From a bacterium HR15 (lineage in GTDB: Bacteria > Armatimonadota > Fimbriimonadia > Fimbriimonadales > GBS-DC): 55,640 nucleotides of DNA. The notes under the pieces are model-generated. The model was not told where the DNA came from. It was given only the letters and a program-made list of their open reading frames with translations, and ran no database searches. The DNA is taken from NCBI GenBank assembly GCA_002898555.1, contig BEHR01000024.1:1-55640 (forward strand), read 5' to 3'. The position numbers were made by a program, and so were the translations under genes. This document shows positions 1-55,640 of this stretch, piece by piece (the first letter of the stretch is position 1; each line of letters starts with the position of its first letter).

Positions 1-3000
1 TAGCTCCAACTTTGCCAAGCGCCGTGATTGTACGAAACGCCTGTCAGCCGATCCAGCGCGTCATACTGATACGCCTCGGTGCGGACGGTGGCACCGTTTT
101 CATCCAAGGCGACCATCCAAAGACGGTTGCCCGCCGCGTCGTAGGCGGGTCGGTAATTGGCAACCGAGTTGCCGTCAAAATACCTGAACCGTGTAAGGGG
201 TTGATAACTATATGCAGAACTATATTGCTGCGTAGCAGGATCCCACTGTCGCGTCGCTTTATAGTAGCGGATATCACTGATTTGTCCTGTGAGATCGTAG
301 CTGTAGATGGCACAAGCAAACTGTTTAGGAAACTGATTAATTAGGTAGTCAGTAGTAAGCCTTTCACGAGTAGTACAGAAGTCACCCGTACATTCGTTAT
401 TTTCCATCGGCTTCACGGCAAAACGGACAGCATGCAGGCGCAGCTGGGTATCATATAGGTAGTCAACAACTTCATCAGGTTCCCTGTTAGTGTTATTTCC
501 GGGGGCATACATCATGATCCGAGTAGGGACACGCTGGAAGGGCAAGGTTCCGCTGGTCACATAAAAACCATATCGCCATCGCCAGCTGCCCTGTATGCCA
601 GGCATAATCAATCGCTTCTCTACCAAGTCACAGCCCTCATAATCGTATTCAATCCGATAACGCTCTTGATTAGACCAACTTTCTGTGTAGGTGCGAGGGC
701 GTCCTGTGTTATCATAAGCTATGGTGCTACGAATATTTGAAAGGTGGTCCATCGATTCTCTCACACGCCCAGCGGTAGTGTATTCATAGGATGTCAATAC
801 CTGGTTGAGGGCTTGACCGTTACGGTGAGTCAAGCGAACCTGATGGACTAAACCATCCATATCCAAGTAATCGGTGGTCAGCTCATGTGCAATTCGTCCC
901 CTTGAGTCGTAGGTTCGCTGGATATAGGGGCGTCCTAAAGCATCGTAGACCGTCTCGGTCACCCGATTCACTCCGCCCATATCTTCTACCACAACCGATG
1001 GCTGTCCAAAGCGCGGATCATAGGTGGTCTCGGTATAAATCCATTTATTGGGAGAACCAATGCGTTGAAGCGATTTGGTTCGTATCGGTTTGCCCTGTTG
1101 ATTGTATTCCATGACGCGCGAGAGAGGGCGAACGATATCGTCTGTGGTGGGGTCGAGACTTGCAGGTTCCGAATTCTCCCCCGAACCGTTGAAAGATGAG
1201 TAGGGATCAGCATAGGTCGCTCTCAGATTGCCTCGATAGCCTCGTGGAGCATTTCGGTCGTAGTAATCATAGAAAGTTCGCTGAGACCTGCGATTTCGCT
1301 CAGTGCCGTTGGGATTTAGAGCGTAATCCGTAACAAACTCACATCTTTTCTGATAGTATTTTTCCTTGCCCCAGTAGGTAATGCGCATTTCTTGGCGATG
1401 AGAGTAGACTGTGATGTTGATGTTGGAAAAACTACCATCATAGTCACGATAGTATGTTTGACTTGAGACGCTTACAGGCTGATTGAGACAATTGTATTCA
1501 TAGTTAGATTCTATGATCTTACTATTATCATAGTGAGATAGCCCATAGGTTCCGCACTGGACGCAGCCTTGCTGTCTTTCACTGGACATAGGGGGATCCA
1601 GAGCACCCCCTGGAAGAGCAACTGGAGGGGCATCACAGCGAGTATCACACACAAACTGTGGGACAAGTAATAATATACTTGATGGACCAAATAGGAGCCA
1701 GTGCCAATTGACCGATAGAGGCGTAAACTCCCCTCCATATACTGTGTAATTCTGATAAATTAGATTGCCTGTTACAAGATCAAATAATGAATTACGCATC
1801 ACCAACGGCGCCCACTCGAAACGGTATATCGCAGTAGTTCCTGCAGGCTGCGAAAAGTCTATATATATACGCATAACTTTATCAGGAATAAGTGGATCTG
1901 TCCAATCATTGGAACGAAGATATTCATTATACGCTTGCCTATCTCGAAAAATCCATATACCGGATCTTAGTCGACTTTTGTACTCACGTACGGAACCGTC
2001 AGGGAGTTCAATCCACCTAACCTGTACCCGATATGGTTCTTCATAGCTGTCATCATTATTATCAATTTCATTATTGTCATTATAATATATACTTATGATC
2101 ACATTGTCTGCATCAGCAATTCTTGATAGGAGCCAGTTTTCCGTTTCATCGTGCCAGGTCCAGGAAGTGTATTCGTATCGTGTGATTCGTCCAGCTGGAC
2201 TTTGCACAGCAGTGACGGAGCCTGACCAGTTTTGCATGGAAGGGTTCGTTTCTTGCCCGGCAGGTCCGTACCAGTAGCGCACTGTGCGTCCGTCGCTGCT
2301 GTTAATGGCTATTACGCGTGCATGTTCCCTTACATTCTGAAATTCGTCAAAATTCCACGCAACTGTGAGTGTCAAGCCAGCAGCATTACTTACTCGCCTC
2401 ACATATGCCTTGTTCACAAAAACTGTACCCTCTATCCATTCGATTTGTCCCCACTCATTTTCACGAGCGTACCGATAGTGATGGGGCACGTTTTGGCGAA
2501 TATCATAGTCATATTCTGTCTTATTACCGAACCGATCCTCCACCCACTTGAGCACCTGTTCCGAATACACTTCGTTGCCTTCGGCATCCATGACCACAGG
2601 CAATCCGTTGGGTTGGAGAACGGCTTCATAGTAGTAGACTGTGCCATCGGGGGTGGTCACTTTAGTGTCCAAGGCATAGTCGCGCGCATACTCTTCGCCA
2701 TTTTGCCTATAGGTAACCGTCTTATAGGTGCTTTCATACTCGTTGTGATCCCACGGGGGTGGGGTGTAGAGTCCGTCCGCGTCGCGCCACGCGATCCATT
2801 GTTCCCCGCCCAAATCCTGAGAAACGATACCGTCCACCTGAACCGACTCGATGCCAACCGATCCCGACCCCGGGGTGAACTTGGTGACTATCGCTTGACG
2901 GGCGTTATTGAGCTGGGTGGGTACGGTGCGGCTGGGTGAGGCTTTGCGTTTGATGAGACCGCCTGCTGCTTGACGCACATCGAGGCTCCAGCTCCAGCCG

Positions 3001-3407
3001 ATGCCGAACGGCCCTTCGCGGTCGTCGTTGGCGTTCCAGGTGCGCACCACACTGACGGGGATGCCGATAGCCCCAGGCAGCGTGAGGTCGGTCGCTGTGT
3101 AGGTATAGTTGCGCGTGCGTAGGTTCACGCCGTTGTCGATAATATCCCACTTGGCTTGTCCTGCGAGGCTGGGGATGCGTCCGCGCCCTTTGAGCGCGAG
3201 CATTTCGCTTTTGCGCAGCACGCGCACATCGGGGGGGGCGGGGAGCTGTCGGGCGTGTTGGCTCTTCCATGTGCGATAGTGGCGCGCCGCGACCCGCACG
3301 CCCGCTTCAGCGGCGGGAGCCGCCGTCTGCACGCCGACCGCAAAGATTCCTATCCAGCCGATGCGTCGGAACCAGCGATACCATATCTCACGCTGCTTGT
3401 GTGTCAT
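1..3407 (-). CDS. RHS/YD-repeat giant exported protein (C-terminus beyond left edge)
   Basis: An uninterrupted minus-strand frame of about 1135 codons runs from ATG at 3407 to the window edge without a stop, so the gene is partial. The start has a good ribosome site (CAGGAGGAAC) and overlaps the stop of the upstream peptidase gene as ATGA. Residues 1-35 look like a signal peptide ending in AAEAG. A conserved N-terminal RHS-type region follows (FGIGWSWSLD near residue 140). Many YD repeats follow, such as YDALGRPYIQ, YDNTGRPRTY and YDALDRLTG near the edge. In this family the repeats form a large hollow shell, often around a variable C-terminal toxin; that end is not visible here. The operon partner is a C39-like peptidase. 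RHS identity is secure; a toxin role is inference. Confidence 0.9.
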   Translation of the reverse strand, partial: MTHKQREIWYRWFRRIGWIGIFAVGVQTAAPAAEAGVRVAARHYRTWKSQHARQLPAPPDVRVLRKSEMLALKGRGRIPSLAGQAKWDIIDNGVNLRTRNYTYTATDLTLPGAIGIPVSVVRTWNANDDREGPFGIGWSWSLDVRQAAGGLIKRKASPSRTVPTQLNNARQAIVTKFTPGSGSVGIESVQVDGIVSQDLGGEQWIAWRDADGLYTPPPWDHNEYESTYKTVTYRQNGEEYARDYALDTKVTTPDGTVYYYEAVLQPNGLPVVMDAEGNEVYSEQVLKWVEDRFGNKTEYDYDIRQNVPHHYRYARENEWGQIEWIEGTVFVNKAYVRRVSNAAGLTLTVAWNFDEFQNVREHARVIAINSSDGRTVRYWYGPAGQETNPSMQNWSGSVTAVQSPAGRITRYEYTSWTWHDETENWLLSRIADADNVIISIYYNDNNEIDNNDDSYEEPYRVQVRWIELPDGSVREYKSRLRSGIWIFRDRQAYNEYLRSNDWTDPLIPDKVMRIYIDFSQPAGTTAIYRFEWAPLVMRNSLFDLVTGNLIYQNYTVYGGEFTPLSVNWHWLLFGPSSILLLVPQFVCDTRCDAPPVALPGGALDPPMSSERQQGCVQCGTYGLSHYDNSKIIESNYEYNCLNQPVSVSSQTYYRDYDGSFSNINITVYSHRQEMRITYWGKEKYYQKRCEFVTDYALNPNGTERNRRSQRTFYDYYDRNAPRGYRGNLRATYADPYSSFNGSGENSEPASLDPTTDDIVRPLSRVMEYNQQGKPIRTKSLQRIGSPNKWIYTETTYDPRFGQPSVVVEDMGGVNRVTETVYDALGRPYIQRTYDSRGRIAHELTTDYLDMDGLVHQVRLTHRNGQALNQVLTSYEYTTAGRVRESMDHLSNIRSTIAYDNTGRPRTYTESWSNQERYRIEYDYEGCDLVEKRLIMPGIQGSWRWRYGFYVTSGTLPFQRVPTRIMMYAPGNNTNREPDEVVDYLYDTQLRLHAVRFAVKPMENNECTGDFCTTRERLTTDYLINQFPKQFACAIYSYDLTGQISDIRYYKATRQWDPATQQYSSAYSYQPLTRFRYFDGNSVANYRPAYDAAGNRLWMVALDENGATVRTEAYQYDALDRLTGVSYNHGAWQSWS

Positions 3408-4438
3408 GGCTTTGTTCCTCCTGAGTAGTGGGTTGCGAGGGTGGGGCGCGGGTGCAGGAGCAGAATCGCGCCGCGCCAGCCCTCCGGTAAACTCTGCTCC
3501 AGCCACGGCTGGAGCGAATTCGTTTCGGGATCATAGACCTGCCACTTGCCGTCGCGCTCTATGAGGGCGACATAGTGTCCGAGAGGGTTCCAGACCAGAA
3601 AGGGCGGCTGCTGTTGCAAAAGACCGTTCCGTGAGACCTCCAGCCCCACGGCGCTGACGCCGCGTTTGCGGGCAGCTTGGGCTAATGCCCACAGCGAGGT
3701 GCCTTCCAGCGTTGTGCCACACTCTTTCATCAAGCGTCGCCAGTCGGTCGGCACGCCGAACTCGTGCTGCAGCACATAGGCTAACGCTTTGGGACCGCAG
3801 GCAGCTGTTTCTTTCAAGCGCTCGGCACGGGCTGCCTGTGCCTTCTGCCAAGCGCGCTGGGCAGCAGCAGGCGGCTGCTCGTTCGTCCAGCGCAGGATGC
3901 GTTTGTACGCGCCTATGACCAGCGGGCTGGTCGGGTGGTCCTCCATAAAGCGGATCATCTGCTGGATGCCCTGCCGTGGATCCAGTTGATAGGCGCAGAT
4001 AGCAGCTTGGTATGCACCTTGCTCGCTCCAAGTGCCGAAGCTGGGGTCTATTGGCAACGCCGGGATTGACAGTCGCTGCTCTGCCAGTCGCTGGAACGCT
4101 TGCTGGGCGAGGCGAAACCGCTTCTGTTCCGCATAGAGCTTGCCGATTTGATAGTGAGCGTAGCCGACGATATATTCTTCTTCGGCGGTGCGGGCGGGCA
4201 GGCGTGTCAACTGGCGATAAAGGGCTTGCGCTTGTTGGGGTGGAGCGGTCGCTGCCTGCATCAGGGGCTGTCGCCAGTGGGCAGAGAGGGCGGGCGATTG
4301 GCGAACGACAAAGGAGGGGCGCACGCGAGGCAACATCGCCCGCTGCAACCACCACGCAACGCCCGTCAGCAGTAGGCAACCGATGATTAGACAAAGTAGT
4401 TTCCATCGCACCGCGTGCCGCGCTACGCCCCAGCGCAT
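3404..4438 (-). CDS. Membrane-anchored C39-like cysteine peptidase with TPR-like region
   Basis: 344 residues. The start is ATG at 4438, eight bases after GGGAGGTGG; an in-frame start 14 codons upstream lacks such a site. Residues 13-33 form one transmembrane helix. Residues 60-205 are helical and TPR-like (QIGKLYAEQKRFRLAQQAF). Residues 210-310 match the C39-like papain fold: AACGPKAL gives the nucleophile Cys214, GHYVALIE gives His288, and VYDPET gives Asp303, so the triad looks complete. C39 enzymes cleave leader peptides, often of exported peptides. The gene lies 17 bp after the upstream exported-protein gene and overlaps the RHS gene by 4 bp. Processing of the RHS partner is plausible but inferred. 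Confidence 0.82.
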   Translation of the reverse strand: MRWGVARHAVRWKLLCLIIGCLLLTGVAWWLQRAMLPRVRPSFVVRQSPALSAHWRQPLMQAATAPPQQAQALYRQLTRLPARTAEEEYIVGYAHYQIGKLYAEQKRFRLAQQAFQRLAEQRLSIPALPIDPSFGTWSEQGAYQAAICAYQLDPRQGIQQMIRFMEDHPTSPLVIGAYKRILRWTNEQPPAAAQRAWQKAQAARAERLKETAACGPKALAYVLQHEFGVPTDWRRLMKECGTTLEGTSLWALAQAARKRGVSAVGLEVSRNGLLQQQPPFLVWNPLGHYVALIERDGKWQVYDPETNSLQPWLEQSLPEGWRGAILLLHPRPTLATHYSGGTKP

Positions 4439-4455
4439 CCTATGCCACCTCCCGA

Positions 4456-6069
4456 TTAATTCTGCTTGACCACATACCACAGGCGAGGAAAGGTACGCTC
4501 ATTCGCCAAGGGGTGCTCTTTGCCCAAAAAGTAGTACCAAGTAGGTGGTGCGGAACTATCCGGTTCAAATATTGCTTCTGGTTGCAGCGTGAGCAACAAG
4601 GAGACATACTGCCCCTGTGCGCTGAGCGTACCCAGCGGGATCGGGATGATCACACGCTTGATGGTGGTAGGTTGCCACTGGCTCTCTGCAAAAACCTTTA
4701 CATTGCCAGAACCGTCCACGTCCACGGCATCGATCTCATCACCGCGAGGACGAATCGGATTATGCTCATCACCCAAGTCACGAGTCGTTCCGATCCAGCC
4801 CGAAGTGAAGGGTGTGTGAAGACCTTGCTGTTTCAAAAACTGCCAGCTGACCTCGCTCTCCTGCCAATCGGGTGATAGTGAGCAGACACCGATAGGTTTT
4901 GGCAGCGGGGAGGACAGGGCAACTCCGTTAGGCGTGGCGGTATAGACCAGCGACAGGCAAGCGGCATCAACCTGTGTTGGGAAGCCATCGGGGTTATAAA
5001 ATCGCAGCAGTGTGCGCCCCGTACCTGAAAGGTCGGGGGCTGATTGCCAATCGCGATTCCCGTACCGCCAAGGTACCTGCCCAACGAATAACCCGCCCAG
5101 GTAGGTATAGGTCCCAAACTTGGCGTAGGTTAGGGGCTGCTCTGGGGCGGGACAGACGGGACGATTATCTACCGAGGCATCCGCCGATTGCCCTATTTCT
5201 TTGCAAATCGGCACCGTGGTCACCTTGCAATGAAACCGATAACCAGGTCGAGGCTGCGGAGGTGATGTTCCACAAAGCCACTCCTGCTGTTGCTGCCGTA
5301 ATTCACGGCGGCTTAGACAAAACCATTGCCATTCCGAGGGACATCTCCTACCAGCATCATCATAAGCTTCAGGAAAGTAGAAATAGCCACATAGCTGCGG
5401 CGGGCCAAAATTCCCGGAGAAATCGGGAGTGCCATCCCAGCCTTCGCGTGGAACCCAGCAGAATTGCGTGCCGCCTTGCGGATCAGGATCACCGCAGCAA
5501 GTTATGCATTGATCCCCGCCGATAGGGCGCCGACCATTTTGTGGGCAAAGCTGCCAGTAATAAGCATACTCGTCGATATAAATAATCAGTTCGCGCTCTA
5601 CTTTCGCTCGCTGCTCCCAGACGGAGCGGTCCGGGTAGGGTATGAACACAAACTTCTTGGACGGCTGCCATGATCCAGGATCATTCGGATCATACGACAG
5701 CAAATAAACCCGAAAGGCTCTCCCATTGATGTTTACTGTCTCAACGCTCCCGCCTCTTCCATCAGGAACTCTAATTTGTCGCCAGCCTTGAGGTTGCCAG
5801 CCCGAATCGTCATTAATCCACATGATGATGCCATGATGGTCAAAAGAGGGGATAACAAAATCACATGATCGGAGAGGGCAATTTCTTCGCCATATGCAGA
5901 CCCAGCTTGGCGAAGTCGCCGAAGGTGGTATAAAGTAACCGTAGTCGTCTGGAACAGCGTCCCGCAAGGCAAGCCGGTTATGACCAATAGCAACTGTAGC
6001 AGGAAGAGGCCAAAAATCAAATTCAATTTGAGCCCATAGGGGCACAAGCATCACGCAAAGGGGAATCAA
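4456..6069 (-). CDS. Exported protein with C-terminal DNRLRE-like domain; 5' end frameshifted
   Basis: A frame of about 537 codons from a TTG at 6069 that has no ribosome site. The first residues (LCVMLVPLWAQ) are the core of a signal peptide. The middle is rich in Trp, Cys and Pro with no family I can name. From about residue 310 (ADASVDN) to 510 it resembles the DNRLRE fold (LLRFYNP, DWQESEVSWQF), a beta-sandwich found in secreted repeat proteins. The likely true start is ATG at 6187 behind GGCGGAGG, which would join this frame if the run of ten G at 6119-6128 were nine. It is first in the operon leading to the C39 peptidase and RHS genes. Function unknown; probably surface or secreted. Confidence 0.6.
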   Translation of the reverse strand: MIPLCVMLVPLWAQIEFDFWPLPATVAIGHNRLALRDAVPDDYGYFIPPSATSPSWVCIWRRNCPLRSCDFVIPSFDHHGIIMWINDDSGWQPQGWRQIRVPDGRGGSVETVNINGRAFRVYLLSYDPNDPGSWQPSKKFVFIPYPDRSVWEQRAKVERELIIYIDEYAYYWQLCPQNGRRPIGGDQCITCCGDPDPQGGTQFCWVPREGWDGTPDFSGNFGPPQLCGYFYFPEAYDDAGRRCPSEWQWFCLSRRELRQQQQEWLCGTSPPQPRPGYRFHCKVTTVPICKEIGQSADASVDNRPVCPAPEQPLTYAKFGTYTYLGGLFVGQVPWRYGNRDWQSAPDLSGTGRTLLRFYNPDGFPTQVDAACLSLVYTATPNGVALSSPLPKPIGVCSLSPDWQESEVSWQFLKQQGLHTPFTSGWIGTTRDLGDEHNPIRPRGDEIDAVDVDGSGNVKVFAESQWQPTTIKRVIIPIPLGTLSAQGQYVSLLLTLQPEAIFEPDSSAPPTWYYFLGKEHPLANERTFPRLWYVVKQN

Positions 6070-6115
6070 GATGAGGCGACGCCACTGCTGCTGCGAATCA
6101 GTTGCGCCACATGAT

Positions 6116-6187
6116 CTACCCCCCCCCCACGCAATTGCCGTGCTGGGTGAGGTCTGGCGTCATCGCTTTTAGCATCTTGCCGAACAT
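6116..6187 (-). other. Strong start and short leader frame ending at a ten-G tract
   Basis: ATG at 6187 follows GGCGGAGGTAAACA, the best ribosome site in this stretch, and reads 23 codons before TAG directly after ten consecutive G (6119-6128 on the plus strand as C). With one G fewer, the frame continues without a stop into the 4456-6069 gene and supplies the missing charged N-terminus (QWRRLILI) of its signal peptide. This can be a sequencing or assembly error, a phase-variable tract, or a real frameshift mutation. Confidence 0.6.
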
Positions 6188-6235
6188 TGTTTACCTCCGC
6201 CTTTGGTTTCCGTTCGGTGCTGCTACCTACTTTAT

Positions 6236-6265
6236 ATTATAGCACATCGAAAGGGGCTTTGTCAA
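6236..6265 (-). promoter_or_regulatory. Consensus sigma-70 promoter of the RHS operon
   Basis: On the minus strand TTGACA (6265-6260) and TATAAT (6241-6236) are separated by 18 bp, both hexamers perfect. The predicted start near 6229 leaves a leader of about 40 bases before ATG 6187, which carries GGCGGAGG. Confidence 0.85.
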
Positions 6266-6302
6266 GGGGGTAAGAGGGTGTTCGAAAATGCATGCGGCTC
6301 GC

Positions 6303-6358
6303 TGGAAGGTGAGGCTCCCGCCGAGCCGAGATTGGAGGGCGAGGCTCCCGCCGAGCCG
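6303..6358. repeat. Two 26-bp tandem units of a dispersed repeat
   Basis: Copies at 6303-6328 and 6333-6358 share the core GAGGCTCCCGCCGAGCCG and differ at two positions, with 4 bp between them. Translated, they give the EGEAPAEP pattern that I associate with dispersed intergenic repeats of Armatimonadota and Planctomycetes rather than protein coding. Confidence 0.75.
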
Positions 6359-6388
6359 TTAAAGAATATTGGCAGAGGTTTTTTGGGA

Positions 6389-6523
6389 CAGACACGGAGG
6401 TCTGCCCCTACATGCCAGGAGGCTCGCCCTCCACTCCCCTCGCCCTCTGGGAGAGGGGCTGGGGGTGAGGGTATGGGGCAGACACGGAGGTCTGCCCCTA
6501 CATGCCAGGAGGCTCGCTCTCCA
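6389..6523. repeat. 45-bp direct repeat flanking a GC-rich inverted element
   Basis: Copies at 6389-6433 and 6479-6523 differ at one base. Each contains the hairpin-forming core GCAGACacggagGTCTGC. Between them lies a CCCTC/GAGGG-rich segment ending GGGGGTGAGGG, a common dispersed bacterial repeat type. Open frames across this stretch on both strands are products of the repeats. Confidence 0.75.
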
Positions 6524-6560
6524 AATGCTTGGTGGATTTTTCGACCGCACTCTATGGGGG

Positions 6561-6587
6561 TTGACTTTGTGTCGAATCGGGTATAAT
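6561..6587 (+). promoter_or_regulatory. Sigma-70 promoter before structured RNA and speD
   Basis: TTGACT (6561-6566) and TATAAT (6582-6587) are 15 bp apart, a little short, but both hexamers are near-perfect. The predicted start near 6595 would transcribe the structured region 6599-6752 and possibly speD. Confidence 0.7.
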
Positions 6588-6598
6588 AGCCCCCGCGT

Positions 6599-6752
6599 GC
6601 AGCCCGTTGAACGGGCTGCAGACAGGTCCCAAAGGGGGGAGGCGAAGCGGGCGCTATGTCGCGGTCCAATTCGGCGGGCGAATGCAACTTACGGTTCGTT
6701 TGCCGTTTTGGATTCTCGCCATAGGCGCTTGACCCTTTGAGCGTCTGCGTGC
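6599..6752 (+). ncRNA. Predicted rod-shaped structured RNA (6S-like candidate or long speD leader)
   Basis: Nested complementary segments fold this stretch into one long imperfect rod: 6618-6623 with 6743-6748 (GCAGAC/GTCTGC), 6630-6636 with 6733-6739 (CAAAGGG/CCCTTTG), 6651-6658 with 6720-6728 (one bulge), 6665-6669 with 6708-6712 (TCCAA/TTGGA), and 6672-6682 with 6695-6705, eleven pairs of which three are G-U. The G-U pairs point to RNA rather than a DNA palindrome. A 5' hairpin (GCAGCCCG/CGGGCTGC, 6599-6619) precedes it. The rod shape, size and adjacent promoter recall 6S RNA, but I do not recognise a family consensus. It may instead be the 5' leader of speD. Confidence 0.5.
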
Positions 6753-6795
6753 CGAAACCGACCGCGCGAAAAAACCCAAATCGCCTCCGGGGTCA

Positions 6796-6882
6796 GCACG
6801 GCTTGTGCCGTGTTGCACTCGGTTCAGCCTTCGGGCTGAGAAGTTAATCTATAGCTGGTTTTCGAGAGCCAGCGACAGGAGG
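6796..6882 (+). promoter_or_regulatory. speD leader hairpins and ribosome site
   Basis: Three hairpins precede speD: CACGGC/GCCGTG (6797-6812), a six-pair stem closed by TTCG (6824-6839), and GCTGGTT/AGCCAGC (6854-6873). The last ends just before the ribosome site ACAGGAGG (6875-6882), which lies six bases before ATG 6889. No SAM riboswitch consensus is visible. Confidence 0.45.
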
Positions 6883-6888
6883 CATACG

Positions 6889-7452
6889 ATGGCAAGTCGG
6901 GTTGGTTTGTTGGGGAGCCGACCTGCGCGGTCGGCAACGGAGCTGCTGGCGCCGCTCGCGTCGCTTTGGCGGTGGCTGTGCGATCGGGTGCTGCGCGCTC
7001 ACGCAACCGCCCCGCGGCACGCCGCCGTGCAGATGGAGACGCCCCGATTCGAAATCGACTTCACGCCCACAAACCTGCGCCAAGATGACACCCGCGCGCT
7101 GGGCACACACCTGCTGGTCGAACTGTATGGCTGCGAACCACGCACGCTGGAGCGTGTGCACGAAGTGGCCAATGCGTTGGTGCGCGCTGCGCACGCCTCC
7201 CACGCGCAGATTGTAAGCCACTTCTTCCACGAGTTTGAACCCTATGGTGTGTCGGGCGTGGTCGTTATCGAGGAGTCGCACTACACTATCCATACCTGGC
7301 CAGAGCATCGCTACGCTGCCGTGGATCTGTTCTACTGCTCGGAAAGTGTGCAGGCGGAGCGCGCGCTGGAGGTCTTGCGCGAGGCGTTCAAACCTGAACG
7401 GGTAGAGGTGGTGCTGGTGCGGCGGGGCACAGTGCACCGCACGCCAGGTTGA
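6889..7452 (+). CDS. speD: S-adenosylmethionine decarboxylase proenzyme
   Basis: 187 residues, class 1B prokaryotic type. It decarboxylates S-adenosylmethionine to give the aminopropyl donor for spermidine. The proenzyme self-cleaves before a serine that becomes the pyruvoyl cofactor; the site is seen in VVIEESHYTIHTWPE, with the serine near residue 130. GTHLLVELYGC (about 65-75) and DLFYCSE are also conserved. The start at 6889 has GGAGG; upstream in-frame starts lack one. An extra 60 N-terminal residues, rich in Arg and Leu, precede the usual domain. The gene sits behind a long structured leader and runs into metX; a spermidine synthase gene is not in the window. The MTA made later in the pathway could be recycled by the product of 44972-45778. 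Confidence 0.92.
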   Translation: MASRVGLLGSRPARSATELLAPLASLWRWLCDRVLRAHATAPRHAAVQMETPRFEIDFTPTNLRQDDTRALGTHLLVELYGCEPRTLERVHEVANALVRAAHASHAQIVSHFFHEFEPYGVSGVVVIEESHYTIHTWPEHRYAAVDLFYCSESVQAERALEVLREAFKPERVEVVLVRRGTVHRTPG

Positions 7453-7472
7453 CTGAGGACGGTGAAATACGA

Positions 7473-8708
7473 ATGGCGGCGAAGAGAACCACGCACTTAC
7501 CCAGCGAAGGTTTGCCTCGCGAGCGTGGTGAAACGGCGGTGGCAGTGGTCGCGCCAGAGCCAGCTGAGGGCAGTGTGGGTATCGTCCAGCCTCAACACCT
7601 GACGCTGCCTGAAGGGCTGGCTCTTGCTTGCGGTGCGCACCTTGCACCCGTCGAAGTCGCTTACGAAACCTACGGGACACTCGCACCGAACCGCGAGAAT
7701 GTGATCCTGCTCTGCCATGCGCTCTCTGGGGGAGCGCACGCTGCCGGCAAACATCACCCAGACGACCGCAAGCCCGGTTGGTGGGACCTCTATGTGGGAC
7801 CAGGCAAAGCGCTGGATACAGAACGGTTCTTTGTCATCTGTATCAATGTGCTTGCCAGTCCCTATGGCACGACCTCGCCCCGCTCGATCAATCCTGAAAC
7901 AGGGGAACCATATGGCTTGACCTTCCCGCCCGTTGCCGTTAGCGACTGGGTGGAACTGGAGCGTGTGGTGCTGGATACGCTGGGCATCGAGCGGCTCTAT
8001 GCGGTGGTGGGCGGTTCTACCGGGGGCATGCGTGCCTTTGAATGGGCAGTACGCTATCCCGAGCGTGTGCAGAAGTCCATCGTGATTGCCGCGCCCGCCC
8101 GCTCCAGCCCCATGGTGATTGCCCTCAACCACATCCAGCGACAAACCATCCTCATGGGGCTGATGCAGGCAGGCGAGCAGGGCGCACAACGCGGGCTCGC
8201 GCTTGCTCGCATGCTTGCGCACATCTCCTACTTGTCAGAGGACGCGCTCTGGCGTAAGTTCGGACGCGAGGCATATCCCGATCCCGATTTCTGGGGTGTC
8301 ACTTTCCAGATGGAAAGCTACCTGGAATATAAAGCCAGCACCTTCCTGAAACGCTTCGACCCCTACTGCTATCTCTATATCACGCGGGCGATGGATACCT
8401 ATGATTTAGCCGCCACTTATGGTGCGGGCGACCTGGCGCGCGCCCTGAGCCGCGTCGAAGCGGAGATGCTCTTTATCAGCTTCACCTCCGACTGGCTTTT
8501 CCCACCCAGCGGTCAGCAAGAAGCTGTGGCGGTGCTGCAGGCACTGGGGAAACGCGCCCAGCATGTGATTATCGACAGCCCGTGGGGGCACGATTCGTTC
8601 CTCGTGGAGCGAGTCAAACCCCAGCTAAAGCCGATTCTAAAGGCATTTCTGGAGGGCACAGACGCAGTTCAAACACCGCTTCAAACTGTCGAATCACTCG
8701 CGCTTTGA
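7473..8708 (+). CDS. metX: Homoserine O-acyltransferase (MetX family)
   Basis: 411 residues from ATG 7473; a TTG at 7449 overlapping the speD stop is an alternative. An alpha/beta-hydrolase that activates the homoserine hydroxyl, normally with acetyl-CoA, for methionine synthesis. Visible features: HALSGGAHAAG, the nucleophile elbow VVGGSTGGMRAFEW (Ser near residue 181, Thr where Met is usual), Asp in TSDWLFPP and His in SPWGHDSF. The loop NVLASPYGTTSPRSINP differs from the usual NVLGGCKGTTGP, so acyl-donor specificity (acetyl or succinyl) cannot be assumed. About 45 residues precede the conserved domain. The last 95 bp overlap lipB on the other strand. Confidence 0.88.
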   Translation: MAAKRTTHLPSEGLPRERGETAVAVVAPEPAEGSVGIVQPQHLTLPEGLALACGAHLAPVEVAYETYGTLAPNRENVILLCHALSGGAHAAGKHHPDDRKPGWWDLYVGPGKALDTERFFVICINVLASPYGTTSPRSINPETGEPYGLTFPPVAVSDWVELERVVLDTLGIERLYAVVGGSTGGMRAFEWAVRYPERVQKSIVIAAPARSSPMVIALNHIQRQTILMGLMQAGEQGAQRGLALARMLAHISYLSEDALWRKFGREAYPDPDFWGVTFQMESYLEYKASTFLKRFDPYCYLYITRAMDTYDLAATYGAGDLARALSRVEAEMLFISFTSDWLFPPSGQQEAVAVLQALGKRAQHVIIDSPWGHDSFLVERVKPQLKPILKAFLEGTDAVQTPLQTVESLAL

Positions 8709-9294
8709 CCTCCGCCATCGGCACAGGGGCACTCAGCAGACGGCTCATGGAGGTTACGCCCCGATCCACGATACCACATGGCACAATCAGCCCAAATAGG
8801 CTGAGATCGTTGTTCACATTGAGCGCGAAGCCGTGCATACTGACCCAGCGGGCAACCTTGATACCGATGGCGGCGACTTTCTCGTTGCCCACCCAGACGC
8901 CTGTATAGCCCGGCACACGCCCCGCCTCAATCCCATACTCCGCCAGCACCCGAATCAGCACCTCCTCCAGCTGGCGCAGAAATCGGTGCAGGTCGCGTCC
9001 ATGCGCGCGCAGGTCAAATATCGGATAGCCCACCAGCTGCCCGGGCATATGGCAGGTTACATCGCCCCCCCGATCGGTCGAGCAGACCTCGACGCCGCGC
9101 TGTGCATAGAACTCGGGTGCAAAGAGCAGATGCTCCGTGCGGAACCCCTTGCCCAGCGTAATCACGGGCGCATGTTCCAACAGGAGCAGCATATCGGGGA
9201 TCTCGCCCCGAAGCCGTGCCTCATGTAACCGGCGCTGCAGCGCATACGCCTGCTGATACCCGATCAACCCCAAATCCTGAACCCAACCCTGCAT
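8614..9294 (-). CDS. lipB: Octanoyl-[acyl-carrier protein]:protein N-octanoyltransferase
   Basis: 226 residues. It moves octanoyl from ACP to a lysine of lipoyl domains (pyruvate and oxoglutarate dehydrogenases, glycine cleavage H protein), the first step of lipoate synthesis. Signature RGGDVTCHMPGQLVGYPI (75-92), Lys146 in AAIGIK, and catalytic Cys173 in LIVPCGI with DRGVTSM following. Length is typical. The ribosome site is weak. It converges on metX and overlaps it by 95 bp, so the last 31 codons of both are encoded antisense to each other. lipA is not in the window. Confidence 0.93.
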   Translation of the reverse strand: MQGWVQDLGLIGYQQAYALQRRLHEARLRGEIPDMLLLLEHAPVITLGKGFRTEHLLFAPEFYAQRGVEVCSTDRGGDVTCHMPGQLVGYPIFDLRAHGRDLHRFLRQLEEVLIRVLAEYGIEAGRVPGYTGVWVGNEKVAAIGIKVARWVSMHGFALNVNNDLSLFGLIVPCGIVDRGVTSMSRLLSAPVPMAEVKARVIRQFEAVFELRLCPPEMPLESALAGV

Positions 9295-9405
9295 AGCACA
9301 TCACCACTTCATGCCAGCCATATTGTACCGCTCCACTGCTGTGCGCTCTCAAAAAGGGACCGACCCTATCGGTCATGCAGGGGCGCATAAAACCTTGCCA
9401 TCAGG

Positions 9406-9411
9406 TATAAT
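9406..9411 (+). promoter_or_regulatory. -10 element of glmU
   Basis: TATAAT 26 bp before ATG 9437, with no good -35 hexamer at the expected distance; the transcript would have a leader of about 20 bases including GAAGAGG. Confidence 0.45.
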
Positions 9412-9436
9412 CCCTATTGCCGAGAAGAGGATACCA

Positions 9437-10846
9437 ATGGCAGAGTCAGAACAGGTTGCAGGGATCGTGCTGGCGGCGGGCAAGGGCACGCGCATGAAAT
9501 CGGACTACCCCAAAGCACTGATGCCCCTCTTGGGACTGCCACTGACGGTCTATGTGCTGCAGGCGCTGCAAGGTGCCGGCATAGACCCCATTATCGTGGT
9601 GATAGGACACGGGGCGGAGCAGGTACGCGCGGGGTTGGGCGAGGGTTATTGCTACGCGCGACAAGCAGAACCCCTCGGCACAGGACATGCCACCATGCAG
9701 GCGATGCCCTTGATCCCCGAAGGGATTGCGCGTGTGGTGGTCGCGGCGGGCGATGCCCCCCTGGTGACAGCGGACGCGATTCGTGCCCTGGTGGAACACC
9801 ATCGCAACACAGGTGCGCAGGCAACCGTTGCGACCGCGCAGCTAAGCGACCCCACAGGCTATGGGCGCATCGTACGCGATAGCACGGGACGCATTCTGGG
9901 CATTGTGGAGGAGCGCGACGCACTGCCCGAACAGAAAGCCATCCGCGAAGTCTGCACCTCGTTCTATTGCTTCGAAACCTGTGTGCTGCGCGAGGCACTC
10001 CCCCGCCTGAACAATCTGAACGCGCAAGGGGAGTATTACCTCACCGATGTTATCGGCATCATTGCACAGGGTGGCGGCAAGGTCGAAGCGTGGCAATCGC
10101 CTGACCCAACGCTGCTGATGGGCGTAAACAACCGTTGGGAACTGGCACAAGCGGCACAGGCACTGCGTGAGCGCATCCTCAAGCAACTCTGCCTCGATGG
10201 CGTGACGATTGTTGACCCTGCCACCACCTACATCGACGCCACTGTGCAGGTGGGGCACGATACCACCATTGAGCCGAACACCTATCTGCGCGGTAAGACC
10301 GCCGTGGGAGCAAACTGCACGCTGGGTCCTGACCTGTACCTTGAGGACACTCAGGTGGGCGACCGCTGCCGACTATTCCGCTCCCATATCGTGGGTGCTA
10401 CGATAGAATCGGAGGTTTCGGTGGGTCCCTTCGCGCACCTGCGCCCTGGCACGGTGTTGAGACGAGGCGCACGAATCGGTGATTTTGTGGAAATAAAGAA
10501 CACGGAGGTCGGTGAAGAGACGAAAGTGCTACATCTGACCTATCTGGGCGATGCAACGGTCGGCAAACGCGCCAATATCGGCGCGGGCACAATCACCTGC
10601 AACTTCGACGGCATGCGCAAGCACCGCACGGTGATCGGCGACGAAGTGTTTGTCGGCTCGCACGCGACGCTGATTGCGCCATTGACGATAGGTAGAGGCG
10701 CCTACATCGCGGCGGCAAGCCCTATCACGGACGATGTGCCGCCCGACGCGCTCGCCATCGCCCGATGCTACCAGACCGTCAAGGAAGGATGGGCACGCCG
10801 ACGCCGCGAATCGAAACAAATGGGAGGCAAAACCGATGGCAAGTAA
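9437..10846 (+). CDS. glmU: Bifunctional UDP-GlcNAc pyrophosphorylase / GlcN-1-P acetyltransferase
   Basis: 469 residues from ATG 9437 (GAAGAGG upstream); a longer frame to 9311 lacks a ribosome site. The N-terminal half is the uridyltransferase: VLAAGKGTRMKS near residue 8, with GTGHA and AGDAPL. The C-terminal half is a left-handed beta-helix acetyltransferase: YLGDATVGKRANIGAGT, CNFDG and IGDEVFVGSHATLIAP. It makes UDP-N-acetylglucosamine for peptidoglycan and lipopolysaccharide. The 3' end overlaps prs by 11 bp, a gene pair also seen in Firmicutes. Confidence 0.96.
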   Translation: MAESEQVAGIVLAAGKGTRMKSDYPKALMPLLGLPLTVYVLQALQGAGIDPIIVVIGHGAEQVRAGLGEGYCYARQAEPLGTGHATMQAMPLIPEGIARVVVAAGDAPLVTADAIRALVEHHRNTGAQATVATAQLSDPTGYGRIVRDSTGRILGIVEERDALPEQKAIREVCTSFYCFETCVLREALPRLNNLNAQGEYYLTDVIGIIAQGGGKVEAWQSPDPTLLMGVNNRWELAQAAQALRERILKQLCLDGVTIVDPATTYIDATVQVGHDTTIEPNTYLRGKTAVGANCTLGPDLYLEDTQVGDRCRLFRSHIVGATIESEVSVGPFAHLRPGTVLRRGARIGDFVEIKNTEVGEETKVLHLTYLGDATVGKRANIGAGTITCNFDGMRKHRTVIGDEVFVGSHATLIAPLTIGRGAYIAAASPITDDVPPDALAIARCYQTVKEGWARRRRESKQMGGKTDGK

Positions 10847-11798
10847 TGGGCAGGAGATACTGCTGTTCGCGGGTAATTCGAACCCCGAACTGGCTGAGCG
10901 AATCGCCAAGCATCTGGGGCGACCGCTGGGACAAATGATTTGCGGGCGCTTCTCCGATGGCGAAGTGCGCGTGCAGGTGCTGGAAAGCGCGCGCGGCATG
11001 GATGTGTTCGTGGTGCAATCCACTTGCGCCCCCGTGAATGACAACCTGATGGAGCTGCTGATTATGCTGGACGCTTTTCGCCGGGCGTCCGCGAGACGCA
11101 TTACCGCGGTCATTCCCTACTACGGCTATGCCCGTCAGGACAAAAAGATTAAACCTCGTGAGCCAATCAGCGCACGCCTCGTGGCAGACCTCATCACCGT
11201 GGCAGGCGCGACGCGCGTGGTGACCATCGACCTCCATGCCGAGCAGATCCAGGGCTTCTTTGATATCCCGGTAGACCATCTCTACGCGGGCCCCATTATC
11301 GCGGAGTACCTGATCCGTGAGGGTTATCGCGACCGGAATATCGTGGTGGTCTCACCCGATGTGGCGGGCGTGCCGCGCGCTCGCGCGATGGCAGAGGCGC
11401 TCGACGCCCCACTCGCCATTATTGCCAAGCGACGCCCGGAACCAAACAAGGTCGAAGTGATGGAGATTATTGGCGATGTGCAGGGACGAATCGCCATCAT
11501 GATCGACGACATGATCGACACGGGCGGCTCGGTCGTGCAGGGCGCGGAGGCATTACTGCGGCGTGGTGCAGAGCGCATTATTGCTGCCTGCACGCATCCC
11601 GTCTTCTCAGGCAACGCCCCACAGCGACTCGCCGAATCGCCCATCGAAAAAGTCATCTGCACCGACACCATACCTATCCCACCGCATAAACAGTTTGATA
11701 AACTGGTCTGCCTCTCGGTCGCACCGCTGCTGGGCGAAGCCATCTCACGCATCCATCGCGACGAATCGGTCAGCGAACTGTTCCAGAACTACCGATAA
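10836..11798 (+). CDS. prs: Ribose-phosphate pyrophosphokinase
   Basis: 320 residues from ATG 10836 with GGGAGGC nine bases upstream. It makes PRPP from ribose 5-phosphate and ATP for nucleotide, histidine and NAD synthesis. Visible: FSDGEVRVQV, the ATP loop YYGYARQDKK, the divalent-metal region DLHAEQIQGFFDIPVDHL, and the PRPP-binding loop IMIDDMIDTGGS. Standard class I length. Translation is likely coupled to glmU through the 11-bp overlap. Confidence 0.97.
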   Translation: MASNGQEILLFAGNSNPELAERIAKHLGRPLGQMICGRFSDGEVRVQVLESARGMDVFVVQSTCAPVNDNLMELLIMLDAFRRASARRITAVIPYYGYARQDKKIKPREPISARLVADLITVAGATRVVTIDLHAEQIQGFFDIPVDHLYAGPIIAEYLIREGYRDRNIVVVSPDVAGVPRARAMAEALDAPLAIIAKRRPEPNKVEVMEIIGDVQGRIAIMIDDMIDTGGSVVQGAEALLRRGAERIIAACTHPVFSGNAPQRLAESPIEKVICTDTIPIPPHKQFDKLVCLSVAPLLGEAISRIHRDESVSELFQNYR

Positions 11799-11807
11799 AT
11801 TGTCCTC

Positions 11808-12731
11808 ATGCCGAAAAGAATCGTCTCGGTCAGTCTGGGGTCGTCTAAACGCGACAAGCGCAGCGAGGTGGAGATTGCAGGCGAACGATTTCTCATCGAG
11901 CGCATCGGCACCGATGGGGATCTGAAGCGATTTCAGGCGCTGTTCGCGGAGCTGGACGGCAAAGTGGATGCACTGGGCATTGGAGGCGCCGATTTGCATA
12001 TCTGGGTAGGTCATCGCCGCTACACCTTCCGCTCGATTCAGAAACTGGTGTCGGTCGTGAAAAAGACGCCCGTTGTGGACGGCAGCGGGCTGAAGAATAC
12101 CTTAGAGCGCGAGGCGGTGCGCTGGCTACAAACGCATGGGGTGATCGATTTCACGCACAGCACCGTGCTGCTCATGTCGGCGGTCGATCGGTTCGGCATG
12201 GCGCAGGAGTTGGCTCGCTGCGCGAAGCAAGTGATTTATGGCGATTTTGTGTTCGCCATCGGCTTGCCCATCCCGATTCGCTCCTATCGCACGGTGGAAT
12301 GGCTGGGACGCCTCCTGCTGCCTCTCATCGTGCGCCTGCCGTTCCAGTGGTTCTACCCGACGGGTGAGAAGCAGAAGCAGCGCACACCACGCGCGCCCCA
12401 CCTGTTTCAGCAAGCCGATGTGATTGCGGGTGATTGGCACTACATCCGCCGCTATATGCCCGACCATCTGCCTGGCAAGCGCGTCATCACCAACACGGTC
12501 CGTCGCGCCGATGTGGAGTTGCTGCGCGAGGCAGGTGTGGTGCAGCTAATCACGACCACCCCCGTGATCGAGGGCGAGACCTTCGCCACCAATGTGATGG
12601 AGGGAGTAATTGTTGCGCTGACCGGACGCCATCCCGACAAGTTGACTCCGCAGGACTATCTTGACATGTTGCATCGACTTGGCTGGCAGCCTGGCGTGAT
12701 GGACCTCGTGCCTGTTGCAGCAACCTCCTGA
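11808..12731 (+). CDS. Conserved protein of the 'quinate 5-dehydrogenase'-like family
   Basis: 307 residues, 9 bp after prs. The N-terminus (VSVSLGSSKRDKRSEVEI) and TPVVDGSGLKNTLER match a family in thermophilic bacteria commonly labelled quinate or shikimate 5-dehydrogenase. I see no classic Rossmann glycine motif at the N-terminus, so the activity is unproven. Other conserved stretches are DALGIGGADLHI near residue 45 and the C-terminal ITTTPVIEGETFATNVMEG. Likely cotranscribed with prs. It ends 9 bp from the converging argJ. Confidence 0.7.
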   Translation: MPKRIVSVSLGSSKRDKRSEVEIAGERFLIERIGTDGDLKRFQALFAELDGKVDALGIGGADLHIWVGHRRYTFRSIQKLVSVVKKTPVVDGSGLKNTLEREAVRWLQTHGVIDFTHSTVLLMSAVDRFGMAQELARCAKQVIYGDFVFAIGLPIPIRSYRTVEWLGRLLLPLIVRLPFQWFYPTGEKQKQRTPRAPHLFQQADVIAGDWHYIRRYMPDHLPGKRVITNTVRRADVELLREAGVVQLITTTPVIEGETFATNVMEGVIVALTGRHPDKLTPQDYLDMLHRLGWQPGVMDLVPVAATS

Positions 12732-12740
12732 AACGGGGAA

Positions 12741-13943
12741 TCAGGTTCGGTACGCCGAGTTAATCTTCACATACTCAGCGGTCAAATCGCTGGACCAGAA
12801 AGCAGCACTTGCCTCGCCCTGCCCCAAGGTGAGCAGGATCTGGATCTCCTCCTCCGCCTGCAGCTTCTGCGCCAGTGCCAACTCATCGAAGGGGAGGGGT
12901 TGCCCATGTTCAAACACAATCACATTTTGCAGAATCAGTCGCATCTGATTTGGCTCGATGGGCACCCCGCTGCATCCCGCCGCGGCCACGATGCGCCCCC
13001 AGTTCGGGTCACCGCCATGAATGGCAGTTTTAACCAGCAACGATTCGGCGATGGTGCGGGCGACCTTGCGTGCATCTTGCTCACTTACAGCGCCTTCCAC
13101 GCGTACTTGAAAGATTTTGGTTGCGCCTTCACCATCGCGCACGATGCGTTTCGCCAGATACTCACATATTCGGTACAGTCCCTGTTCGAAAGCGTCCCGC
13201 GATCGCTCGCGGATTGGCACGCCCGATGCCCCATTCGCCAACACAATCACCATATCATTGGTGCTGGTGTCGCCATCGACGGTGATACAGTTGAAGGTTT
13301 GGTTCACGACCCCTGCGAGACAGTCTTGCAGCGCGTGCGCGTCGATGGCGGCGTCGGTGGTGATGAAAGCAAGCATTGTCGCCATATTGGGCGCAATCAT
13401 GCCGGCACCTTTAGCAATCGCACCGAGCCGAATCGTCCCGTCAGGCGTTTCCACTTCGAGGCACACACGCTTGGGGAAGGTGTCGGTGGTGAGAATCGCC
13501 TCGGCGGTGGTCCGGTCGTCCCCGTTGCTAAGTCGCGTGAAAGCGAGCGGGATGCCGGTTTCAATCGCGCTCATCGGCATCGGCACCCCGATAACCCCTG
13601 TGGAAGCGACCACCACTTGCTGGGGAGCGCATCCGAGCCGTTCAGCCACCAGCGTTGCCATGCGCTGCGTGTCGCGCTCGCCTTGCTCCCCTGTGAGGCA
13701 GTTCGCGTTCCCACTGTTGGCAATAATGGCGCGAGCAAGTCCGCCTGCCACCACCTGTTTGGACCAACGCACAGGGGCAGCCTGCACCCGATTTTGGGTG
13801 AAGACACCCGCCACACTCGCTTCCTGCTCCGAGACAATCAGCGCGAGGTCCAGCAAACCCGGCTTTTTTATGCCGCAATAGACCCCTGCGCTGTGAAACC
13901 CCTTCGGAAAGTTCACTCCCTGGTGCGGATTGAGTTCAGTCAT
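12741..13943 (-). CDS. argJ: Bifunctional ornithine acetyltransferase / N-acetylglutamate synthase
   Basis: 400 residues. It transfers acetyl from N-acetylornithine to glutamate, recycling acetyl in arginine synthesis; many members also use acetyl-CoA. The precursor cuts itself before a Thr in KGAGMIAPNMATML (Thr189), giving alpha and beta subunits. ANSGNANC (76-82), VDGDTSTND and HGGDPNWGRI are also diagnostic, and the C-terminus EYVKINSAYRT is typical. No other arg gene is adjacent. GAGGT lies 13 bases before the ATG, rather far. It follows queE by 19 bp in the same direction. Confidence 0.96.
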   Translation of the reverse strand: MTELNPHQGVNFPKGFHSAGVYCGIKKPGLLDLALIVSEQEASVAGVFTQNRVQAAPVRWSKQVVAGGLARAIIANSGNANCLTGEQGERDTQRMATLVAERLGCAPQQVVVASTGVIGVPMPMSAIETGIPLAFTRLSNGDDRTTAEAILTTDTFPKRVCLEVETPDGTIRLGAIAKGAGMIAPNMATMLAFITTDAAIDAHALQDCLAGVVNQTFNCITVDGDTSTNDMVIVLANGASGVPIRERSRDAFEQGLYRICEYLAKRIVRDGEGATKIFQVRVEGAVSEQDARKVARTIAESLLVKTAIHGGDPNWGRIVAAAGCSGVPIEPNQMRLILQNVIVFEHGQPLPFDELALAQKLQAEEEIQILLTLGQGEASAAFWSSDLTAEYVKINSAYRT

Positions 13944-13962
13944 CAGCGGTATTGTACCTCAT

Positions 13963-14670
13963 TCACACCCCTCGCGTCGCCTCAAATAGGATACGATGCA
14001 GCTGGGGCAGCAGGCGGACACGATAGAGCCGATCCTCATGGAGCCACCGCAGCAGGCAAACGGTCTGCTCGCGATAATGGGCGACCAGTTCCTGAGGTGT
14101 CTGGAGTGTCGGTGGTGTACCGATTTGCAGCACCGCGGGCAGTTGTGGGAATGCCTCGAAAAGTGCCCGCGCATACAGATAATCCTCCCGATTAAACACC
14201 ACAATTTTGAGCGTGGTGTCTGTGGGCGCGTATTGTAGGCAGGCTTGTACCTCCGCAACGGATGTGCTTCCCCCCGCGCTGGGTGGCTTGGGCGACAGCA
14301 CCAGTATATCCAGTTGGCGGAACCACTTGCAAGCAATCGAACCCTGCGTCTCACATGCCAGCCGATAGCCTTCTATCTTGAGCCGCTCGATGAGCTGCTC
14401 TAACCGATGGATTGCCGGATTCCCTCCTGTTAAAGTGATCAGGATTGGGGGCGGCGCCAGCTGCTGCACCTCATGCACAATTTCGCTCTCGTTCAGCCAG
14501 CGCCACTCGTGCCGATGTTCGGGCAGCACGGCATAGAGCGTGTCGCACCAGTCGCACCGATAATCACATCCCCCAAACCGGATGAACAGGCTCAAGCTGC
14601 CTGCCAGCAGCCCTTCCCCCTGCACCGTTGGTCCAAAGATTTCCGCGATAGGCAATCGGCGTTCCCGCAT
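13963..14670 (-). CDS. queE: 7-carboxy-7-deazaguanine synthase (radical SAM)
   Basis: 235 residues. It converts 6-carboxy-tetrahydropterin to 7-carboxy-7-deazaguanine in the queuosine pathway for tRNA. Cys35, Cys39 and Cys42 in FGGCDYRCDWCDT match CxxxCxxC, which holds the 4Fe-4S cluster. The QueE N-terminus IAEIFGPTVQGEG and the TLTGGNPA motif, a variant of the usual TGGEP, support the call. queC, queD and queF are not nearby. It is followed by argJ. Confidence 0.9.
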   Translation of the reverse strand: MRERRLPIAEIFGPTVQGEGLLAGSLSLFIRFGGCDYRCDWCDTLYAVLPEHRHEWRWLNESEIVHEVQQLAPPPILITLTGGNPAIHRLEQLIERLKIEGYRLACETQGSIACKWFRQLDILVLSPKPPSAGGSTSVAEVQACLQYAPTDTTLKIVVFNREDYLYARALFEAFPQLPAVLQIGTPPTLQTPQELVAHYREQTVCLLRWLHEDRLYRVRLLPQLHRILFEATRGV

Positions 14671-14698
14671 CCCCTATATCACTTGATTCTACCTGTCT

Positions 14699-16510
14699 TC
14701 AAAGCGATGCGGGAATCAGATAGGACCCTTTTGCTTGTGGGTCGTGAATGGCAAGAAAGATATAGAACATTTCATCATAGGTGCGTTCACCATAGCGCAC
14801 TTCGCGTGGTGGGTTGCTGGGATTATTCGGATTGTCGGAGGAGTTATCATACCAGCCTACCGCGTCGATCAGTGTGCCCGGGGGCAGCTCGATGGGCTGC
14901 TTGTAGAAATAGGTCTGCTGCCAGTTGAAGTCGTAATCATCGATCTTGAGCAGGGGGATGGTGCGTCCGTCGGGTGTATGGGCGACCACTTCGCAGCCAC
15001 GCGCGATGAGATGCATATGCGCCATAATCGCCAGCGCATAGACAGGGCGATCGGGGGGCGTTTTCCATCGGGCGCGGATCTCATAGTGTTTCTCGCCTGG
15101 TGGGATAACGAAGCGTGTGTTGCCGATGACCACCAGTTGCACGGGCTTTAGCTCCTTTGCGCGGGAGAAGTAAAGCCCGACGCGCGTACGGTCTGTCTCG
15201 CGCTTGCCCCGTTTGAAGTAGTGAATCTGCAGCACCAGGTCGAACTTGCGAGGCAGTAGCACTGCGTAGCCGGGGTCAAGGCGCATCGGGCGCATGCCCG
15301 GCACCCAACCACCCAGCATCATCGCGGGAATGAAGCCACCACCGCCAAAACGGGCGTAGCCGGGGGCGGGATCTTCCGCATCCAGCTTGCGTGCCGTGCC
15401 TGAAAGGTCCACAAACACATTGGCGTGATGTACCACCTCGCGGTTGCCCGGCTGGATATCGATAGCCTCCATCGCGACGCCTTCAGGCAACTCCACCGGA
15501 ATCACGAAATAGCGATACTCATCGCCCCCCGTGCCATCCAGCGTGTAGGGTTCAGGCATCTCCAACACCAGGTCGGGTTCCCCAAAGTACCAGCCCTTGT
15601 CGAACTTAGGGGGCTTGGGCGCACGCGACAAATCACCCGCGGGCATGCCGGAATCAACCCACTCGGCGATCAGGCGAATCTGCTCGTCGGTTAAGCGACG
15701 CGCCTCCCGGAACTCGCCCCAACCAGGCACCGGCTTCCATGGGGGCATCTGGCGGTTCTGCGTATAAAACTTAATCTCTTTCGCCCAGCGCTTCGCATCC
15801 TCATAAGTCTGTAGGGGAAAGGGACCGATGTCGCCCAGACGGTGGCAAGTGGTACAGTTCTCATACAGGATGGGTGCAATATGCTCGGCAAAGGTCACGC
15901 GCGGCGCGGAAGTCAGTTGATCTTCCGGCAAGCTCAAGAAACAGCCAATGACCTCTGTGCGGGCGACCTTAACAGGCTTGCCGTTTAGAACGGCATCAAG
16001 CGCATCCCGCAGGTAATAGTGTTGGGCAACCTCGCGCTTGATCACGCTATCGATAGCGCCGCTGTAGAGGACACGCCCCTGTGGGCTTAGCACGAATGCC
16101 TGGGGCACATGAGTCGCACGCAGGGCACGAGCAATTGCAGGCGCGCCATCCAGCACAATCAGAAAGCGGAACCCCATGCGTAGCGCATGGTCGCGTACCT
16201 TGTCGAGATTCTCATCCGCCTCCGGGTAGATGCCGATAAAGGCGACCCCACGCTTGCTATAGATGTCGTACAGGCGGTTCAGGCGCGGTGCATAGCGGGG
16301 CACGGCGGGGCAGCGCGAGGAAAGCGTCAAAATGACAATCGCTTTGCTTCCGCGCAGGTCACTCCACCGCATCGCGTTGCCATTCAGGTCATGCCAGCGC
16401 AGCTCGGTCAACGGGATGGCTTGCCCACGGGTGGGTGGCTCCCCTGGAAGGAAGCCGTGGAATCCCAGTAATCCTATCAACGCAAGCACTGCGATGCTCC
16501 ATCGCACCAT
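14699..16510 (-). CDS. Exported redoxin / heme-binding / copper-monooxygenase-like fusion protein
   Basis: 603 residues from ATG 16510 behind GGAGGTGG. Signal peptide 1-22. Residues 30-175 form a thioredoxin-like redoxin domain with a single Cys67 (SSRCPAVPRYAP). A c-type heme motif CTTCH (219-223) lies in a cytochrome-like domain ending with the Met-rich RQMPPWKP. The C-terminal 300 residues resemble the peptidylglycine monooxygenase copper fold (VVHHANVF, AIMAHMHLIARG supply His ligands). Such fusions occur in Planctomycetes and Acidobacteria without known substrate. It probably acts in the periplasm. No export or heme-attachment gene is adjacent. Confidence 0.8.
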   Translation of the reverse strand: MVRWSIAVLALIGLLGFHGFLPGEPPTRGQAIPLTELRWHDLNGNAMRWSDLRGSKAIVILTLSSRCPAVPRYAPRLNRLYDIYSKRGVAFIGIYPEADENLDKVRDHALRMGFRFLIVLDGAPAIARALRATHVPQAFVLSPQGRVLYSGAIDSVIKREVAQHYYLRDALDAVLNGKPVKVARTEVIGCFLSLPEDQLTSAPRVTFAEHIAPILYENCTTCHRLGDIGPFPLQTYEDAKRWAKEIKFYTQNRQMPPWKPVPGWGEFREARRLTDEQIRLIAEWVDSGMPAGDLSRAPKPPKFDKGWYFGEPDLVLEMPEPYTLDGTGGDEYRYFVIPVELPEGVAMEAIDIQPGNREVVHHANVFVDLSGTARKLDAEDPAPGYARFGGGGFIPAMMLGGWVPGMRPMRLDPGYAVLLPRKFDLVLQIHYFKRGKRETDRTRVGLYFSRAKELKPVQLVVIGNTRFVIPPGEKHYEIRARWKTPPDRPVYALAIMAHMHLIARGCEVVAHTPDGRTIPLLKIDDYDFNWQQTYFYKQPIELPPGTLIDAVGWYDNSSDNPNNPSNPPREVRYGERTYDEMFYIFLAIHDPQAKGSYLIPASL

Positions 16511-16544
16511 GTTGGTTCCACCTCCGACAATTAGCAAAGAGTTG

Positions 16545-16590
16545 GTCATCCCAAGCAGAGCGAGGAACCTCGCCTGCTCGATATCTTGGG
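16545..16590. repeat. Dispersed GC-rich intergenic repeat
   Basis: GTCATCCCAAGCAGAGCGAG followed by GAACCTCGCC resembles a dispersed element I associate with Chloroflexi and Armatimonadota genomes. It lies in the 226-bp space between two divergent genes. Confidence 0.5.
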
Positions 16591-16695
16591 CAGTCGCTGG
16601 CTTATGTTATACCCTGTTCGGGGCGATTTCCCTGCTGGAGGAAAGGCTACCCCTTGCATTCCGCTGCGCGAGCGGGTAAAATAAAAGGCATCAAG

Positions 16696-16721
16696 GCAAG
16701 CCCAAGCCGGCAAGGGCTTGC
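16696..16721 (+). promoter_or_regulatory. 8-bp stem hairpin before the oxidoreductase start
   Basis: GCAAGCCC (16696-16703) and GGGCTTGC (16714-16721) can pair around a 10-base loop, 15 bases before ATG 16737, near the weak ribosome site AAGGA. It may be an operator or a translational element. Confidence 0.35.
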
Positions 16722-16736
16722 TTTGCAGGCAAGGAT

Positions 16737-17834
16737 ATGGAACGTTTGGGCGTCGGAATTATTGGGGCAGGCGGCATCGCAGGGGCACATGCAAAAGCGT
16801 ACGCGCAGCTCGCGCCCGCTGTGGAACTCATGGGCGTGGCGGATATTGACGAGGATCGGGCGCGAGCATTTGCGGCGCGTCATCAAGTGCCCTTCTGGAC
16901 CACGGAGGCAGAGGAGCTGCTCCGCCACGACGAGATTCAGCTTGTCAGTATTTGCACCCCGCACCACCTGCACGCGCCGCTCGCCATCGCCGCGATGGAA
17001 GCAGGTAAGCATGTGCTGGTGGAGAAACCGATGGCGGTTAGCTTGGAGGAAGCCGACGCGATGATTGCGACTGCCCAGCGTACCAAACGGCGGCTGGGGG
17101 CGATTTTCCAGCTACGCTACGAAGCCGATACACGCCGCGCCCAGCTGGTGCTGGAGCGAGGGCTAATCGGTTCACCTTTCTACGCGGAGGTCAGCTGCCT
17201 CTGGTGGCGACGCCCCGTCTACTACGAGGTCAGCTGGCGCGGACGCTGGTCCACCGAAGGGGGCGGCGCGGTGATCAATCAGGCGTCGCACCATGTCGAT
17301 ATGCTGGTGCACCTGCTGGGACTGCCACGCACCGTGCAGGCGACCATCGACACCGTTGCCCACGAGATCGAAGTGGAGGACTGGTGCATGGCGAGCCTGC
17401 ACTGGGACAATCCCCCCATGCACGCCAGCTTCTGTGCCTCCACCGCGGCGGAGCTGGAAACAGATGTCAGTCGCATGATCATTTTAGGCACGCACGGCAG
17501 CATTCAGATGTTCCCCTTCCGACCGTACTCCCGCTATGAGGAGCGGTTGACCGAGATTGCTGAAGCATGTCGCGAGGTGGAGGAGCCACCCTATCCAGGG
17601 CACTCTGCCCAGATTCACGACTTCGTGCGATGTGTGCGCGAAGGGTGTCCGCCTCCGGTGGACGGCGTGGAGGGACGCCGCTCGCTGGAGCTGATTACCG
17701 CCATCTACCAGTCAGCGTTCACCGGCGAACCGGTGCAGCTGCCTCTAACAGCTGCAGACCCCTGCTACACCACGGCAGGCAAACTGGAGATGGCACGCGC
17801 TTATATCGCACGCCGAGCGGAGCGAACATCGTAG
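16737..17834 (+). CDS. Gfo/Idh/MocA family NAD(P)-dependent oxidoreductase
   Basis: 365 residues. N-terminal Rossmann fold (VGIIGAGGIAGAHAKAY, 6-22), then VSICTPHHLHAPLA and the family signature GKHVLVEKPMAV with the catalytic Lys near residue 98. The C-terminal half is the sugar-oxidoreductase beta-sheet domain with GGGAVINQASHHVDMLVHLLG, containing the usual His. Members oxidise or isomerise sugars, inositols and related polyols; the substrate is not predictable. Cytoplasmic, with no signal peptide. It is followed after 38 bp by a response regulator gene, so common transcription is possible. Confidence 0.9.
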   Translation: MERLGVGIIGAGGIAGAHAKAYAQLAPAVELMGVADIDEDRARAFAARHQVPFWTTEAEELLRHDEIQLVSICTPHHLHAPLAIAAMEAGKHVLVEKPMAVSLEEADAMIATAQRTKRRLGAIFQLRYEADTRRAQLVLERGLIGSPFYAEVSCLWWRRPVYYEVSWRGRWSTEGGGAVINQASHHVDMLVHLLGLPRTVQATIDTVAHEIEVEDWCMASLHWDNPPMHASFCASTAAELETDVSRMIILGTHGSIQMFPFRPYSRYEERLTEIAEACREVEEPPYPGHSAQIHDFVRCVREGCPPPVDGVEGRRSLELITAIYQSAFTGEPVQLPLTAADPCYTTAGKLEMARAYIARRAERTS

Positions 17835-17862
17835 GGACAGACCTATGCGTCTGCCCATCTGG
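17834..17862. repeat. Copy of the GCAGAC/GTCTGC-type hairpin repeat
   Basis: GGGACAGACctatgcGTCTGCCC is a diverged copy of the element seen at 6389-6523 and 55593-55617. It lies at the stop of the oxidoreductase gene and before the regulator's ribosome site. Confidence 0.55.
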
Positions 17863-17872
17863 AGGGAGAAAA

Positions 17873-18466
17873 ATGATGGAGCCATATAAATCCCCTGTCC
17901 GGGTTGTGATTGCGGAGGACGAAGAACTTACGCGCTTAATGGTGAAGACCCAGTTGGAGCAACTGGGCTATGAGGTGGTAGGTGAAGCCGAAACGGGCGA
18001 GGACGCGGTGCGAATCGCGATTCAGACGCAGCCGGATGTGGTGATTATGGACATTCGCATGCCGCTGATGGACGGCATCGAGGCGGCACGCCAGATCGTG
18101 CAGCAACATCCCTGCGCCATCGTGTTCCTCACCGCCTATGCCGAAGAGGAGCTGGTCAATCGAGCGACGGCTGCGGGTGCCTACGCCTACCTGCTGAAAC
18201 CGTTCCGCAAGCAGGAACTCGCGCCCACCATCAATGTCGCACTCGCCCGCTTCCGTGAAATGCAAAGCAAGGATCGGGAGGTGCATGAACTGAGGGAGGC
18301 GCTGGAAACGCGCAAACTCATCGAACGCGCCAAAGGCATCCTCATGGATCGGCTGGGGCTGAGCGAAGCCGAAGCATTTCGCCGCATCCACTTCATGGCG
18401 CGTAATCAGAACAAAACGATGAAGGAGATTGCCCAAAGCATCATCACCGCAGCGGAGATCTTGTAG
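17873..18466 (+). CDS. Response regulator with ANTAR RNA-binding output domain
   Basis: 197 residues from ATG 17873 behind GGAGGGAG. Residues 10-125 form a receiver domain: acidic pair EDE (15-17), phosphoacceptor Asp60 in VVIMDIRMP, Thr/Ala in LTAYAEE, and Lys in LLKPF. A short coiled linker follows (about 130-150). The last 55 residues are an ANTAR domain (LIERAKGILMDRLGLSEAEAFRRIHFMA). ANTAR proteins bind paired hexanucleotide loops in RNA and prevent transcription termination, as in AmiR and EutV. No histidine kinase gene or obvious ANTAR-target RNA is adjacent. The receiver is intact, so control by phosphorylation is expected. Confidence 0.93.
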   Translation: MMEPYKSPVRVVIAEDEELTRLMVKTQLEQLGYEVVGEAETGEDAVRIAIQTQPDVVIMDIRMPLMDGIEAARQIVQQHPCAIVFLTAYAEEELVNRATAAGAYAYLLKPFRKQELAPTINVALARFREMQSKDREVHELREALETRKLIERAKGILMDRLGLSEAEAFRRIHFMARNQNKTMKEIAQSIITAAEIL

Positions 18467-18503
18467 AGGTAGGCTTTGTGCCCACCCTAACCGTGAGGAA
18501 AGC

Positions 18504-19127
18504 GTGATCCCGTGGGTGTTGGCGTCGGAGTCGCCAAGGCGGCAGGTGCTGTTGCGCCTGCTGGGGCAGCCATTTGAGATTCATCCTGCGTGTATCGAGG
18601 AGCGGCTACCCCCATTTACGGCTGCTCCGTCCCGCCTCGCCAAGCAACTGGCGCGCGCCAAAGCCGAAACCATCGCGCCCGCCTATGCTGATGCACTTAT
18701 CATCGCGGCAGATACCCTCGTGGTGCTGAACAAGCAGGTGCTGGGCAAGCCGGAAACCATCGAAGAAGCTCGCCAGATGTTGCGCCTGCTTTCGGGCAAA
18801 ACGCATACCGTCATCACCGCGCTGTGCCTGCTGCTGCGTCAAGGCGGAACGACACACCGAATAACCCTCGATGCCCCGCGCACGCACGTCACCTTCCGCC
18901 CGCTAACCGACGAATGGATTGACTGGTATATTAGCACAGGCGAGCCGTTCGACAAAGCAGGCGCGTATGGCATTCAGGAGTACGGTGCGCTGCTGGTGGA
19001 GCGCGTGCAGGGCGACTACTTTAATGTGGTTGGCTTACCCCTACCAACCCTCGTGCGCCGGCTGGAAGAGTTGATCGGCTGGAGACCGTACACCGTCACC
19101 ACCACTTGCTGTACTTCCGATACCTGA
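18504..19127 (+). CDS. maf: Maf-family nucleoside triphosphate pyrophosphatase
   Basis: 207 residues from GTG 18504, with GAGGAA five bases upstream; the longer frame to 18429 overlaps the previous gene and lacks a site. It hydrolyses dTTP/UTP or modified nucleotides to monophosphates. Motifs: VLASESPRRQVLL at the N-terminus, IIAADTLVVLNKQVLGKPE (catalytic Asp) and GEPFDKAGAYGIQEYGALLVERVQGDYFNVVGLPL. The DKAGAYGIQ form suggests the dTTP/UTP subgroup. Confidence 0.93.
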   Translation: MIPWVLASESPRRQVLLRLLGQPFEIHPACIEERLPPFTAAPSRLAKQLARAKAETIAPAYADALIIAADTLVVLNKQVLGKPETIEEARQMLRLLSGKTHTVITALCLLLRQGGTTHRITLDAPRTHVTFRPLTDEWIDWYISTGEPFDKAGAYGIQEYGALLVERVQGDYFNVVGLPLPTLVRRLEELIGWRPYTVTTTCCTSDT

Positions 19128-19181
19128 CCCCCACTTATTCTATTCCAATCGCCACAAGCAACAAGCATGACCGCTTGATTA

Positions 19182-19215
19182 CCCACAAGGTCAGCATCAC
19201 AAGCTACCTTGTGGG
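19182..19215 (+). promoter_or_regulatory. Strong inverted repeat upstream of uvrB
   Basis: CCCACAAGGT (19182-19191) and ACCTTGTGGG (19206-19215) are perfectly complementary, and inner AGC/GCT can extend the stem. No T-run follows, so it is a weak terminator candidate for maf or an operator for uvrB, 57 bp from its ATG. Confidence 0.5.
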
Positions 19216-19242
19216 CTTAATCCAGTTAGACCCCGCACGATC

Positions 19243-19257
19243 CCCGCTTAAAGCGGG
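19243..19257 (+). promoter_or_regulatory. 15-bp palindrome in the uvrB promoter region
   Basis: CCCGCTTAAAGCGGG has 7-bp perfect arms around one base and ends 15 bp before the uvrB start. It is a candidate repressor site, for instance for a LexA-like SOS repressor of a lineage-specific type. It matches neither the E. coli nor the B. subtilis LexA box. Confidence 0.4.
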
Positions 19258-19272
19258 TAAACTCATCATGAG

Positions 19273-21252
19273 ATGTTCAAGCTCAATTCGGAATTCACTC
19301 CGCGTGGGGATCAGCCCCAAGCGATTGCAAAATTAGTGGAGGGGCTGCGAAGAGGGTACGATTTTCAGACCTTGCTGGGCGCAACGGGCACGGGCAAAAC
19401 CTTCACGATGGCAGCTGTGATTGCTGAGGTGCAGCGTCCTGCATTGGTGATCGCGCATAACAAAACCCTTGCTGCCCAACTCTGTCAGGAGTTTCGTGCC
19501 TTCTTCCCAGAAAATGCTGTGCAATATTTCATTAGTTACTATGACTACTATCAACCAGAAGCTTATATCCCTCAAACTGATACCTACATCGAGAAGACGG
19601 CTTCGATTAATGATGAGATTGACCGCTTGCGCCATGCCGCTACACAAGCTGTATTGGAGCGCCGTGATGTGATTGTTGTTGCCAGTGTCTCTTGTATTTA
19701 CGGCTTGGGTTCACCTCAGGAGTATATACGCAGCATCGTCACGGTCAAGCGAGGCGACCTGTTGGACCCACGCGAACTGGCGATGCGCTTAGTGGAGCTG
19801 CAGTATGTGCGCTCCGATATGGTGCTGGGGCGCGGCACTTTCCGCATTCGGGGCGATGTGATTGATGTGCAGCCAGCCGATGAGGAGTTAGTGACTCGTA
19901 TCGAGCTGTTTGGTGATGAGGTGGAGCGCATCTATGAATACGACCCACTCAAAGGCGAGATTGTCGCGGAGTTAGAGCGCGCGACTTTCTTTCCCGCCAC
20001 GCACTATGTTACCCCTTGGGATCGCTTGGACAGCATTATTGAGCAGATTCGCGAGGAGCTGGAGCACCAGGTGCGCTATTTCGAGTCGCAAGGACGGCTA
20101 TTGGAGGCGCAACGCATCCGCCAACGCACCGAGATGGACATCGAAATGATGCGTGAGCTGGGCTACTGCAACGGTATCGAGAACTACTCGCGCTATTTCG
20201 ATGGACGCAAGCCGGGCGAGCCACCCTATACACTATTGGACTACTTCCCCGACGATTTCATCGTGTTCATTGATGAATCACATCAAACTGTGCCACAACT
20301 ACGGGGCATGTACAATGGCGACTTGCAACGCAAGAAGACACTGGTTGAGTATGGCTTTCGGTTGCCTTCCGCAATGGACAATCGCCCGTTGCGCTTCGAG
20401 GAGTTTCTGGCGCGTGTTAGGCAAGTCATTTTCGTCTCTGCAACGCCCGGACCCTTTGAGCGGCAGGTCAGTAAGCAGATTGTGGAACAGATTATACGCC
20501 CAACGGGTCTGGTGGATCCAGAAATCATTGTGCGCCCCACCGCAGGACAGGTTGACAACCTGGTCGCGGAAATACGGCGGCGCATTGAACGCAACGAGCG
20601 GGTGTTGGTAACGACGCTGACCAAAAAGATGGCGGAGGATCTGGCCGAGTATCTTCAAGAGTTAGGGATTCGGGTGCAATACCTGCACTCCGATGTACAG
20701 ACGCTGGAGCGCGCCGAGATTCTGCGGGACCTACGATTGGGTATCTACGATGTGGTGGTAGGAGTGAACCTGCTGCGCGAGGGACTTGACTTGCCCGAGG
20801 TTTCGCTGGTGGCAGTGTTGGATGCAGATAAGGAGGGGTTTCTCCGTTCGGAAACCTCGCTCATTCAGACCATTGGGCGCGCTGCTCGCAACAAGTTTGG
20901 GCAAGTTATCCTTTATGCCGATCGTATCACAGGTTCGATGCAGCGTGCTATCGACGAGACGAACCGCCGTCGTCAGATCCAGATGGAGTATAATCGCCAG
21001 CATGGCATCGAGCCAGAAACTGTATACAAAGAAGTGCGTGAAACGGTGCGTGCCTACAGGGTGGCAGAAGAGCGTGAAACCTATCGGATCGTGGATACCG
21101 ACCGTGTGGCTTTTGAGGATTTGCCCTTGGTTATTAACAAACTGGAGCAGGAGATGCATGAGGCGGCAAAAGCGTTGGAGTTCGAGCGCGCGGCGATTTT
21201 GCGCGATGAGATTTTGCGGTTACGCAGGATTCTGGAACAGGCGCGCGTATAG
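19273..21252 (+). CDS. uvrB: Excinuclease ABC subunit B
   Basis: 659 residues, full length. UvrB receives DNA damage from UvrA, verifies it with a beta-hairpin and recruits UvrC. Walker A is GATGTGKTF (about 36-44). The damage hairpin region is [20 protein letters not shown]. The helicase box IDESH is present, then [19 protein letters not shown] and QTIGRAARN. The C-terminal UVR motif ([20 protein letters not shown]) binds UvrC. The start at 19273 has only a weak ribosome site. Two inverted repeats upstream may be control sites. uvrA and uvrC are not in the window. Confidence 0.98.
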
Positions 21253-21267
21253 ACTCCAGAAAATGGC

Positions 21268-21290
21268 TCTCCGTACCGAAAATACGGGGA
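21268..21290 (+). terminator. Weak hairpin after uvrB
   Basis: TCTCCGTA (21268-21275) pairs with TACGGGGA (21283-21290) with one G-U pair and a 7-base loop. There is no T-run, so termination is uncertain. Confidence 0.3.
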
Positions 21291-21291
21291 C

Positions 21292-21319
21292 TCAAGATCT
21301 GGAAGACAGTTGCCGATAA
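21292..21319 (+). promoter_or_regulatory. Sigma-28 (FliA)-like promoter of flgM
   Basis: GCCGATAA at 21312-21319 is identical to the FliA -10 consensus. Twelve bases upstream TCAAGATC (21292-21299) matches five of eight positions of the -35 consensus TAAAGTTT, the usual spacer being 11. The predicted start near 21326 is just before the riboswitch. Placement before flgM, an anti-sigma-28 gene, supports the call. Confidence 0.6.
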
Positions 21320-21337
21320 TAGAAAGCGAAGTAAGCC

Positions 21338-21429
21338 GAGGCAGAAAAGGGCAAACCTGCAGCGATGCAGGGGCGCAAAGCCTATGGGTCTGCCATGCAA
21401 GCGGCAGATAGCCAGGCTGCCTGTCTCCG
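21338..21429 (+). ncRNA. Cyclic di-GMP-I (GEMM-I) riboswitch
   Basis: The conserved nucleotides of the class I c-di-GMP aptamer are present in order: GGGCAAACC (21349-21357), a stem CCTGCA/TGCAGG capped by the GNRA loop GCGA, then GGCGCAAAGCC (21372-21382), a second arm TCTGCC/GGCAGA, and TAGCCAGGCTGCC closing the structure. The aptamer's 3' strand CTGCCT (21417-21422) is complementary to AGGCAG (21459-21464) in the flgM ribosome site, so ligand binding may release that site. A further hairpin CTTGCTGA/TCAGCAAG (21431-21452) lies between. Identity of the aptamer is strong; direction of control is inference. Confidence 0.92.
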
Positions 21430-21469
21430 GCTTGCTGAGTACAATCAGCAAGATGAGGAGGCAGAAGCA

Positions 21470-21757
21470 ATGCAAATCTCGTTAGAAGAGGTACGCAAGG
21501 TGGTGGCGGCGTATCATCAAAGCCGTCAAGCAGCAACTCCACCCCTGGAACCTGTGCCTGAAGCGGTCCAGGTGTCTGAGGAGGAGAACCTTCGGCTTGC
21601 TCAGGAGATCGCTCGGGAGCTGAGCGCAACACCCGACATTCGAACAGAGCGCGTCGCGGAATTGAAGCGATGCTTTGACATGGGCGAATACTCTATCTCA
21701 GCTGAGATGGTTACCAGCGCAATTATTCGTCGCATGCTGGCGGACCGCATCCGATAA
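21470..21757 (+). CDS. flgM: FlgM-like anti-sigma-28 factor
   Basis: 95 residues from ATG 21470 with GAGGAGG seven bases upstream; a longer frame starts inside the riboswitch and is rejected. The C-terminal 45 residues match FlgM: DIRTERVAELKRCFDMGEYS followed by ISAEMVTSAIIRRMLADRI. FlgM binds the flagellar sigma factor FliA and holds it off RNA polymerase until the hook is complete. The N-terminal half is variable and Pro/Glu-rich, as expected for a partly disordered secreted factor. No other flagellar gene adjoins it; fliL is about 20 kb away. A sigma-28-like promoter and c-di-GMP riboswitch precede it, and a terminator follows. Confidence 0.82.
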   Translation: MQISLEEVRKVVAAYHQSRQAATPPLEPVPEAVQVSEEENLRLAQEIARELSATPDIRTERVAELKRCFDMGEYSISAEMVTSAIIRRMLADRIR

Positions 21758-21762
21758 CCACC

Positions 21763-21796
21763 GGGAAAGGGGCAAATGCCCCTTTCCCGATCCATT
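21763..21796 (+). terminator. Rho-independent terminator after flgM
   Basis: GGGAAAGGGGCA (21763-21774) and TGCCCCTTTCCC (21777-21788) form a perfect 12-bp stem, followed by a weakly T-rich tail (ATCCATTTT). It separates flgM from parA. Confidence 0.75.
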
Positions 21797-21834
21797 TTGC
21801 AGGAATTGACCCCTTCATCCCGAAATAAGCTTCC

Positions 21835-22620
21835 GTGGCAACTGCGGGCTGGCTCTTAGCGGTCGTTAATCAGAAGGGTGGCGTTGGTAAAACGACCACC
21901 GCGGTCAACTTGGCAGCGGAATTGGCAGCCCAGGGCGATGAGGTGCTGCTTGTGGACGCCGATCCCCAGGCGAACGCCACGAGTGGGTTGGGTTTCTCGC
22001 CCACTGACCTTGCGCACAACCTTTTCGAGGTCCTGCAGGATGAGTGTTCCATCGAGGAAGCCATCATCCCATCGGGGCGTGTCCATCTACATCTTATTCC
22101 CGCCAGTATTGATTTGGCAGGAATCGATCTTCTTTTTGCCACGCGTATCGCGCGCGAAACCGTGCTGCGTACTCTGCTTACACCCCTGTGTGAGCAGTAC
22201 CAGTGGATTATTATAGACACTCCTCCCTCGCTCGGAGTGCTTACCATCAATGCACTGGTGGCGGCAAACGGGCTGATTGTGCCACTGCAGTGTGAATATT
22301 ATGCTCTGGAGGGGTTATCCCGCCTGATGCAGACGATCGATTTGGTCCGTCAGCACTTGAACCCTTCACTTGAGATTTGGAAAGTGTTACTCACAATGTA
22401 CGATTCGCGCACAAAGCTTGGGGAGCAGGTAGAAGCAGAGGTGCGCAAGTTTTTTGGCGCGAAGGTAACACGCACGGTAATCCCGCGGAATGTGCGGGTT
22501 GGGGAAGCTCCCAGCTTTGGTCAGCCTGTGGTAGAATATGATCCCCGTTCACGGGGCGCAGTGGCTTATAAAGCATTTGCTCAGGAGGTGAAGGAATATG
22601 GTGCGTCGCGGTCTCGGTAA
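21835..22620 (+). CDS. parA: Chromosome partitioning ATPase ParA/Soj
   Basis: 261 residues from GTG 21835, the only start fitting the conserved N-terminus; no clear ribosome site, so it may be leaderless. ParA dimers bind DNA with ATP and are released by ParB, moving the origin region. Deviant Walker A KGGVGKTT (14-21), DADPQANAT, and Walker B-like WIIIDTPPSLGVLT are present. MinD-like membrane helices are absent. Overlaps parB by 23 bp, the usual operon. Confidence 0.97.
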   Translation: MATAGWLLAVVNQKGGVGKTTTAVNLAAELAAQGDEVLLVDADPQANATSGLGFSPTDLAHNLFEVLQDECSIEEAIIPSGRVHLHLIPASIDLAGIDLLFATRIARETVLRTLLTPLCEQYQWIIIDTPPSLGVLTINALVAANGLIVPLQCEYYALEGLSRLMQTIDLVRQHLNPSLEIWKVLLTMYDSRTKLGEQVEAEVRKFFGAKVTRTVIPRNVRVGEAPSFGQPVVEYDPRSRGAVAYKAFAQEVKEYGASRSR

Positions 22621-23470
22621 AGGCTTGAGTGCCTTATTATCGCAAAGCGAGCTGGAAAACCATATGGTGCAGGAAATTCCCATTGCTCAAATCCGTCCTA
22701 ATCCCTATCAGCCGCGGCGGGTATTTGATGAGGACTCGTTGCGCGAATTGGCGGATTCAATCCGTCAAGTAGGCTTGCTGCAACCTGTTATCGTCAGAAA
22801 GGAAGGGGCTGAAGAGTACACGCTGGTGGCTGGTGAGCGACGCTTGCGAGCCGCGCAAATGGCAGGATTGGAACGCATCCCTGCGATCGTGCGCACACCT
22901 TCCGAGCAGCAGATGCTGGAGATGGCTCTTATTGAGAACCTGCAGCGCGAGGATATTAATCCTATAGATGCCGCGTTGGCTTACAAGCATTTGATGGAGG
23001 AGTTTGGGCTAACTCAGGAACAGGTGGCGATGCGAGTCGGCAAAAGCGTGCCTGCTATCTCGAACACGCTGCGTCTGCTTCAGCTACCCGACTATATTCA
23101 GGACAGCATCAGGAATGGGTTAATCAGTGAGGGGCATGGACGCGCGCTGTTGATGGTCAAGGATCCCGTTCAACAACAGCAGTTGTGGCGACAGATTACG
23201 ACCGATGGGTTGAGTGTGCGTGCTGCGGAGTTGCGCGCCCGTGAATTGCGCTCACCTGAGCAACCTGTTCACCCAGGACCTCCCACCTATCCATTGCCTT
23301 CCTCACCCCCACCTGAGTTGAAGGCTTTAGAGCATAATCTAAGTGCTTATCTGGGTACAAAGGTGAAGGTCGTGTATATGGAAGGTGGTGCAGGACGCAT
23401 CGTGATTGAATTTTACTCGGAGGAGGAGCTTGGGCGCATTCTGGAAATGATCGCCCCAAACGGATTTTAG
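22598..23470 (+). CDS. parB: Chromosome partitioning protein ParB/Spo0J
   Basis: 290 residues starting inside the parA end. ParB binds parS, spreads as a CTP-dependent clamp and stimulates ParA. The N-terminus MVRRGLGKGLSALL is the ParA-stimulating peptide. CTP-binding signatures are PNPYQPRR and AGERRLRAA, with ENLQRED between. A helix-turn-helix follows (LTQEQVAMRVGKSVPAISN). The C-terminal dimer domain ends IVIEFYSEEELGRILEMI. A proline-rich linker is near 225-245. A parS-like inverted repeat lies at its stop codon. Confidence 0.97.
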   Translation: MVRRGLGKGLSALLSQSELENHMVQEIPIAQIRPNPYQPRRVFDEDSLRELADSIRQVGLLQPVIVRKEGAEEYTLVAGERRLRAAQMAGLERIPAIVRTPSEQQMLEMALIENLQREDINPIDAALAYKHLMEEFGLTQEQVAMRVGKSVPAISNTLRLLQLPDYIQDSIRNGLISEGHGRALLMVKDPVQQQQLWRQITTDGLSVRAAELRARELRSPEQPVHPGPPTYPLPSSPPPELKALEHNLSAYLGTKVKVVYMEGGAGRIVIEFYSEEELGRILEMIAPNGF

Positions 23471-23493
23471 GAGGTTTTCATGTGAAAACCTCC
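23470..23493. promoter_or_regulatory. 24-bp inverted repeat at the parB stop, parS-like core
   Basis: GGAGGTTTTCA and TGAAAACCTCC are perfectly complementary around TG. The centre TTTCATGTGAAA differs from the parS core TTTCACGTGAAA at one base. It also contains a start-stop pair ATGTGA after AGGAGG and a GTG at 23482 in frame with the next gene. It could be a variant parS, an operator, or a weak terminator. Confidence 0.45.
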
Positions 23494-23547
23494 TACCCAG
23501 CAGGAACATTCCAACGGAGCGCGAATCCCGCAATAAAGGAGGTTATA

Positions 23548-24738
23548 ATGGAGGCGGCTCGCCAGCAAGCGCGTGAAATGTTTCGCCAAATGCGCTTTGG
23601 GATGTTTATTCATTGGGGTATCTATTCCCTACTCGGACGTGGCGAGTGGGTTATGTACCACGAGAAGATACCCGTACAAGAGTACGAAAAGCTCATGCAA
23701 CAGTTCAACCCGGTTCACTATAACCCGCGCGAATGGGTGGCACTCGCCAAACGAGCCGGAATGCGCTACATCACCATCACTACAAAACATCACGATGGCT
23801 TCTGCATGTATGATAGTGCGTTGACCGACTACAAAATCACCAACACACCCTATAAACGGGATGTTATCGCGGAGCTGGTTCACGAATGTCGTCGACAGCG
23901 GGTGGCAATTCTCTTCTACTACTCTCCATTGGACTGGCATCACCCTGCATATAACTCGGACTGGGAGGTGTACACGCGGTACTGGCATAGGCAGGTACTG
24001 GAACTGATACGCAAGTATAAACCGATGGGAATCTGGCTCGATGGGTGTTGGCATAAACCCGATAACATCGACGCTACCTGGCGTCTAAGCGAGCTTTATC
24101 GGGAAATGCGCCGAATCGCTCCGGGCATTCTCATCGGCAATAATCACCACCAGCAGCCCTTGCCTGACGAGGACATACAAACCTTCGAGCAAGATTTGCC
24201 GGGGGAGAACACCGCAGGCTTCAATAAGGCGATCCCTGCCGGTGGCGCGCTCTATGAAACCTGCATGACCATCAATAATAGCTGGGGCTACAATGCGCAG
24301 GATCACAATCACAAATCCCCGGAACGCATTGTCCGCTTGCTTGCCGAGTGCGCTGGACGAGATGCTAATTTTCTCCTGAATGTGGGACCCAAACCCGACG
24401 GCACAATCCAATCCGAACATGTAGAGCGTTTGGAGGCAGTGGGACATTGGCTGCAGAAAAATGGCAAAGCGATCTATGGCACCCGGGGACAGGTCTTCCA
24501 CGCACCCCCATGGGGAACTGCCACTCGAACAGCAAAATCCATCTACCTCCACATATGGAACCCACCCGAAGAACCCTATTTAACCTTACAAATGCCCACC
24601 GTTCGTGTCAAACAAGCGCGTTTGCTCTCAACAGGCGAAGCAGTTAAGGTTCAACAGCAAGAAGAATATGTACTTGTTTCTATTCCCCATCCATTGCCCG
24701 ATACCGCCGATACCGTTATAGAGATGGAGGTCGCCTGA
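23548..24738 (+). CDS. GH29 alpha-L-fucosidase, cytoplasmic
   Basis: 396 residues from ATG 23548, five bases after AAGGAGG; a GTG at 23482 is also well placed but adds 22 residues the family lacks. It removes terminal alpha-L-fucose by a retaining mechanism. FGMFIHWGIYSLLGRGEWVM opens the barrel, with TTKHHDGFCMYDS and the nucleophile Asp in GIWLDGCW near residue 165. The C-terminus is a short beta-domain. No signal peptide, so it probably acts on imported oligosaccharides. The isochorismatase-like gene begins 1 bp after its stop. Three Gfo/Idh/MocA oxidoreductases in the window also suggest sugar use. Confidence 0.9.
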   Translation: MEAARQQAREMFRQMRFGMFIHWGIYSLLGRGEWVMYHEKIPVQEYEKLMQQFNPVHYNPREWVALAKRAGMRYITITTKHHDGFCMYDSALTDYKITNTPYKRDVIAELVHECRRQRVAILFYYSPLDWHHPAYNSDWEVYTRYWHRQVLELIRKYKPMGIWLDGCWHKPDNIDATWRLSELYREMRRIAPGILIGNNHHQQPLPDEDIQTFEQDLPGENTAGFNKAIPAGGALYETCMTINNSWGYNAQDHNHKSPERIVRLLAECAGRDANFLLNVGPKPDGTIQSEHVERLEAVGHWLQKNGKAIYGTRGQVFHAPPWGTATRTAKSIYLHIWNPPEEPYLTLQMPTVRVKQARLLSTGEAVKVQQQEEYVLVSIPHPLPDTADTVIEMEVA

Positions 24739-24739
24739 A

Positions 24740-25345
24740 ATGGAGCGTTCTGATCTTTTGCTGAGGCGCGAGCGTTCAGTACTGGTCGTGGTCGATATGC
24801 AAGAGCCTTTCCTCCGCATGATCAAAGTGCGCGATCTTATCGTGCAGAACATTGCATTCCTGCTGCAGGCGACACGGCTACTTGGTATCCCTGTGCTTGC
24901 AACGCTCCAGAATCGAGAGCGAATAGGCGAGATCGTGCCCCCACTGCAGGCGTTGTTGCCTGAGCAGGTGATGCCGATCGACAAGTTGTGCTTCAGCTGT
25001 CTTGGTGCGGAACCGTTCGCAAAAGCATTGCAAGAGACAGGACGCCAGCAAGTCGTGCTTACAGGCATCGAAGCGCACATCTGCATTATGCAGACTGCGC
25101 TCGATCTGTTGAAAGCGGGCCATCAGGTCTATGTGCCCTATGATGCCGTTGCCAGCCGCGGCAAGCCCGACTGGAAATACGCACTGTTGCGACTTCAACA
25201 TGCGGGGGTAATCATTACCAGCGTTGAATCAGTAACCTATGAGTGGCTCGATCAGGCGGGAACCGAGATGTTTCGTCAGCTTCTCCCCCTCATTAAGGAG
25301 CGTGACCAATTCCTCAAAAAGAGGAAGGAAAGTGTAGACGAGTAG
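24740..25345 (+). CDS. Isochorismatase-family cysteine hydrolase
   Basis: 201 residues starting 1 bp after the fucosidase, with GGAGG inside that gene's end. The triad of the family is visible: Asp19 (VVVDMQ), Lys82 (PIDKLCF) and Cys115 (GIEAHICI), the last with the usual cis-peptide neighbours. The family includes nicotinamidases and YcaC-type hydrolases; isochorismatase itself is unlikely without siderophore genes. The C-terminal 15 residues are charged. Its stop is immediately followed by the stop of the converging proline dehydrogenase. Confidence 0.85.
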   Translation: MERSDLLLRRERSVLVVVDMQEPFLRMIKVRDLIVQNIAFLLQATRLLGIPVLATLQNRERIGEIVPPLQALLPEQVMPIDKLCFSCLGAEPFAKALQETGRQQVVLTGIEAHICIMQTALDLLKAGHQVYVPYDAVASRGKPDWKYALLRLQHAGVIITSVESVTYEWLDQAGTEMFRQLLPLIKERDQFLKKRKESVDE

Positions 25346-26260
25346 TTACTTGCGGAAGAGATTGCGTAGGATAAAGTAGAGATTGGCAGGACGCTCCGCT
25401 AGCCGCCGCGAGAAATAGGGGTACCACTGCTCACCATAAGGCACATAAATTAGGGTCCGATAGCCCTCTGCCACGAGTTGCTTCTGTAGCTCACGGCTGA
25501 CACCGTAGAGCAGTTGGAATTCGAACTGCTCTTTACGCAGTCCGAGTTGGGCAGCATATTGCTTAGCATGTTGAATAAGCCGAACATCATGCGTAGCAAT
25601 GGCAGGTTCATGCCCGCGTTCCAGTAGGCGCTCCATCAACACCTTGAACTGGCGATCGACAGACCGCTTATCGGGATAGGCTACTTCGCGTGGTTCAGCA
25701 TATGCACCCTTTACAAGGCGAATACGCGCACCCACTTCCAATAGCCGCTCCAAATCATTAGGGGTACGGTAGAGATAACTTTGTAGCACCGTGCCACTGT
25801 TTGGATAACGCGGATACATTTCCATAAATAGATTGAGGATGCCGTCGACATGACGGCTGCTCTCCATATCAATCCAGACAAAGTTGTTAAGGTTTCGCGC
25901 GGTTTTCAACACACACTCTAAATGCTGACGGCACAGTTCATAACCCAGCTCAAGCCCTAACTGAGTAAGTTTGATGGAGATACATGCCTGTACGCCGGTA
26001 TCAGCAATCCGCTCCAGCAGGGTGATATATTGCCGCGCTGCGTTCGCCGCTTCTTCAGGGCGTGTAGTTGCTTCACCAAGATAATCAAGGGCGACCAGAA
26101 AGCCTTGCGCATTAAGTCGGCGAGTGACCTCCATCGCTGTATCAAGGTCTTCACCAGCTATAAAACGATTGATCAGCCCTCGGGTCATCGGACTGTGCAT
26201 AATCCAACGCTTAAAGGGAGGCCACTCTGCCACCCGCAACACCAACGCGCGTGAGAGCAT
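25346..26260 (-). CDS. Proline dehydrogenase (monofunctional)
   Basis: 304 residues, the compact bacterial form. It oxidises proline to pyrroline-5-carboxylate with FAD and passes electrons to quinones. Motifs: VALDYLGE (near 56), ISIKLTQLGL, FVWIDMESSRHVD, QSYLYRT, RLVKGAYAE and the C-terminal VPYGEQWYPYFSRRLAERPAN that binds proline. The partner P5C dehydrogenase is not adjacent. It is the last gene of a long minus-strand string and abuts the isochorismatase gene with zero bases between the stops. Confidence 0.95.
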   Translation of the reverse strand: MLSRALVLRVAEWPPFKRWIMHSPMTRGLINRFIAGEDLDTAMEVTRRLNAQGFLVALDYLGEATTRPEEAANAARQYITLLERIADTGVQACISIKLTQLGLELGYELCRQHLECVLKTARNLNNFVWIDMESSRHVDGILNLFMEMYPRYPNSGTVLQSYLYRTPNDLERLLEVGARIRLVKGAYAEPREVAYPDKRSVDRQFKVLMERLLERGHEPAIATHDVRLIQHAKQYAAQLGLRKEQFEFQLLYGVSRELQKQLVAEGYRTLIYVPYGEQWYPYFSRRLAERPANLYFILRNLFRK

Positions 26261-26290
26261 CGTTGCTCCTCCTATCGCAAATGCATATCG

Positions 26291-26623
26291 TTATTTTCCA
26301 GATTTTTGCGGTGTATACTTCCACCAGTATTCAACAACCTCGCGTGATGGATCAGGTTTGGGTGGCTGGGGTTTAGGAGTGGATTTAGGCTTTTCATTCG
26401 CCGGTTTTTGAGGGGGCTGCTGCCCCTGCACCAGCTGCTGATTCCTTTCCAGCTGTGCTTTCAACTGCTCTTCAGAGGGGGGTGGTACACTCACCTCCTG
26501 TTGCCGAGCTTGCTGCTCCGCCTGATAAGGAGCAATCTGAGTGCTCCAGCCATACCAGATAATGAAGGCGAGCAGTATCACGATCAACCCAATAAGACCT
26601 ATCGGCAGACTTCGTTGGCGCAT
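26291..26623 (-). CDS. Small single-pass membrane protein, Pro/Gln-rich tail
   Basis: 110 residues, no family recognised. The N-terminus RQRSLP is basic and residues 7-24 form a transmembrane helix (GLIGLIVILLAFIIWYGW). The remainder is low-complexity (Gln, Pro, Lys) and ends REVVEYWWKYTPQKSGK. GGAGGTAG precedes the start. It lies between the nitrilase and proline dehydrogenase genes with gaps of 35 and 30 bp, so it is likely cotranscribed. Confidence 0.65.
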   Translation of the reverse strand: MRQRSLPIGLIGLIVILLAFIIWYGWSTQIAPYQAEQQARQQEVSVPPPSEEQLKAQLERNQQLVQGQQPPQKPANEKPKSTPKPQPPKPDPSREVVEYWWKYTPQKSGK

Positions 26624-26658
26624 AGCAATCTACCTCCGTAAGGGATTATACCGCATAT

Positions 26659-27579
26659 CTATCCCAACCGTTCCTGATGCACAATCGCATTAATCTGAAG
26701 TGCGATATCAGGCAATACCGAGCGCAGGTCAGAGAGCAAAGGCAGCTGGGCACGCGCGATAGCAACATCGTCCAGGTCGATTGTTACAATCAACAGTGCC
26801 TCTTGTCCAAGTGGTCCCTGAACCATCACTTTGCCGAAGGGGTTCACTGCCAGCGATGCCCCTACAAAGCCCTTACCACCCTCGAAGCCGACCAAACTGG
26901 ATTGAATCACAAAAAGCGTATGCTCGCTCGCAATCTGGGTCAACATCCGCTCATAGGCGGCGACATTTTCAACCTGCTCCCCTTGAAACCCACGCCCTGG
27001 TGAGGCTGTGGGGACATAGATAACCTGTGCGCCCTTCAATGCCATTATCATCGGTGTCACGGAGTGCCATACATCTTCGCAGATGAGAATCGCTGCTTGA
27101 CAAAATCGGGTGGTGAACACATCGAGGCGATTGCCACGCGTTACAAACCGCTCCTCTTCAAACACGCCATAGGTTGGGAGGAAGAATTTGCGGTGTACAT
27201 GCAGAATGCGCGACTGTCCAGGTTCTGGCTCTAAAGTAGCATACATAGCGGCGTTGTAATCCTCGCCACGATATCGCTCGTAAAACCCCAGACAAATATC
27301 GAGTGAGCGATTCGGTCTACAATCAGCATAGAGCTGTGCGAGGTCTTTCAGCAGTCGTGAGGCGGGCATTGCCAACTCACGCACGCCCCCCTCAATAAAG
27401 TAGCCTGTGGTCGCCGTTTCAGGGAGCGATAGCACATCCACAGGCAAGGACTCTTGCACGATTTGCACCAATAGCGTGCCAATCCGCTCCAGGTTACGCT
27501 TGTAATTCCCCTTGAAGGGTTTGATTTGTCCGATACCCACTCGGAATGGACGGATAAACTCCTGTGCCTCTGCTTGCAT
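26659..27579 (-). CDS. Carbon-nitrogen hydrolase (nitrilase superfamily)
   Basis: 306 residues. Triad visible as Glu54 (LPETATTGY), Lys131 (HRKFFLPTYGVFEE) and Cys167 (ILICEDVWHS). RKFFLPTYGVFEEERF resembles the glutaminase domain of NAD synthetase and related amidases, so an amide such as glutamine or a ureide is the likely substrate. No synthetase domain is attached. It is cytoplasmic and starts 27 bp after the PEP-utilising-like gene. Confidence 0.85.
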   Translation of the reverse strand: MQAEAQEFIRPFRVGIGQIKPFKGNYKRNLERIGTLLVQIVQESLPVDVLSLPETATTGYFIEGGVRELAMPASRLLKDLAQLYADCRPNRSLDICLGFYERYRGEDYNAAMYATLEPEPGQSRILHVHRKFFLPTYGVFEEERFVTRGNRLDVFTTRFCQAAILICEDVWHSVTPMIMALKGAQVIYVPTASPGRGFQGEQVENVAAYERMLTQIASEHTLFVIQSSLVGFEGGKGFVGASLAVNPFGKVMVQGPLGQEALLIVTIDLDDVAIARAQLPLLSDLRSVLPDIALQINAIVHQERLG

Positions 27580-27606
27580 TGCTACGCCTCTTTTAAAGCA
27601 TACCTC

Positions 27607-28857
27607 TTAGCCTGTGCGCATCATCAGCCATGCATTCGGCTGGGCAACAATGTTCGGATCATCCCATGCTTGTAATCGGTGCAGAAGCCAGTGGTGGCAC
27701 TCATCAAAGCCCAGTAAGGCAGCCCTGTGTTTCACATGTTGAACCTGCTTAGGAATAGTTAGCAGCGCATGCGGCTGCATCCCCAGAGCAGTGGCTAAAT
27801 TAACAGGGTCCACATTATTCAGCACAAGGGCGCGACGCTTGCCCTGTCGAATCGCCCATGTCTGCTGGGCAAGCAGTGCCTCCACTATGGGGCGCTGTTG
27901 AAGGTCTATTTGAAACCAGCACAGGGTTTTGACCAGGGGTGATTTTGCATCGGGTGGCGGCTTCACGCGCGATTGTTGCCATTGGATCGCCAATCCCACC
28001 TCCAGCTGTCCGAGCGGCTGATGTTCCCGCTTTAAGGCGTCGCGCGCCGTGTCCATCGCACGCCACCAATCCTCTACCTGCAAAGGGGCTCTACTGGAAG
28101 GCTGTATCAATAAACAGGTCAGATGGATCGCAACACTCCATTTCCACAGGGAGGGAAGCACCGATTCTTCTCCCAGTGCATCGGCTGAGGCAATCCACCA
28201 GAGCGGTTTTCCACCAAGTGCCTGAGTGAGGGCAACCGCGTCTATAGGGGGATTATCGTTCACCACTGCCACAAAATCTGCGCCATATTGCACCGCCTCT
28301 GCCACCATCTCCCATTGGGGCACCCATGCGCCTATCAGCAGTTCATGCCCATCCCAGGTACGGGTGGGTAAATGCTCCGTCTCGATATAGAACCGTGTAT
28401 GAGTTGCCATGCGCAGGAGTTGTGCCTGATAGCGGTTGAGCGTCTGCACACTTGGTTCGATATACACCACGCCTGCGTTCCCGTCGATAATGGTCAGGGG
28501 TTCGGGCGGCAAGATACGGGGCAAGCGTGGTACTTGCACAATCGGTCCACTTGGGAGTGGTGGTGTTGGTTCCTGCTCGACGACCCAACCGACCACACGC
28601 ACATAGGGTGCAAGCAGGGGTGGCATATCGTCCAGCCTTTGCACCAGCGCGATCACCTCTACCGGCTCGGTAGGCATTTTATACTCTATGGCGAGCCTTT
28701 CTTCTTCGTCCTGGGCAAACAAGCGTGGATCTAACCAGACAGGCGTGCCCGGTGTCGGCAGATAGAGCGGCGCCCCGATGCCCATCGCGATGCCCGGACG
28801 GATGGGTGTTCCTATCAACACCCACCGTGCAGGTGGTTCCTGCCTTATCTCACGCAT
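27607..28857 (-). CDS. Degenerate PEP-utilising (enzyme I-like) protein
   Basis: 416 residues from ATG 28857, overlapping DUF58 by 8 bp. RWVLIGTPIRPGIAMG looks like the start of the swivelling PEP-utiliser domain, and LTIIDGNAGVVYIEP like its end. DGHELLIGAWVPQWEMVAEA followed by VQYGADFVAVV recalls the barrel of PTS enzyme I. The phosphorylated His motif (GGxxSHxAI) is absent from VRVVGWVVEQEPTPP, and metal-binding residues are not evident. It is therefore probably not a kinase or transferase. Coupling to MoxR and DUF58 is unusual. The assignment rests on short similarities and needs a profile search. Confidence 0.5.
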   Translation of the reverse strand: MREIRQEPPARWVLIGTPIRPGIAMGIGAPLYLPTPGTPVWLDPRLFAQDEEERLAIEYKMPTEPVEVIALVQRLDDMPPLLAPYVRVVGWVVEQEPTPPLPSGPIVQVPRLPRILPPEPLTIIDGNAGVVYIEPSVQTLNRYQAQLLRMATHTRFYIETEHLPTRTWDGHELLIGAWVPQWEMVAEAVQYGADFVAVVNDNPPIDAVALTQALGGKPLWWIASADALGEESVLPSLWKWSVAIHLTCLLIQPSSRAPLQVEDWWRAMDTARDALKREHQPLGQLEVGLAIQWQQSRVKPPPDAKSPLVKTLCWFQIDLQQRPIVEALLAQQTWAIRQGKRRALVLNNVDPVNLATALGMQPHALLTIPKQVQHVKHRAALLGFDECHHWLLHRLQAWDDPNIVAQPNAWLMMRTG

Positions 28858-29938
28858 AGACCTGAAGGGTGTAACCCCGCTGCAAATAGGGCTGAATAAG
28901 CGATTCGTAGTGCCTGCGCTCAGCAGGTGGCACGAACAGGCACAAGGTGAACTGCTCGCCATACTGCTGTACCAGCACATGGAGCTGTTGCGCCAGGGAG
29001 AGGTGCGACTCAGGCTGAAGCCGTGCCAAGGCGCGCAGTGCCTGCCTTACTTCATGGAAGGACGCACCCTCTATCCGAACGCCTTCCCAACCGGGTCCCG
29101 TTATATAGACCCGAATGCCACTGCGTGGTGCTTCTGTTGCCAACCACGCAATATGCCGAATGGCGCGTTCAAAATCGGGACAGAAGCCGTCTGATTCGCG
29201 CTGCCAGCGTGGAGCCAGCTCGATGGCGATTAGCAAAGGCGCAAGGAGGCTGGTCTCAAACTGTTGCACATGCCAGCTCTGGTGACGCGCGGTGGCGCGC
29301 CAATTGATGCGTCTGAGAGGGTCGCCCGGTGTGTATTCGCGCGTGCCGTGCCAATCTGTTCCCTCGCCTTTTGATGTGCTACGCGATGACACCTGGTGGG
29401 CGCGTCCCCGGCTACCTCCTTCCCAGGTACGATTGGGTAACGGTACCGGGCGTGGTAGCACCAATACATCTTCGGAACCAGGCAACAGGCGTCGTATCTC
29501 AAAAAGACCCAGTAGGTCAGAAACTGTCAATTCGGTAGGACCAACCCTATGCTCGCCACGACGCATAGGGACCACCCGGTACCGTATCTTCACCCGCTGA
29601 CGAGGGAGCAGAAACCGGGGAGTGTTTTGAACTTCCAGTCCAGCGGAAAACTGTTCCCTGATCTGATACCAGACCGGGACACGCCACATGGGCAACGAAA
29701 CCTCGAGGATAACATCAAATGGCTCGCCTTCCCGCACTTCGGCAGGCAATTGGCGTGATACATTCACCCGCGGTGCCAGCCAACGCGCCACCAGATACAT
29801 TCCTCCTATCAGCACACCCAGTAAGCTCGCCATCCAGTACATCTGGCGATTACCTGTCATCACGCCAGAGCAAAAGATAAACGAGGTTGCTGCCATAAAC
29901 GCCATTAACTTCGCATGGCGCAGGCTGTCTGGGTTCAC
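28850..29938 (-). CDS. DUF58 domain membrane protein
   Basis: 362 residues from GTG 29938, overlapping moxR as GTGA. Two hydrophobic helices (about 12-55) are followed by a beta-rich region and the DUF58 signature RSTSKGEGTDWHGTREYTPG then DPLRRINWRATAR (195-230). DUF58 proteins accompany MoxR AAA+ ATPases and often carry a von Willebrand-like fold. They are thought to take part in assembly or maturation of envelope complexes. The usual VWA and transglutaminase partners are missing here. Confidence 0.92.
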   Translation of the reverse strand: MNPDSLRHAKLMAFMAATSFIFCSGVMTGNRQMYWMASLLGVLIGGMYLVARWLAPRVNVSRQLPAEVREGEPFDVILEVSLPMWRVPVWYQIREQFSAGLEVQNTPRFLLPRQRVKIRYRVVPMRRGEHRVGPTELTVSDLLGLFEIRRLLPGSEDVLVLPRPVPLPNRTWEGGSRGRAHQVSSRSTSKGEGTDWHGTREYTPGDPLRRINWRATARHQSWHVQQFETSLLAPLLIAIELAPRWQRESDGFCPDFERAIRHIAWLATEAPRSGIRVYITGPGWEGVRIEGASFHEVRQALRALARLQPESHLSLAQQLHVLVQQYGEQFTLCLFVPPAERRHYESLIQPYLQRGYTLQVYA

Positions 29939-30930
29939 GCTTGCCCCCCCTCCTCATAGCCCACGGGCACCGGCACTTGTTTTAGGATCTGCTGGATGAC
30001 CTGTTCACCACGAGGCAAAGCCCCTTGGAGATCGGCACGTAGGATAAGTCGATGGGCTAACACAGGAACCGCCATACGCTGTACCTCGTCGGGCGTCACA
30101 TAGTGGCGACCACTCAACACCGCCAGTGCCTGCGAGCCGACCATCAACGCAAGCGAGCCGCGGGGACTTGCCCCCAGGGCAATCTCAGGGTGATGGCGCG
30201 TAGCCGTGACCACATCCACAATATAGCGGCGTACCGCCGGACTAACATACACACGCCGCACTGCCTCCTGCAGCTCCAGCAGCCGCTCCGGTGTCAACAC
30301 GGGTTGCAGTTCGTCCAGTGGGGAATGCACTTGGCGTGTCTCCAGAATGCGCACCTCCACTTCGGGCGACGGGTAGCCCAGCGACACTCGCGCAAAGAAG
30401 CGGTCCATTTGCGCTTCGGGCAGGGGATAAGTGCCCATCATTTCGATATTGTTTTGCGTGGCGATAACCAGAAACGGCTCTGGCAAAGGATGCGATGTAC
30501 CCTCAATCGACACCGTACGCTCCTCCATGGCTTCCAGCAGTGCCGATTGCGTTTTGGGCGTTGCCCGATTCACCTCATCTGCCAGCACGATATTGGCGAA
30601 AATCGGTCCGGGATGAAATTCGAATTGTCCCGTCTTCTGATTATAGATGACGGAACCTGTCACATCGGCAGGCAGCAGATCAGGGGTGAACTGGATGCGA
30701 CGAAACTGCCCCCCGATGGCGCGGGCAATCGCACGTGCAAGTGTCGTTTTGCCCACGCCGGGAATATCCTCGATCAGCAGATGCCCGCGACTGAGCAGAC
30801 CAATCACCATCAGGCGCACGGTGTCCGTTTTGCCCAGAATGACCTGCTCCACCGCCAGAATTAGCCGGCGAGCCTGTTCAGCAATGGCGCGGGCTTCACC
30901 CTCAGTTAGCCACTTCTCACCCTCGGTCAT
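29935..30930 (-). CDS. MoxR-family AAA+ ATPase
   Basis: 331 residues from ATG 30930. Walker A is DIPGVGKTTLA (56-66), Walker B IVLADEVNRATPKTQSALLEAMEE, then sensor 1 VIATQNNIEMMGTYPLPEAQMDRF, and a C-terminal lid with ASPRGSLALM. MoxR ATPases act as chaperones that insert cofactors or assemble protein complexes. It is coupled to DUF58 by a 4-bp overlap. A TATACT motif on the minus strand at 30943-30948 lies 13 bp before the start, so it could also be transcribed separately, nearly leaderless. Confidence 0.95.
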   Translation of the reverse strand: MTEGEKWLTEGEARAIAEQARRLILAVEQVILGKTDTVRLMVIGLLSRGHLLIEDIPGVGKTTLARAIARAIGGQFRRIQFTPDLLPADVTGSVIYNQKTGQFEFHPGPIFANIVLADEVNRATPKTQSALLEAMEERTVSIEGTSHPLPEPFLVIATQNNIEMMGTYPLPEAQMDRFFARVSLGYPSPEVEVRILETRQVHSPLDELQPVLTPERLLELQEAVRRVYVSPAVRRYIVDVVTATRHHPEIALGASPRGSLALMVGSQALAVLSGRHYVTPDEVQRMAVPVLAHRLILRADLQGALPRGEQVIQQILKQVPVPVGYEEGGQA

Positions 30931-30952
30931 CACACCACTCGGAGTATACCCT

Positions 30953-31366
30953 TTATCGCTTTCTCCACACCGAGTACATTAAGCGCGGGTGCAGGTGGAA
31001 TGTGTAGCTCACAACAGCACCTGTCTCCAGCACACGCCCCGCGAAAACCAGCCACTCCCTCTCGAACAGAAATCCTGCACACACTGTTAGCACACCCCCA
31101 TTCAGTGCCAGCAGCGCGATTCGCACCGGCGTCTTGGAACCACGCTCATTTGCTTCGCTCAAGCGCGGCAAGATCCAGTAGCTCACTCCGATCGCCAGTT
31201 GGACTATCCAGCCGATCAGTAGTAGCTCAATGTGCAGCGGGCGATAGCGCCAGATCGTAAGGGGCAAAAATGACCCTTTCGCCATGAGCAACCCCGCACC
31301 CAGCGTAAAGCCGAGACCGAAATAGATCAGTGCCAGCCGAATAAACCAAACACTTAATCGCGGCAT
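30953..31366 (-). CDS. Small four-helix heme-copper-oxidase-subunit-I-like protein B
   Basis: 137 residues, four predicted membrane helices. RPLHIELLLIGWIVQLAIGV then SYWILPRL resembles the helix pair of cbb3-type oxidase or NO reductase subunit I that carries a heme ligand. Only one His (near 45) is kept here; the second is replaced by SYW. It is a paralogue of the neighbouring 139-residue protein, 3 bp upstream. The operon with NnrS and hemerythrin suggests a heme-related or NO-related role. It is far too short to be an oxidase. Confidence 0.6.
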   Translation of the reverse strand: MPRLSVWFIRLALIYFGLGFTLGAGLLMAKGSFLPLTIWRYRPLHIELLLIGWIVQLAIGVSYWILPRLSEANERGSKTPVRIALLALNGGVLTVCAGFLFEREWLVFAGRVLETGAVVSYTFHLHPRLMYSVWRKR

Positions 31367-31369
31367 TTG

Positions 31370-31789
31370 CTACTTCTCCTTGACCCGCTTCCAGATAGCA
31401 AGGATGAAACCTATCCCTGCCAACCATTGCAACAGAGCAGAGAAGCCAAGCAGCCAAGCCCACAGAGACAGACCGGACTGCGCTAACATCGGCTCGGCAA
31501 CCGTACGCAGCAGCAATCCCCCGTTCAGCGAGAAAAAGATACCAGCCATCCAACGCTCGTCCCCACGCGGCTGCTCGCGCGTGTAGCGCGGAAACATCCA
31601 GTGCGCCACACCAAAAATCAGCTGAGTAGCCCAGCCCACCATCAGTAGGTGATAGTAGACCGGCGATGCGCTGAGCACCACAGGATAACGCATAGTTAGT
31701 GGTCTAAAACTCACCATAATACCCAACAACAATGCCAAACACAGGTGTATCATCGCCATGCGCACCATCCAACGGCTCCAGTGTGGCAT
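31370..31789 (-). CDS. Small four-helix heme-copper-oxidase-subunit-I-like protein A
   Basis: 139 residues, four predicted membrane helices. YYHLLMVGWATQLIFGVAHW then MFPRY carries two His, near 47 and 63, in the spacing of an oxidase heme-binding helix. Similar to the downstream paralogue, which keeps one. It starts 6 bp after nnrS. Such fragments are often annotated as cytochrome oxidase subunit I-like without proven activity. A role in heme or NO binding is inferred from the neighbours. Confidence 0.6.
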   Translation of the reverse strand: MPHWSRWMVRMAMIHLCLALLLGIMVSFRPLTMRYPVVLSASPVYYHLLMVGWATQLIFGVAHWMFPRYTREQPRGDERWMAGIFFSLNGGLLLRTVAEPMLAQSGLSLWAWLLGFSALLQWLAGIGFILAIWKRVKEK

Positions 31790-31795
31790 AGCAAC

Positions 31796-32905
31796 TTACC
31801 TCCTGCGCGAAGCATGCGAGATACGCGTTCCCTCTATAGCTGCGAGCATGGTATTGAGCAGAAACAAGAGAATAGCAGCAGCATTTAGCAACCCGCCCCA
31901 CTGCCTCAACACAAGCATATCGATTGCATCCCCTACAATTCGAACCAGCAGTGAGCAGTGTAGTAGCATAAGGTGCATGTAGAAGTGCGGTCGATAAGGA
32001 ATGGGGATGCCCAACACGGCAGGAAAGATAACGGGGGCGTGCCCAAAGATCATCGCGAACACGAATCCCACAAAGAAAGCATGCACGGTCGCATCATACA
32101 GCGCGCCACCCTGCAAATACCCCGTCAGCAAGCCAATTGTACCGCTCACACCCAACCAGAGATAGCCTGAAACCAAGCTCCAGCCGATAAAGCGGGTCAG
32201 CCCTCGCTGACGGAGCATATATCGTGCAAGGTCATATCGTAGTAGCCAGAACGCTATCAACAGCATACCTCCACTGACCATTCTCGCGCTCTCCTCAATG
32301 CCCGCCAGCAAAATAAACAAGCCGCCCAGCACGGCCCCCACACTTGTCCAGAGCCACCATTGCGCCGTGAAAGTAAAGTGAAAGAGTCGATTCAGCTCCA
32401 GCCTTTCGCCCACAATTGTCAACAGTGCGAAAGCCATCCAGCAATAAACGCCATTGTAAATCAGCGGGGAAAATAGTCCTGCATCAAACACCCATAAACC
32501 GCTGCCTAACAGCCAGCAAACTGCCCCTATCTCCATCAAGAGAATAAATAGGGTGCGGTGATGTCGCCACATTGTCCAGTAGATGGCGATCAGAGCAAGG
32601 CTGGCGACGAACAAGCTCAGCAATGCACTCCGTGGCTGGTTAAACAGGAGCAAAATCACACTGCATGCGCTGCTGATCGGAGCCAAATATGCCCAGTATT
32701 GGCGCAGCGCTACCGCACGCTCCAGTCCGATAAGTGTGCCCAAAAAACCGCCCACCATCAGAGCGCCATGCCATTGGAAAAGGTAAGGATGGGGTTGTGG
32801 TACACTCCAGCCCAAACGCCGTAGCCCCGTAATAATGCCCATGAGTAGGGCAAGCATGCCCAGCCCTATCCATGGCACTCGTGGCAGTATCTGATTTGTT
32901 CTCAC
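31796..32905 (-). CDS. NnrS-like heme/copper membrane protein
   Basis: 369 residues, about 12 membrane helices, from GTG 32905 overlapping the DUF488 stop as GTGA. FQWHGALMVGGFLGTLIGLE near residue 45 and DATVHAFFVGFVFAMIFGHA near 270 match NnrS, as does the late HFYMHLMLLH. NnrS is a membrane protein of denitrifiers that lowers the effects of nitrosative stress, probably by handling heme- or iron-nitrosyl species. Hemerythrin and DUF488 lie upstream and oxidase-like fragments downstream. No nitrite or NO reductase gene is in the window. Confidence 0.75.
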   Translation of the reverse strand: MRTNQILPRVPWIGLGMLALLMGIITGLRRLGWSVPQPHPYLFQWHGALMVGGFLGTLIGLERAVALRQYWAYLAPISSACSVILLLFNQPRSALLSLFVASLALIAIYWTMWRHHRTLFILLMEIGAVCWLLGSGLWVFDAGLFSPLIYNGVYCWMAFALLTIVGERLELNRLFHFTFTAQWWLWTSVGAVLGGLFILLAGIEESARMVSGGMLLIAFWLLRYDLARYMLRQRGLTRFIGWSLVSGYLWLGVSGTIGLLTGYLQGGALYDATVHAFFVGFVFAMIFGHAPVIFPAVLGIPIPYRPHFYMHLMLLHCSLLVRIVGDAIDMLVLRQWGGLLNAAAILLFLLNTMLAAIEGTRISHASRRR

Positions 32906-33252
32906 TTCAACCGTTGCTCCAGAAACTCTTTCAGCGCAATTGCATTATTGTGTTGTGTATCGCGTGCGCTGTATAACAGAGTGACAGTTCCCGCTTGCGC
33001 CTCCTGCAACAGGGGCAGCCAATGTTCCGAACGATGCTCCAACTCCGCGTAATAGCGACGCTTGAACTCCTCCCACTTGGCAGGGTCATGCTGAAACCAG
33101 CGGCGTAAGGTGTCGCTGGGTGCTAATTCCTTTAGCCAGCCATCCAACTCAAGCGCCTCCTTGCGCATCCCACGCGGCCAGAGACGCTCCACCAAATATC
33201 GCTTACCATCCTGTGGCGAGCGCGGTTCATACACTCGTCGTACACAGATCAT
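32902..33252 (-). CDS. DUF488 family protein (YeaO-like)
   Basis: 116 residues. RRVYEPRSPQDGKRYLVERL followed by WPRGMRKEAL is the DUF488 signature; LAPSDTLRRWFQHDPAKWEEF and LLYSARDTQHNNA follow. The family is small and cytoplasmic with unknown biochemistry, often beside hemerythrin or nitrite/NO genes. It overlaps NnrS by 4 bp and follows hemerythrin by 38 bp. Confidence 0.92.
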   Translation of the reverse strand: MICVRRVYEPRSPQDGKRYLVERLWPRGMRKEALELDGWLKELAPSDTLRRWFQHDPAKWEEFKRRYYAELEHRSEHWLPLLQEAQAGTVTLLYSARDTQHNNAIALKEFLEQRLK

Positions 33253-33290
33253 CGTTCGAATCTACCCTCCTCGGCTCATTCATCATCGCG

Positions 33291-33728
33291 TCATCCATGA
33301 GGTGTCTCGTGCATGGCGTCAAAAAGACTTTGCTGCTCCGATTCAGACAGATATGCCTCCATTAAGGGCAGCAAGAGGCGTTCCTCCTTCGCAATATGTG
33401 CTTCCAGTAGGGCATAGAGCTGCCACACGAGGCACTGTAACTTATCGGGCGAGGAGAGTGCTTGTTCGATCCGAGCGACATAATCGCTGATAAATTCGTG
33501 GTCGATGGTCATCGCGGCGATGGGATGCCCATAGCGCGTAATCAACGAATCAATTACAGGATAGAGGGCGCGCTCCTCACCTTGCGCATGGGGCAACAAA
33601 TCGCGTTTTAGCAACTCCATCAGCATAGCAGGATCACCGTGCCCTTCGCTTATTGCTTTTGCCTGCTCCCAGATCGATTGGAGCAGTTCCTGATGATGCT
33701 GCCGAATCTTCTCTGCGACCGAAGCCAT
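33291..33728 (-). CDS. Hemerythrin HHE-domain protein
   Basis: 145 residues from ATG 33728 with CGGAGGTGAT upstream; a longer frame to 33875 has no site. Metal ligands: HHQELL (about 11), LLPHAQGEERALYPVID (HxxxE), TIDHEF and EAHIAKEERLLLPLM. HHE proteins carry a diiron centre that binds oxygen or NO, or repairs iron-sulfur clusters (Ric/DnrN type). It is the first gene of the NnrS operon. A TATACT -10 (33770-33775, minus) precedes it. Confidence 0.9.
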   Translation of the reverse strand: MASVAEKIRQHHQELLQSIWEQAKAISEGHGDPAMLMELLKRDLLPHAQGEERALYPVIDSLITRYGHPIAAMTIDHEFISDYVARIEQALSSPDKLQCLVWQLYALLEAHIAKEERLLLPLMEAYLSESEQQSLFDAMHETPHG

Positions 33729-33769
33729 TTTATCACCTCCGTTTGGTCTAAAGCCTGCCGTTAAGAGGG

Positions 33770-33796
33770 AGTATACCCTTAGCCACACAAAATAAA
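33770..33796 (-). promoter_or_regulatory. Candidate promoter of the hemerythrin-NnrS operon
   Basis: On the minus strand TATACT (33775-33770) lies 15 bp after TTTATT (33796-33791). The -10 sits in AAGGGTATACTCC, a context shared with the moxR upstream region. No clear FNR/NnrR-type palindrome (TTGAT-N4-ATCAA) is seen. Confidence 0.4.
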
Positions 33797-33852
33797 CCCA
33801 CTGAGACGAGTCCTGTGCTGGCATGATAGCAGGAACCGGTGCAAAAGAGGTG

Positions 33853-33858
33853 TATAAT
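33853..33858 (+). promoter_or_regulatory. -10 element of the large membrane protein gene
   Basis: TATAAT with upstream TG, 88 bp before ATG 33946. The -35 position is poor, so this is tentative. Confidence 0.4.
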
Positions 33859-33945
33859 AGAGATGAATTGCACAAATGCGAGTCGGGATTTAAACGAAGC
33901 CCTCCACCGCGAGCTGAAGACCCGCTATCTGGTAAGATTTTAGTG

Positions 33946-35913
33946 ATGAGGCGATTATTGGTGGGGTTCGCTCTCCTGCTGGGTTTATTTCCAACGGGTC
34001 AGGCACGGGTGCTGGTGGTGGTGGTAGCGGGAGGCGACGAAATGTTCATTCGTAGCCTATGGCTGCGGCAGTCGCTGCGCACTGGTGCCGCTGGCTGGCT
34101 TGTGCCCACTGCAAACCATTCGCCATGGATCTCTCCTGCCTGGCACCCTGACCTGATGCTACTGGACTGGCATTCTGGCAATTCGCGTTCTCAAACGGGT
34201 CGGACAGATCAGCCCCTTTTGCAGCCTGCGACACCATCCGCCACTGCGCGTTTCATCCCCCTTCTACCCGATGCTGAGCTGCCGTTTGGCGTGCGCACTG
34301 CCCCTGAAACCCTGCCCGAAGCGTGGAGGCAGGAGCTTGACACGGCTCGCTGGGTGCATGTCGAGCTGGGTGAAGTGGCACGTGCCCTGCGCTATGCGGA
34401 GTTCTGCACCCCTGAACAGGCGGAATATCTCCAGCAGCGTGCGTGGCAGCAGATTGACTACTGGCTATCGTTTCTGGCGAGACAGTATGACCTGCAGCGC
34501 GATCTGGTGATTATCGTTGGCTCCTCGCAGGAGGAGGGCAAGCCGTGGGCAGTCTGGTTGCGTGGTTGTGATGCAGGTAAAGGCTGGTTATGGGACGATT
34601 CGGTGCGTGTGCAGGGTGCAGGGCAAACCATGTCGTTGCTGACTACGGTTCGCGCCGCGCTTGGGCTGCCCACTTCGCCTGCATGGGGCGACTATTTGCA
34701 TGGAAAAGGTTCACCCGCAACCGCGGAGGGGCTTATCGCGTGCCGGGAAGCGTGGCTGTTGCGCTATTCGTTGTGGCGTGGTGCATTGTGGATTCGCGCG
34801 GCGTGGATCGTGCTGGCGTTGTTGGGGTTGATATGGGCGTATCGTGTGGGGCGAGAACACAAGCGACGGGCAGCGGTGCGCCTGCGTGTGGTCGGTAAGC
34901 CCTCACCCCCATCCCCTCCTACTCCATCGATTCGTTCACTGCGCGCCCTTTTTACACCTGCGACATGGGGCTTGTGGGGTATAGCGCTGGGTATTGCCAG
35001 CCTGTTTCCTGCAGCGTTGCCTGCTTCCGCCGTCTGGAGCGCACCCTTGATCGTGCTGTTAGGCACAGGTTTGCTGTTCTGGCTGGCGCGTGTCATTGAT
35101 ACCCCTTTAGTCGGGCTGGGCGCAATTACGGGGCTGGGGCTGATTGCGCTCATGTTGGACACGCTTAGCGGAGGCGAATGGAACCGCAACGGGCTGTTCG
35201 GGCATACCCTGCTGGGCGGCTACCGTTTCTACGGGATAGGCAACCAGTATGCAGCGCTTGCCCTTAGCTGGGCGATGATCCTATGCGTAGTATGGTTGCG
35301 TATCGAGGGGTTGCCGCTGGGCGCGCTTTACTTTTTTGCCCTGGTCACTGTTTGGATGGGGTGGCAATCATCCAATGTAGGGGCAACACTGGCCACGGTG
35401 GGCACGCTGCTGGTGTTCGGGGTATCCATCTTGAGAGACCAGCTGCACGGGCGGTCGCGCAAGATGCACATTGCTCACATGCTCACACTGGCAGGTGCCG
35501 CTCTCCTGAGTCTGGGATTGCTATGGCTCAACACGCCACACCTTCGCGGCTTCTGGGCAGGAGTATCGGGGCTGTCCGACTCGTCAGATATGGCAGACTC
35601 GCTCGATATGGTGATACGCAAGGTGATGCTCAATCTGGGTGAGTCGTTGCTGTCGCCCTGGGTGGTTCTGCTCCTGGCGAGTCTGGTCGCAGTGCGGTCT
35701 CTGCGCCCGATGATGCCGACGGTTGCCATACCGCGTGTGCTACAGTACACATGGCTAACGGCAGGCATTTTATGCTTCCTGCTGAACGATTTGGGCACAT
35801 TGATGGCGGCGATTCTCGCGTTTCACTATTGGGCGCTGATATTCACCCAGATCCAGCAGGAGTCGCCGCCTCATGTGCCGAATCGAACCTACGCTATGGG
35901 AGGGAAACGATAA
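33946..35913 (+). CDS. Large membrane protein with exported N-terminal domain
   Basis: 655 residues from ATG 33946. Residues 1-20 are a signal sequence (RRLLVGFALLLGLFPTG). About 270 residues of exported domain follow, then some ten membrane helices from about residue 285. GLFGHTLLGGYRFYGIGNQY near 430 matches a motif I recall in large uncharacterised membrane proteins of Actinobacteria and Chloroflexi, usually with a phosphatase-like N-terminal region. I do not recognise catalytic residues. The C-terminal 40 codons are duplicated at 36770-36889 beside the next operon gene. Function unknown. Confidence 0.75.
   Translation: MRRLLVGFALLLGLFPTGQARVLVVVVAGGDEMFIRSLWLRQSLRTGAAGWLVPTANHSPWISPAWHPDLMLLDWHSGNSRSQTGRTDQPLLQPATPSATARFIPLLPDAELPFGVRTAPETLPEAWRQELDTARWVHVELGEVARALRYAEFCTPEQAEYLQQRAWQQIDYWLSFLARQYDLQRDLVIIVGSSQEEGKPWAVWLRGCDAGKGWLWDDSVRVQGAGQTMSLLTTVRAALGLPTSPAWGDYLHGKGSPATAEGLIACREAWLLRYSLWRGALWIRAAWIVLALLGLIWAYRVGREHKRRAAVRLRVVGKPSPPSPPTPSIRSLRALFTPATWGLWGIALGIASLFPAALPASAVWSAPLIVLLGTGLLFWLARVIDTPLVGLGAITGLGLIALMLDTLSGGEWNRNGLFGHTLLGGYRFYGIGNQYAALALSWAMILCVVWLRIEGLPLGALYFFALVTVWMGWQSSNVGATLATVGTLLVFGVSILRDQLHGRSRKMHIAHMLTLAGAALLSLGLLWLNTPHLRGFWAGVSGLSDSSDMADSLDMVIRKVMLNLGESLLSPWVVLLLASLVAVRSLRPMMPTVAIPRVLQYTWLTAGILCFLLNDLGTLMAAILAFHYWALIFTQIQQESPPHVPNRTYAMGGKR
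35791..35910 (+). repeat. 120-bp direct repeat, copy 1 (3' end of membrane protein gene)
   Basis: From TTGGGCACAT to GGAGGGAAACGA, nearly identical to 36770-36889 (only a few mismatches), 979 bp apart. Sequence upstream of the repeats is diverged but still homologous at protein level. Confidence 0.9.
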
Positions 35914-35934
35914 ATCCAAAGGGATGTCAGTCGG

Positions 35935-35940
35935 TATAAT
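35935..35940 (+). promoter_or_regulatory. -10 element before the antitoxin gene
   Basis: TATAAT 20 bp before ATG 35960. No convincing -35 at the expected distance. Confidence 0.4.
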
Positions 35941-35959
35941 CTATTGAGAGGTGTCGCAG

Positions 35960-36220
35960 ATGCAACAGCCTATATTTGAAGTGGAAGGTACCTGGGAAGA
36001 GATCCTGGCTTATTCTGCTCAATTGAGCGGGCGCAGGGTGCGGTTGACAGTGTTGCCGAGTGAGAGTAAAGAATCAACATGGCAGGAAGCTCTACAGCGC
36101 GCCTTGGAGGTTGGTGAGCGCATCCGAGCCCGTCGGGGTGGCGATCCTCTCCCTGACCCTGCCGAGATCATTCGGCAAATCCGGGAGGAGCGCAGTGCCC
36201 AGCTCGACCATTTGCGTTGA
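35960..36220 (+). CDS. Antitoxin-like small protein of a VapBC-type pair
   Basis: 86 residues from ATG 35960, six bases after GAGAGGTG (GTG at 35951 is an alternative). The N-terminus FEVEGTWEEILAYSAQLSGR followed by RVRLTVLP matches short beta-strand antitoxins found before PIN toxins. The C-terminal half is helical and charged, as in antitoxins that wrap the toxin. It overlaps the toxin start by 26 bp. Expected to repress its own promoter. Confidence 0.75.
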   Translation: MQQPIFEVEGTWEEILAYSAQLSGRRVRLTVLPSESKESTWQEALQRALEVGERIRARRGGDPLPDPAEIIRQIREERSAQLDHLR

Positions 36221-36626
36221 CGCCAGCCTTGTGGTGCAATTGGTAACCGGGGGAACCCTTGTCCATCGAATCGCCCCTTTATGGTCTCGCTGGCATGAGG
36301 AGGGTCGGTTGCTTGTTGCACCAACCTTGCTTTACTACGAGGTGGCTAATGCTTTGCACCGTTATTTGGTGAGTGGTTTCATCACTCCGGAAGAGGAGCG
36401 AGACGCCTTTGAAGCTGCCTTAGAGATGGGCATTGTTTTACTTGGCGATGCATCTCTGCATCGCCGTGCACTTCAGATCGCCCAAGATCTGAACCTATCC
36501 GCGGCTTACGACGCTCATTACCTGGCGCTCGCCGAGCAGTTCGGTGCGGAGTTTTGGACCGCTGATCAGCGTCTGGCAAATAATGTCGGTTCGAGATTGC
36601 CTTGGGTTCGTTGGGTTTCGCCATAG
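36195..36626 (+). CDS. PIN-domain ribonuclease toxin (VapC-like)
   Basis: 143 residues from GTG 36195 behind GGGAGGAG. Acidic active-site residues of PIN nucleases: Asp9 in ICVDASLVVQL, Glu in LYYEVANALHRY, Asp in AYDAHYLALAE, and Asp in FWTADQRLANN. VapC toxins cut tRNA or rRNA when not bound by antitoxin. The frame is complete. Its stop codon falls exactly where homology to the preceding membrane protein's C-terminus resumes, which suggests insertion of the pair there. Confidence 0.88.
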   Translation: MPSSTICVDASLVVQLVTGGTLVHRIAPLWSRWHEEGRLLVAPTLLYYEVANALHRYLVSGFITPEEERDAFEAALEMGIVLLGDASLHRRALQIAQDLNLSAAYDAHYLALAEQFGAEFWTADQRLANNVGSRLPWVRWVSP

Positions 36627-36892
36627 TCAGTCCATCCATCGTGTTGCTTTACCAGCTGTTCATCGCATGCTTCGCCGATGGTTTCTCTCTGATCAAGTTC
36701 GTCGCGCTGACGCGCGGGCTGCAACGCGCATGGTTTACGGCGGGTATACTTTGCCTTGTATTGAACGGTTTGGGCACATTGGTGGCGGCGATTCTCGCGT
36801 TTCACTATTGGGCACTGATATTCACCCAGATCCAGCAGGAGTCGCCGCCTCATGTGCCGAATCGAACCTACGCTATGGGAGGAGAACGATGA
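36620..36892 (+). pseudogene. 3' fragment of a second copy of the large membrane protein gene
   Basis: Reads SPSIVLLYQLFIACF to YAMGGER, matching the C-terminus of the gene ending at 35913 (about 90 codons), with the last 40 codons nearly identical in DNA. The upstream part is missing, replaced by the toxin-antitoxin pair. The stop overlaps the start of the isomerase gene as ATGA, and a frame from ATG 36602 is open, so a short membrane peptide could still be made. Confidence 0.7.
36770..36889 (+). repeat. 120-bp direct repeat, copy 2
   Basis: Pairs with 35791-35910. This copy carries the ribosome site GGGAGGAG for the following isomerase gene. Confidence 0.9.
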
Positions 36893-38100
36893 GATACTGG
36901 ATAGGATGTCTAACGGCGGCGCTATTACTGCTGAACTTGGCGACGGCTCAGCATGGGTCCATTCAGCAGAAATCTGAGCAGAAGGCAACTCAGCAAAAGT
37001 CGAGCCAGCAGAAACAGAAGCAGCCGTCAGCACAGCAACAACGGTCAAAAAAGCCTGCTGCCAAGCAAACGGCGGGCACTAAATCACAGCCGAAGTTCGC
37101 GCCGCCTACGCTGCCACCTTTACCCGACCCGAACAAGGTCGTCGCCACCGTGAACGGCGAGCCGATTCGGGCAGGGGAACTGATGCGAGCTACCTATGAT
37201 TGGTATGGGGCGGAAGCTATCGAAGACATGATCTTGGTGCGCATCATCGAGCAAGAAGCGCGCAAGCAGAAAATCAGCGTCAAGCCCGAAGAGGTGGAGG
37301 CGCGCTACAAGCAGCAGATTCAAAACGCGGAGGCGAACCTGCCGCCCGGCATGAGCTTGGACGATTTCCTACGACGCAACCGCTTCCCACCGAGCCGACT
37401 CTACACCCGCGTCCGTGCCCAGCTGCTTGCGGAGAAACTGGCAGAGAAGCGCATTAACCTCGATAACTTCATCGAGTACAGCCAGATAGTCATTCGCATT
37501 CAAGGCAACAACCCTGAGGAGCAGGAGAAGAACGCGCCTGCTGCCGAAGCCAAGGCGCGCGAAGCCTATCAAAAAATCAGCGAAGGGCTGGACTTCGCCG
37601 AAGCCGCCAAACAATACTCGGAAGACCCCTTCACCAAAGACCGCGGCGGCAAAATGAACTGGCAATACAAGCGGTTCATCGTGCCCGACATCCTGCAGCG
37701 GCTGGAGAAGCTCAAGCCGGGACAGGTGTCGGAACCGTTCCGCACACTGGGTGGCTATATGATTGTACGGCTGGAACGCACCGGTTCCCAGGCGAAGGGC
37801 GAGGAGCTGCAACAGATTCGGCAGCAAGCGCTTCAGATGGAGCTGGGCGAATATATCCGCCAGCTGCAGAGCCGAGCCAAAATCACGAACACCATCGTGA
37901 AACCGCTTACGCCCGAGCAAATGATGGGCGGACCGCAGCGTCCAACGCCGCGCCCACCCAGTGCACGCGCAACCCCACCTCAGCAACCACCGCGCCAACA
38001 ATCGCCATCCAAGCAACCACCACCTGAACAGAAACCGGAACAAAAACCTGAGCCACCCAAGCCCGAGCAACCACCTGCTCAACCAGAGAAAAAACCATGA
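36889..38100 (+). CDS. Exported parvulin-type peptidyl-prolyl isomerase (SurA/PrsA-like)
   Basis: 403 residues from ATG 36889 (GGGAGGAGAACG). Signal peptide 1-20, then a Gln/Lys-rich linker (22-70), an N-terminal chaperone region starting VVATVNGEPIRAGEL, and a parvulin domain around 205-310 (YSEDPFTKDRGGKMNW, LKPGQVSEPFRTLGGYMIVRL). The last 60 residues are Pro/Gln/Lys-rich. Such proteins help fold exported or outer-membrane proteins. Located downstream of the membrane protein fragment with an ATGA overlap. Confidence 0.9.
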   Translation: MRYWIGCLTAALLLLNLATAQHGSIQQKSEQKATQQKSSQQKQKQPSAQQQRSKKPAAKQTAGTKSQPKFAPPTLPPLPDPNKVVATVNGEPIRAGELMRATYDWYGAEAIEDMILVRIIEQEARKQKISVKPEEVEARYKQQIQNAEANLPPGMSLDDFLRRNRFPPSRLYTRVRAQLLAEKLAEKRINLDNFIEYSQIVIRIQGNNPEEQEKNAPAAEAKAREAYQKISEGLDFAEAAKQYSEDPFTKDRGGKMNWQYKRFIVPDILQRLEKLKPGQVSEPFRTLGGYMIVRLERTGSQAKGEELQQIRQQALQMELGEYIRQLQSRAKITNTIVKPLTPEQMMGGPQRPTPRPPSARATPPQQPPRQQSPSKQPPPEQKPEQKPEPPKPEQPPAQPEKKP

Positions 38101-38163
38101 ACGCAACGGGTCGGACCTACCCCACAGGTCCGACCCCATCGACCAAGCAAGAGGTGATTCGGA

Positions 38164-39330
38164 ATGGCAAAACGCAAGCTGAATGTGGCGCTGATCGGCT
38201 ATCAGTTCATGGGTAAGGCGCATAGCAACGCTTATCGTCAGGTGACACGCTTCTTCCCGGAACTGGAGATAGAACCTGTGCTAAAGGTCATTTGCGGGCG
38301 ACACGAAGAGCGCGTGCGCGCCGCCGCTGAAAAGTACGGCTTCGAAGAGTACGACACCGACTGGCAGCGTGTGGTCGCCCGCGAGGATATCGACCTCGTC
38401 GATGTGTCTACCCCGGGCAATCTCCACGCACCTATCTCCATCGAAGCGGCTCGACATGGCAAAATCGTGCTGTGTGAGAAACCGCTTGCGAACAGCCTGC
38501 AGGAAGCACGCGAGATGGTGCAGGCGGTCGAGCAAAGTGGCGTTAAACATGGCATCTTTTTCAATTATCGCAAGGCGCCTGCTGTCAGTTTTGCCAAAAA
38601 GCTTATCGACGAGGGCGTCATCGGCAAAATCTACCACTTCCGCGGCACCTACTTGCAGGACTGGATTGTCGATCCGAACTTCCCGTTGGTGTGGCGCCTA
38701 CGCAAAGAGGTTGCCGGCTCTGGGGTGCATGGCGACCTGAACGCGCACATCATTGACCTTGCTCGCTGGCTTGTAGGCGAGATTACTGAGGTGTGCGGCA
38801 TGATGACCACCTTCATCAAGCAGCGACCGCTGCCACAGGAGGTGGACGACCGCTTAGGTGGTCAGGCAAGCACAGAGATGGGCGAGGTCACTGTGGATGA
38901 CGCGGCGGCGTTCCTTGCGCGATTCGAAAACGGTGCGCTCGGCACCTTCGAAGCGACCCGCTTCGCGCTCGGACGCAAAAACTACAACCGCTTCGAAATC
39001 AATGGCTCCAAAGGCAGCCTTGTGTTCAATCTGGAGCGGATGAACGAGCTGGAACTCTATCTGGAGACCGATCCACCGGGCACGCGCGGCTTCCGCGTCA
39101 TTCAGGTCACCGAAAGCGTGCATCCTTATATTAGCGCGTGGTGGCCGCCAGGGCACATTATCGGCTATGAGCATACCTTTACCCATCTGGTGCGTGACGC
39201 GCTGGAAGCGATTAGCAAAAACGAGCTGCCTTCGCCCAACTTCTACGACGGCTTGAAGTGCCAAGCGGTGTTGGAGGCGGTCGAAATCTCTGCGAGCGAA
39301 CGCCGCTGGGTCGAAGTGCCGCGTGCGTAA
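38164..39330 (+). CDS. Gfo/Idh/MocA family oxidoreductase
   Basis: 388 residues, AGAGGTGATT upstream. Rossmann start [20 protein letters not shown] (8-27), [31 protein letters not shown] with catalytic Lys, and in the C-terminal domain [31 protein letters not shown] is typical of the subgroup acting on myo-inositol-like or glucoside substrates, but this remains a guess. Cytoplasmic. It stands alone between the isomerase and the anti-sigma-like cascade. Confidence 0.9.
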
Positions 39331-39360
39331 GGAGGTTATCAGGTACACTAAAGCGTTATC

Positions 39361-39996
39361 ATGCGATGGCTGGCAGGTCTGCGCTGCGGGCGTGTGCGCA
39401 CGCTTCGCTGGCGCTATTTAGACAACACGCTGTCGGCAAGCGAGCGCGCACGGGTGGATCGCCATTTGGCGCGGTGTCTCAGCTGTCGCGCTGAGTTTGC
39501 ACGGGCGGCATTCGTGCTTGAATCGCTGCAGAAGGGTTTGCCCTTGGAAGCCGCCTGGCTCCCGTCGTCTCCCCGCCGGCGGTGGTTGTTGGCAATCGGG
39601 CTGATAGCCCTCCTTGGGCTCATGGGCGGTATCGGCACGGTACGCCTCTCCCGCTTCTCTCCCCCTGCCATCTCGCATCCAGTGAGCATCGATTCGGATC
39701 AGGCGAAGACGGATCCCCATCCGACGACGCTGGATCGTGATTCAACGCCGAAGGATCGCGACTCGACACCCACGCCGCGCCCGCCAACAACGATGGACGG
39801 GAATCAGAAACTCGCGAATCGCCGCCCGCCGACGATAAGCAAGCGGTCTACTGTCAAGCCGAGCAAGCGGTTGCCCCGATATCGTGCTGGGTCGTCTGCA
39901 CCATCAAGCAAGTCCCTCATGCCTGAAGGAGTGATCGAGGTTTATGACGAATCGGGGCAACTGGTGAAGCGTGAACAGATGCGAGGAAGGCGATGA
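39361..39996 (+). CDS. Anti-sigma-like protein with zinc-finger and one membrane helix
   Basis: 211 residues, weak ribosome site. Residues 20-45 (YLDNTLSASERARVDRHLAR followed by CLSC) fit the zinc-binding HxxxCxxC motif of anti-sigma factors. One membrane helix is at about 74-93. The region after it is Pro/Thr/Arg-rich and probably outside the membrane. No sigma factor gene is next to it. It overlaps the next gene as ATGA, the first of a three-gene cascade of zinc-binding proteins. Confidence 0.75.
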   Translation: MRWLAGLRCGRVRTLRWRYLDNTLSASERARVDRHLARCLSCRAEFARAAFVLESLQKGLPLEAAWLPSSPRRRWLLAIGLIALLGLMGGIGTVRLSRFSPPAISHPVSIDSDQAKTDPHPTTLDRDSTPKDRDSTPTPRPPTTMDGNQKLANRRPPTISKRSTVKPSKRLPRYRAGSSAPSSKSLMPEGVIEVYDESGQLVKREQMRGRR

Positions 39997-40721
39997 GACA
40001 GACGATGCCGCAGGAGCCGCTCGTCACGCTGGAGTCGCGGGGCCGAGATGCGCGCGAGGTGTTTGCCGAGCTGTTTCAGCAGGTAAAAAAGCCCTTCGTG
40101 CTGCATGTGTCGCTGGATCGCCCGCTGTACCTGACTCTGAACGAGACACCTTTTTTGCGTGCGTTGCAGCTGCTGTGTGAGGCAACGGATACGCGCTTTA
40201 CTGTGCGTGAAGGGGTCTATCTCATCTTGCCTCGCGCTCCCGGGCCGCACCCTGAATCGTCAGGTCCTGCCCGCATGGTGCGGTTGGTAGGGAATCAGAT
40301 GACGCTCTCTCAGGTGGTGCAAGCGATAGAGGCACAGGCAGGTGTCCGCATCGAGGTCGCACCCGGCACCCCTGCGCTGCGTTTCAATTTGAATCTGCCG
40401 TCGGTGGAGGTGGAGGCGGCACTGGATGCCCTTTGTAAAGGGACTGGACTGCGCTGGGAACGCATGGAACGGGGCTATCGGATTGCTCCGGTGGAGCCGC
40501 CCCGCTTGAAAGCCGCGCCTACACCAGACCCTGCACTCTCTCAGCCTGTTCGTGGTTCCGCCCCACCACCGCGCGCCACACCTAACCGTGTCGTACCTCC
40601 TGATCACCCGCTCAAGTGCCCGAAATGTCGCTACACGCTGCAGCTGGAGTGGCGCTACTGCCCGATTTGCGGCGCGTGGGTAAAACCGCTCACCGACCGT
40701 GCGAAACAGGCACCACGATGA
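39993..40721 (+). CDS. Tandem STN-like domain protein with C-terminal zinc ribbon
   Basis: 242 residues. Two short repeats look like secretin/TonB N-terminal (STN) folds: about 20-80 (DAREVFAELFQQVKKPFVLH, LYLTLNETPFLRALQLLCEA) and 95-165 (TLSQVVQAIEAQAGVRIEVA, EVEAALDALCKGTGLRWERM). A Pro-rich linker follows, then a zinc ribbon CPKC...CPICG near the end. No signal peptide, so a periplasmic STN role is doubtful unless it is exported otherwise. Overlaps both neighbours by 4 bp. Confidence 0.65.
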   Translation: MRQTMPQEPLVTLESRGRDAREVFAELFQQVKKPFVLHVSLDRPLYLTLNETPFLRALQLLCEATDTRFTVREGVYLILPRAPGPHPESSGPARMVRLVGNQMTLSQVVQAIEAQAGVRIEVAPGTPALRFNLNLPSVEVEAALDALCKGTGLRWERMERGYRIAPVEPPRLKAAPTPDPALSQPVRGSAPPPRATPNRVVPPDHPLKCPKCRYTLQLEWRYCPICGAWVKPLTDRAKQAPR

Positions 40722-41161
40722 ACTGCTTTCTGCACCCCCATACGCCCGCGATTGCCCAGTGCGTCGATTGTCACCAGCCGATTTGTGAGGTCTGTACGGT
40801 GCGGGTGAACACGCGCCCCTATTGTGAGGCGTGTGCCGCAAATCATCACCAACACAGTGCGCTGACCGCGCTCATTTTCGGGTTGTTGGTGCCGGGGCTG
40901 GGGCAGCTTTATAACGGCGATTATCTGAAAGCAGTGATGATCTTTTTCACGGGCTGGCTGCTACTCCCGTGGGTGTACGGGATTGTGGACGCGGTGCTGG
41001 TGGCACAAGAGATTGCGGAGGGCAGGCGAGACGCACAGGGCATCCCACCAGGCTATCTGATACTCGCGCTCAAGGTCGGCGTGGTCTTCTTCTCCTGCCT
41101 CTATATCTCGCTGGTATGGATGGTGATTTCAGCAGCGATCGCGTGGGTGGCGAGCCCATAG
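40718..41161 (+). CDS. B-box zinc finger / TM2-like membrane protein
   Basis: 147 residues. Residues 1-40 hold a B-box-like zinc site (CFLHPHTPAIAQCVDCHQPI then CEVC, YCEAC). Three hydrophobic helices follow, with LVPGLGQLYNGDYLKAVMIF near 50-70, characteristic of TM2-type proteins. The start overlaps the previous stop as ATGA. Function unknown; the family appears in many bacteria as a small membrane sensor-like protein. Confidence 0.75.
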   Translation: MNCFLHPHTPAIAQCVDCHQPICEVCTVRVNTRPYCEACAANHHQHSALTALIFGLLVPGLGQLYNGDYLKAVMIFFTGWLLLPWVYGIVDAVLVAQEIAEGRRDAQGIPPGYLILALKVGVVFFSCLYISLVWMVISAAIAWVASP

Positions 41162-41255
41162 CTTGGCGTTATGTTCTTGTTCGTTGGACAACGGGGTCCA
41201 GGAAGGCGATGAACTCCGCTGTGCTGCAAGGGCACGCAAAGGCAGATTGGAGCAA

Positions 41256-41717
41256 CTACTGTGTCACGAAGCTGGTGAAGTAGACCTCCAGCACGCTTTC
41301 TTTGTCATGCGTTTTTTCGTGTAGCACCTCGTTCACACGCTCGCGGATATGCGCTTTGACCTTCTGCTTCCCTTCGTAGGTATTCAGTTCGGAGCGATTG
41401 CAGCTGGCGAATGCCATTAGCACCGCGTCGCGTAGGGGAGCGGTTTCCTCTTTGAGTTTTTCGGCCAGGATGCCCTCTTTTAGCCCCAGCGCGACCCCTG
41501 CCTTTAGGTAATGTTCATCGTCCAAGTTGACCAAGAACTCGCCCAGGTCGAGCGTGTGTCCCACTTTGGGCTTTTCTGGCTCTTTTGGGGCTTTGGTTGC
41601 AAACAGCATTTTGCCTGCGAAGGCGCCGCCTGCCAATCCGACGATTAGCACGACCACCATCAGCAGCATAGGTTTACCGCCTTTACCACCCTTGCCTTCC
41701 GCCTTCTTTTCTGCCAT
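41256..41717 (-). CDS. fliL: Flagellar basal-body protein FliL
   Basis: 153 residues. Basic N-terminus, one membrane helix at 17-35 (MLLMVVVLIVGLAGGAFAG), then the periplasmic FliL domain: LDLGEFLVNLDDEHYLKAGV and AHIRERVNEVLHEK. FliL surrounds the stator units and supports motor torque. It stands away from other flagellar genes and converges with the TM2-like gene. With flgM it indicates a flagellum. Confidence 0.88.
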   Translation of the reverse strand: MAEKKAEGKGGKGGKPMLLMVVVLIVGLAGGAFAGKMLFATKAPKEPEKPKVGHTLDLGEFLVNLDDEHYLKAGVALGLKEGILAEKLKEETAPLRDAVLMAFASCNRSELNTYEGKQKVKAHIRERVNEVLHEKTHDKESVLEVYFTSFVTQ

Positions 41718-41768
41718 AGTTGATCACCGAAGGCGATTATTCCATATAGACGGGATGATCCACCCTCT

Positions 41769-42518
41769 TTATCCCGGCTTTTGGAGTGTCAGGCAGAAGT
41801 GCGCCCAGAGAAAAAAGTTTATTAAACGATTCCCTATCAGCAGCTGCCCGATGCGCCCCAGTGAGGCAGGGGAACGCCAGCGTAGCACGACACGACGAAA
41901 GCCCGCTTGACTGGCAAGCTTTTCCCACACCTCTGGTGGTTGGTGTTTGTGCCATTCAATCGTGGGAGTAAGGGGGCTTTTGATGCCGAGCCAGCCGTAC
42001 AAGCTGTGACGACTGGCATCCGCAATGATGAGGTAGCCGCCAGGTGAACAAAGGCGAAACAGTTTCTGAAAGATAGCTTGATAGACTTGCTGCGCCTGTG
42101 GATCCTTGTGGAGGCACGTGGTGGCTTCCTCATCGAGGTGATTAATGGCATTGTGGCAGAAAAGCACCTCAAAAGTACCTTCCGGCTCATACTCTTGGAA
42201 CTTTTTTGGTAAAAGCACTACATTACTCAAATTAAGTTGCATGGCGCGATTCTGGAAAGCGATTCGCATCCCCGCTGAGGAGCCGGCAGCTTCCGGCTCC
42301 AAGCATACGATCTCTCTGGCACCCCTGCAGGCTGCATAGAAGGAGTAGGTTCCCGATCCACCTCCTATATCCAGAAATCGCTTATTCTTGAGGTCTATGT
42401 CAGGGAACAGGTAATGCTCCACGCGCCATCGGAACCCACGGGCCGCTTTTGCTCCCTGTTCTTGCTCAATAAGCTGGCAAAATCGTGTCAGCATCTCTTT
42501 CTCATCGTATGTATTCAT
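41769..42518 (-). CDS. SAM-dependent class I methyltransferase
   Basis: 249 residues from ATG 42518, 4 bp after the oxidoreductase stop; a longer frame inside that gene is rejected. Motif I FLDIGGGSGTYSFYAACRGA (near 54), EIVCLEPEA as the acidic strand-2 end, and FEVLFCHNAINHLD. The C-terminal half contains PGGYLIIADASRHSLYGWLG. It resembles ubiquinone or sugar O-methyltransferases; the substrate is not predictable. Translation is probably coupled with the upstream oxidoreductase. Confidence 0.85.
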   Translation of the reverse strand: MNTYDEKEMLTRFCQLIEQEQGAKAARGFRWRVEHYLFPDIDLKNKRFLDIGGGSGTYSFYAACRGAREIVCLEPEAAGSSAGMRIAFQNRAMQLNLSNVVLLPKKFQEYEPEGTFEVLFCHNAINHLDEEATTCLHKDPQAQQVYQAIFQKLFRLCSPGGYLIIADASRHSLYGWLGIKSPLTPTIEWHKHQPPEVWEKLASQAGFRRVVLRWRSPASLGRIGQLLIGNRLINFFLWAHFCLTLQKPG

Positions 42519-42522
42519 TGTA

Positions 42523-43761
42523 TTAAGCCTGAAACATCTCTTGGGTGAAGTGGCGTTTGGTGCCGGTGGCGATAGCTTCCTCTGCCAGCAGGACGGCGGC
42601 GAGTGCTGGGATAGCTTGCTCGGCGGTGCAGCGCGGTGTTTCCCCTGTGCGAACGCATTGGCAGAAGTGTTCCAGTTCCAGATAGTAGGCGTTGCGGTTT
42701 GCGCCATAGTTCAGCTGTTCGCTGGGGGTTTGAGCCCGGCGGGTGGGACGTGCCTGCAGGGTGATGGCGGTGCGTCCCCCTGCTTGGACGGTGCTGGCGT
42801 CGTCTTCCCATTCCAGTTTGCCCGCGCGTGGTTCGCGGAAAAGCAGCCCTTTGTTCTCCTCCGTCAGCACGATAGTGCCTTTGTCGCCCATGAACCATTC
42901 GCCATAGCCATCATAGGCATTCGCTGTGATGCTGGTGTAGACCACCTTGATCCCATTTGGGTACTCAAAAATCAGTTCCACATTATCGTACACTTCGCGT
43001 CCATCCTGCCAGTAGTCGATACCGCCCGTGCCCATTACAGAAAGGGGATAGCTGCCAAGCAACCAGTTAATCACATCGAGCTGATGGCTGGCGAGTTCTG
43101 TGAGCAGTCCGTGCGAATACTCTTTGTAGAGTCGCCAATTGAGCAGGCGTTCGAATTTCGGGTTGGGCACGGGGCGTCGCCAGTTGCCGTTGCGATGCCA
43201 CAGGGCGCGTACATGCGTGATGCGCCCTATCGCCCCCTCTTGAATGAGGCGATACGCCTGGTCATAGATAGGGTTATAGTGGCGTTGATGCCCGATTTGC
43301 AGGATGCGCTTGGTCTCGCGTGCCACACGCGCCATCGTGCGTGCTTGCTCCAGCGAATAGGCGATCGCCTTCTCACAGAACACATGCTTGCCCGCCTGCA
43401 TCGCGTCGATGCTCATGGGGGCATGGAGGTGAAGGGGTGTCGCGATGACCACGGCTTCGATGTCCTTGCGGTCCAGCAGAGCGCGATAGTCGCGATAGGG
43501 CTGTGCTTTTTCGCCTGCAATCTCCATCGCGCCGATGCGGTGAGGGGGGTAGATATCACAGAGAGCGACCACTTCGGCATTCGGCAGGCTCATCAGCTGA
43601 CGCAGCAGGTTTTGCCCTTGGGCGCCTGTGCCGATGACGCCGAGACGCACTTTCTCTTGTTGGTTGGCGCGTGCAGTAAGGATACCGAAGCTGAACGCGG
43701 CTGCACTCAGTGCCGCCTGTTTCAGGAACTCACGCCGTGTTAGCTCATGCGAACCGTTCAT
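42523..43761 (-). CDS. Tat-exported Gfo/Idh/MocA oxidoreductase
   Basis: 412 residues from ATG 43761 with GGAGTGAGAAG upstream. Residues 8-33 form a twin-arginine signal (LTRREFLKQAALSAAAFSFG). The Rossmann fold starts VRLGVIGTGAQGQNLLRQL; AGKHVFCEKAIAYS holds the catalytic Lys, with Ala where Pro is usual. The C-terminal domain has SHGLLTELASHQLDVINWLLG. Tat export means it folds with its bound nucleotide in the cytoplasm. Sugar substrate unknown. Confidence 0.9.
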   Translation of the reverse strand: MNGSHELTRREFLKQAALSAAAFSFGILTARANQQEKVRLGVIGTGAQGQNLLRQLMSLPNAEVVALCDIYPPHRIGAMEIAGEKAQPYRDYRALLDRKDIEAVVIATPLHLHAPMSIDAMQAGKHVFCEKAIAYSLEQARTMARVARETKRILQIGHQRHYNPIYDQAYRLIQEGAIGRITHVRALWHRNGNWRRPVPNPKFERLLNWRLYKEYSHGLLTELASHQLDVINWLLGSYPLSVMGTGGIDYWQDGREVYDNVELIFEYPNGIKVVYTSITANAYDGYGEWFMGDKGTIVLTEENKGLLFREPRAGKLEWEDDASTVQAGGRTAITLQARPTRRAQTPSEQLNYGANRNAYYLELEHFCQCVRTGETPRCTAEQAIPALAAVLLAEEAIATGTKRHFTQEMFQA

Positions 43762-43766
43762 TCTTC

Positions 43767-44327
43767 TCACTCCAGCCAATGTCGCAAGTAGTCAGCATAG
43801 CGGTAGAGGGCACTGCGCGTGCGTTCGATGCGCCCTATCAAATCGCCCTGATCCGCTCGTATTAATGCCTCCAGCGTTTCGAAGCAGAAAAGGGCTTCGA
43901 AGGCGTCTGTCGGCTTGCCCTGAGTCTGCACTCCAACGGCTTCGTCGCTGGGGTCGCAGTTCAGGTGGGCAATGAGATAAGGGCGCAGGTGTGGATAGGC
44001 GCGTTGAAGCCATGGGCGCAGCGCGGCATATTGTGCCTCGAAAGGCGCAGCGTTCTCACAGAACGCAGCGTCGCAGATAATCTCGACCAGTTGCTCATAG
44101 CGTTCATAGAACTCGGCAAGGAGTGCGCGTTGCTCCTCGATGGGAAGAGCAACTGTCTGTCCGCGCCATTGTCGAACCTGCTCGCGGATAGTGGTCGGCA
44201 GGGTGCGCAGCGTCGATAATGCCTCGCGTATGTGCCATCGCGCTCGCACAGGAAGCGAGCTGATCCAGTGCATCAGTCGCCTCGTCAGGCTTTGCGCGAG
44301 GGTACGCGCCCAATTTTCGATGCCCAT
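43767..44327 (-). CDS. Hypothetical helical protein
   Basis: 186 residues, GGAGGC upstream, 3 bp after the DUF1844 gene. No family recognised. Mostly amphipathic helices (LLAEFYERYEQLVEIICDAA), with two Cys near 85-90 and CFETLEALIRADQGDLIGRI near the end. Cytoplasmic by composition. Coexpression with DUF1844 and the oxidoreductase is likely from the tight spacing. Confidence 0.6.
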   Translation of the reverse strand: MGIENWARTLAQSLTRRLMHWISSLPVRARWHIREALSTLRTLPTTIREQVRQWRGQTVALPIEEQRALLAEFYERYEQLVEIICDAAFCENAAPFEAQYAALRPWLQRAYPHLRPYLIAHLNCDPSDEAVGVQTQGKPTDAFEALFCFETLEALIRADQGDLIGRIERTRSALYRYADYLRHWLE

Positions 44328-44330
44328 GCT

Positions 44331-44687
44331 TTATGCCTCCGTGCTTTGAGATAAGTCGGGCCCATCTGCCTGATCAGACTGGTCCGACATCCTCGCCACA
44401 AAGTTCACTTTCAGGTCGCGAATCTGCCGTTGCAGCTCGCGCATGACCGATTCTTCGACAAAGGGGCGCAGATGTCCTGCCAAAAAATCGGCGCAATCGA
44501 TCGCGATTTTTGCTTGTTGTAGATCGGTGCGAATCTGGCGCGTGATGGGATCTGGTACCAGCCCCATCATCTGCCATGCCGCCGCGATGTAGAGATGGAG
44601 CGTATATTGCAGCAGGGTCGGGACATCCGTACCCTGCACCGTCTCTTGGTCACCCGACTGATTCGGCACCTTTCGAGGCTCGTCCAT
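44331..44687 (-). CDS. DUF1844 family protein
   Basis: 118 residues, GGAGGGTTGAGCG before ATG. VPTLLQYTLHLYIAAAWQMM followed by GLVPDP, then DLQQAKIAIDCADFLAGHL, match DUF1844. The family is short, helical and of unknown function, common in Acidobacteria, Planctomycetes and Armatimonadota, and often followed by ribosome- or translation-related genes. Confidence 0.8.
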   Translation of the reverse strand: MDEPRKVPNQSGDQETVQGTDVPTLLQYTLHLYIAAAWQMMGLVPDPITRQIRTDLQQAKIAIDCADFLAGHLRPFVEESVMRELQRQIRDLKVNFVARMSDQSDQADGPDLSQSTEA

Positions 44688-44783
44688 CGCTCAACCCTCC
44701 TGTCCATATAGGGGGCAAGAGCAACCCCCGAGTTGCGCGTTCGGTGAAGCGTGAGAGGGTAGATAGTGCATGATTCCGCTCGC

Positions 44784-44912
44784 TCACTCACCACTTGTTG
44801 TTCGCTTCAGGGATTGGCTCTGGGCGGCTTTGAGGGCGGCGCGTCGACGCGCCTTGAGCCGTTTCATCCGCCGATGGCGCCGTTGACGCAACTCGCGTTC
44901 ACGCATGCGCAT
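44784..44912 (-). CDS. Very small, Arg/Lys-rich basic protein
   Basis: 42 residues from ATG 44912, seven bases after the strong ribosome site GAGGAGGTGA. About 40 percent Arg plus Lys (MRMRERELRQRRHRRMKRLK begins it). It could bind RNA, ribosome or DNA; it resembles short conserved basic proteins annotated as domains of unknown function in Planctomycetes and relatives. It lies 97 bp before DUF1844 on the same strand. Confidence 0.6.
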   Translation of the reverse strand: MRMRERELRQRRHRRMKRLKARRRAALKAAQSQSLKRTTSGE

Positions 44913-44971
44913 CAGGAATCACCTCCTCTCGTTTTAGCGAGTGGCAATCGGCTTGTGCTTCGATGAAAGTT

Positions 44972-45778
44972 TTACACCGTCACGCGGGCGTGATCCAGCG
45001 CGTGTGGGCATGGGCAGGTGCGTTCCGCAGGGATTTTGGCAATCATTCCGAAGATTACCTGGCGAATGCGTTCCGCATTCTGGTGGAACACCTGCATCAC
45101 TTCCTCGGCCGTGACGGGGGCAACCTGACCTTCTGCCACCAATCCGCTGTCGTAGTCGGTGATGAGCGAGATGTTCACCACGCACATTGCCAGTTCCCGT
45201 GCCAAATAGGCTTCGGGATACTGAGTCATATTGATGACCTCCCAGCCCATCGAGGTGAACCATTGGCTTTCGGCTTTGGTGGAGAAGCGTGGACCGTTGA
45301 TGACCACAATGGTGCCTCGTTCATGCACGGGGATGCCGTGCGCCTTAATCTCCTCGATCGCGATTTGGCGTAGCACAGGGCAGTAGGGGTCTGCGGGCGA
45401 CACATGGTGGACGGTGGGTCCTTCATAGAAGGTGTCGGCTCTGCCGTGGGTGCGGTCCACATACTGATCGGCAACCACGAAGTCACCCGGCTTCACATGG
45501 GGTTGCAAGCTGCCCGCCGCACATGGGCTAATGATCCGAGTCACGCCCAGCTCCTTCATCGCCCACAAGTTTGCCCGATAGTTGATTTTATGGGGTGGGA
45601 TGCTATGCGTGCGTCCGTGCCGGGGCAAGAAAGCCACTCGTCGCCCCGCCACCTCGCCAATCGCAACAAGGTCGCTGGGCGCGCCATAGGGCGTGTCCAC
45701 TTTCACCTCTTCCACCTTGTCCAGAAAGGCATAGAAGCCTGAACCGCCAAACACTCCGATTTCAGCGTAGGGTTTCAT
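44972..45778 (-). CDS. mtnP: S-methyl-5'-thioadenosine phosphorylase
   Basis: 268 residues from ATG 45778 (ACAGGAGG). It cleaves MTA, the by-product of polyamine synthesis, to adenine and methylthioribose 1-phosphate. Motifs: IGVFGGSGFYAFLD, FLPRHGRTHSIPPHKINYRA with phosphate-binding residues, INMTQYPEAYLARELAMCVV and SLITDYDSG, the Asp form typical of adenine-specific enzymes. It overlaps rnc by 17 bp. It complements speD at 6889. Confidence 0.95.
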   Translation of the reverse strand: MKPYAEIGVFGGSGFYAFLDKVEEVKVDTPYGAPSDLVAIGEVAGRRVAFLPRHGRTHSIPPHKINYRANLWAMKELGVTRIISPCAAGSLQPHVKPGDFVVADQYVDRTHGRADTFYEGPTVHHVSPADPYCPVLRQIAIEEIKAHGIPVHERGTIVVINGPRFSTKAESQWFTSMGWEVINMTQYPEAYLARELAMCVVNISLITDYDSGLVAEGQVAPVTAEEVMQVFHQNAERIRQVIFGMIAKIPAERTCPCPHALDHARVTV

Positions 45779-46475
45779 CCAGTTGCCTCCTGTTCTGCTC
45801 AGTGTAGTATAGGGCTTCGGCGGCGGCGCGTTGCTCAGCTTGCTTCTTGCTGCTGCCGACGCCGCGCCCAACGGTCAGATCGCGCAAGCGTACCTCCACC
45901 ACAAAGGTTTTATGATGGGGTGTCCCGTGTTCTTCGACCACCTCATACATGGGAATGATGCGCCACCACGCCTGCGTGCGTTCCTGCAGCAGGGATTTAT
46001 AGTCTTGGACAGGGATTTTGCCCTGAGCAAGGCTCTCCAGCTCCGGCTGCAAATGCCGCAGGATGAAGGTACGCGCAGCATCGTAGCCGCGATCCAGATA
46101 GATAGCAGCAATCACCGCTTCGAAGGCGTCGCTAAGGATGGAGGGACGTTCGCGCCCGCCCGCTGCTTCCTCGGCAGGGCTAAGGCGCAGCAGCGGGGGC
46201 AATCCGGCGCGGTGCGCCGCCTCACAGAGCACGCTCTCGCGTACCAGGCTTGCGCGTGCCTTGGAGAGCCGCCCTTGGTCCCAATCGGGAAATAGGCGAA
46301 ACAGATGCTCGGCAATCACCAGCCCCAGCACCGCGTCGCCCAAAAACTCCAGGCGCTCATTGCTGGCAGCCAGGTCGCCCTCCGTGTAGGATCGATGGGT
46401 CAACGCCTGTTCCCAAAGCGCGCTATTCTCTATGGGGATTGCTTGCTTGGCTCTGCGCAATCGCCCGCACGCCAT
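45762..46475 (-). CDS. rnc: Ribonuclease III
   Basis: 237 residues. It cuts double-stranded RNA, for instance rRNA precursors. Signature NERLEFLGDAVLGLVIAEHL (39-58), second acidic site SDAFEAVIAAIYLD, and a C-terminal double-stranded RNA-binding domain with GVGSSKKQAEQRAAAEAL. A minus-strand TATAAT at 46490-46485 lies only 9 bp before ATG 46475, so the mRNA is probably leaderless. It overlaps mtnP by 17 bp. Confidence 0.97.
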   Translation of the reverse strand: MACGRLRRAKQAIPIENSALWEQALTHRSYTEGDLAASNERLEFLGDAVLGLVIAEHLFRLFPDWDQGRLSKARASLVRESVLCEAAHRAGLPPLLRLSPAEEAAGGRERPSILSDAFEAVIAAIYLDRGYDAARTFILRHLQPELESLAQGKIPVQDYKSLLQERTQAWWRIIPMYEVVEEHGTPHHKTFVVEVRLRDLTVGRGVGSSKKQAEQRAAAEALYYTEQNRRQLDETLR

Positions 46476-46484
46476 ACAACGGCT

Positions 46485-46490
46485 ATTATA
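46485..46490 (-). promoter_or_regulatory. -10 element of rnc
   Basis: TATAAT on the minus strand, 9 bp before the rnc ATG; predicted start at or next to the start codon. Confidence 0.5.
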
Positions 46491-46576
46491 CCTCTCACTC
46501 CTGGCTCTTCGATATTCACCACGGGTGAGTCGTTGTGTTGTAGGAGTTGGGTGTGCGGGGTGGCTTCACCATCAGT

Positions 46577-46582
46577 TATAAT
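46577..46582 (+). promoter_or_regulatory. -10 element of cdaA
   Basis: TATAAT 18 bp before the TTG start; the leader would be about 12 bases with GAGGTGG as ribosome site. No clear -35. Confidence 0.5.
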
Positions 46583-46600
46583 ATAGGGTGAGGTGGTGGG

Positions 46601-47554
46601 TTGAGCGATTGGCTAAGGTTCGCGGAGCATCTGTCGTCGCGCTGGCTGCTGCTGACCATCGACACGCTGCTGGTGGCGTATCTCATCTATCGGTTGCTTC
46701 TGCTGGCGAAAGGCACGCGCGCCTATCAGGTGCTGGTTGGGTTGCTGGTGTTCTCGCTCGCACTCTACTTGAGCGATGTGTTGCGCCTGGAGACCATTCA
46801 CTGGCTGCTCGACCGCGCCACGACCTTAGGTCCCGTCGCGTTGGTCATTCTCTTTTTCCCGGAGTTGCGGCGGGTGCTGGAGACCATCGGACGGGTGGAA
46901 TTCTGGCGATCCAGCTTCACGATGAGCGAGGTGGAACCACTGCGCCATGCGATTGACGAGGTGATCACCGCGGTGCAGCAGATGGCACGCGAGCGGATCG
47001 GCGCGCTGATTGTGTGGGAGCGCCAGGATGTGGTGGCGGAAGGGCACGGCATCGAGGTGCAAGCGGCGGTCAGTGCACCGCTATTGCGCACTATCTTCTA
47101 CCCCGGCTCGCCTCTGCACGATGGCGCGGTTATCTTAAGGGGTGATCAGATCGTGGAAGCGGCGGTCTATTTCAGCGAAATTAGTCAAAACCCCACTATC
47201 CCTGAAACGATGCACACACGCCATCGCGCAGGTATCGGCGCCACCGAGAACGCCGATTGTATCGCCATTATCGTCTCGGAAGAGAGCGGGCAGATTACTG
47301 TCGCGGTGGATGGTACATGGACCCAGGGGGTGGATAGTGAGCATCTGCGCCGCTTGCTAACCGATTTACTGGTGGGTGAAGCACGCCCGCGCCTACTGAA
47401 GCAGATGGAACGTGCCTTCACCGGCATGCGACGTGCATCCTCAAAGCAGTCCGCTTCGCAGCGGGACGAAGGCGTAATGGCAGAAGGCGGACATCCCCGC
47501 GAGTCGAATCCAGCCCAGCCGAAGCCCTCCGGAGGACATATTCAATCTCAGTGA
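46601..47554 (+). CDS. cdaA: Diadenylate cyclase CdaA
   Basis: 317 residues from TTG 46601 with GAGGTGGTGGG. Three membrane helices (about 14-90), then the DAC domain that joins two ATP into c-di-AMP. Active site DGA at 174-176 (PLHDGAVI) and RHR at 207-209 (TRHRAGIG, usual RHRAAIG). The C-terminal 40 residues are a disordered extension. c-di-AMP governs potassium and osmolyte balance. The cdaR gene follows after 9 bp. Confidence 0.95.
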   Translation: MSDWLRFAEHLSSRWLLLTIDTLLVAYLIYRLLLLAKGTRAYQVLVGLLVFSLALYLSDVLRLETIHWLLDRATTLGPVALVILFFPELRRVLETIGRVEFWRSSFTMSEVEPLRHAIDEVITAVQQMARERIGALIVWERQDVVAEGHGIEVQAAVSAPLLRTIFYPGSPLHDGAVILRGDQIVEAAVYFSEISQNPTIPETMHTRHRAGIGATENADCIAIIVSEESGQITVAVDGTWTQGVDSEHLRRLLTDLLVGEARPRLLKQMERAFTGMRRASSKQSASQRDEGVMAEGGHPRESNPAQPKPSGGHIQSQ

Positions 47555-47563
47555 GGCAAAGCC

Positions 47564-48559
47564 ATGCTACGCGAGAACCTGATTGAGAAGATTGGCTCCC
47601 TAATCATTGCGGTGGTGCTGATGCTCTATGTGCAATCGCAGCTCCATCCGGTAGTCGAGCGCACCTATGAAGTGCCTATCGAGCTATTGAACACACCTTC
47701 AGGATATGAGGTGCGTCTTGATGGCAGCCCGCGCGTGCGCATTACTCTACGCGGCGTCAAGGAAGCCGTCGAAAGCACCAGTGCCGATCGCCTGCGCGCT
47801 TTAATTGACCTGCGCGCCGCGAAACCGGGCGAAAACTTGCTGCCGTTGAGCCTGCAGTACCCTTCTGCCTGGGAGAGTTCGCTGATGCTACGAGCGGAGC
47901 GTCAGCGCATTAAGGTGTTTATCGAGCCACGCCTTACTCGCCAGATGCCTGTGCGTGTGCGCTTATCGGGCACGCCAGAAGTGCGCGAGGTGCTAGCAGA
48001 AGCGCTCACCGAGCCGACCAGTGTGCGCGTGAGCGGCGCCGTCAGCGAGGTGCGCCGCGTGCAGGAGGTTCTCGCACCTTTCGATCTCACGGGCTTGCAA
48101 GGAGATACGGAGGTGGATATCACCCCCATCGCGGTGGACAGCGCGGGCAGCCCTGTGCTCAGCGTGCAAATCAATCCCAGCATGGTGCGCCTGAAGCTGC
48201 GCCTGATCCCTCAACCCACTGTCAAGACAGTGCCAGTCAGTCCGCGCTTGGGCGAATTACCTCCCTTTCCCTATCGCATCGCTTGGTTTGCGGTAGAGCC
48301 AGTGGCAGTGCAGGTACGGGGCAATCCCAGCCGTCTGAAAGAGGTCAATGTCATCGAGACCGCGCCCATTTCGCTGCGTGAGATCACCCGGGACACCACC
48401 CTCAAAGTGCCCCTCCAGATCCCACGCGGGCTGGAAATTATCGGCGCCCATGAGGTGCAGGTACAGGTGCGCATCGAACGGCTCGCGCCTGAACCTGCAC
48501 GCAGCAAGTCACCTGAACAACCCACTCCGCAGGAACCGCCACCCACCGAGCAGAAATAA
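47564..48559 (+). CDS. cdaR: CdaA regulator with YbbR domains
   Basis: 331 residues, GAGGCAAAGCC before ATG. One N-terminal membrane helix ([20 protein letters not shown]) and three YbbR repeats outside: around 35-120, 125-205 and 210-310 (VPIELLN, VRVRLSG, VQVRGNP). CdaR binds and modulates CdaA. Pro/Glu-rich tail. The cdaA-cdaR pair is conserved in many phyla. Confidence 0.9.
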
Positions 48560-48600
48560 GGTGGTGTCCAATCTGCCCAACTTCTTTGAGGGAACAAACG

Positions 48601-49593
48601 ATGGCCACTGTTTACACCGATGCCGATGCGCCGTTAGAGGTATTGCAGGGCAAAACGATTGCCCTGATTGGCTATGGCTCGCAAGGGCATGCGCAGGCGC
48701 TCAACTTGCGCGACAGCGGGCTGACGGTCATCATTGGTGTGCGCCAAGGGGCTTCATGGGAGCGTGCCCAGACGGATGGCTTCCCCGTGATGAGTATCCC
48801 TGAAGCGACCGAACAAGCCGATGTCGTGATGATGCTTATCAGCGACGAGCATCAACCGCGCGTCTATGCGGAATGGGTCGCTCCGCACCTGCGCACGGGG
48901 GTCGCCCTCGGCTTCGCGCACGGGTTCAACATCCACTTTGGACAGATTACGCCGCCGTCCGATATCGATGTATTCATGGTCTCGCCCAAAGCGGTGGGAC
49001 CGCAACTGCGACGGCTCTATATGGCGGGGCACGGCGCCCCTTGCCTGATTGCTGTTCATCAAGACTACACGGGCAACGCGAAAGCGATTGCTCTTGCCTA
49101 TGCGCGCGCATTAGGGGGCACCCGCGCGGGCGTCTATGAAACCACCTTCCGCGAGGAGTGCGAAAGCGACCTGTTTGGGGAGCAAGCCGTGCTGTGTGGA
49201 GGCGTGCCTGCGCTTATCAAGGCGGCGTTCGAAACGCTTGTCGAAGCGGGTTATCAGCCCGAAATCGCCTATTTCGAGTGCCTGCACGAGCTGAAACTGA
49301 TTGTGGACCTTATCTATGAGAGCGGTATCAGCGGGATGCAGTTCGCCATTTCGGACACGGCGCAATATGGGGCGATGACCCGTGGACCCCGCTTGATTAA
49401 CGAAGCGGTGCGTGCGGAGTTGAAGCGCATCTTGAGCGAGATTCAGACGGGGCAGTTCGCACGGGAGTGGTTGCTGGAAAATCAGGTGGGGCGTCCTGTG
49501 TTTAGCGCGCTTGCCCGTGCCGATGTCGAGCATCCAATCGAGCGCATCGGGCAGACACTGCGTGCCCGCATGATCTGGCAAACAACCACCTGA
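48601..49593 (+). CDS. ilvC: Ketol-acid reductoisomerase
   Basis: 330 residues from ATG 48601 (GAGGGAAC). The class I enzyme makes dihydroxy-isovalerate in valine, isoleucine and leucine synthesis. [17 protein letters not shown] (26-42) binds the cofactor, and RQGASWERA suggests NADPH use. Catalytic regions [33 protein letters not shown] and [17 protein letters not shown] are intact. ilvB and ilvN are not adjacent. Confidence 0.98.
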
Positions 49594-49598
49594 CCTAT

Positions 49599-49658
49599 TC
49601 ACGCCAGCTCACGACGCGAATCCGACAGAATATCCGTGTCCAACAGTGCCTTATCCAT
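49599..49658 (-). pseudogene. 19-codon stub of a VapC-type PIN toxin
   Basis: ATG 49658 overlaps the antitoxin stop by 8 bp, as a toxin start would. It reads MDKALLDTDILSDSRRELA then TGA. LLDTDILSD is the typical first strand of VapC with its catalytic Asp; the rest of the domain is missing. A deletion has removed nearly the whole toxin. Confidence 0.75.
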
Positions 49659-49872
49659 GGCTTACCCTCAATGGGCGGGTCTCTCGTGCCAGCATCACCT
49701 CTTCAATAATTGCATCCAGCAGCTCAGGCTCGTCCGCAAACAGCCCGATCAAGGAATGCCCCCTTGGCTCCGTAATCGGACGCACAAACACCTCCACGCG
49801 CGTTCCCAGTGGAAGATCTAAAGGCTCATCCAGCTCAATCTGCTCGTCACGCACCACGCCGATTCGTGTCAT
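49651..49872 (-). CDS. Orphan VapB-like antitoxin
   Basis: 73 residues with GAGGTGAT upstream. GVVRDEQIELDEPLDLPLGT followed by RVEVFVRP is the beta-rich N-terminus of short antitoxins found beside PIN toxins. The C-terminal helix contains IIEEVMLARETRPL. The toxin gene behind it is reduced to a 19-codon stub, so this is now a solitary antitoxin. Confidence 0.75.
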   Translation of the reverse strand: MTRIGVVRDEQIELDEPLDLPLGTRVEVFVRPITEPRGHSLIGLFADEPELLDAIIEEVMLARETRPLRVSHG

Positions 49873-49958
49873 GCCATCACCTCATGGAGGAGGTATACCC
49901 TACAGGATAGAAGCGAGGGGGTGTTGAATTTAGGAACACGATACGGATAGGAAAAGCG

Positions 49959-50768
49959 ATGCGATATGCGCTGTGTAATGAGGTATTGCGCCATCTGAGT
50001 TTCGAAGCCGCCTGCCGATGGATAGCGGAAGCGGGTTATGAAGGGGTTGAGTTAGCCCCTTTTACTTTCGCACCTGCGGTGGAGCAGATCGATGCGAGCG
50101 TCCGCGCCGCTATCGTGCGCACTACCCACACCTTCGGGTTGGAGATTGTCGGGCTGCATATGCTGTTGTGGGGGCGGGATGACCTCCATGTGGCACATCC
50201 TGACCCCGCCGTGCGCCTGCGTACCGCTCACTACCTGGTGCAACTCGTGCAATTTGCCGAGGCGGTGGGCGCACCCTTGATGGTGTTCGGCTCGCCCAAA
50301 CAGCGTTCCACTATCCCGCCCATCACGCCCGCACAAGCCGTGTCGCTTTGGCTCGACACGCTGCAACCTGCGCTGCGCCGATGCGAGCAGTCAGGCGTGA
50401 TGATTCTGCTGGAGCCGCTGCCATTAGCCGAGACCGATGTGCTGAATACGCTGGGCGAGGCGGTGGCGATTCTGGAGGAGGTGCGCCACCCATGTCTGGG
50501 CACTCTGCTCGATGTGAAATGCGCGCTCAGCGAGACCGACGATGTGCCTGCGCTGATTCACCAGTTTGCCCCCTATATTCGCCATGTGCATCTGAACGAT
50601 TCGGGCATGCGTGCGCCTGGTTTCGGACCGACCGATTTCGCGCCTATCCTGAATGCCTTGCGCGAAGTGGGCTACACGGGCTGGTGTTCGGTGGAGCCGT
50701 TGGATTACACCCCTGACCCGCAGCAGGTGGCGTGGGGCGCGATCCGCTATCTGCGCCAGCGATGTTAA
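49959..50768 (+). CDS. Sugar phosphate isomerase/epimerase (TIM barrel)
   Basis: 269 residues, AGGAAAAGCG before ATG. AP-endonuclease-2-like barrel: YALCNEVLRHLSFEAACRWI and YEGVELAPFTF at the start; metal ligands in ILLEPLPL (Glu), LLDVKCAL (Asp), HVHLND (His) and GWCSVEPLD (Glu). The family includes xylose isomerase-like and inosose-related enzymes. The substrate is not predictable; cytoplasmic. Confidence 0.88.
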   Translation: MRYALCNEVLRHLSFEAACRWIAEAGYEGVELAPFTFAPAVEQIDASVRAAIVRTTHTFGLEIVGLHMLLWGRDDLHVAHPDPAVRLRTAHYLVQLVQFAEAVGAPLMVFGSPKQRSTIPPITPAQAVSLWLDTLQPALRRCEQSGVMILLEPLPLAETDVLNTLGEAVAILEEVRHPCLGTLLDVKCALSETDDVPALIHQFAPYIRHVHLNDSGMRAPGFGPTDFAPILNALREVGYTGWCSVEPLDYTPDPQQVAWGAIRYLRQRC

Positions 50769-50830
50769 GCGGATCGCGCGCCCCGACAGCCTGGAGAAGG
50801 GCGTTTTCAGAGGCAGCGGCATCAGACCGA

Positions 50831-51826
50831 TTAATGGGTGCGGAAGGCGTACAGGTGGATCAGCCGCTCTCCGTCGAGCAGTGCGGCGCCCGTGAGTGTT
50901 TCACCGCTTAAGTGAACATCCACACCCTGCCCCACCGCTTGAAATGGCTCCGCGGAGGCTTTCGCCACTGCTTCAAGGAACTGCTCGGCTTCCGACGAGT
51001 CGGGAGCGGGCGATTTTAGCTCACTGCCCCACAGCGCACCGATGGCGTAGCTGCGCAGTATTTTGGGGAACATCTTGCGGAAGGTATCGGGCGCGTCGAA
51101 CAGTTCCAGCCCCACAATCTGCCCGTTGAGCGCAAAGAGCGCGCCGACCTGTTTCTCGGACGGCTCCATCCCTTCGAGGTACCTCTCCAGCCGGGCATGA
51201 TGGTATTCATACACATCGTGCATGGCAGAGGTAGGTGAGAAGACCCTTGCCTCGGCCGCCAGTCGGTCCACCTCATGCCAGATGTCACCCTGAGAGGCCT
51301 GTGGCGACCCGCTCATTCTACGCAAGGCATGCACCTGTTGTGCCTTGCGTGCCCGCGCCTGGTGGTGGAGCATGTAGTCGGAGGGTTCGAAGCCCGCCTC
51401 TGGGGAGGTGACACCTTCCCTCGCCTGGCGTGCCTGGGTACGGAGGCGAATCGCTTCCTGCATTCGATGGAACCTCTCGCGCCGGTACGACCACCGCCCT
51501 GCCTCCACACAAGACACGGGGATATGCAGAGAGGTCTGTGCGGGGACGAGAATGGAGACATTGAGCACGCGGTTCTGCTTCGCGCCGACCAGCTCCTCGC
51601 TATCGGGTAGCAACACGGGCAGTGTCGCCCTGTTGGTTGCCTTAATGGTGTTCACGCTGCCACCCACACTAACCTCCTCAATAGTGAGCAAGCCTTGCTT
51701 CAGCGCGTCGCTCATCAACAGGTAACTGGGTTTTGCTGGCTGATCGTCCAGCAAGGGAATCACTGTCAGGTTGTGCCGGCTAATCGCCTCACCTACTCGC
51801 AATCGCCTGACCGTTTCGGCTATCAT
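50831..51826 (-). CDS. ARPP-1 domain protein
   Basis: 331 residues. SRHNLTVIPLL, EEVSVGGSVNTIKATNR and the block ELVGAKQNRVLNVSILVPAQ followed by IPVSCVEAGRWSY match ARPP-1, a domain named for its genomic association with ADP-ribosylglycohydrolase and rhodanese-phosphatase genes in suspected nucleic-acid or NAD conflict systems. Neither partner is present here. Function unproven. Helical middle and DGERLIHLYAFRTH at the C-terminus. Confidence 0.8.
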   Translation of the reverse strand: MIAETVRRLRVGEAISRHNLTVIPLLDDQPAKPSYLLMSDALKQGLLTIEEVSVGGSVNTIKATNRATLPVLLPDSEELVGAKQNRVLNVSILVPAQTSLHIPVSCVEAGRWSYRRERFHRMQEAIRLRTQARQAREGVTSPEAGFEPSDYMLHHQARARKAQQVHALRRMSGSPQASQGDIWHEVDRLAAEARVFSPTSAMHDVYEYHHARLERYLEGMEPSEKQVGALFALNGQIVGLELFDAPDTFRKMFPKILRSYAIGALWGSELKSPAPDSSEAEQFLEAVAKASAEPFQAVGQGVDVHLSGETLTGAALLDGERLIHLYAFRTH

Positions 51827-51937
51827 GCGAATACCTCCTTATAGAGATTTGGTTTTGGAAGTGAGGCAAAGGGGGATCAACAAGAGGTACTTTGAGGACG
51901 ATCCCTTCCACCTCTGAGCAGTATTACTGCAAATTAC

Positions 51938-51963
51938 GCGGGGGAACTGCTAAAAGTTCCCGC
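51938..51963. other. Hairpin-forming inverted repeat in a gene-free stretch
   Basis: GCGGGGGAACT and AGTTCCCGC can pair with a two-base bulge around GCTAAA. It lies in the 328-bp stretch 51827-52154 that has no intact gene; besides this hairpin it holds only the PIN relic at 52005-52149. Confidence 0.4.
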
Positions 51964-52004
51964 ATGGATATGTTCACCCGGTATCATTCTTTCCTGTGAG
52001 CTGA

Positions 52005-52149
52005 CAGGGGAAGGCAACGCAGCGAATCACCCACAGCTATGTGCTGGCTGAATTTATACCCCTTTGCCAAGCAAGTGGTTATGACGGAGGCGTTAACGAC
52101 CGATCGGCACTTTGAGCAGGAGGGCTTTGTACGCCTGCTGAAACCGTAG
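52005..52149 (+). pseudogene. Frameshifted relic of a PIN-domain toxin
   Basis: Frame 52005 onward reads THSYVLAEFIPLC, like the second conserved block of VapC proteins. Near 52075-52080 the frame shifts by one and continues EALTTDRHFEQEGFVRLLKP then TAG, the typical C-terminus with catalytic Asp in TTDRHF. The 5' part is absent and the middle shortened. Confidence 0.7.
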
Positions 52150-52154
52150 CCCTG

Positions 52155-52772
52155 TTATTTGCTATCCAGAAAACCGGTGTAGTTGAGCAGTGCCACCCAG
52201 ATGCGCCCATCTACCCGCTCGATGATAGACACGGCAGTATTGTCCAGTCGAATGCGTCGGTAGGTTTGGATATCGCCTGCGAGCGCGTCGCAGAGTAGGA
52301 TGCGCAGACTCCCCCCATGCCCCACCACCACCAGCTCGCCTTCCGGGTGCTGCGCATAGAGCTGGCTGGCAAACTGCTGTACCCGATCCCAGAAAGCGTT
52401 CATCGGCTCGCCTTCAGGTGGCGTGCCCGCCAGCGGGTCATATAGATAGGTGAAATGGTGTTCGGGATAGCGTTCGATGACCTCCTCGCGCGTTAACCCT
52501 TCCCATGCGCCCCAGTGGCGTTCGCGCAGGGCAGTTGTCGGATGGATAGGCGCGTTCAGGCGCGTGGCAATCGTTTCAGCAGTCTGGAGACAGCGTTTCA
52601 GGTCGCTGGTGTAGATAGCAAGCGGTGCATGCACGCGCTCCCCCAGCCAGCTTGCGACGCGCTGCGCCTGCTGCTGCCCTATCTCATCCAAGGGCACATC
52701 CGAATGCCCCTGAATACGCCCCGTGTGGTTCCACGCCGTCTGCCCATGCCGAACCAGATAGAGTCGCAACAT
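52155..52772 (-). CDS. Histidine phosphatase (phosphoglycerate mutase-like)
   Basis: 205 residues from ATG 52772 (TTG 52778 possible). LYLVRHGQTAWNHTGRIQGH holds the phosphorylated His, Arg and second Arg; LRERHWGAWEGLT holds the acid Glu, and VVVGHGGSLRILLCDAL the second His. Members include cobalamin-pathway CobC and broad phosphatases. The C-terminus is not of the cofactor-dependent mutase length. It overlaps the end of the upstream nucleotidyltransferase fragment region. Confidence 0.88.
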   Translation of the reverse strand: MLRLYLVRHGQTAWNHTGRIQGHSDVPLDEIGQQQAQRVASWLGERVHAPLAIYTSDLKRCLQTAETIATRLNAPIHPTTALRERHWGAWEGLTREEVIERYPEHHFTYLYDPLAGTPPEGEPMNAFWDRVQQFASQLYAQHPEGELVVVGHGGSLRILLCDALAGDIQTYRRIRLDNTAVSIIERVDGRIWVALLNYTGFLDSK

Positions 52773-52774
52773 GG

Positions 52775-52969
52775 TCAATTATCTTCGTCATCGTTATCGA
52801 AAGCTGCTCCACCTGGTTCAAAATCAACCAGAATGCCCATATCACTGCCTGAATGGGCATCACCTCGCGCATACGAGCCCAAAACCGCCAACTGTGCCAC
52901 GCGATATGGCTGACGGAGTGCCTCTCGATAAGGCGTGAGCCGGGCTCCAATAGCGGACAGATTTTCCAC
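52775..52969 (-). pseudogene. Short, degenerate minimal nucleotidyltransferase (MNT) antitoxin-like gene
   Basis: 64 residues from GTG 52969 behind GAGGAGACGA. QLAVLGSYARGDAHSGSDMG followed by ILVDFEPGG matches MntA-like proteins (GSYARG-x-SDID), but the second Asp of the catalytic DxD is replaced by Gly and the C-terminal half is gone, ending in an acidic tail DNDDEDN. No HEPN partner is present. It may still be expressed: TATACT lies upstream. Confidence 0.6.
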
Positions 52970-53022
52970 TCGTCTCCTCACAGGAGCAAGTATACCTTCT
53001 TTCTGCCGTTCACCACAGAGGG

Positions 53023-53028
53023 TATACT
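53023..53028 (+). promoter_or_regulatory. -10 element of the VKOR-DsbA gene
   Basis: TATACT in GAGGGTATACTCTC, 23 bp before ATG 53052. The leader would be about 15 bases. Confidence 0.4.
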
Positions 53029-53051
53029 CTCTTCGGAGGACAAGAGCGCGT

Positions 53052-54200
53052 ATGAGAGCGGTATTGATCAACCGGCTTCTTATTCTCTTTGCCACGCTGG
53101 GCATGGTTATCGCGGGGTTGCTGTGGGTGTCGCATTCGACAGGCTATGCGTTGCCATGCACTGGCACGGGCTGCGATGAGGTGGCGCGTTCGCCCTATGC
53201 CCGCTTTTTGGGTATCCCCACGGCAGCATATGGCTTCTTCTACTTCGGGCTGCTGGTGGTGTTAGCGTTATCGCGCTTGCAGTATCCAGAGCAGTGGATG
53301 TTCTATGCGCGTGGCTTGGCGATGCTCAGCACGCTGGGAATGCTTGCCTTTGGCTATCTGACCTATCTACAGCTCTTTGTGCTGGGGTTATATCAGCGGG
53401 GCAGCCCTTGCTGGTGGTGTCTTGGCGCAGCGAGCTGCAACCTGTTGGTATGGCTGTTATCGCTGATGGGCTTGCGGGCGCAGCCTGCGGAGGGCGCGGG
53501 CTGGGCGCGTGAATTGCTCAAAGCGCTCGTGATGACTCTGTTATTGATTGTGGCGGGCTTCGCCTTCGGCGCGTGGCAATGGATGCGTGCCACCACCCCC
53601 TCAGTAGCCAATGCAGATACGGCGCGGCTCAAGCTGCTTTATCAAGAGGGACAGGGCTGGCGCACAGGCAATCCTAAAGCCCCGTTGATCATCGTGGAGT
53701 TCTCCGATTTCCAATGCCCCGCCTGCAAACAAGCCTATGATATCCTGGAGAAGCAGTTCATGCCAAAATATCGGAATAAGGTGCTTTTTATCTTTCGGCA
53801 TTATCCACTGGTCGAGGTGCATCCCATGGCGTGGATTGCTGCATCCGCAGCGGAGGAGGCTGGGGCTCAGGGCAAGTTTTGGGAGATGTATCATGCCCTG
53901 TTCCAGAGCCAGGAAGATATGACGCCCAGACAGATCGAGCATCTCGCGAAAACCCTCAAGCTGGACGCGCAAAAGGTCTACCGCGCGATGCAAAATAAGG
54001 ATATTTACTTTGAAAAAATCTATCGCGACCTGAAAGAAGGCTCTGCACTGGGCGTCAACTCCACGCCCACCTTTTTCGTGGTGTTCAACGGCAAAATTCG
54101 AACGGCACGCGGGTTTGGCGCACTAATGAGCGCACTGAATGAACCAGAAATCCAAGCCTATCTGGGCGAGAAGTTTGAACCGAAAGTGCGAGGCGACTAA
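53052..54200 (+). CDS. Vitamin K epoxide reductase-DsbA fusion, disulfide-forming system
   Basis: 382 residues from ATG 53052. Residues 1-175 are the VKOR membrane domain, with loop cysteines 36 and 41 and active CxxC 120-123 (SPCWWC). Residues 205-375 are a DsbA-like thioredoxin domain with Cys222 and Cys225 (FQCPAC) and cis-proline NSTPTFF. The fusion lets VKOR reoxidise its own DsbA partner with quinone, replacing DsbB. Periplasmic oxidative folding is thus built into one protein, suiting Cys-rich exported proteins such as that at 4456-6069. Confidence 0.93.
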   Translation: MRAVLINRLLILFATLGMVIAGLLWVSHSTGYALPCTGTGCDEVARSPYARFLGIPTAAYGFFYFGLLVVLALSRLQYPEQWMFYARGLAMLSTLGMLAFGYLTYLQLFVLGLYQRGSPCWWCLGAASCNLLVWLLSLMGLRAQPAEGAGWARELLKALVMTLLLIVAGFAFGAWQWMRATTPSVANADTARLKLLYQEGQGWRTGNPKAPLIIVEFSDFQCPACKQAYDILEKQFMPKYRNKVLFIFRHYPLVEVHPMAWIAASAAEEAGAQGKFWEMYHALFQSQEDMTPRQIEHLAKTLKLDAQKVYRAMQNKDIYFEKIYRDLKEGSALGVNSTPTFFVVFNGKIRTARGFGALMSALNEPEIQAYLGEKFEPKVRGD

Positions 54201-54254
54201 TCTCACTCGACCTGCCCAATTTGTCAGAGCTGTCCGACAGAGTCCAAAAAAGCC

Positions 54255-55532
54255 ATGGGAACCCGATACACTGCCCCACGGGGCACGCAGGATATCCTGC
54301 CCGAGTCCAGCCACTTGTGGCACTATGTGGAGAGCAAGTGGCGTGAGGTCTGCCATCTGTATGGCTATCACGAGATTCGAACGCCGATTTTCGAAGAGAC
54401 GGAGTTGTTCATCCGCAGTATTGGCGAGGTGACCGATATCGTCTCGAAAGAGATGTACACCTTTAAGGATCGGGCAGGTCGCAGCTTGACCTTGAAGCCG
54501 GAAGGCACTGCACCCGTCGTGCGCGCCTATCTGGAACATGGCTTGCACGCCAGCGGCAGCGTTCTACGGCTCTATTACATCACGCCTATCTTTCGCTATG
54601 AGCGTCCCCAGAAGGGGCGTTATCGCCAAGCGCATCAGTTCGGGGCGGAGATTTTGGGCGCCGCATCGCCTCTTGCCGATGCCGAATTACTGGCGATGGT
54701 GCTCCACTTTTTCCGCGTGCTGGGCATCCCCGACGAGCGTATCGAGTTGCACCTGAACACCATCGGCTGCCCGAAGTGTCGCCCTGCTTATCGCGATGCC
54801 GTGCAGGCATTCGGGCGGCAGCATCTGGCTCGCCTATGCCCTGCCTGCCAGGAGCGCATCGAGCGCAATCCGTTGCGCGTGTTGGATTGCAAGGTGCCCA
54901 CCTGTCAGGCACTCATGGCAGATGCGCCTGTGATTGACCCGTATTTGTGCGACGAGTGTCGCGCCCATTTTGAGGGGCTGCTCAACCTGCTCAAGCAGCT
55001 GGATCTGCCCTCTGTGCGTGATCACCGGCTCGTGCGTGGGTTCGATTACTACACGCGCACCACTTTTGAGGTGCTGGCGCAGGGACTGGGAGCGCAGAAT
55101 GCACTCTGTGGTGGCGGGCGCTATGACGGGTTAGTGGAGGAGTGTGGCGGACCGCCTACGCCTGCGCTGGGTGTCGGCATCGGTATCGAGCGCACATTGC
55201 TTGTGTTGCAGGAGATAGGTGTGCCGCTACCCGAGCCACCCAAACCTGTCGCCTATGTGATTGCCATTGGGGATGCTGCGCGTCCTGTCGCTTTGAAGAT
55301 AGCCCAGCAGTTGCGCATGGCAGGGATCGCGGTGGATTTCGATCTGGAGGGGCGTAGCCCCAAGGCTCAGATGCGTCTTGCCGATCGTGTTGGTGCGCGC
55401 TACGCGCTCATTCTGGGCGACGAGGAACTACAGCAGGGCACCGTCACTTTGCGCAATCTGCAATCGCGCGAACAGCGTACCCTCGCCCAAAGCGAGCTTC
55501 TAACTGCCCTGCAGGATGGGTTGTCAGGGTGA
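54255..55532 (+). CDS. hisS: Histidyl-tRNA synthetase
   Basis: 425 residues. Class II motif 1 region GTQDILPES and YHEIRTPIFEETELF, motif 2 YITPIFRYERPQKGRYRQAH, histidine loops LVRGFDYYTRTTFEV and LCGGGRYDGL, and motif 3 PALGVGIGIERTLL. The C-terminal anticodon-binding domain spans from about 330. Standard length. aspS is not next to it. No strong ribosome site is seen before ATG 54255. Confidence 0.98.
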   Translation: MGTRYTAPRGTQDILPESSHLWHYVESKWREVCHLYGYHEIRTPIFEETELFIRSIGEVTDIVSKEMYTFKDRAGRSLTLKPEGTAPVVRAYLEHGLHASGSVLRLYYITPIFRYERPQKGRYRQAHQFGAEILGAASPLADAELLAMVLHFFRVLGIPDERIELHLNTIGCPKCRPAYRDAVQAFGRQHLARLCPACQERIERNPLRVLDCKVPTCQALMADAPVIDPYLCDECRAHFEGLLNLLKQLDLPSVRDHRLVRGFDYYTRTTFEVLAQGLGAQNALCGGGRYDGLVEECGGPPTPALGVGIGIERTLLVLQEIGVPLPEPPKPVAYVIAIGDAARPVALKIAQQLRMAGIAVDFDLEGRSPKAQMRLADRVGARYALILGDEELQQGTVTLRNLQSREQRTLAQSELLTALQDGLSG

Positions 55533-55592
55533 ATCCCCTAGTCTGAAATTTTTTCTCTGACCCAGCTGCGCTCAAAATTTTCAATTGGCTCT

Positions 55593-55617
55593 GGGCAGAC
55601 ACAAGGTCTGCTCCTAC
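55593..55617. repeat. Copy of the GCAGAC/GTCTGC-type dispersed hairpin repeat
   Basis: GGGCAGACacaagGTCTGCTCC matches the element at 6389-6523. The rest of 55533-55640 shows no gene. Confidence 0.6.
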
Positions 55618-55640
55618 CGTCCCATGCGTTCACGCGCTTT

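Follow-up and report, generated by a model that had tools for sequence, protein, structure and literature searches.

The anti-sigma factor gene flgM is sigma-28-dependent in Salmonella. A flagellar sigma factor that drives expression of the very protein inhibiting it sets up negative feedback, and the same arrangement is found in C. difficile, where flgM is sigma-D-dependent (PMC5386303). Flagellar genes can also be under a class I c-di-GMP riboswitch: in C. difficile, one of these, Cd1, switches the flgB operon OFF (PMC6366702, PMC5386303). Here we describe an flgM locus of the bacterium HR15 (order Fimbriimonadales, phylum Armatimonadota), located in a window of 55,640 nucleotides (the whole stretch of DNA that was analyzed). 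Judged from its sequence, the locus very probably forms a negative feedback loop on FliA, the flagellar sigma factor, that is gated by c-di-GMP.

In the circuit we propose, a FliA-type sigma-28 factor would transcribe a message that carries a single gene, the one for FlgM, which inhibits this sigma factor. As long as c-di-GMP is absent, the aptamer's 3' strand would cover the ribosome site through 8 bp and a hairpin; no FlgM would be made and FliA would remain active. When c-di-GMP rises, helix P1 would close by taking up this strand, which would free the ribosome site and allow translation of FlgM; FlgM would presumably bind and sequester FliA, and the late flagellar genes would stop, with the expected consequence for motility. 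The flgM mRNA would be present only in cells with active FliA, which would leave the brake pre-loaded in motile cells, and a working brake would cut off its own mRNA supply.

Promoter, aptamer and gene in HR15

The features of the locus are given in Table 1. The flgM product matched PF04316 at 37.7 bits (curated cut-off 25), and the terminator-like hairpin behind the gene suggests that flgM is monocistronic. The upstream neighbor is uvrB (named by eye from its open reading frame). Directly behind flgM, at 21835-23470 of the window, stand parA and parB (ParA and ParB domain matches), which places this flagellar regulator outside any flagellar cluster. FliA (247 bits; G000:C20:10426-11094), flagellin and FliK are all encoded in the HR15 genome.

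Table 1. Features of the HR15 flgM locus, in window coordinates
Feature	Position	Strand	Basis or remark
-35-like element CTCAAGAT	21291-21298	+	sigma-28 (FliA) type; two-box matrix score
-10 element GCCGATAAT	21312-21320	+	sigma-28 type; GCCGATAA(T), 13 nt after the -35
Aptamer helix P1, 5' strand AAGCCG-A-GGCAG	21333-21344	+	covariation; extended form in HR15's family
Class I c-di-GMP (GEMM-I) aptamer with GNRA tetraloop	21341-21425	+	Rfam models
Switching strand CUGUCU-C-CGGCUU	21421-21433	+	predicted: P1 3' strand when bound, anti-ribosome-site strand when free
Hairpin CUUGCUGA/UCAGCAAG	21431-21452	+	stacked within the predicted ribosome-site-sequestering structure
Ribosome binding site GGAGGCAG	21457-21464	+	predicted ligand-free partner: 21421-21428
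flgM, anti-sigma-28 factor, 95 aa	21470-21757	+	PF04316; alignment with relatives
Intrinsic-terminator-like 12-bp hairpin, 3' of flgM	21762-21789	+	1 found, 0.6 expected in shuffles

We scored promoters with a two-box matrix that was refined on Fimbriimonadales loci and compared with shuffled sequences. The HR15 dyad, CTCAAGAT-N13-GCCGATAAT (21291-21320), scored 22.1, whereas no shuffled sequence scored above 14.0. Across 83 Fimbriimonadales loci the consensus was CTAAAGAA at -35 and GCCGATAAT at -10; the gap between the boxes was 13 in 69 loci, 12 in 12, and 11 and 14 once each, and the score exceeded the shuffled 99th percentile in 75/83. HR15 departs from the consensus in its -35 by a C for an A (TCAA versus TAAA), and has, with this TAAA-like -35, a GCCGATAA -10 and the conserved spacing, the attributes of a sigma-28 promoter. 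Spacing between the -10 and the aptamer is likewise constrained in these loci (median 22 nt; 18-33 nt, 5-95%). Of the 40 loci read outside Fimbriimonadales, 38 also passed this percentile when the matrix was applied unchanged.

Known FliA targets of HR15 carry the same -10 element. Five exact matches to TAAAGN(14-16)CCGATAA were found in the genome; two stand before flagellin and fliK, a third lies upstream of a glycosyltransferase-like open reading frame, a fourth stands directly before the gene of a 132-aa protein, and the fifth appears to be a chance match. The 132-aa protein (L225, G000:C18 near 43809, minus strand) has a weak, below-cut-off match to the Orn/Lys/Arg decarboxylase N-terminal domain.

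A second promoter is frequent at the flgM genes of other bacteria, and flgM of HR15 might be transcribed mainly from such a promoter, with GCCGATAA incidental and c-di-GMP control operating outside any sigma-28 feedback. We consider this quite improbable, given that the dyad keeps its spacing and distance in 75/83 loci and recurs outside Fimbriimonadales, that a search for sigma-70-type promoters in 21240-21860 found none, and that the flagellin gene of the same genome has this motif upstream. We infer that the flgM mRNA starts from the sigma-28-type promoter.

The aptamer was matched by two Rfam models, RF03167 (c-di-GMP-I-GGC; 63.4 bits, E 1.1e-12, gathering score 59) and RF01051 (c-di-GMP-I; 60.2 bits, gathering score 35), and is the sole c-di-GMP-I match in the 3.04-Mb genome. 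The equivalents of the ligand-contact residues G20, A47 and C92 are all present (G20 and A47 by pattern count, C92 by eye in the alignment). At the A47-equivalent, 123/123 loci have an A; at the G20-equivalent, 121/123 have a G, HR15 among them. Two aptamers upstream of flgM, L112 (in G083) and L117 (in G088), have an A at the G20-equivalent (UAGCA versus GGCA) and, from this base, may sense a different dinucleotide.

The better score of the GGC model and these two relatives are what would speak for an aptamer that senses another cyclic dinucleotide, for example cyclic AMP-GMP, or that belongs to a GGC type with a ligand of its own; residue G20 has been described as a selectivity factor (PMC9262584), and its position is associated with cyclic AMP-GMP-sensing GEMM-I RNAs. 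The RF03167 consensus, GCGAAGCC, has a G at the A47-equivalent, to which we take the name 'GGC' to refer, and HR15 reads GCAAAGCC, with the canonical A; the best-scoring Rfam name is therefore not evidence of a different ligand. We set the GGC assignment aside and filed the aptamer under c-di-GMP-I. Another ligand is improbable for HR15, considering its G20, which it shares with nearly all loci, the A47 that is canonical throughout, an RF01051 score far above the cut-off (60.2 versus 35 bits) and the five GGDEF domains encoded in the genome. These features support a class I c-di-GMP riboswitch, from which class we infer both the identity of the ligand and the affinity for it.

Much of this had been anticipated in a preliminary description of the locus, which named flgM (the product also aligns with its relatives), a FliA-type -10 followed directly by a full class I aptamer, and a sigma factor making its own inhibitor. 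The covariance models agree with the aptamer call, the order of -10 and aptamer is kept in relatives, and the conserved sigma-28-type promoter before flgM favors the feedback; the -35, 13 nt 5' of the -10, had been overlooked.

Alternative helices in the flgM leader

We aligned 14 leaders of HR15's family for helix tests. The extended P1, 12 pairs between the two strands listed in Table 1, was paired in 92.7% of alignment cells, and both sides had changed in 5 pairs, a covariation score reached by 0/500 shuffles (significance values take no account of kinship among the sequences). The ribosome site GGAGGCAG is complementary over 8 bp, one of them G-U, to CUGUCUCC in the 3' strand of the aptamer, and the 8 pairs of this helix were kept in 93.8% of cells in the family. 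Covariation of the ribosome-site helix was not beyond chance in the 14 leaders: the changes were one-sided because the Shine-Dalgarno strand is fixed. Covariation cannot therefore support this helix, and its support comes from conservation of pairing and from energy.

The sequestering hairpin was predicted at -23.7 kcal/mol, compared to -12.3 for shuffles (z -5.1), and pairing exceeded that with shuffled start regions (11.1 versus 0.8 expected pairs in HR15). In folding predictions, whose energies ignore cotranscriptional folding and ligand, the ligand-free closed state was favored by 4.6 kcal/mol in HR15, and nine more leaders of the family favored it too, with margins of 0.8-5.3 kcal/mol; the states were balanced in L047 and L059 and reversed, with P1 kept, in L053 and L058. 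When P1 was forced, the open fraction of the HR15 ribosome site rose from 0.22 to 0.60.

The 3' strand of P1 is also a strand of the ribosome-site helix, and the two states thus exclude each other, as in a translational ON switch; because forced P1 opens the ribosome site, translation of flgM is predicted to be switched on by c-di-GMP. The complementarity between ribosome site and aptamer 3' strand that the preliminary description reported is the 8-bp helix above. The RNA-level brake it proposed gains support from the mutually exclusive helices and from P1 covariation, and the polarity it implied, c-di-GMP permitting FlgM translation, is that of the predicted states.

Conservation and platform diversity in Armatimonadota

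To the HR15 genome we added 100 relatives, giving a Fimbriimonadales sample of 101 genomes from 46 genera. RF01051 matches were found in 82/101, and the order promoter, aptamer, flgM in 83/101 (86 with three sub-threshold matches at this place), with a median of 29 nt between aptamer end and flgM start codon. Seven Fimbriimonadales genomes had flgM with no aptamer detected. FlgM was scanned for with a subset alignment, the all-family alignment being too variable. Outside Fimbriimonadales, comparison of coordinates by hand revealed aptamer-flgM linkage in no fewer than 48 Armatimonadota genomes, spread over at least 10 further families; 40 of the linked loci were read in sequence. In Armatimonadota families f36-f45, flgM is present and the c-di-GMP-I matches listed include none from these families, as might follow from loss of the riboswitch or its replacement by another sensor. 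Strong c-di-GMP-I aptamers of Fimbriimonadales were also seen at L108 (G078:C15:29084-29180), not adjoining flgM, and at L171 (G171:C5:746206-746294).

A comparison phylum, sampled around a Desulfovibrio genome, has both parts, with c-di-GMP-I matches in 34/79 genomes and flgM in 49/79, and among the aptamers listed, judged by coordinates, the two adjoin in 0/49 flgM-bearing genomes. Chance linkage was ruled out on this comparison, and because the promoter score (75/83 loci) and the phylum-wide aptamer-flgM linkage are conserved.

The region through which the aptamer would act differs among groups. In 38 relatives whose FlgM starts with M-[RQK]-I-S-D, flgM codons 3-5, UUUCAGAC, are the partner of the P1 3' strand, of which GUCUGAAA is an example. 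This pairing was stronger than in synonymous recodings (mean z -1.9 in the 38 sequences versus +0.36 in 45 controls; codon usage for the null was pooled from these same flgM genes). The wobble base of the Ser codon (codon 4) matched its P1-strand partner in 36/36 scored sequences, as A-U in 29, G-C in 5, and C-G and U-G in 1 each. Departures from A-U were found in five genera (g28, g20, g22, g8 and g26), a spread that makes a single event unlikely. The codon pairing was tried as a platform for HR15's own family as well, and was not used there (mean z -0.2).

In some other relatives, among them G028, G047 and G078, the ribosome site is paired by the 5' strand of P1 instead. Two examples from families f31, f32 and f35 were folded, and in the prediction a terminator with a U-run takes the aptamer strand GGCAAACUC as its partner. 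Leaders at L246, L248 and other loci of these three families carry GGGUUUGCCUUUUU, which is complementary to AAAAAGGCAAACUC of the aptamer itself; a terminator formed by GGGUUUGCCUUUUU would, in the modeled fold, use the aptamer 5' strand and thus exclude ligand binding.

Every one of these platforms competes with the bound aptamer, so all predict one sign, c-di-GMP switching FlgM on. The opposite polarity, in which c-di-GMP represses FlgM and raises FliA activity, has precedent in the aptamer class: GEMM-I aptamers serve as ON or OFF elements, and Cd1 is OFF on the flgB operon (PMC6366702, PMC9262584). For the flgM leaders we judge it improbable. P1 excludes the ribosome-site helix in HR15 and its family; the codon 3-5, 5' P1 strand and GGCAAACUC terminator platforms likewise compete with the bound aptamer; and such a switch would run counter to the way c-di-GMP usually affects motility.

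It is conceivable that the aptamer is a decayed remnant that has lost switching, and some Fimbriimonadales relatives do score at only 25-35 bits with Rfam. Compensatory changes in P1, the coding wobble match across genera and retention throughout the phylum point to current selection, and make decay extremely improbable. On a wider reading, the riboswitch on flgM is probably of old standing in Armatimonadota and a principal means for c-di-GMP to stop flagellar gene expression there, with one polarity (ON) and at least four platforms: ribosome-site pairing, flgM codons 3-5, the 5' P1 strand and the aptamer-strand terminator.

Relation to known flagellar and GEMM-I systems

A class I riboswitch on flagellar genes and a sigma-driven flgM are each known singly, and we found no report of both on one mRNA. 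The preliminary description knew of no described case with all three parts, which agrees with our search of the open-licence literature, in whose accessible text no c-di-GMP riboswitch on flgM was found (the founding GEMM papers lie outside this scope). The proposed circuit is unusual in that the sigma factor would supply the mRNA of its inhibitor while the messenger would decide whether it is read. It would tie a second messenger directly, with no protein receptor, to the sigma/anti-sigma switch of the late flagellar genes, and would do so in a phylum where genetics has hardly begun. Since the predicted sign is constant while the platform changes, Armatimonadota offer a natural set for platform replacement under constant function, in which one platform is written into synonymous codon positions of flgM, the regulated gene itself.

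Compared with Salmonella and C. difficile, in which FlgM is controlled by transcription or secretion and for which we found no description of an flgM riboswitch, HR15 differs by an apparent gating of flgM translation by c-di-GMP. Cd1 resembles the HR15 leader in aptamer class, in its place in a flagellar mRNA leader and, as far as the prediction for HR15 goes, in the lowering of motility by high c-di-GMP (PMC5386303, PMC6366702). Cd1 is, however, a transcriptional OFF switch on an early operon that contains sigD and has a sigma-A promoter (same sources), whereas the HR15 switch targets an anti-sigma factor, lies behind a sigma-28-type promoter and is predicted to be ON. Further parallels are the GEMM-I ON switches Vc2 of V. 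cholerae (PMC12564702) and pilM of Geobacter (PMC9262584), in which a bound aptamer excludes a repressive structure, as predicted for HR15; the pilM leader can form either its aptamer or its terminator but not both, and the same is predicted for the leaders of several further families of Armatimonadota. Vc2 and pilM act on other target genes, and pilM senses cyclic AMP-GMP (PMC9262584). In HR15, by comparison, the ribosome site would be sequestered by the P1 3' strand, and in many of its relatives flgM codons 3-5 are paired.
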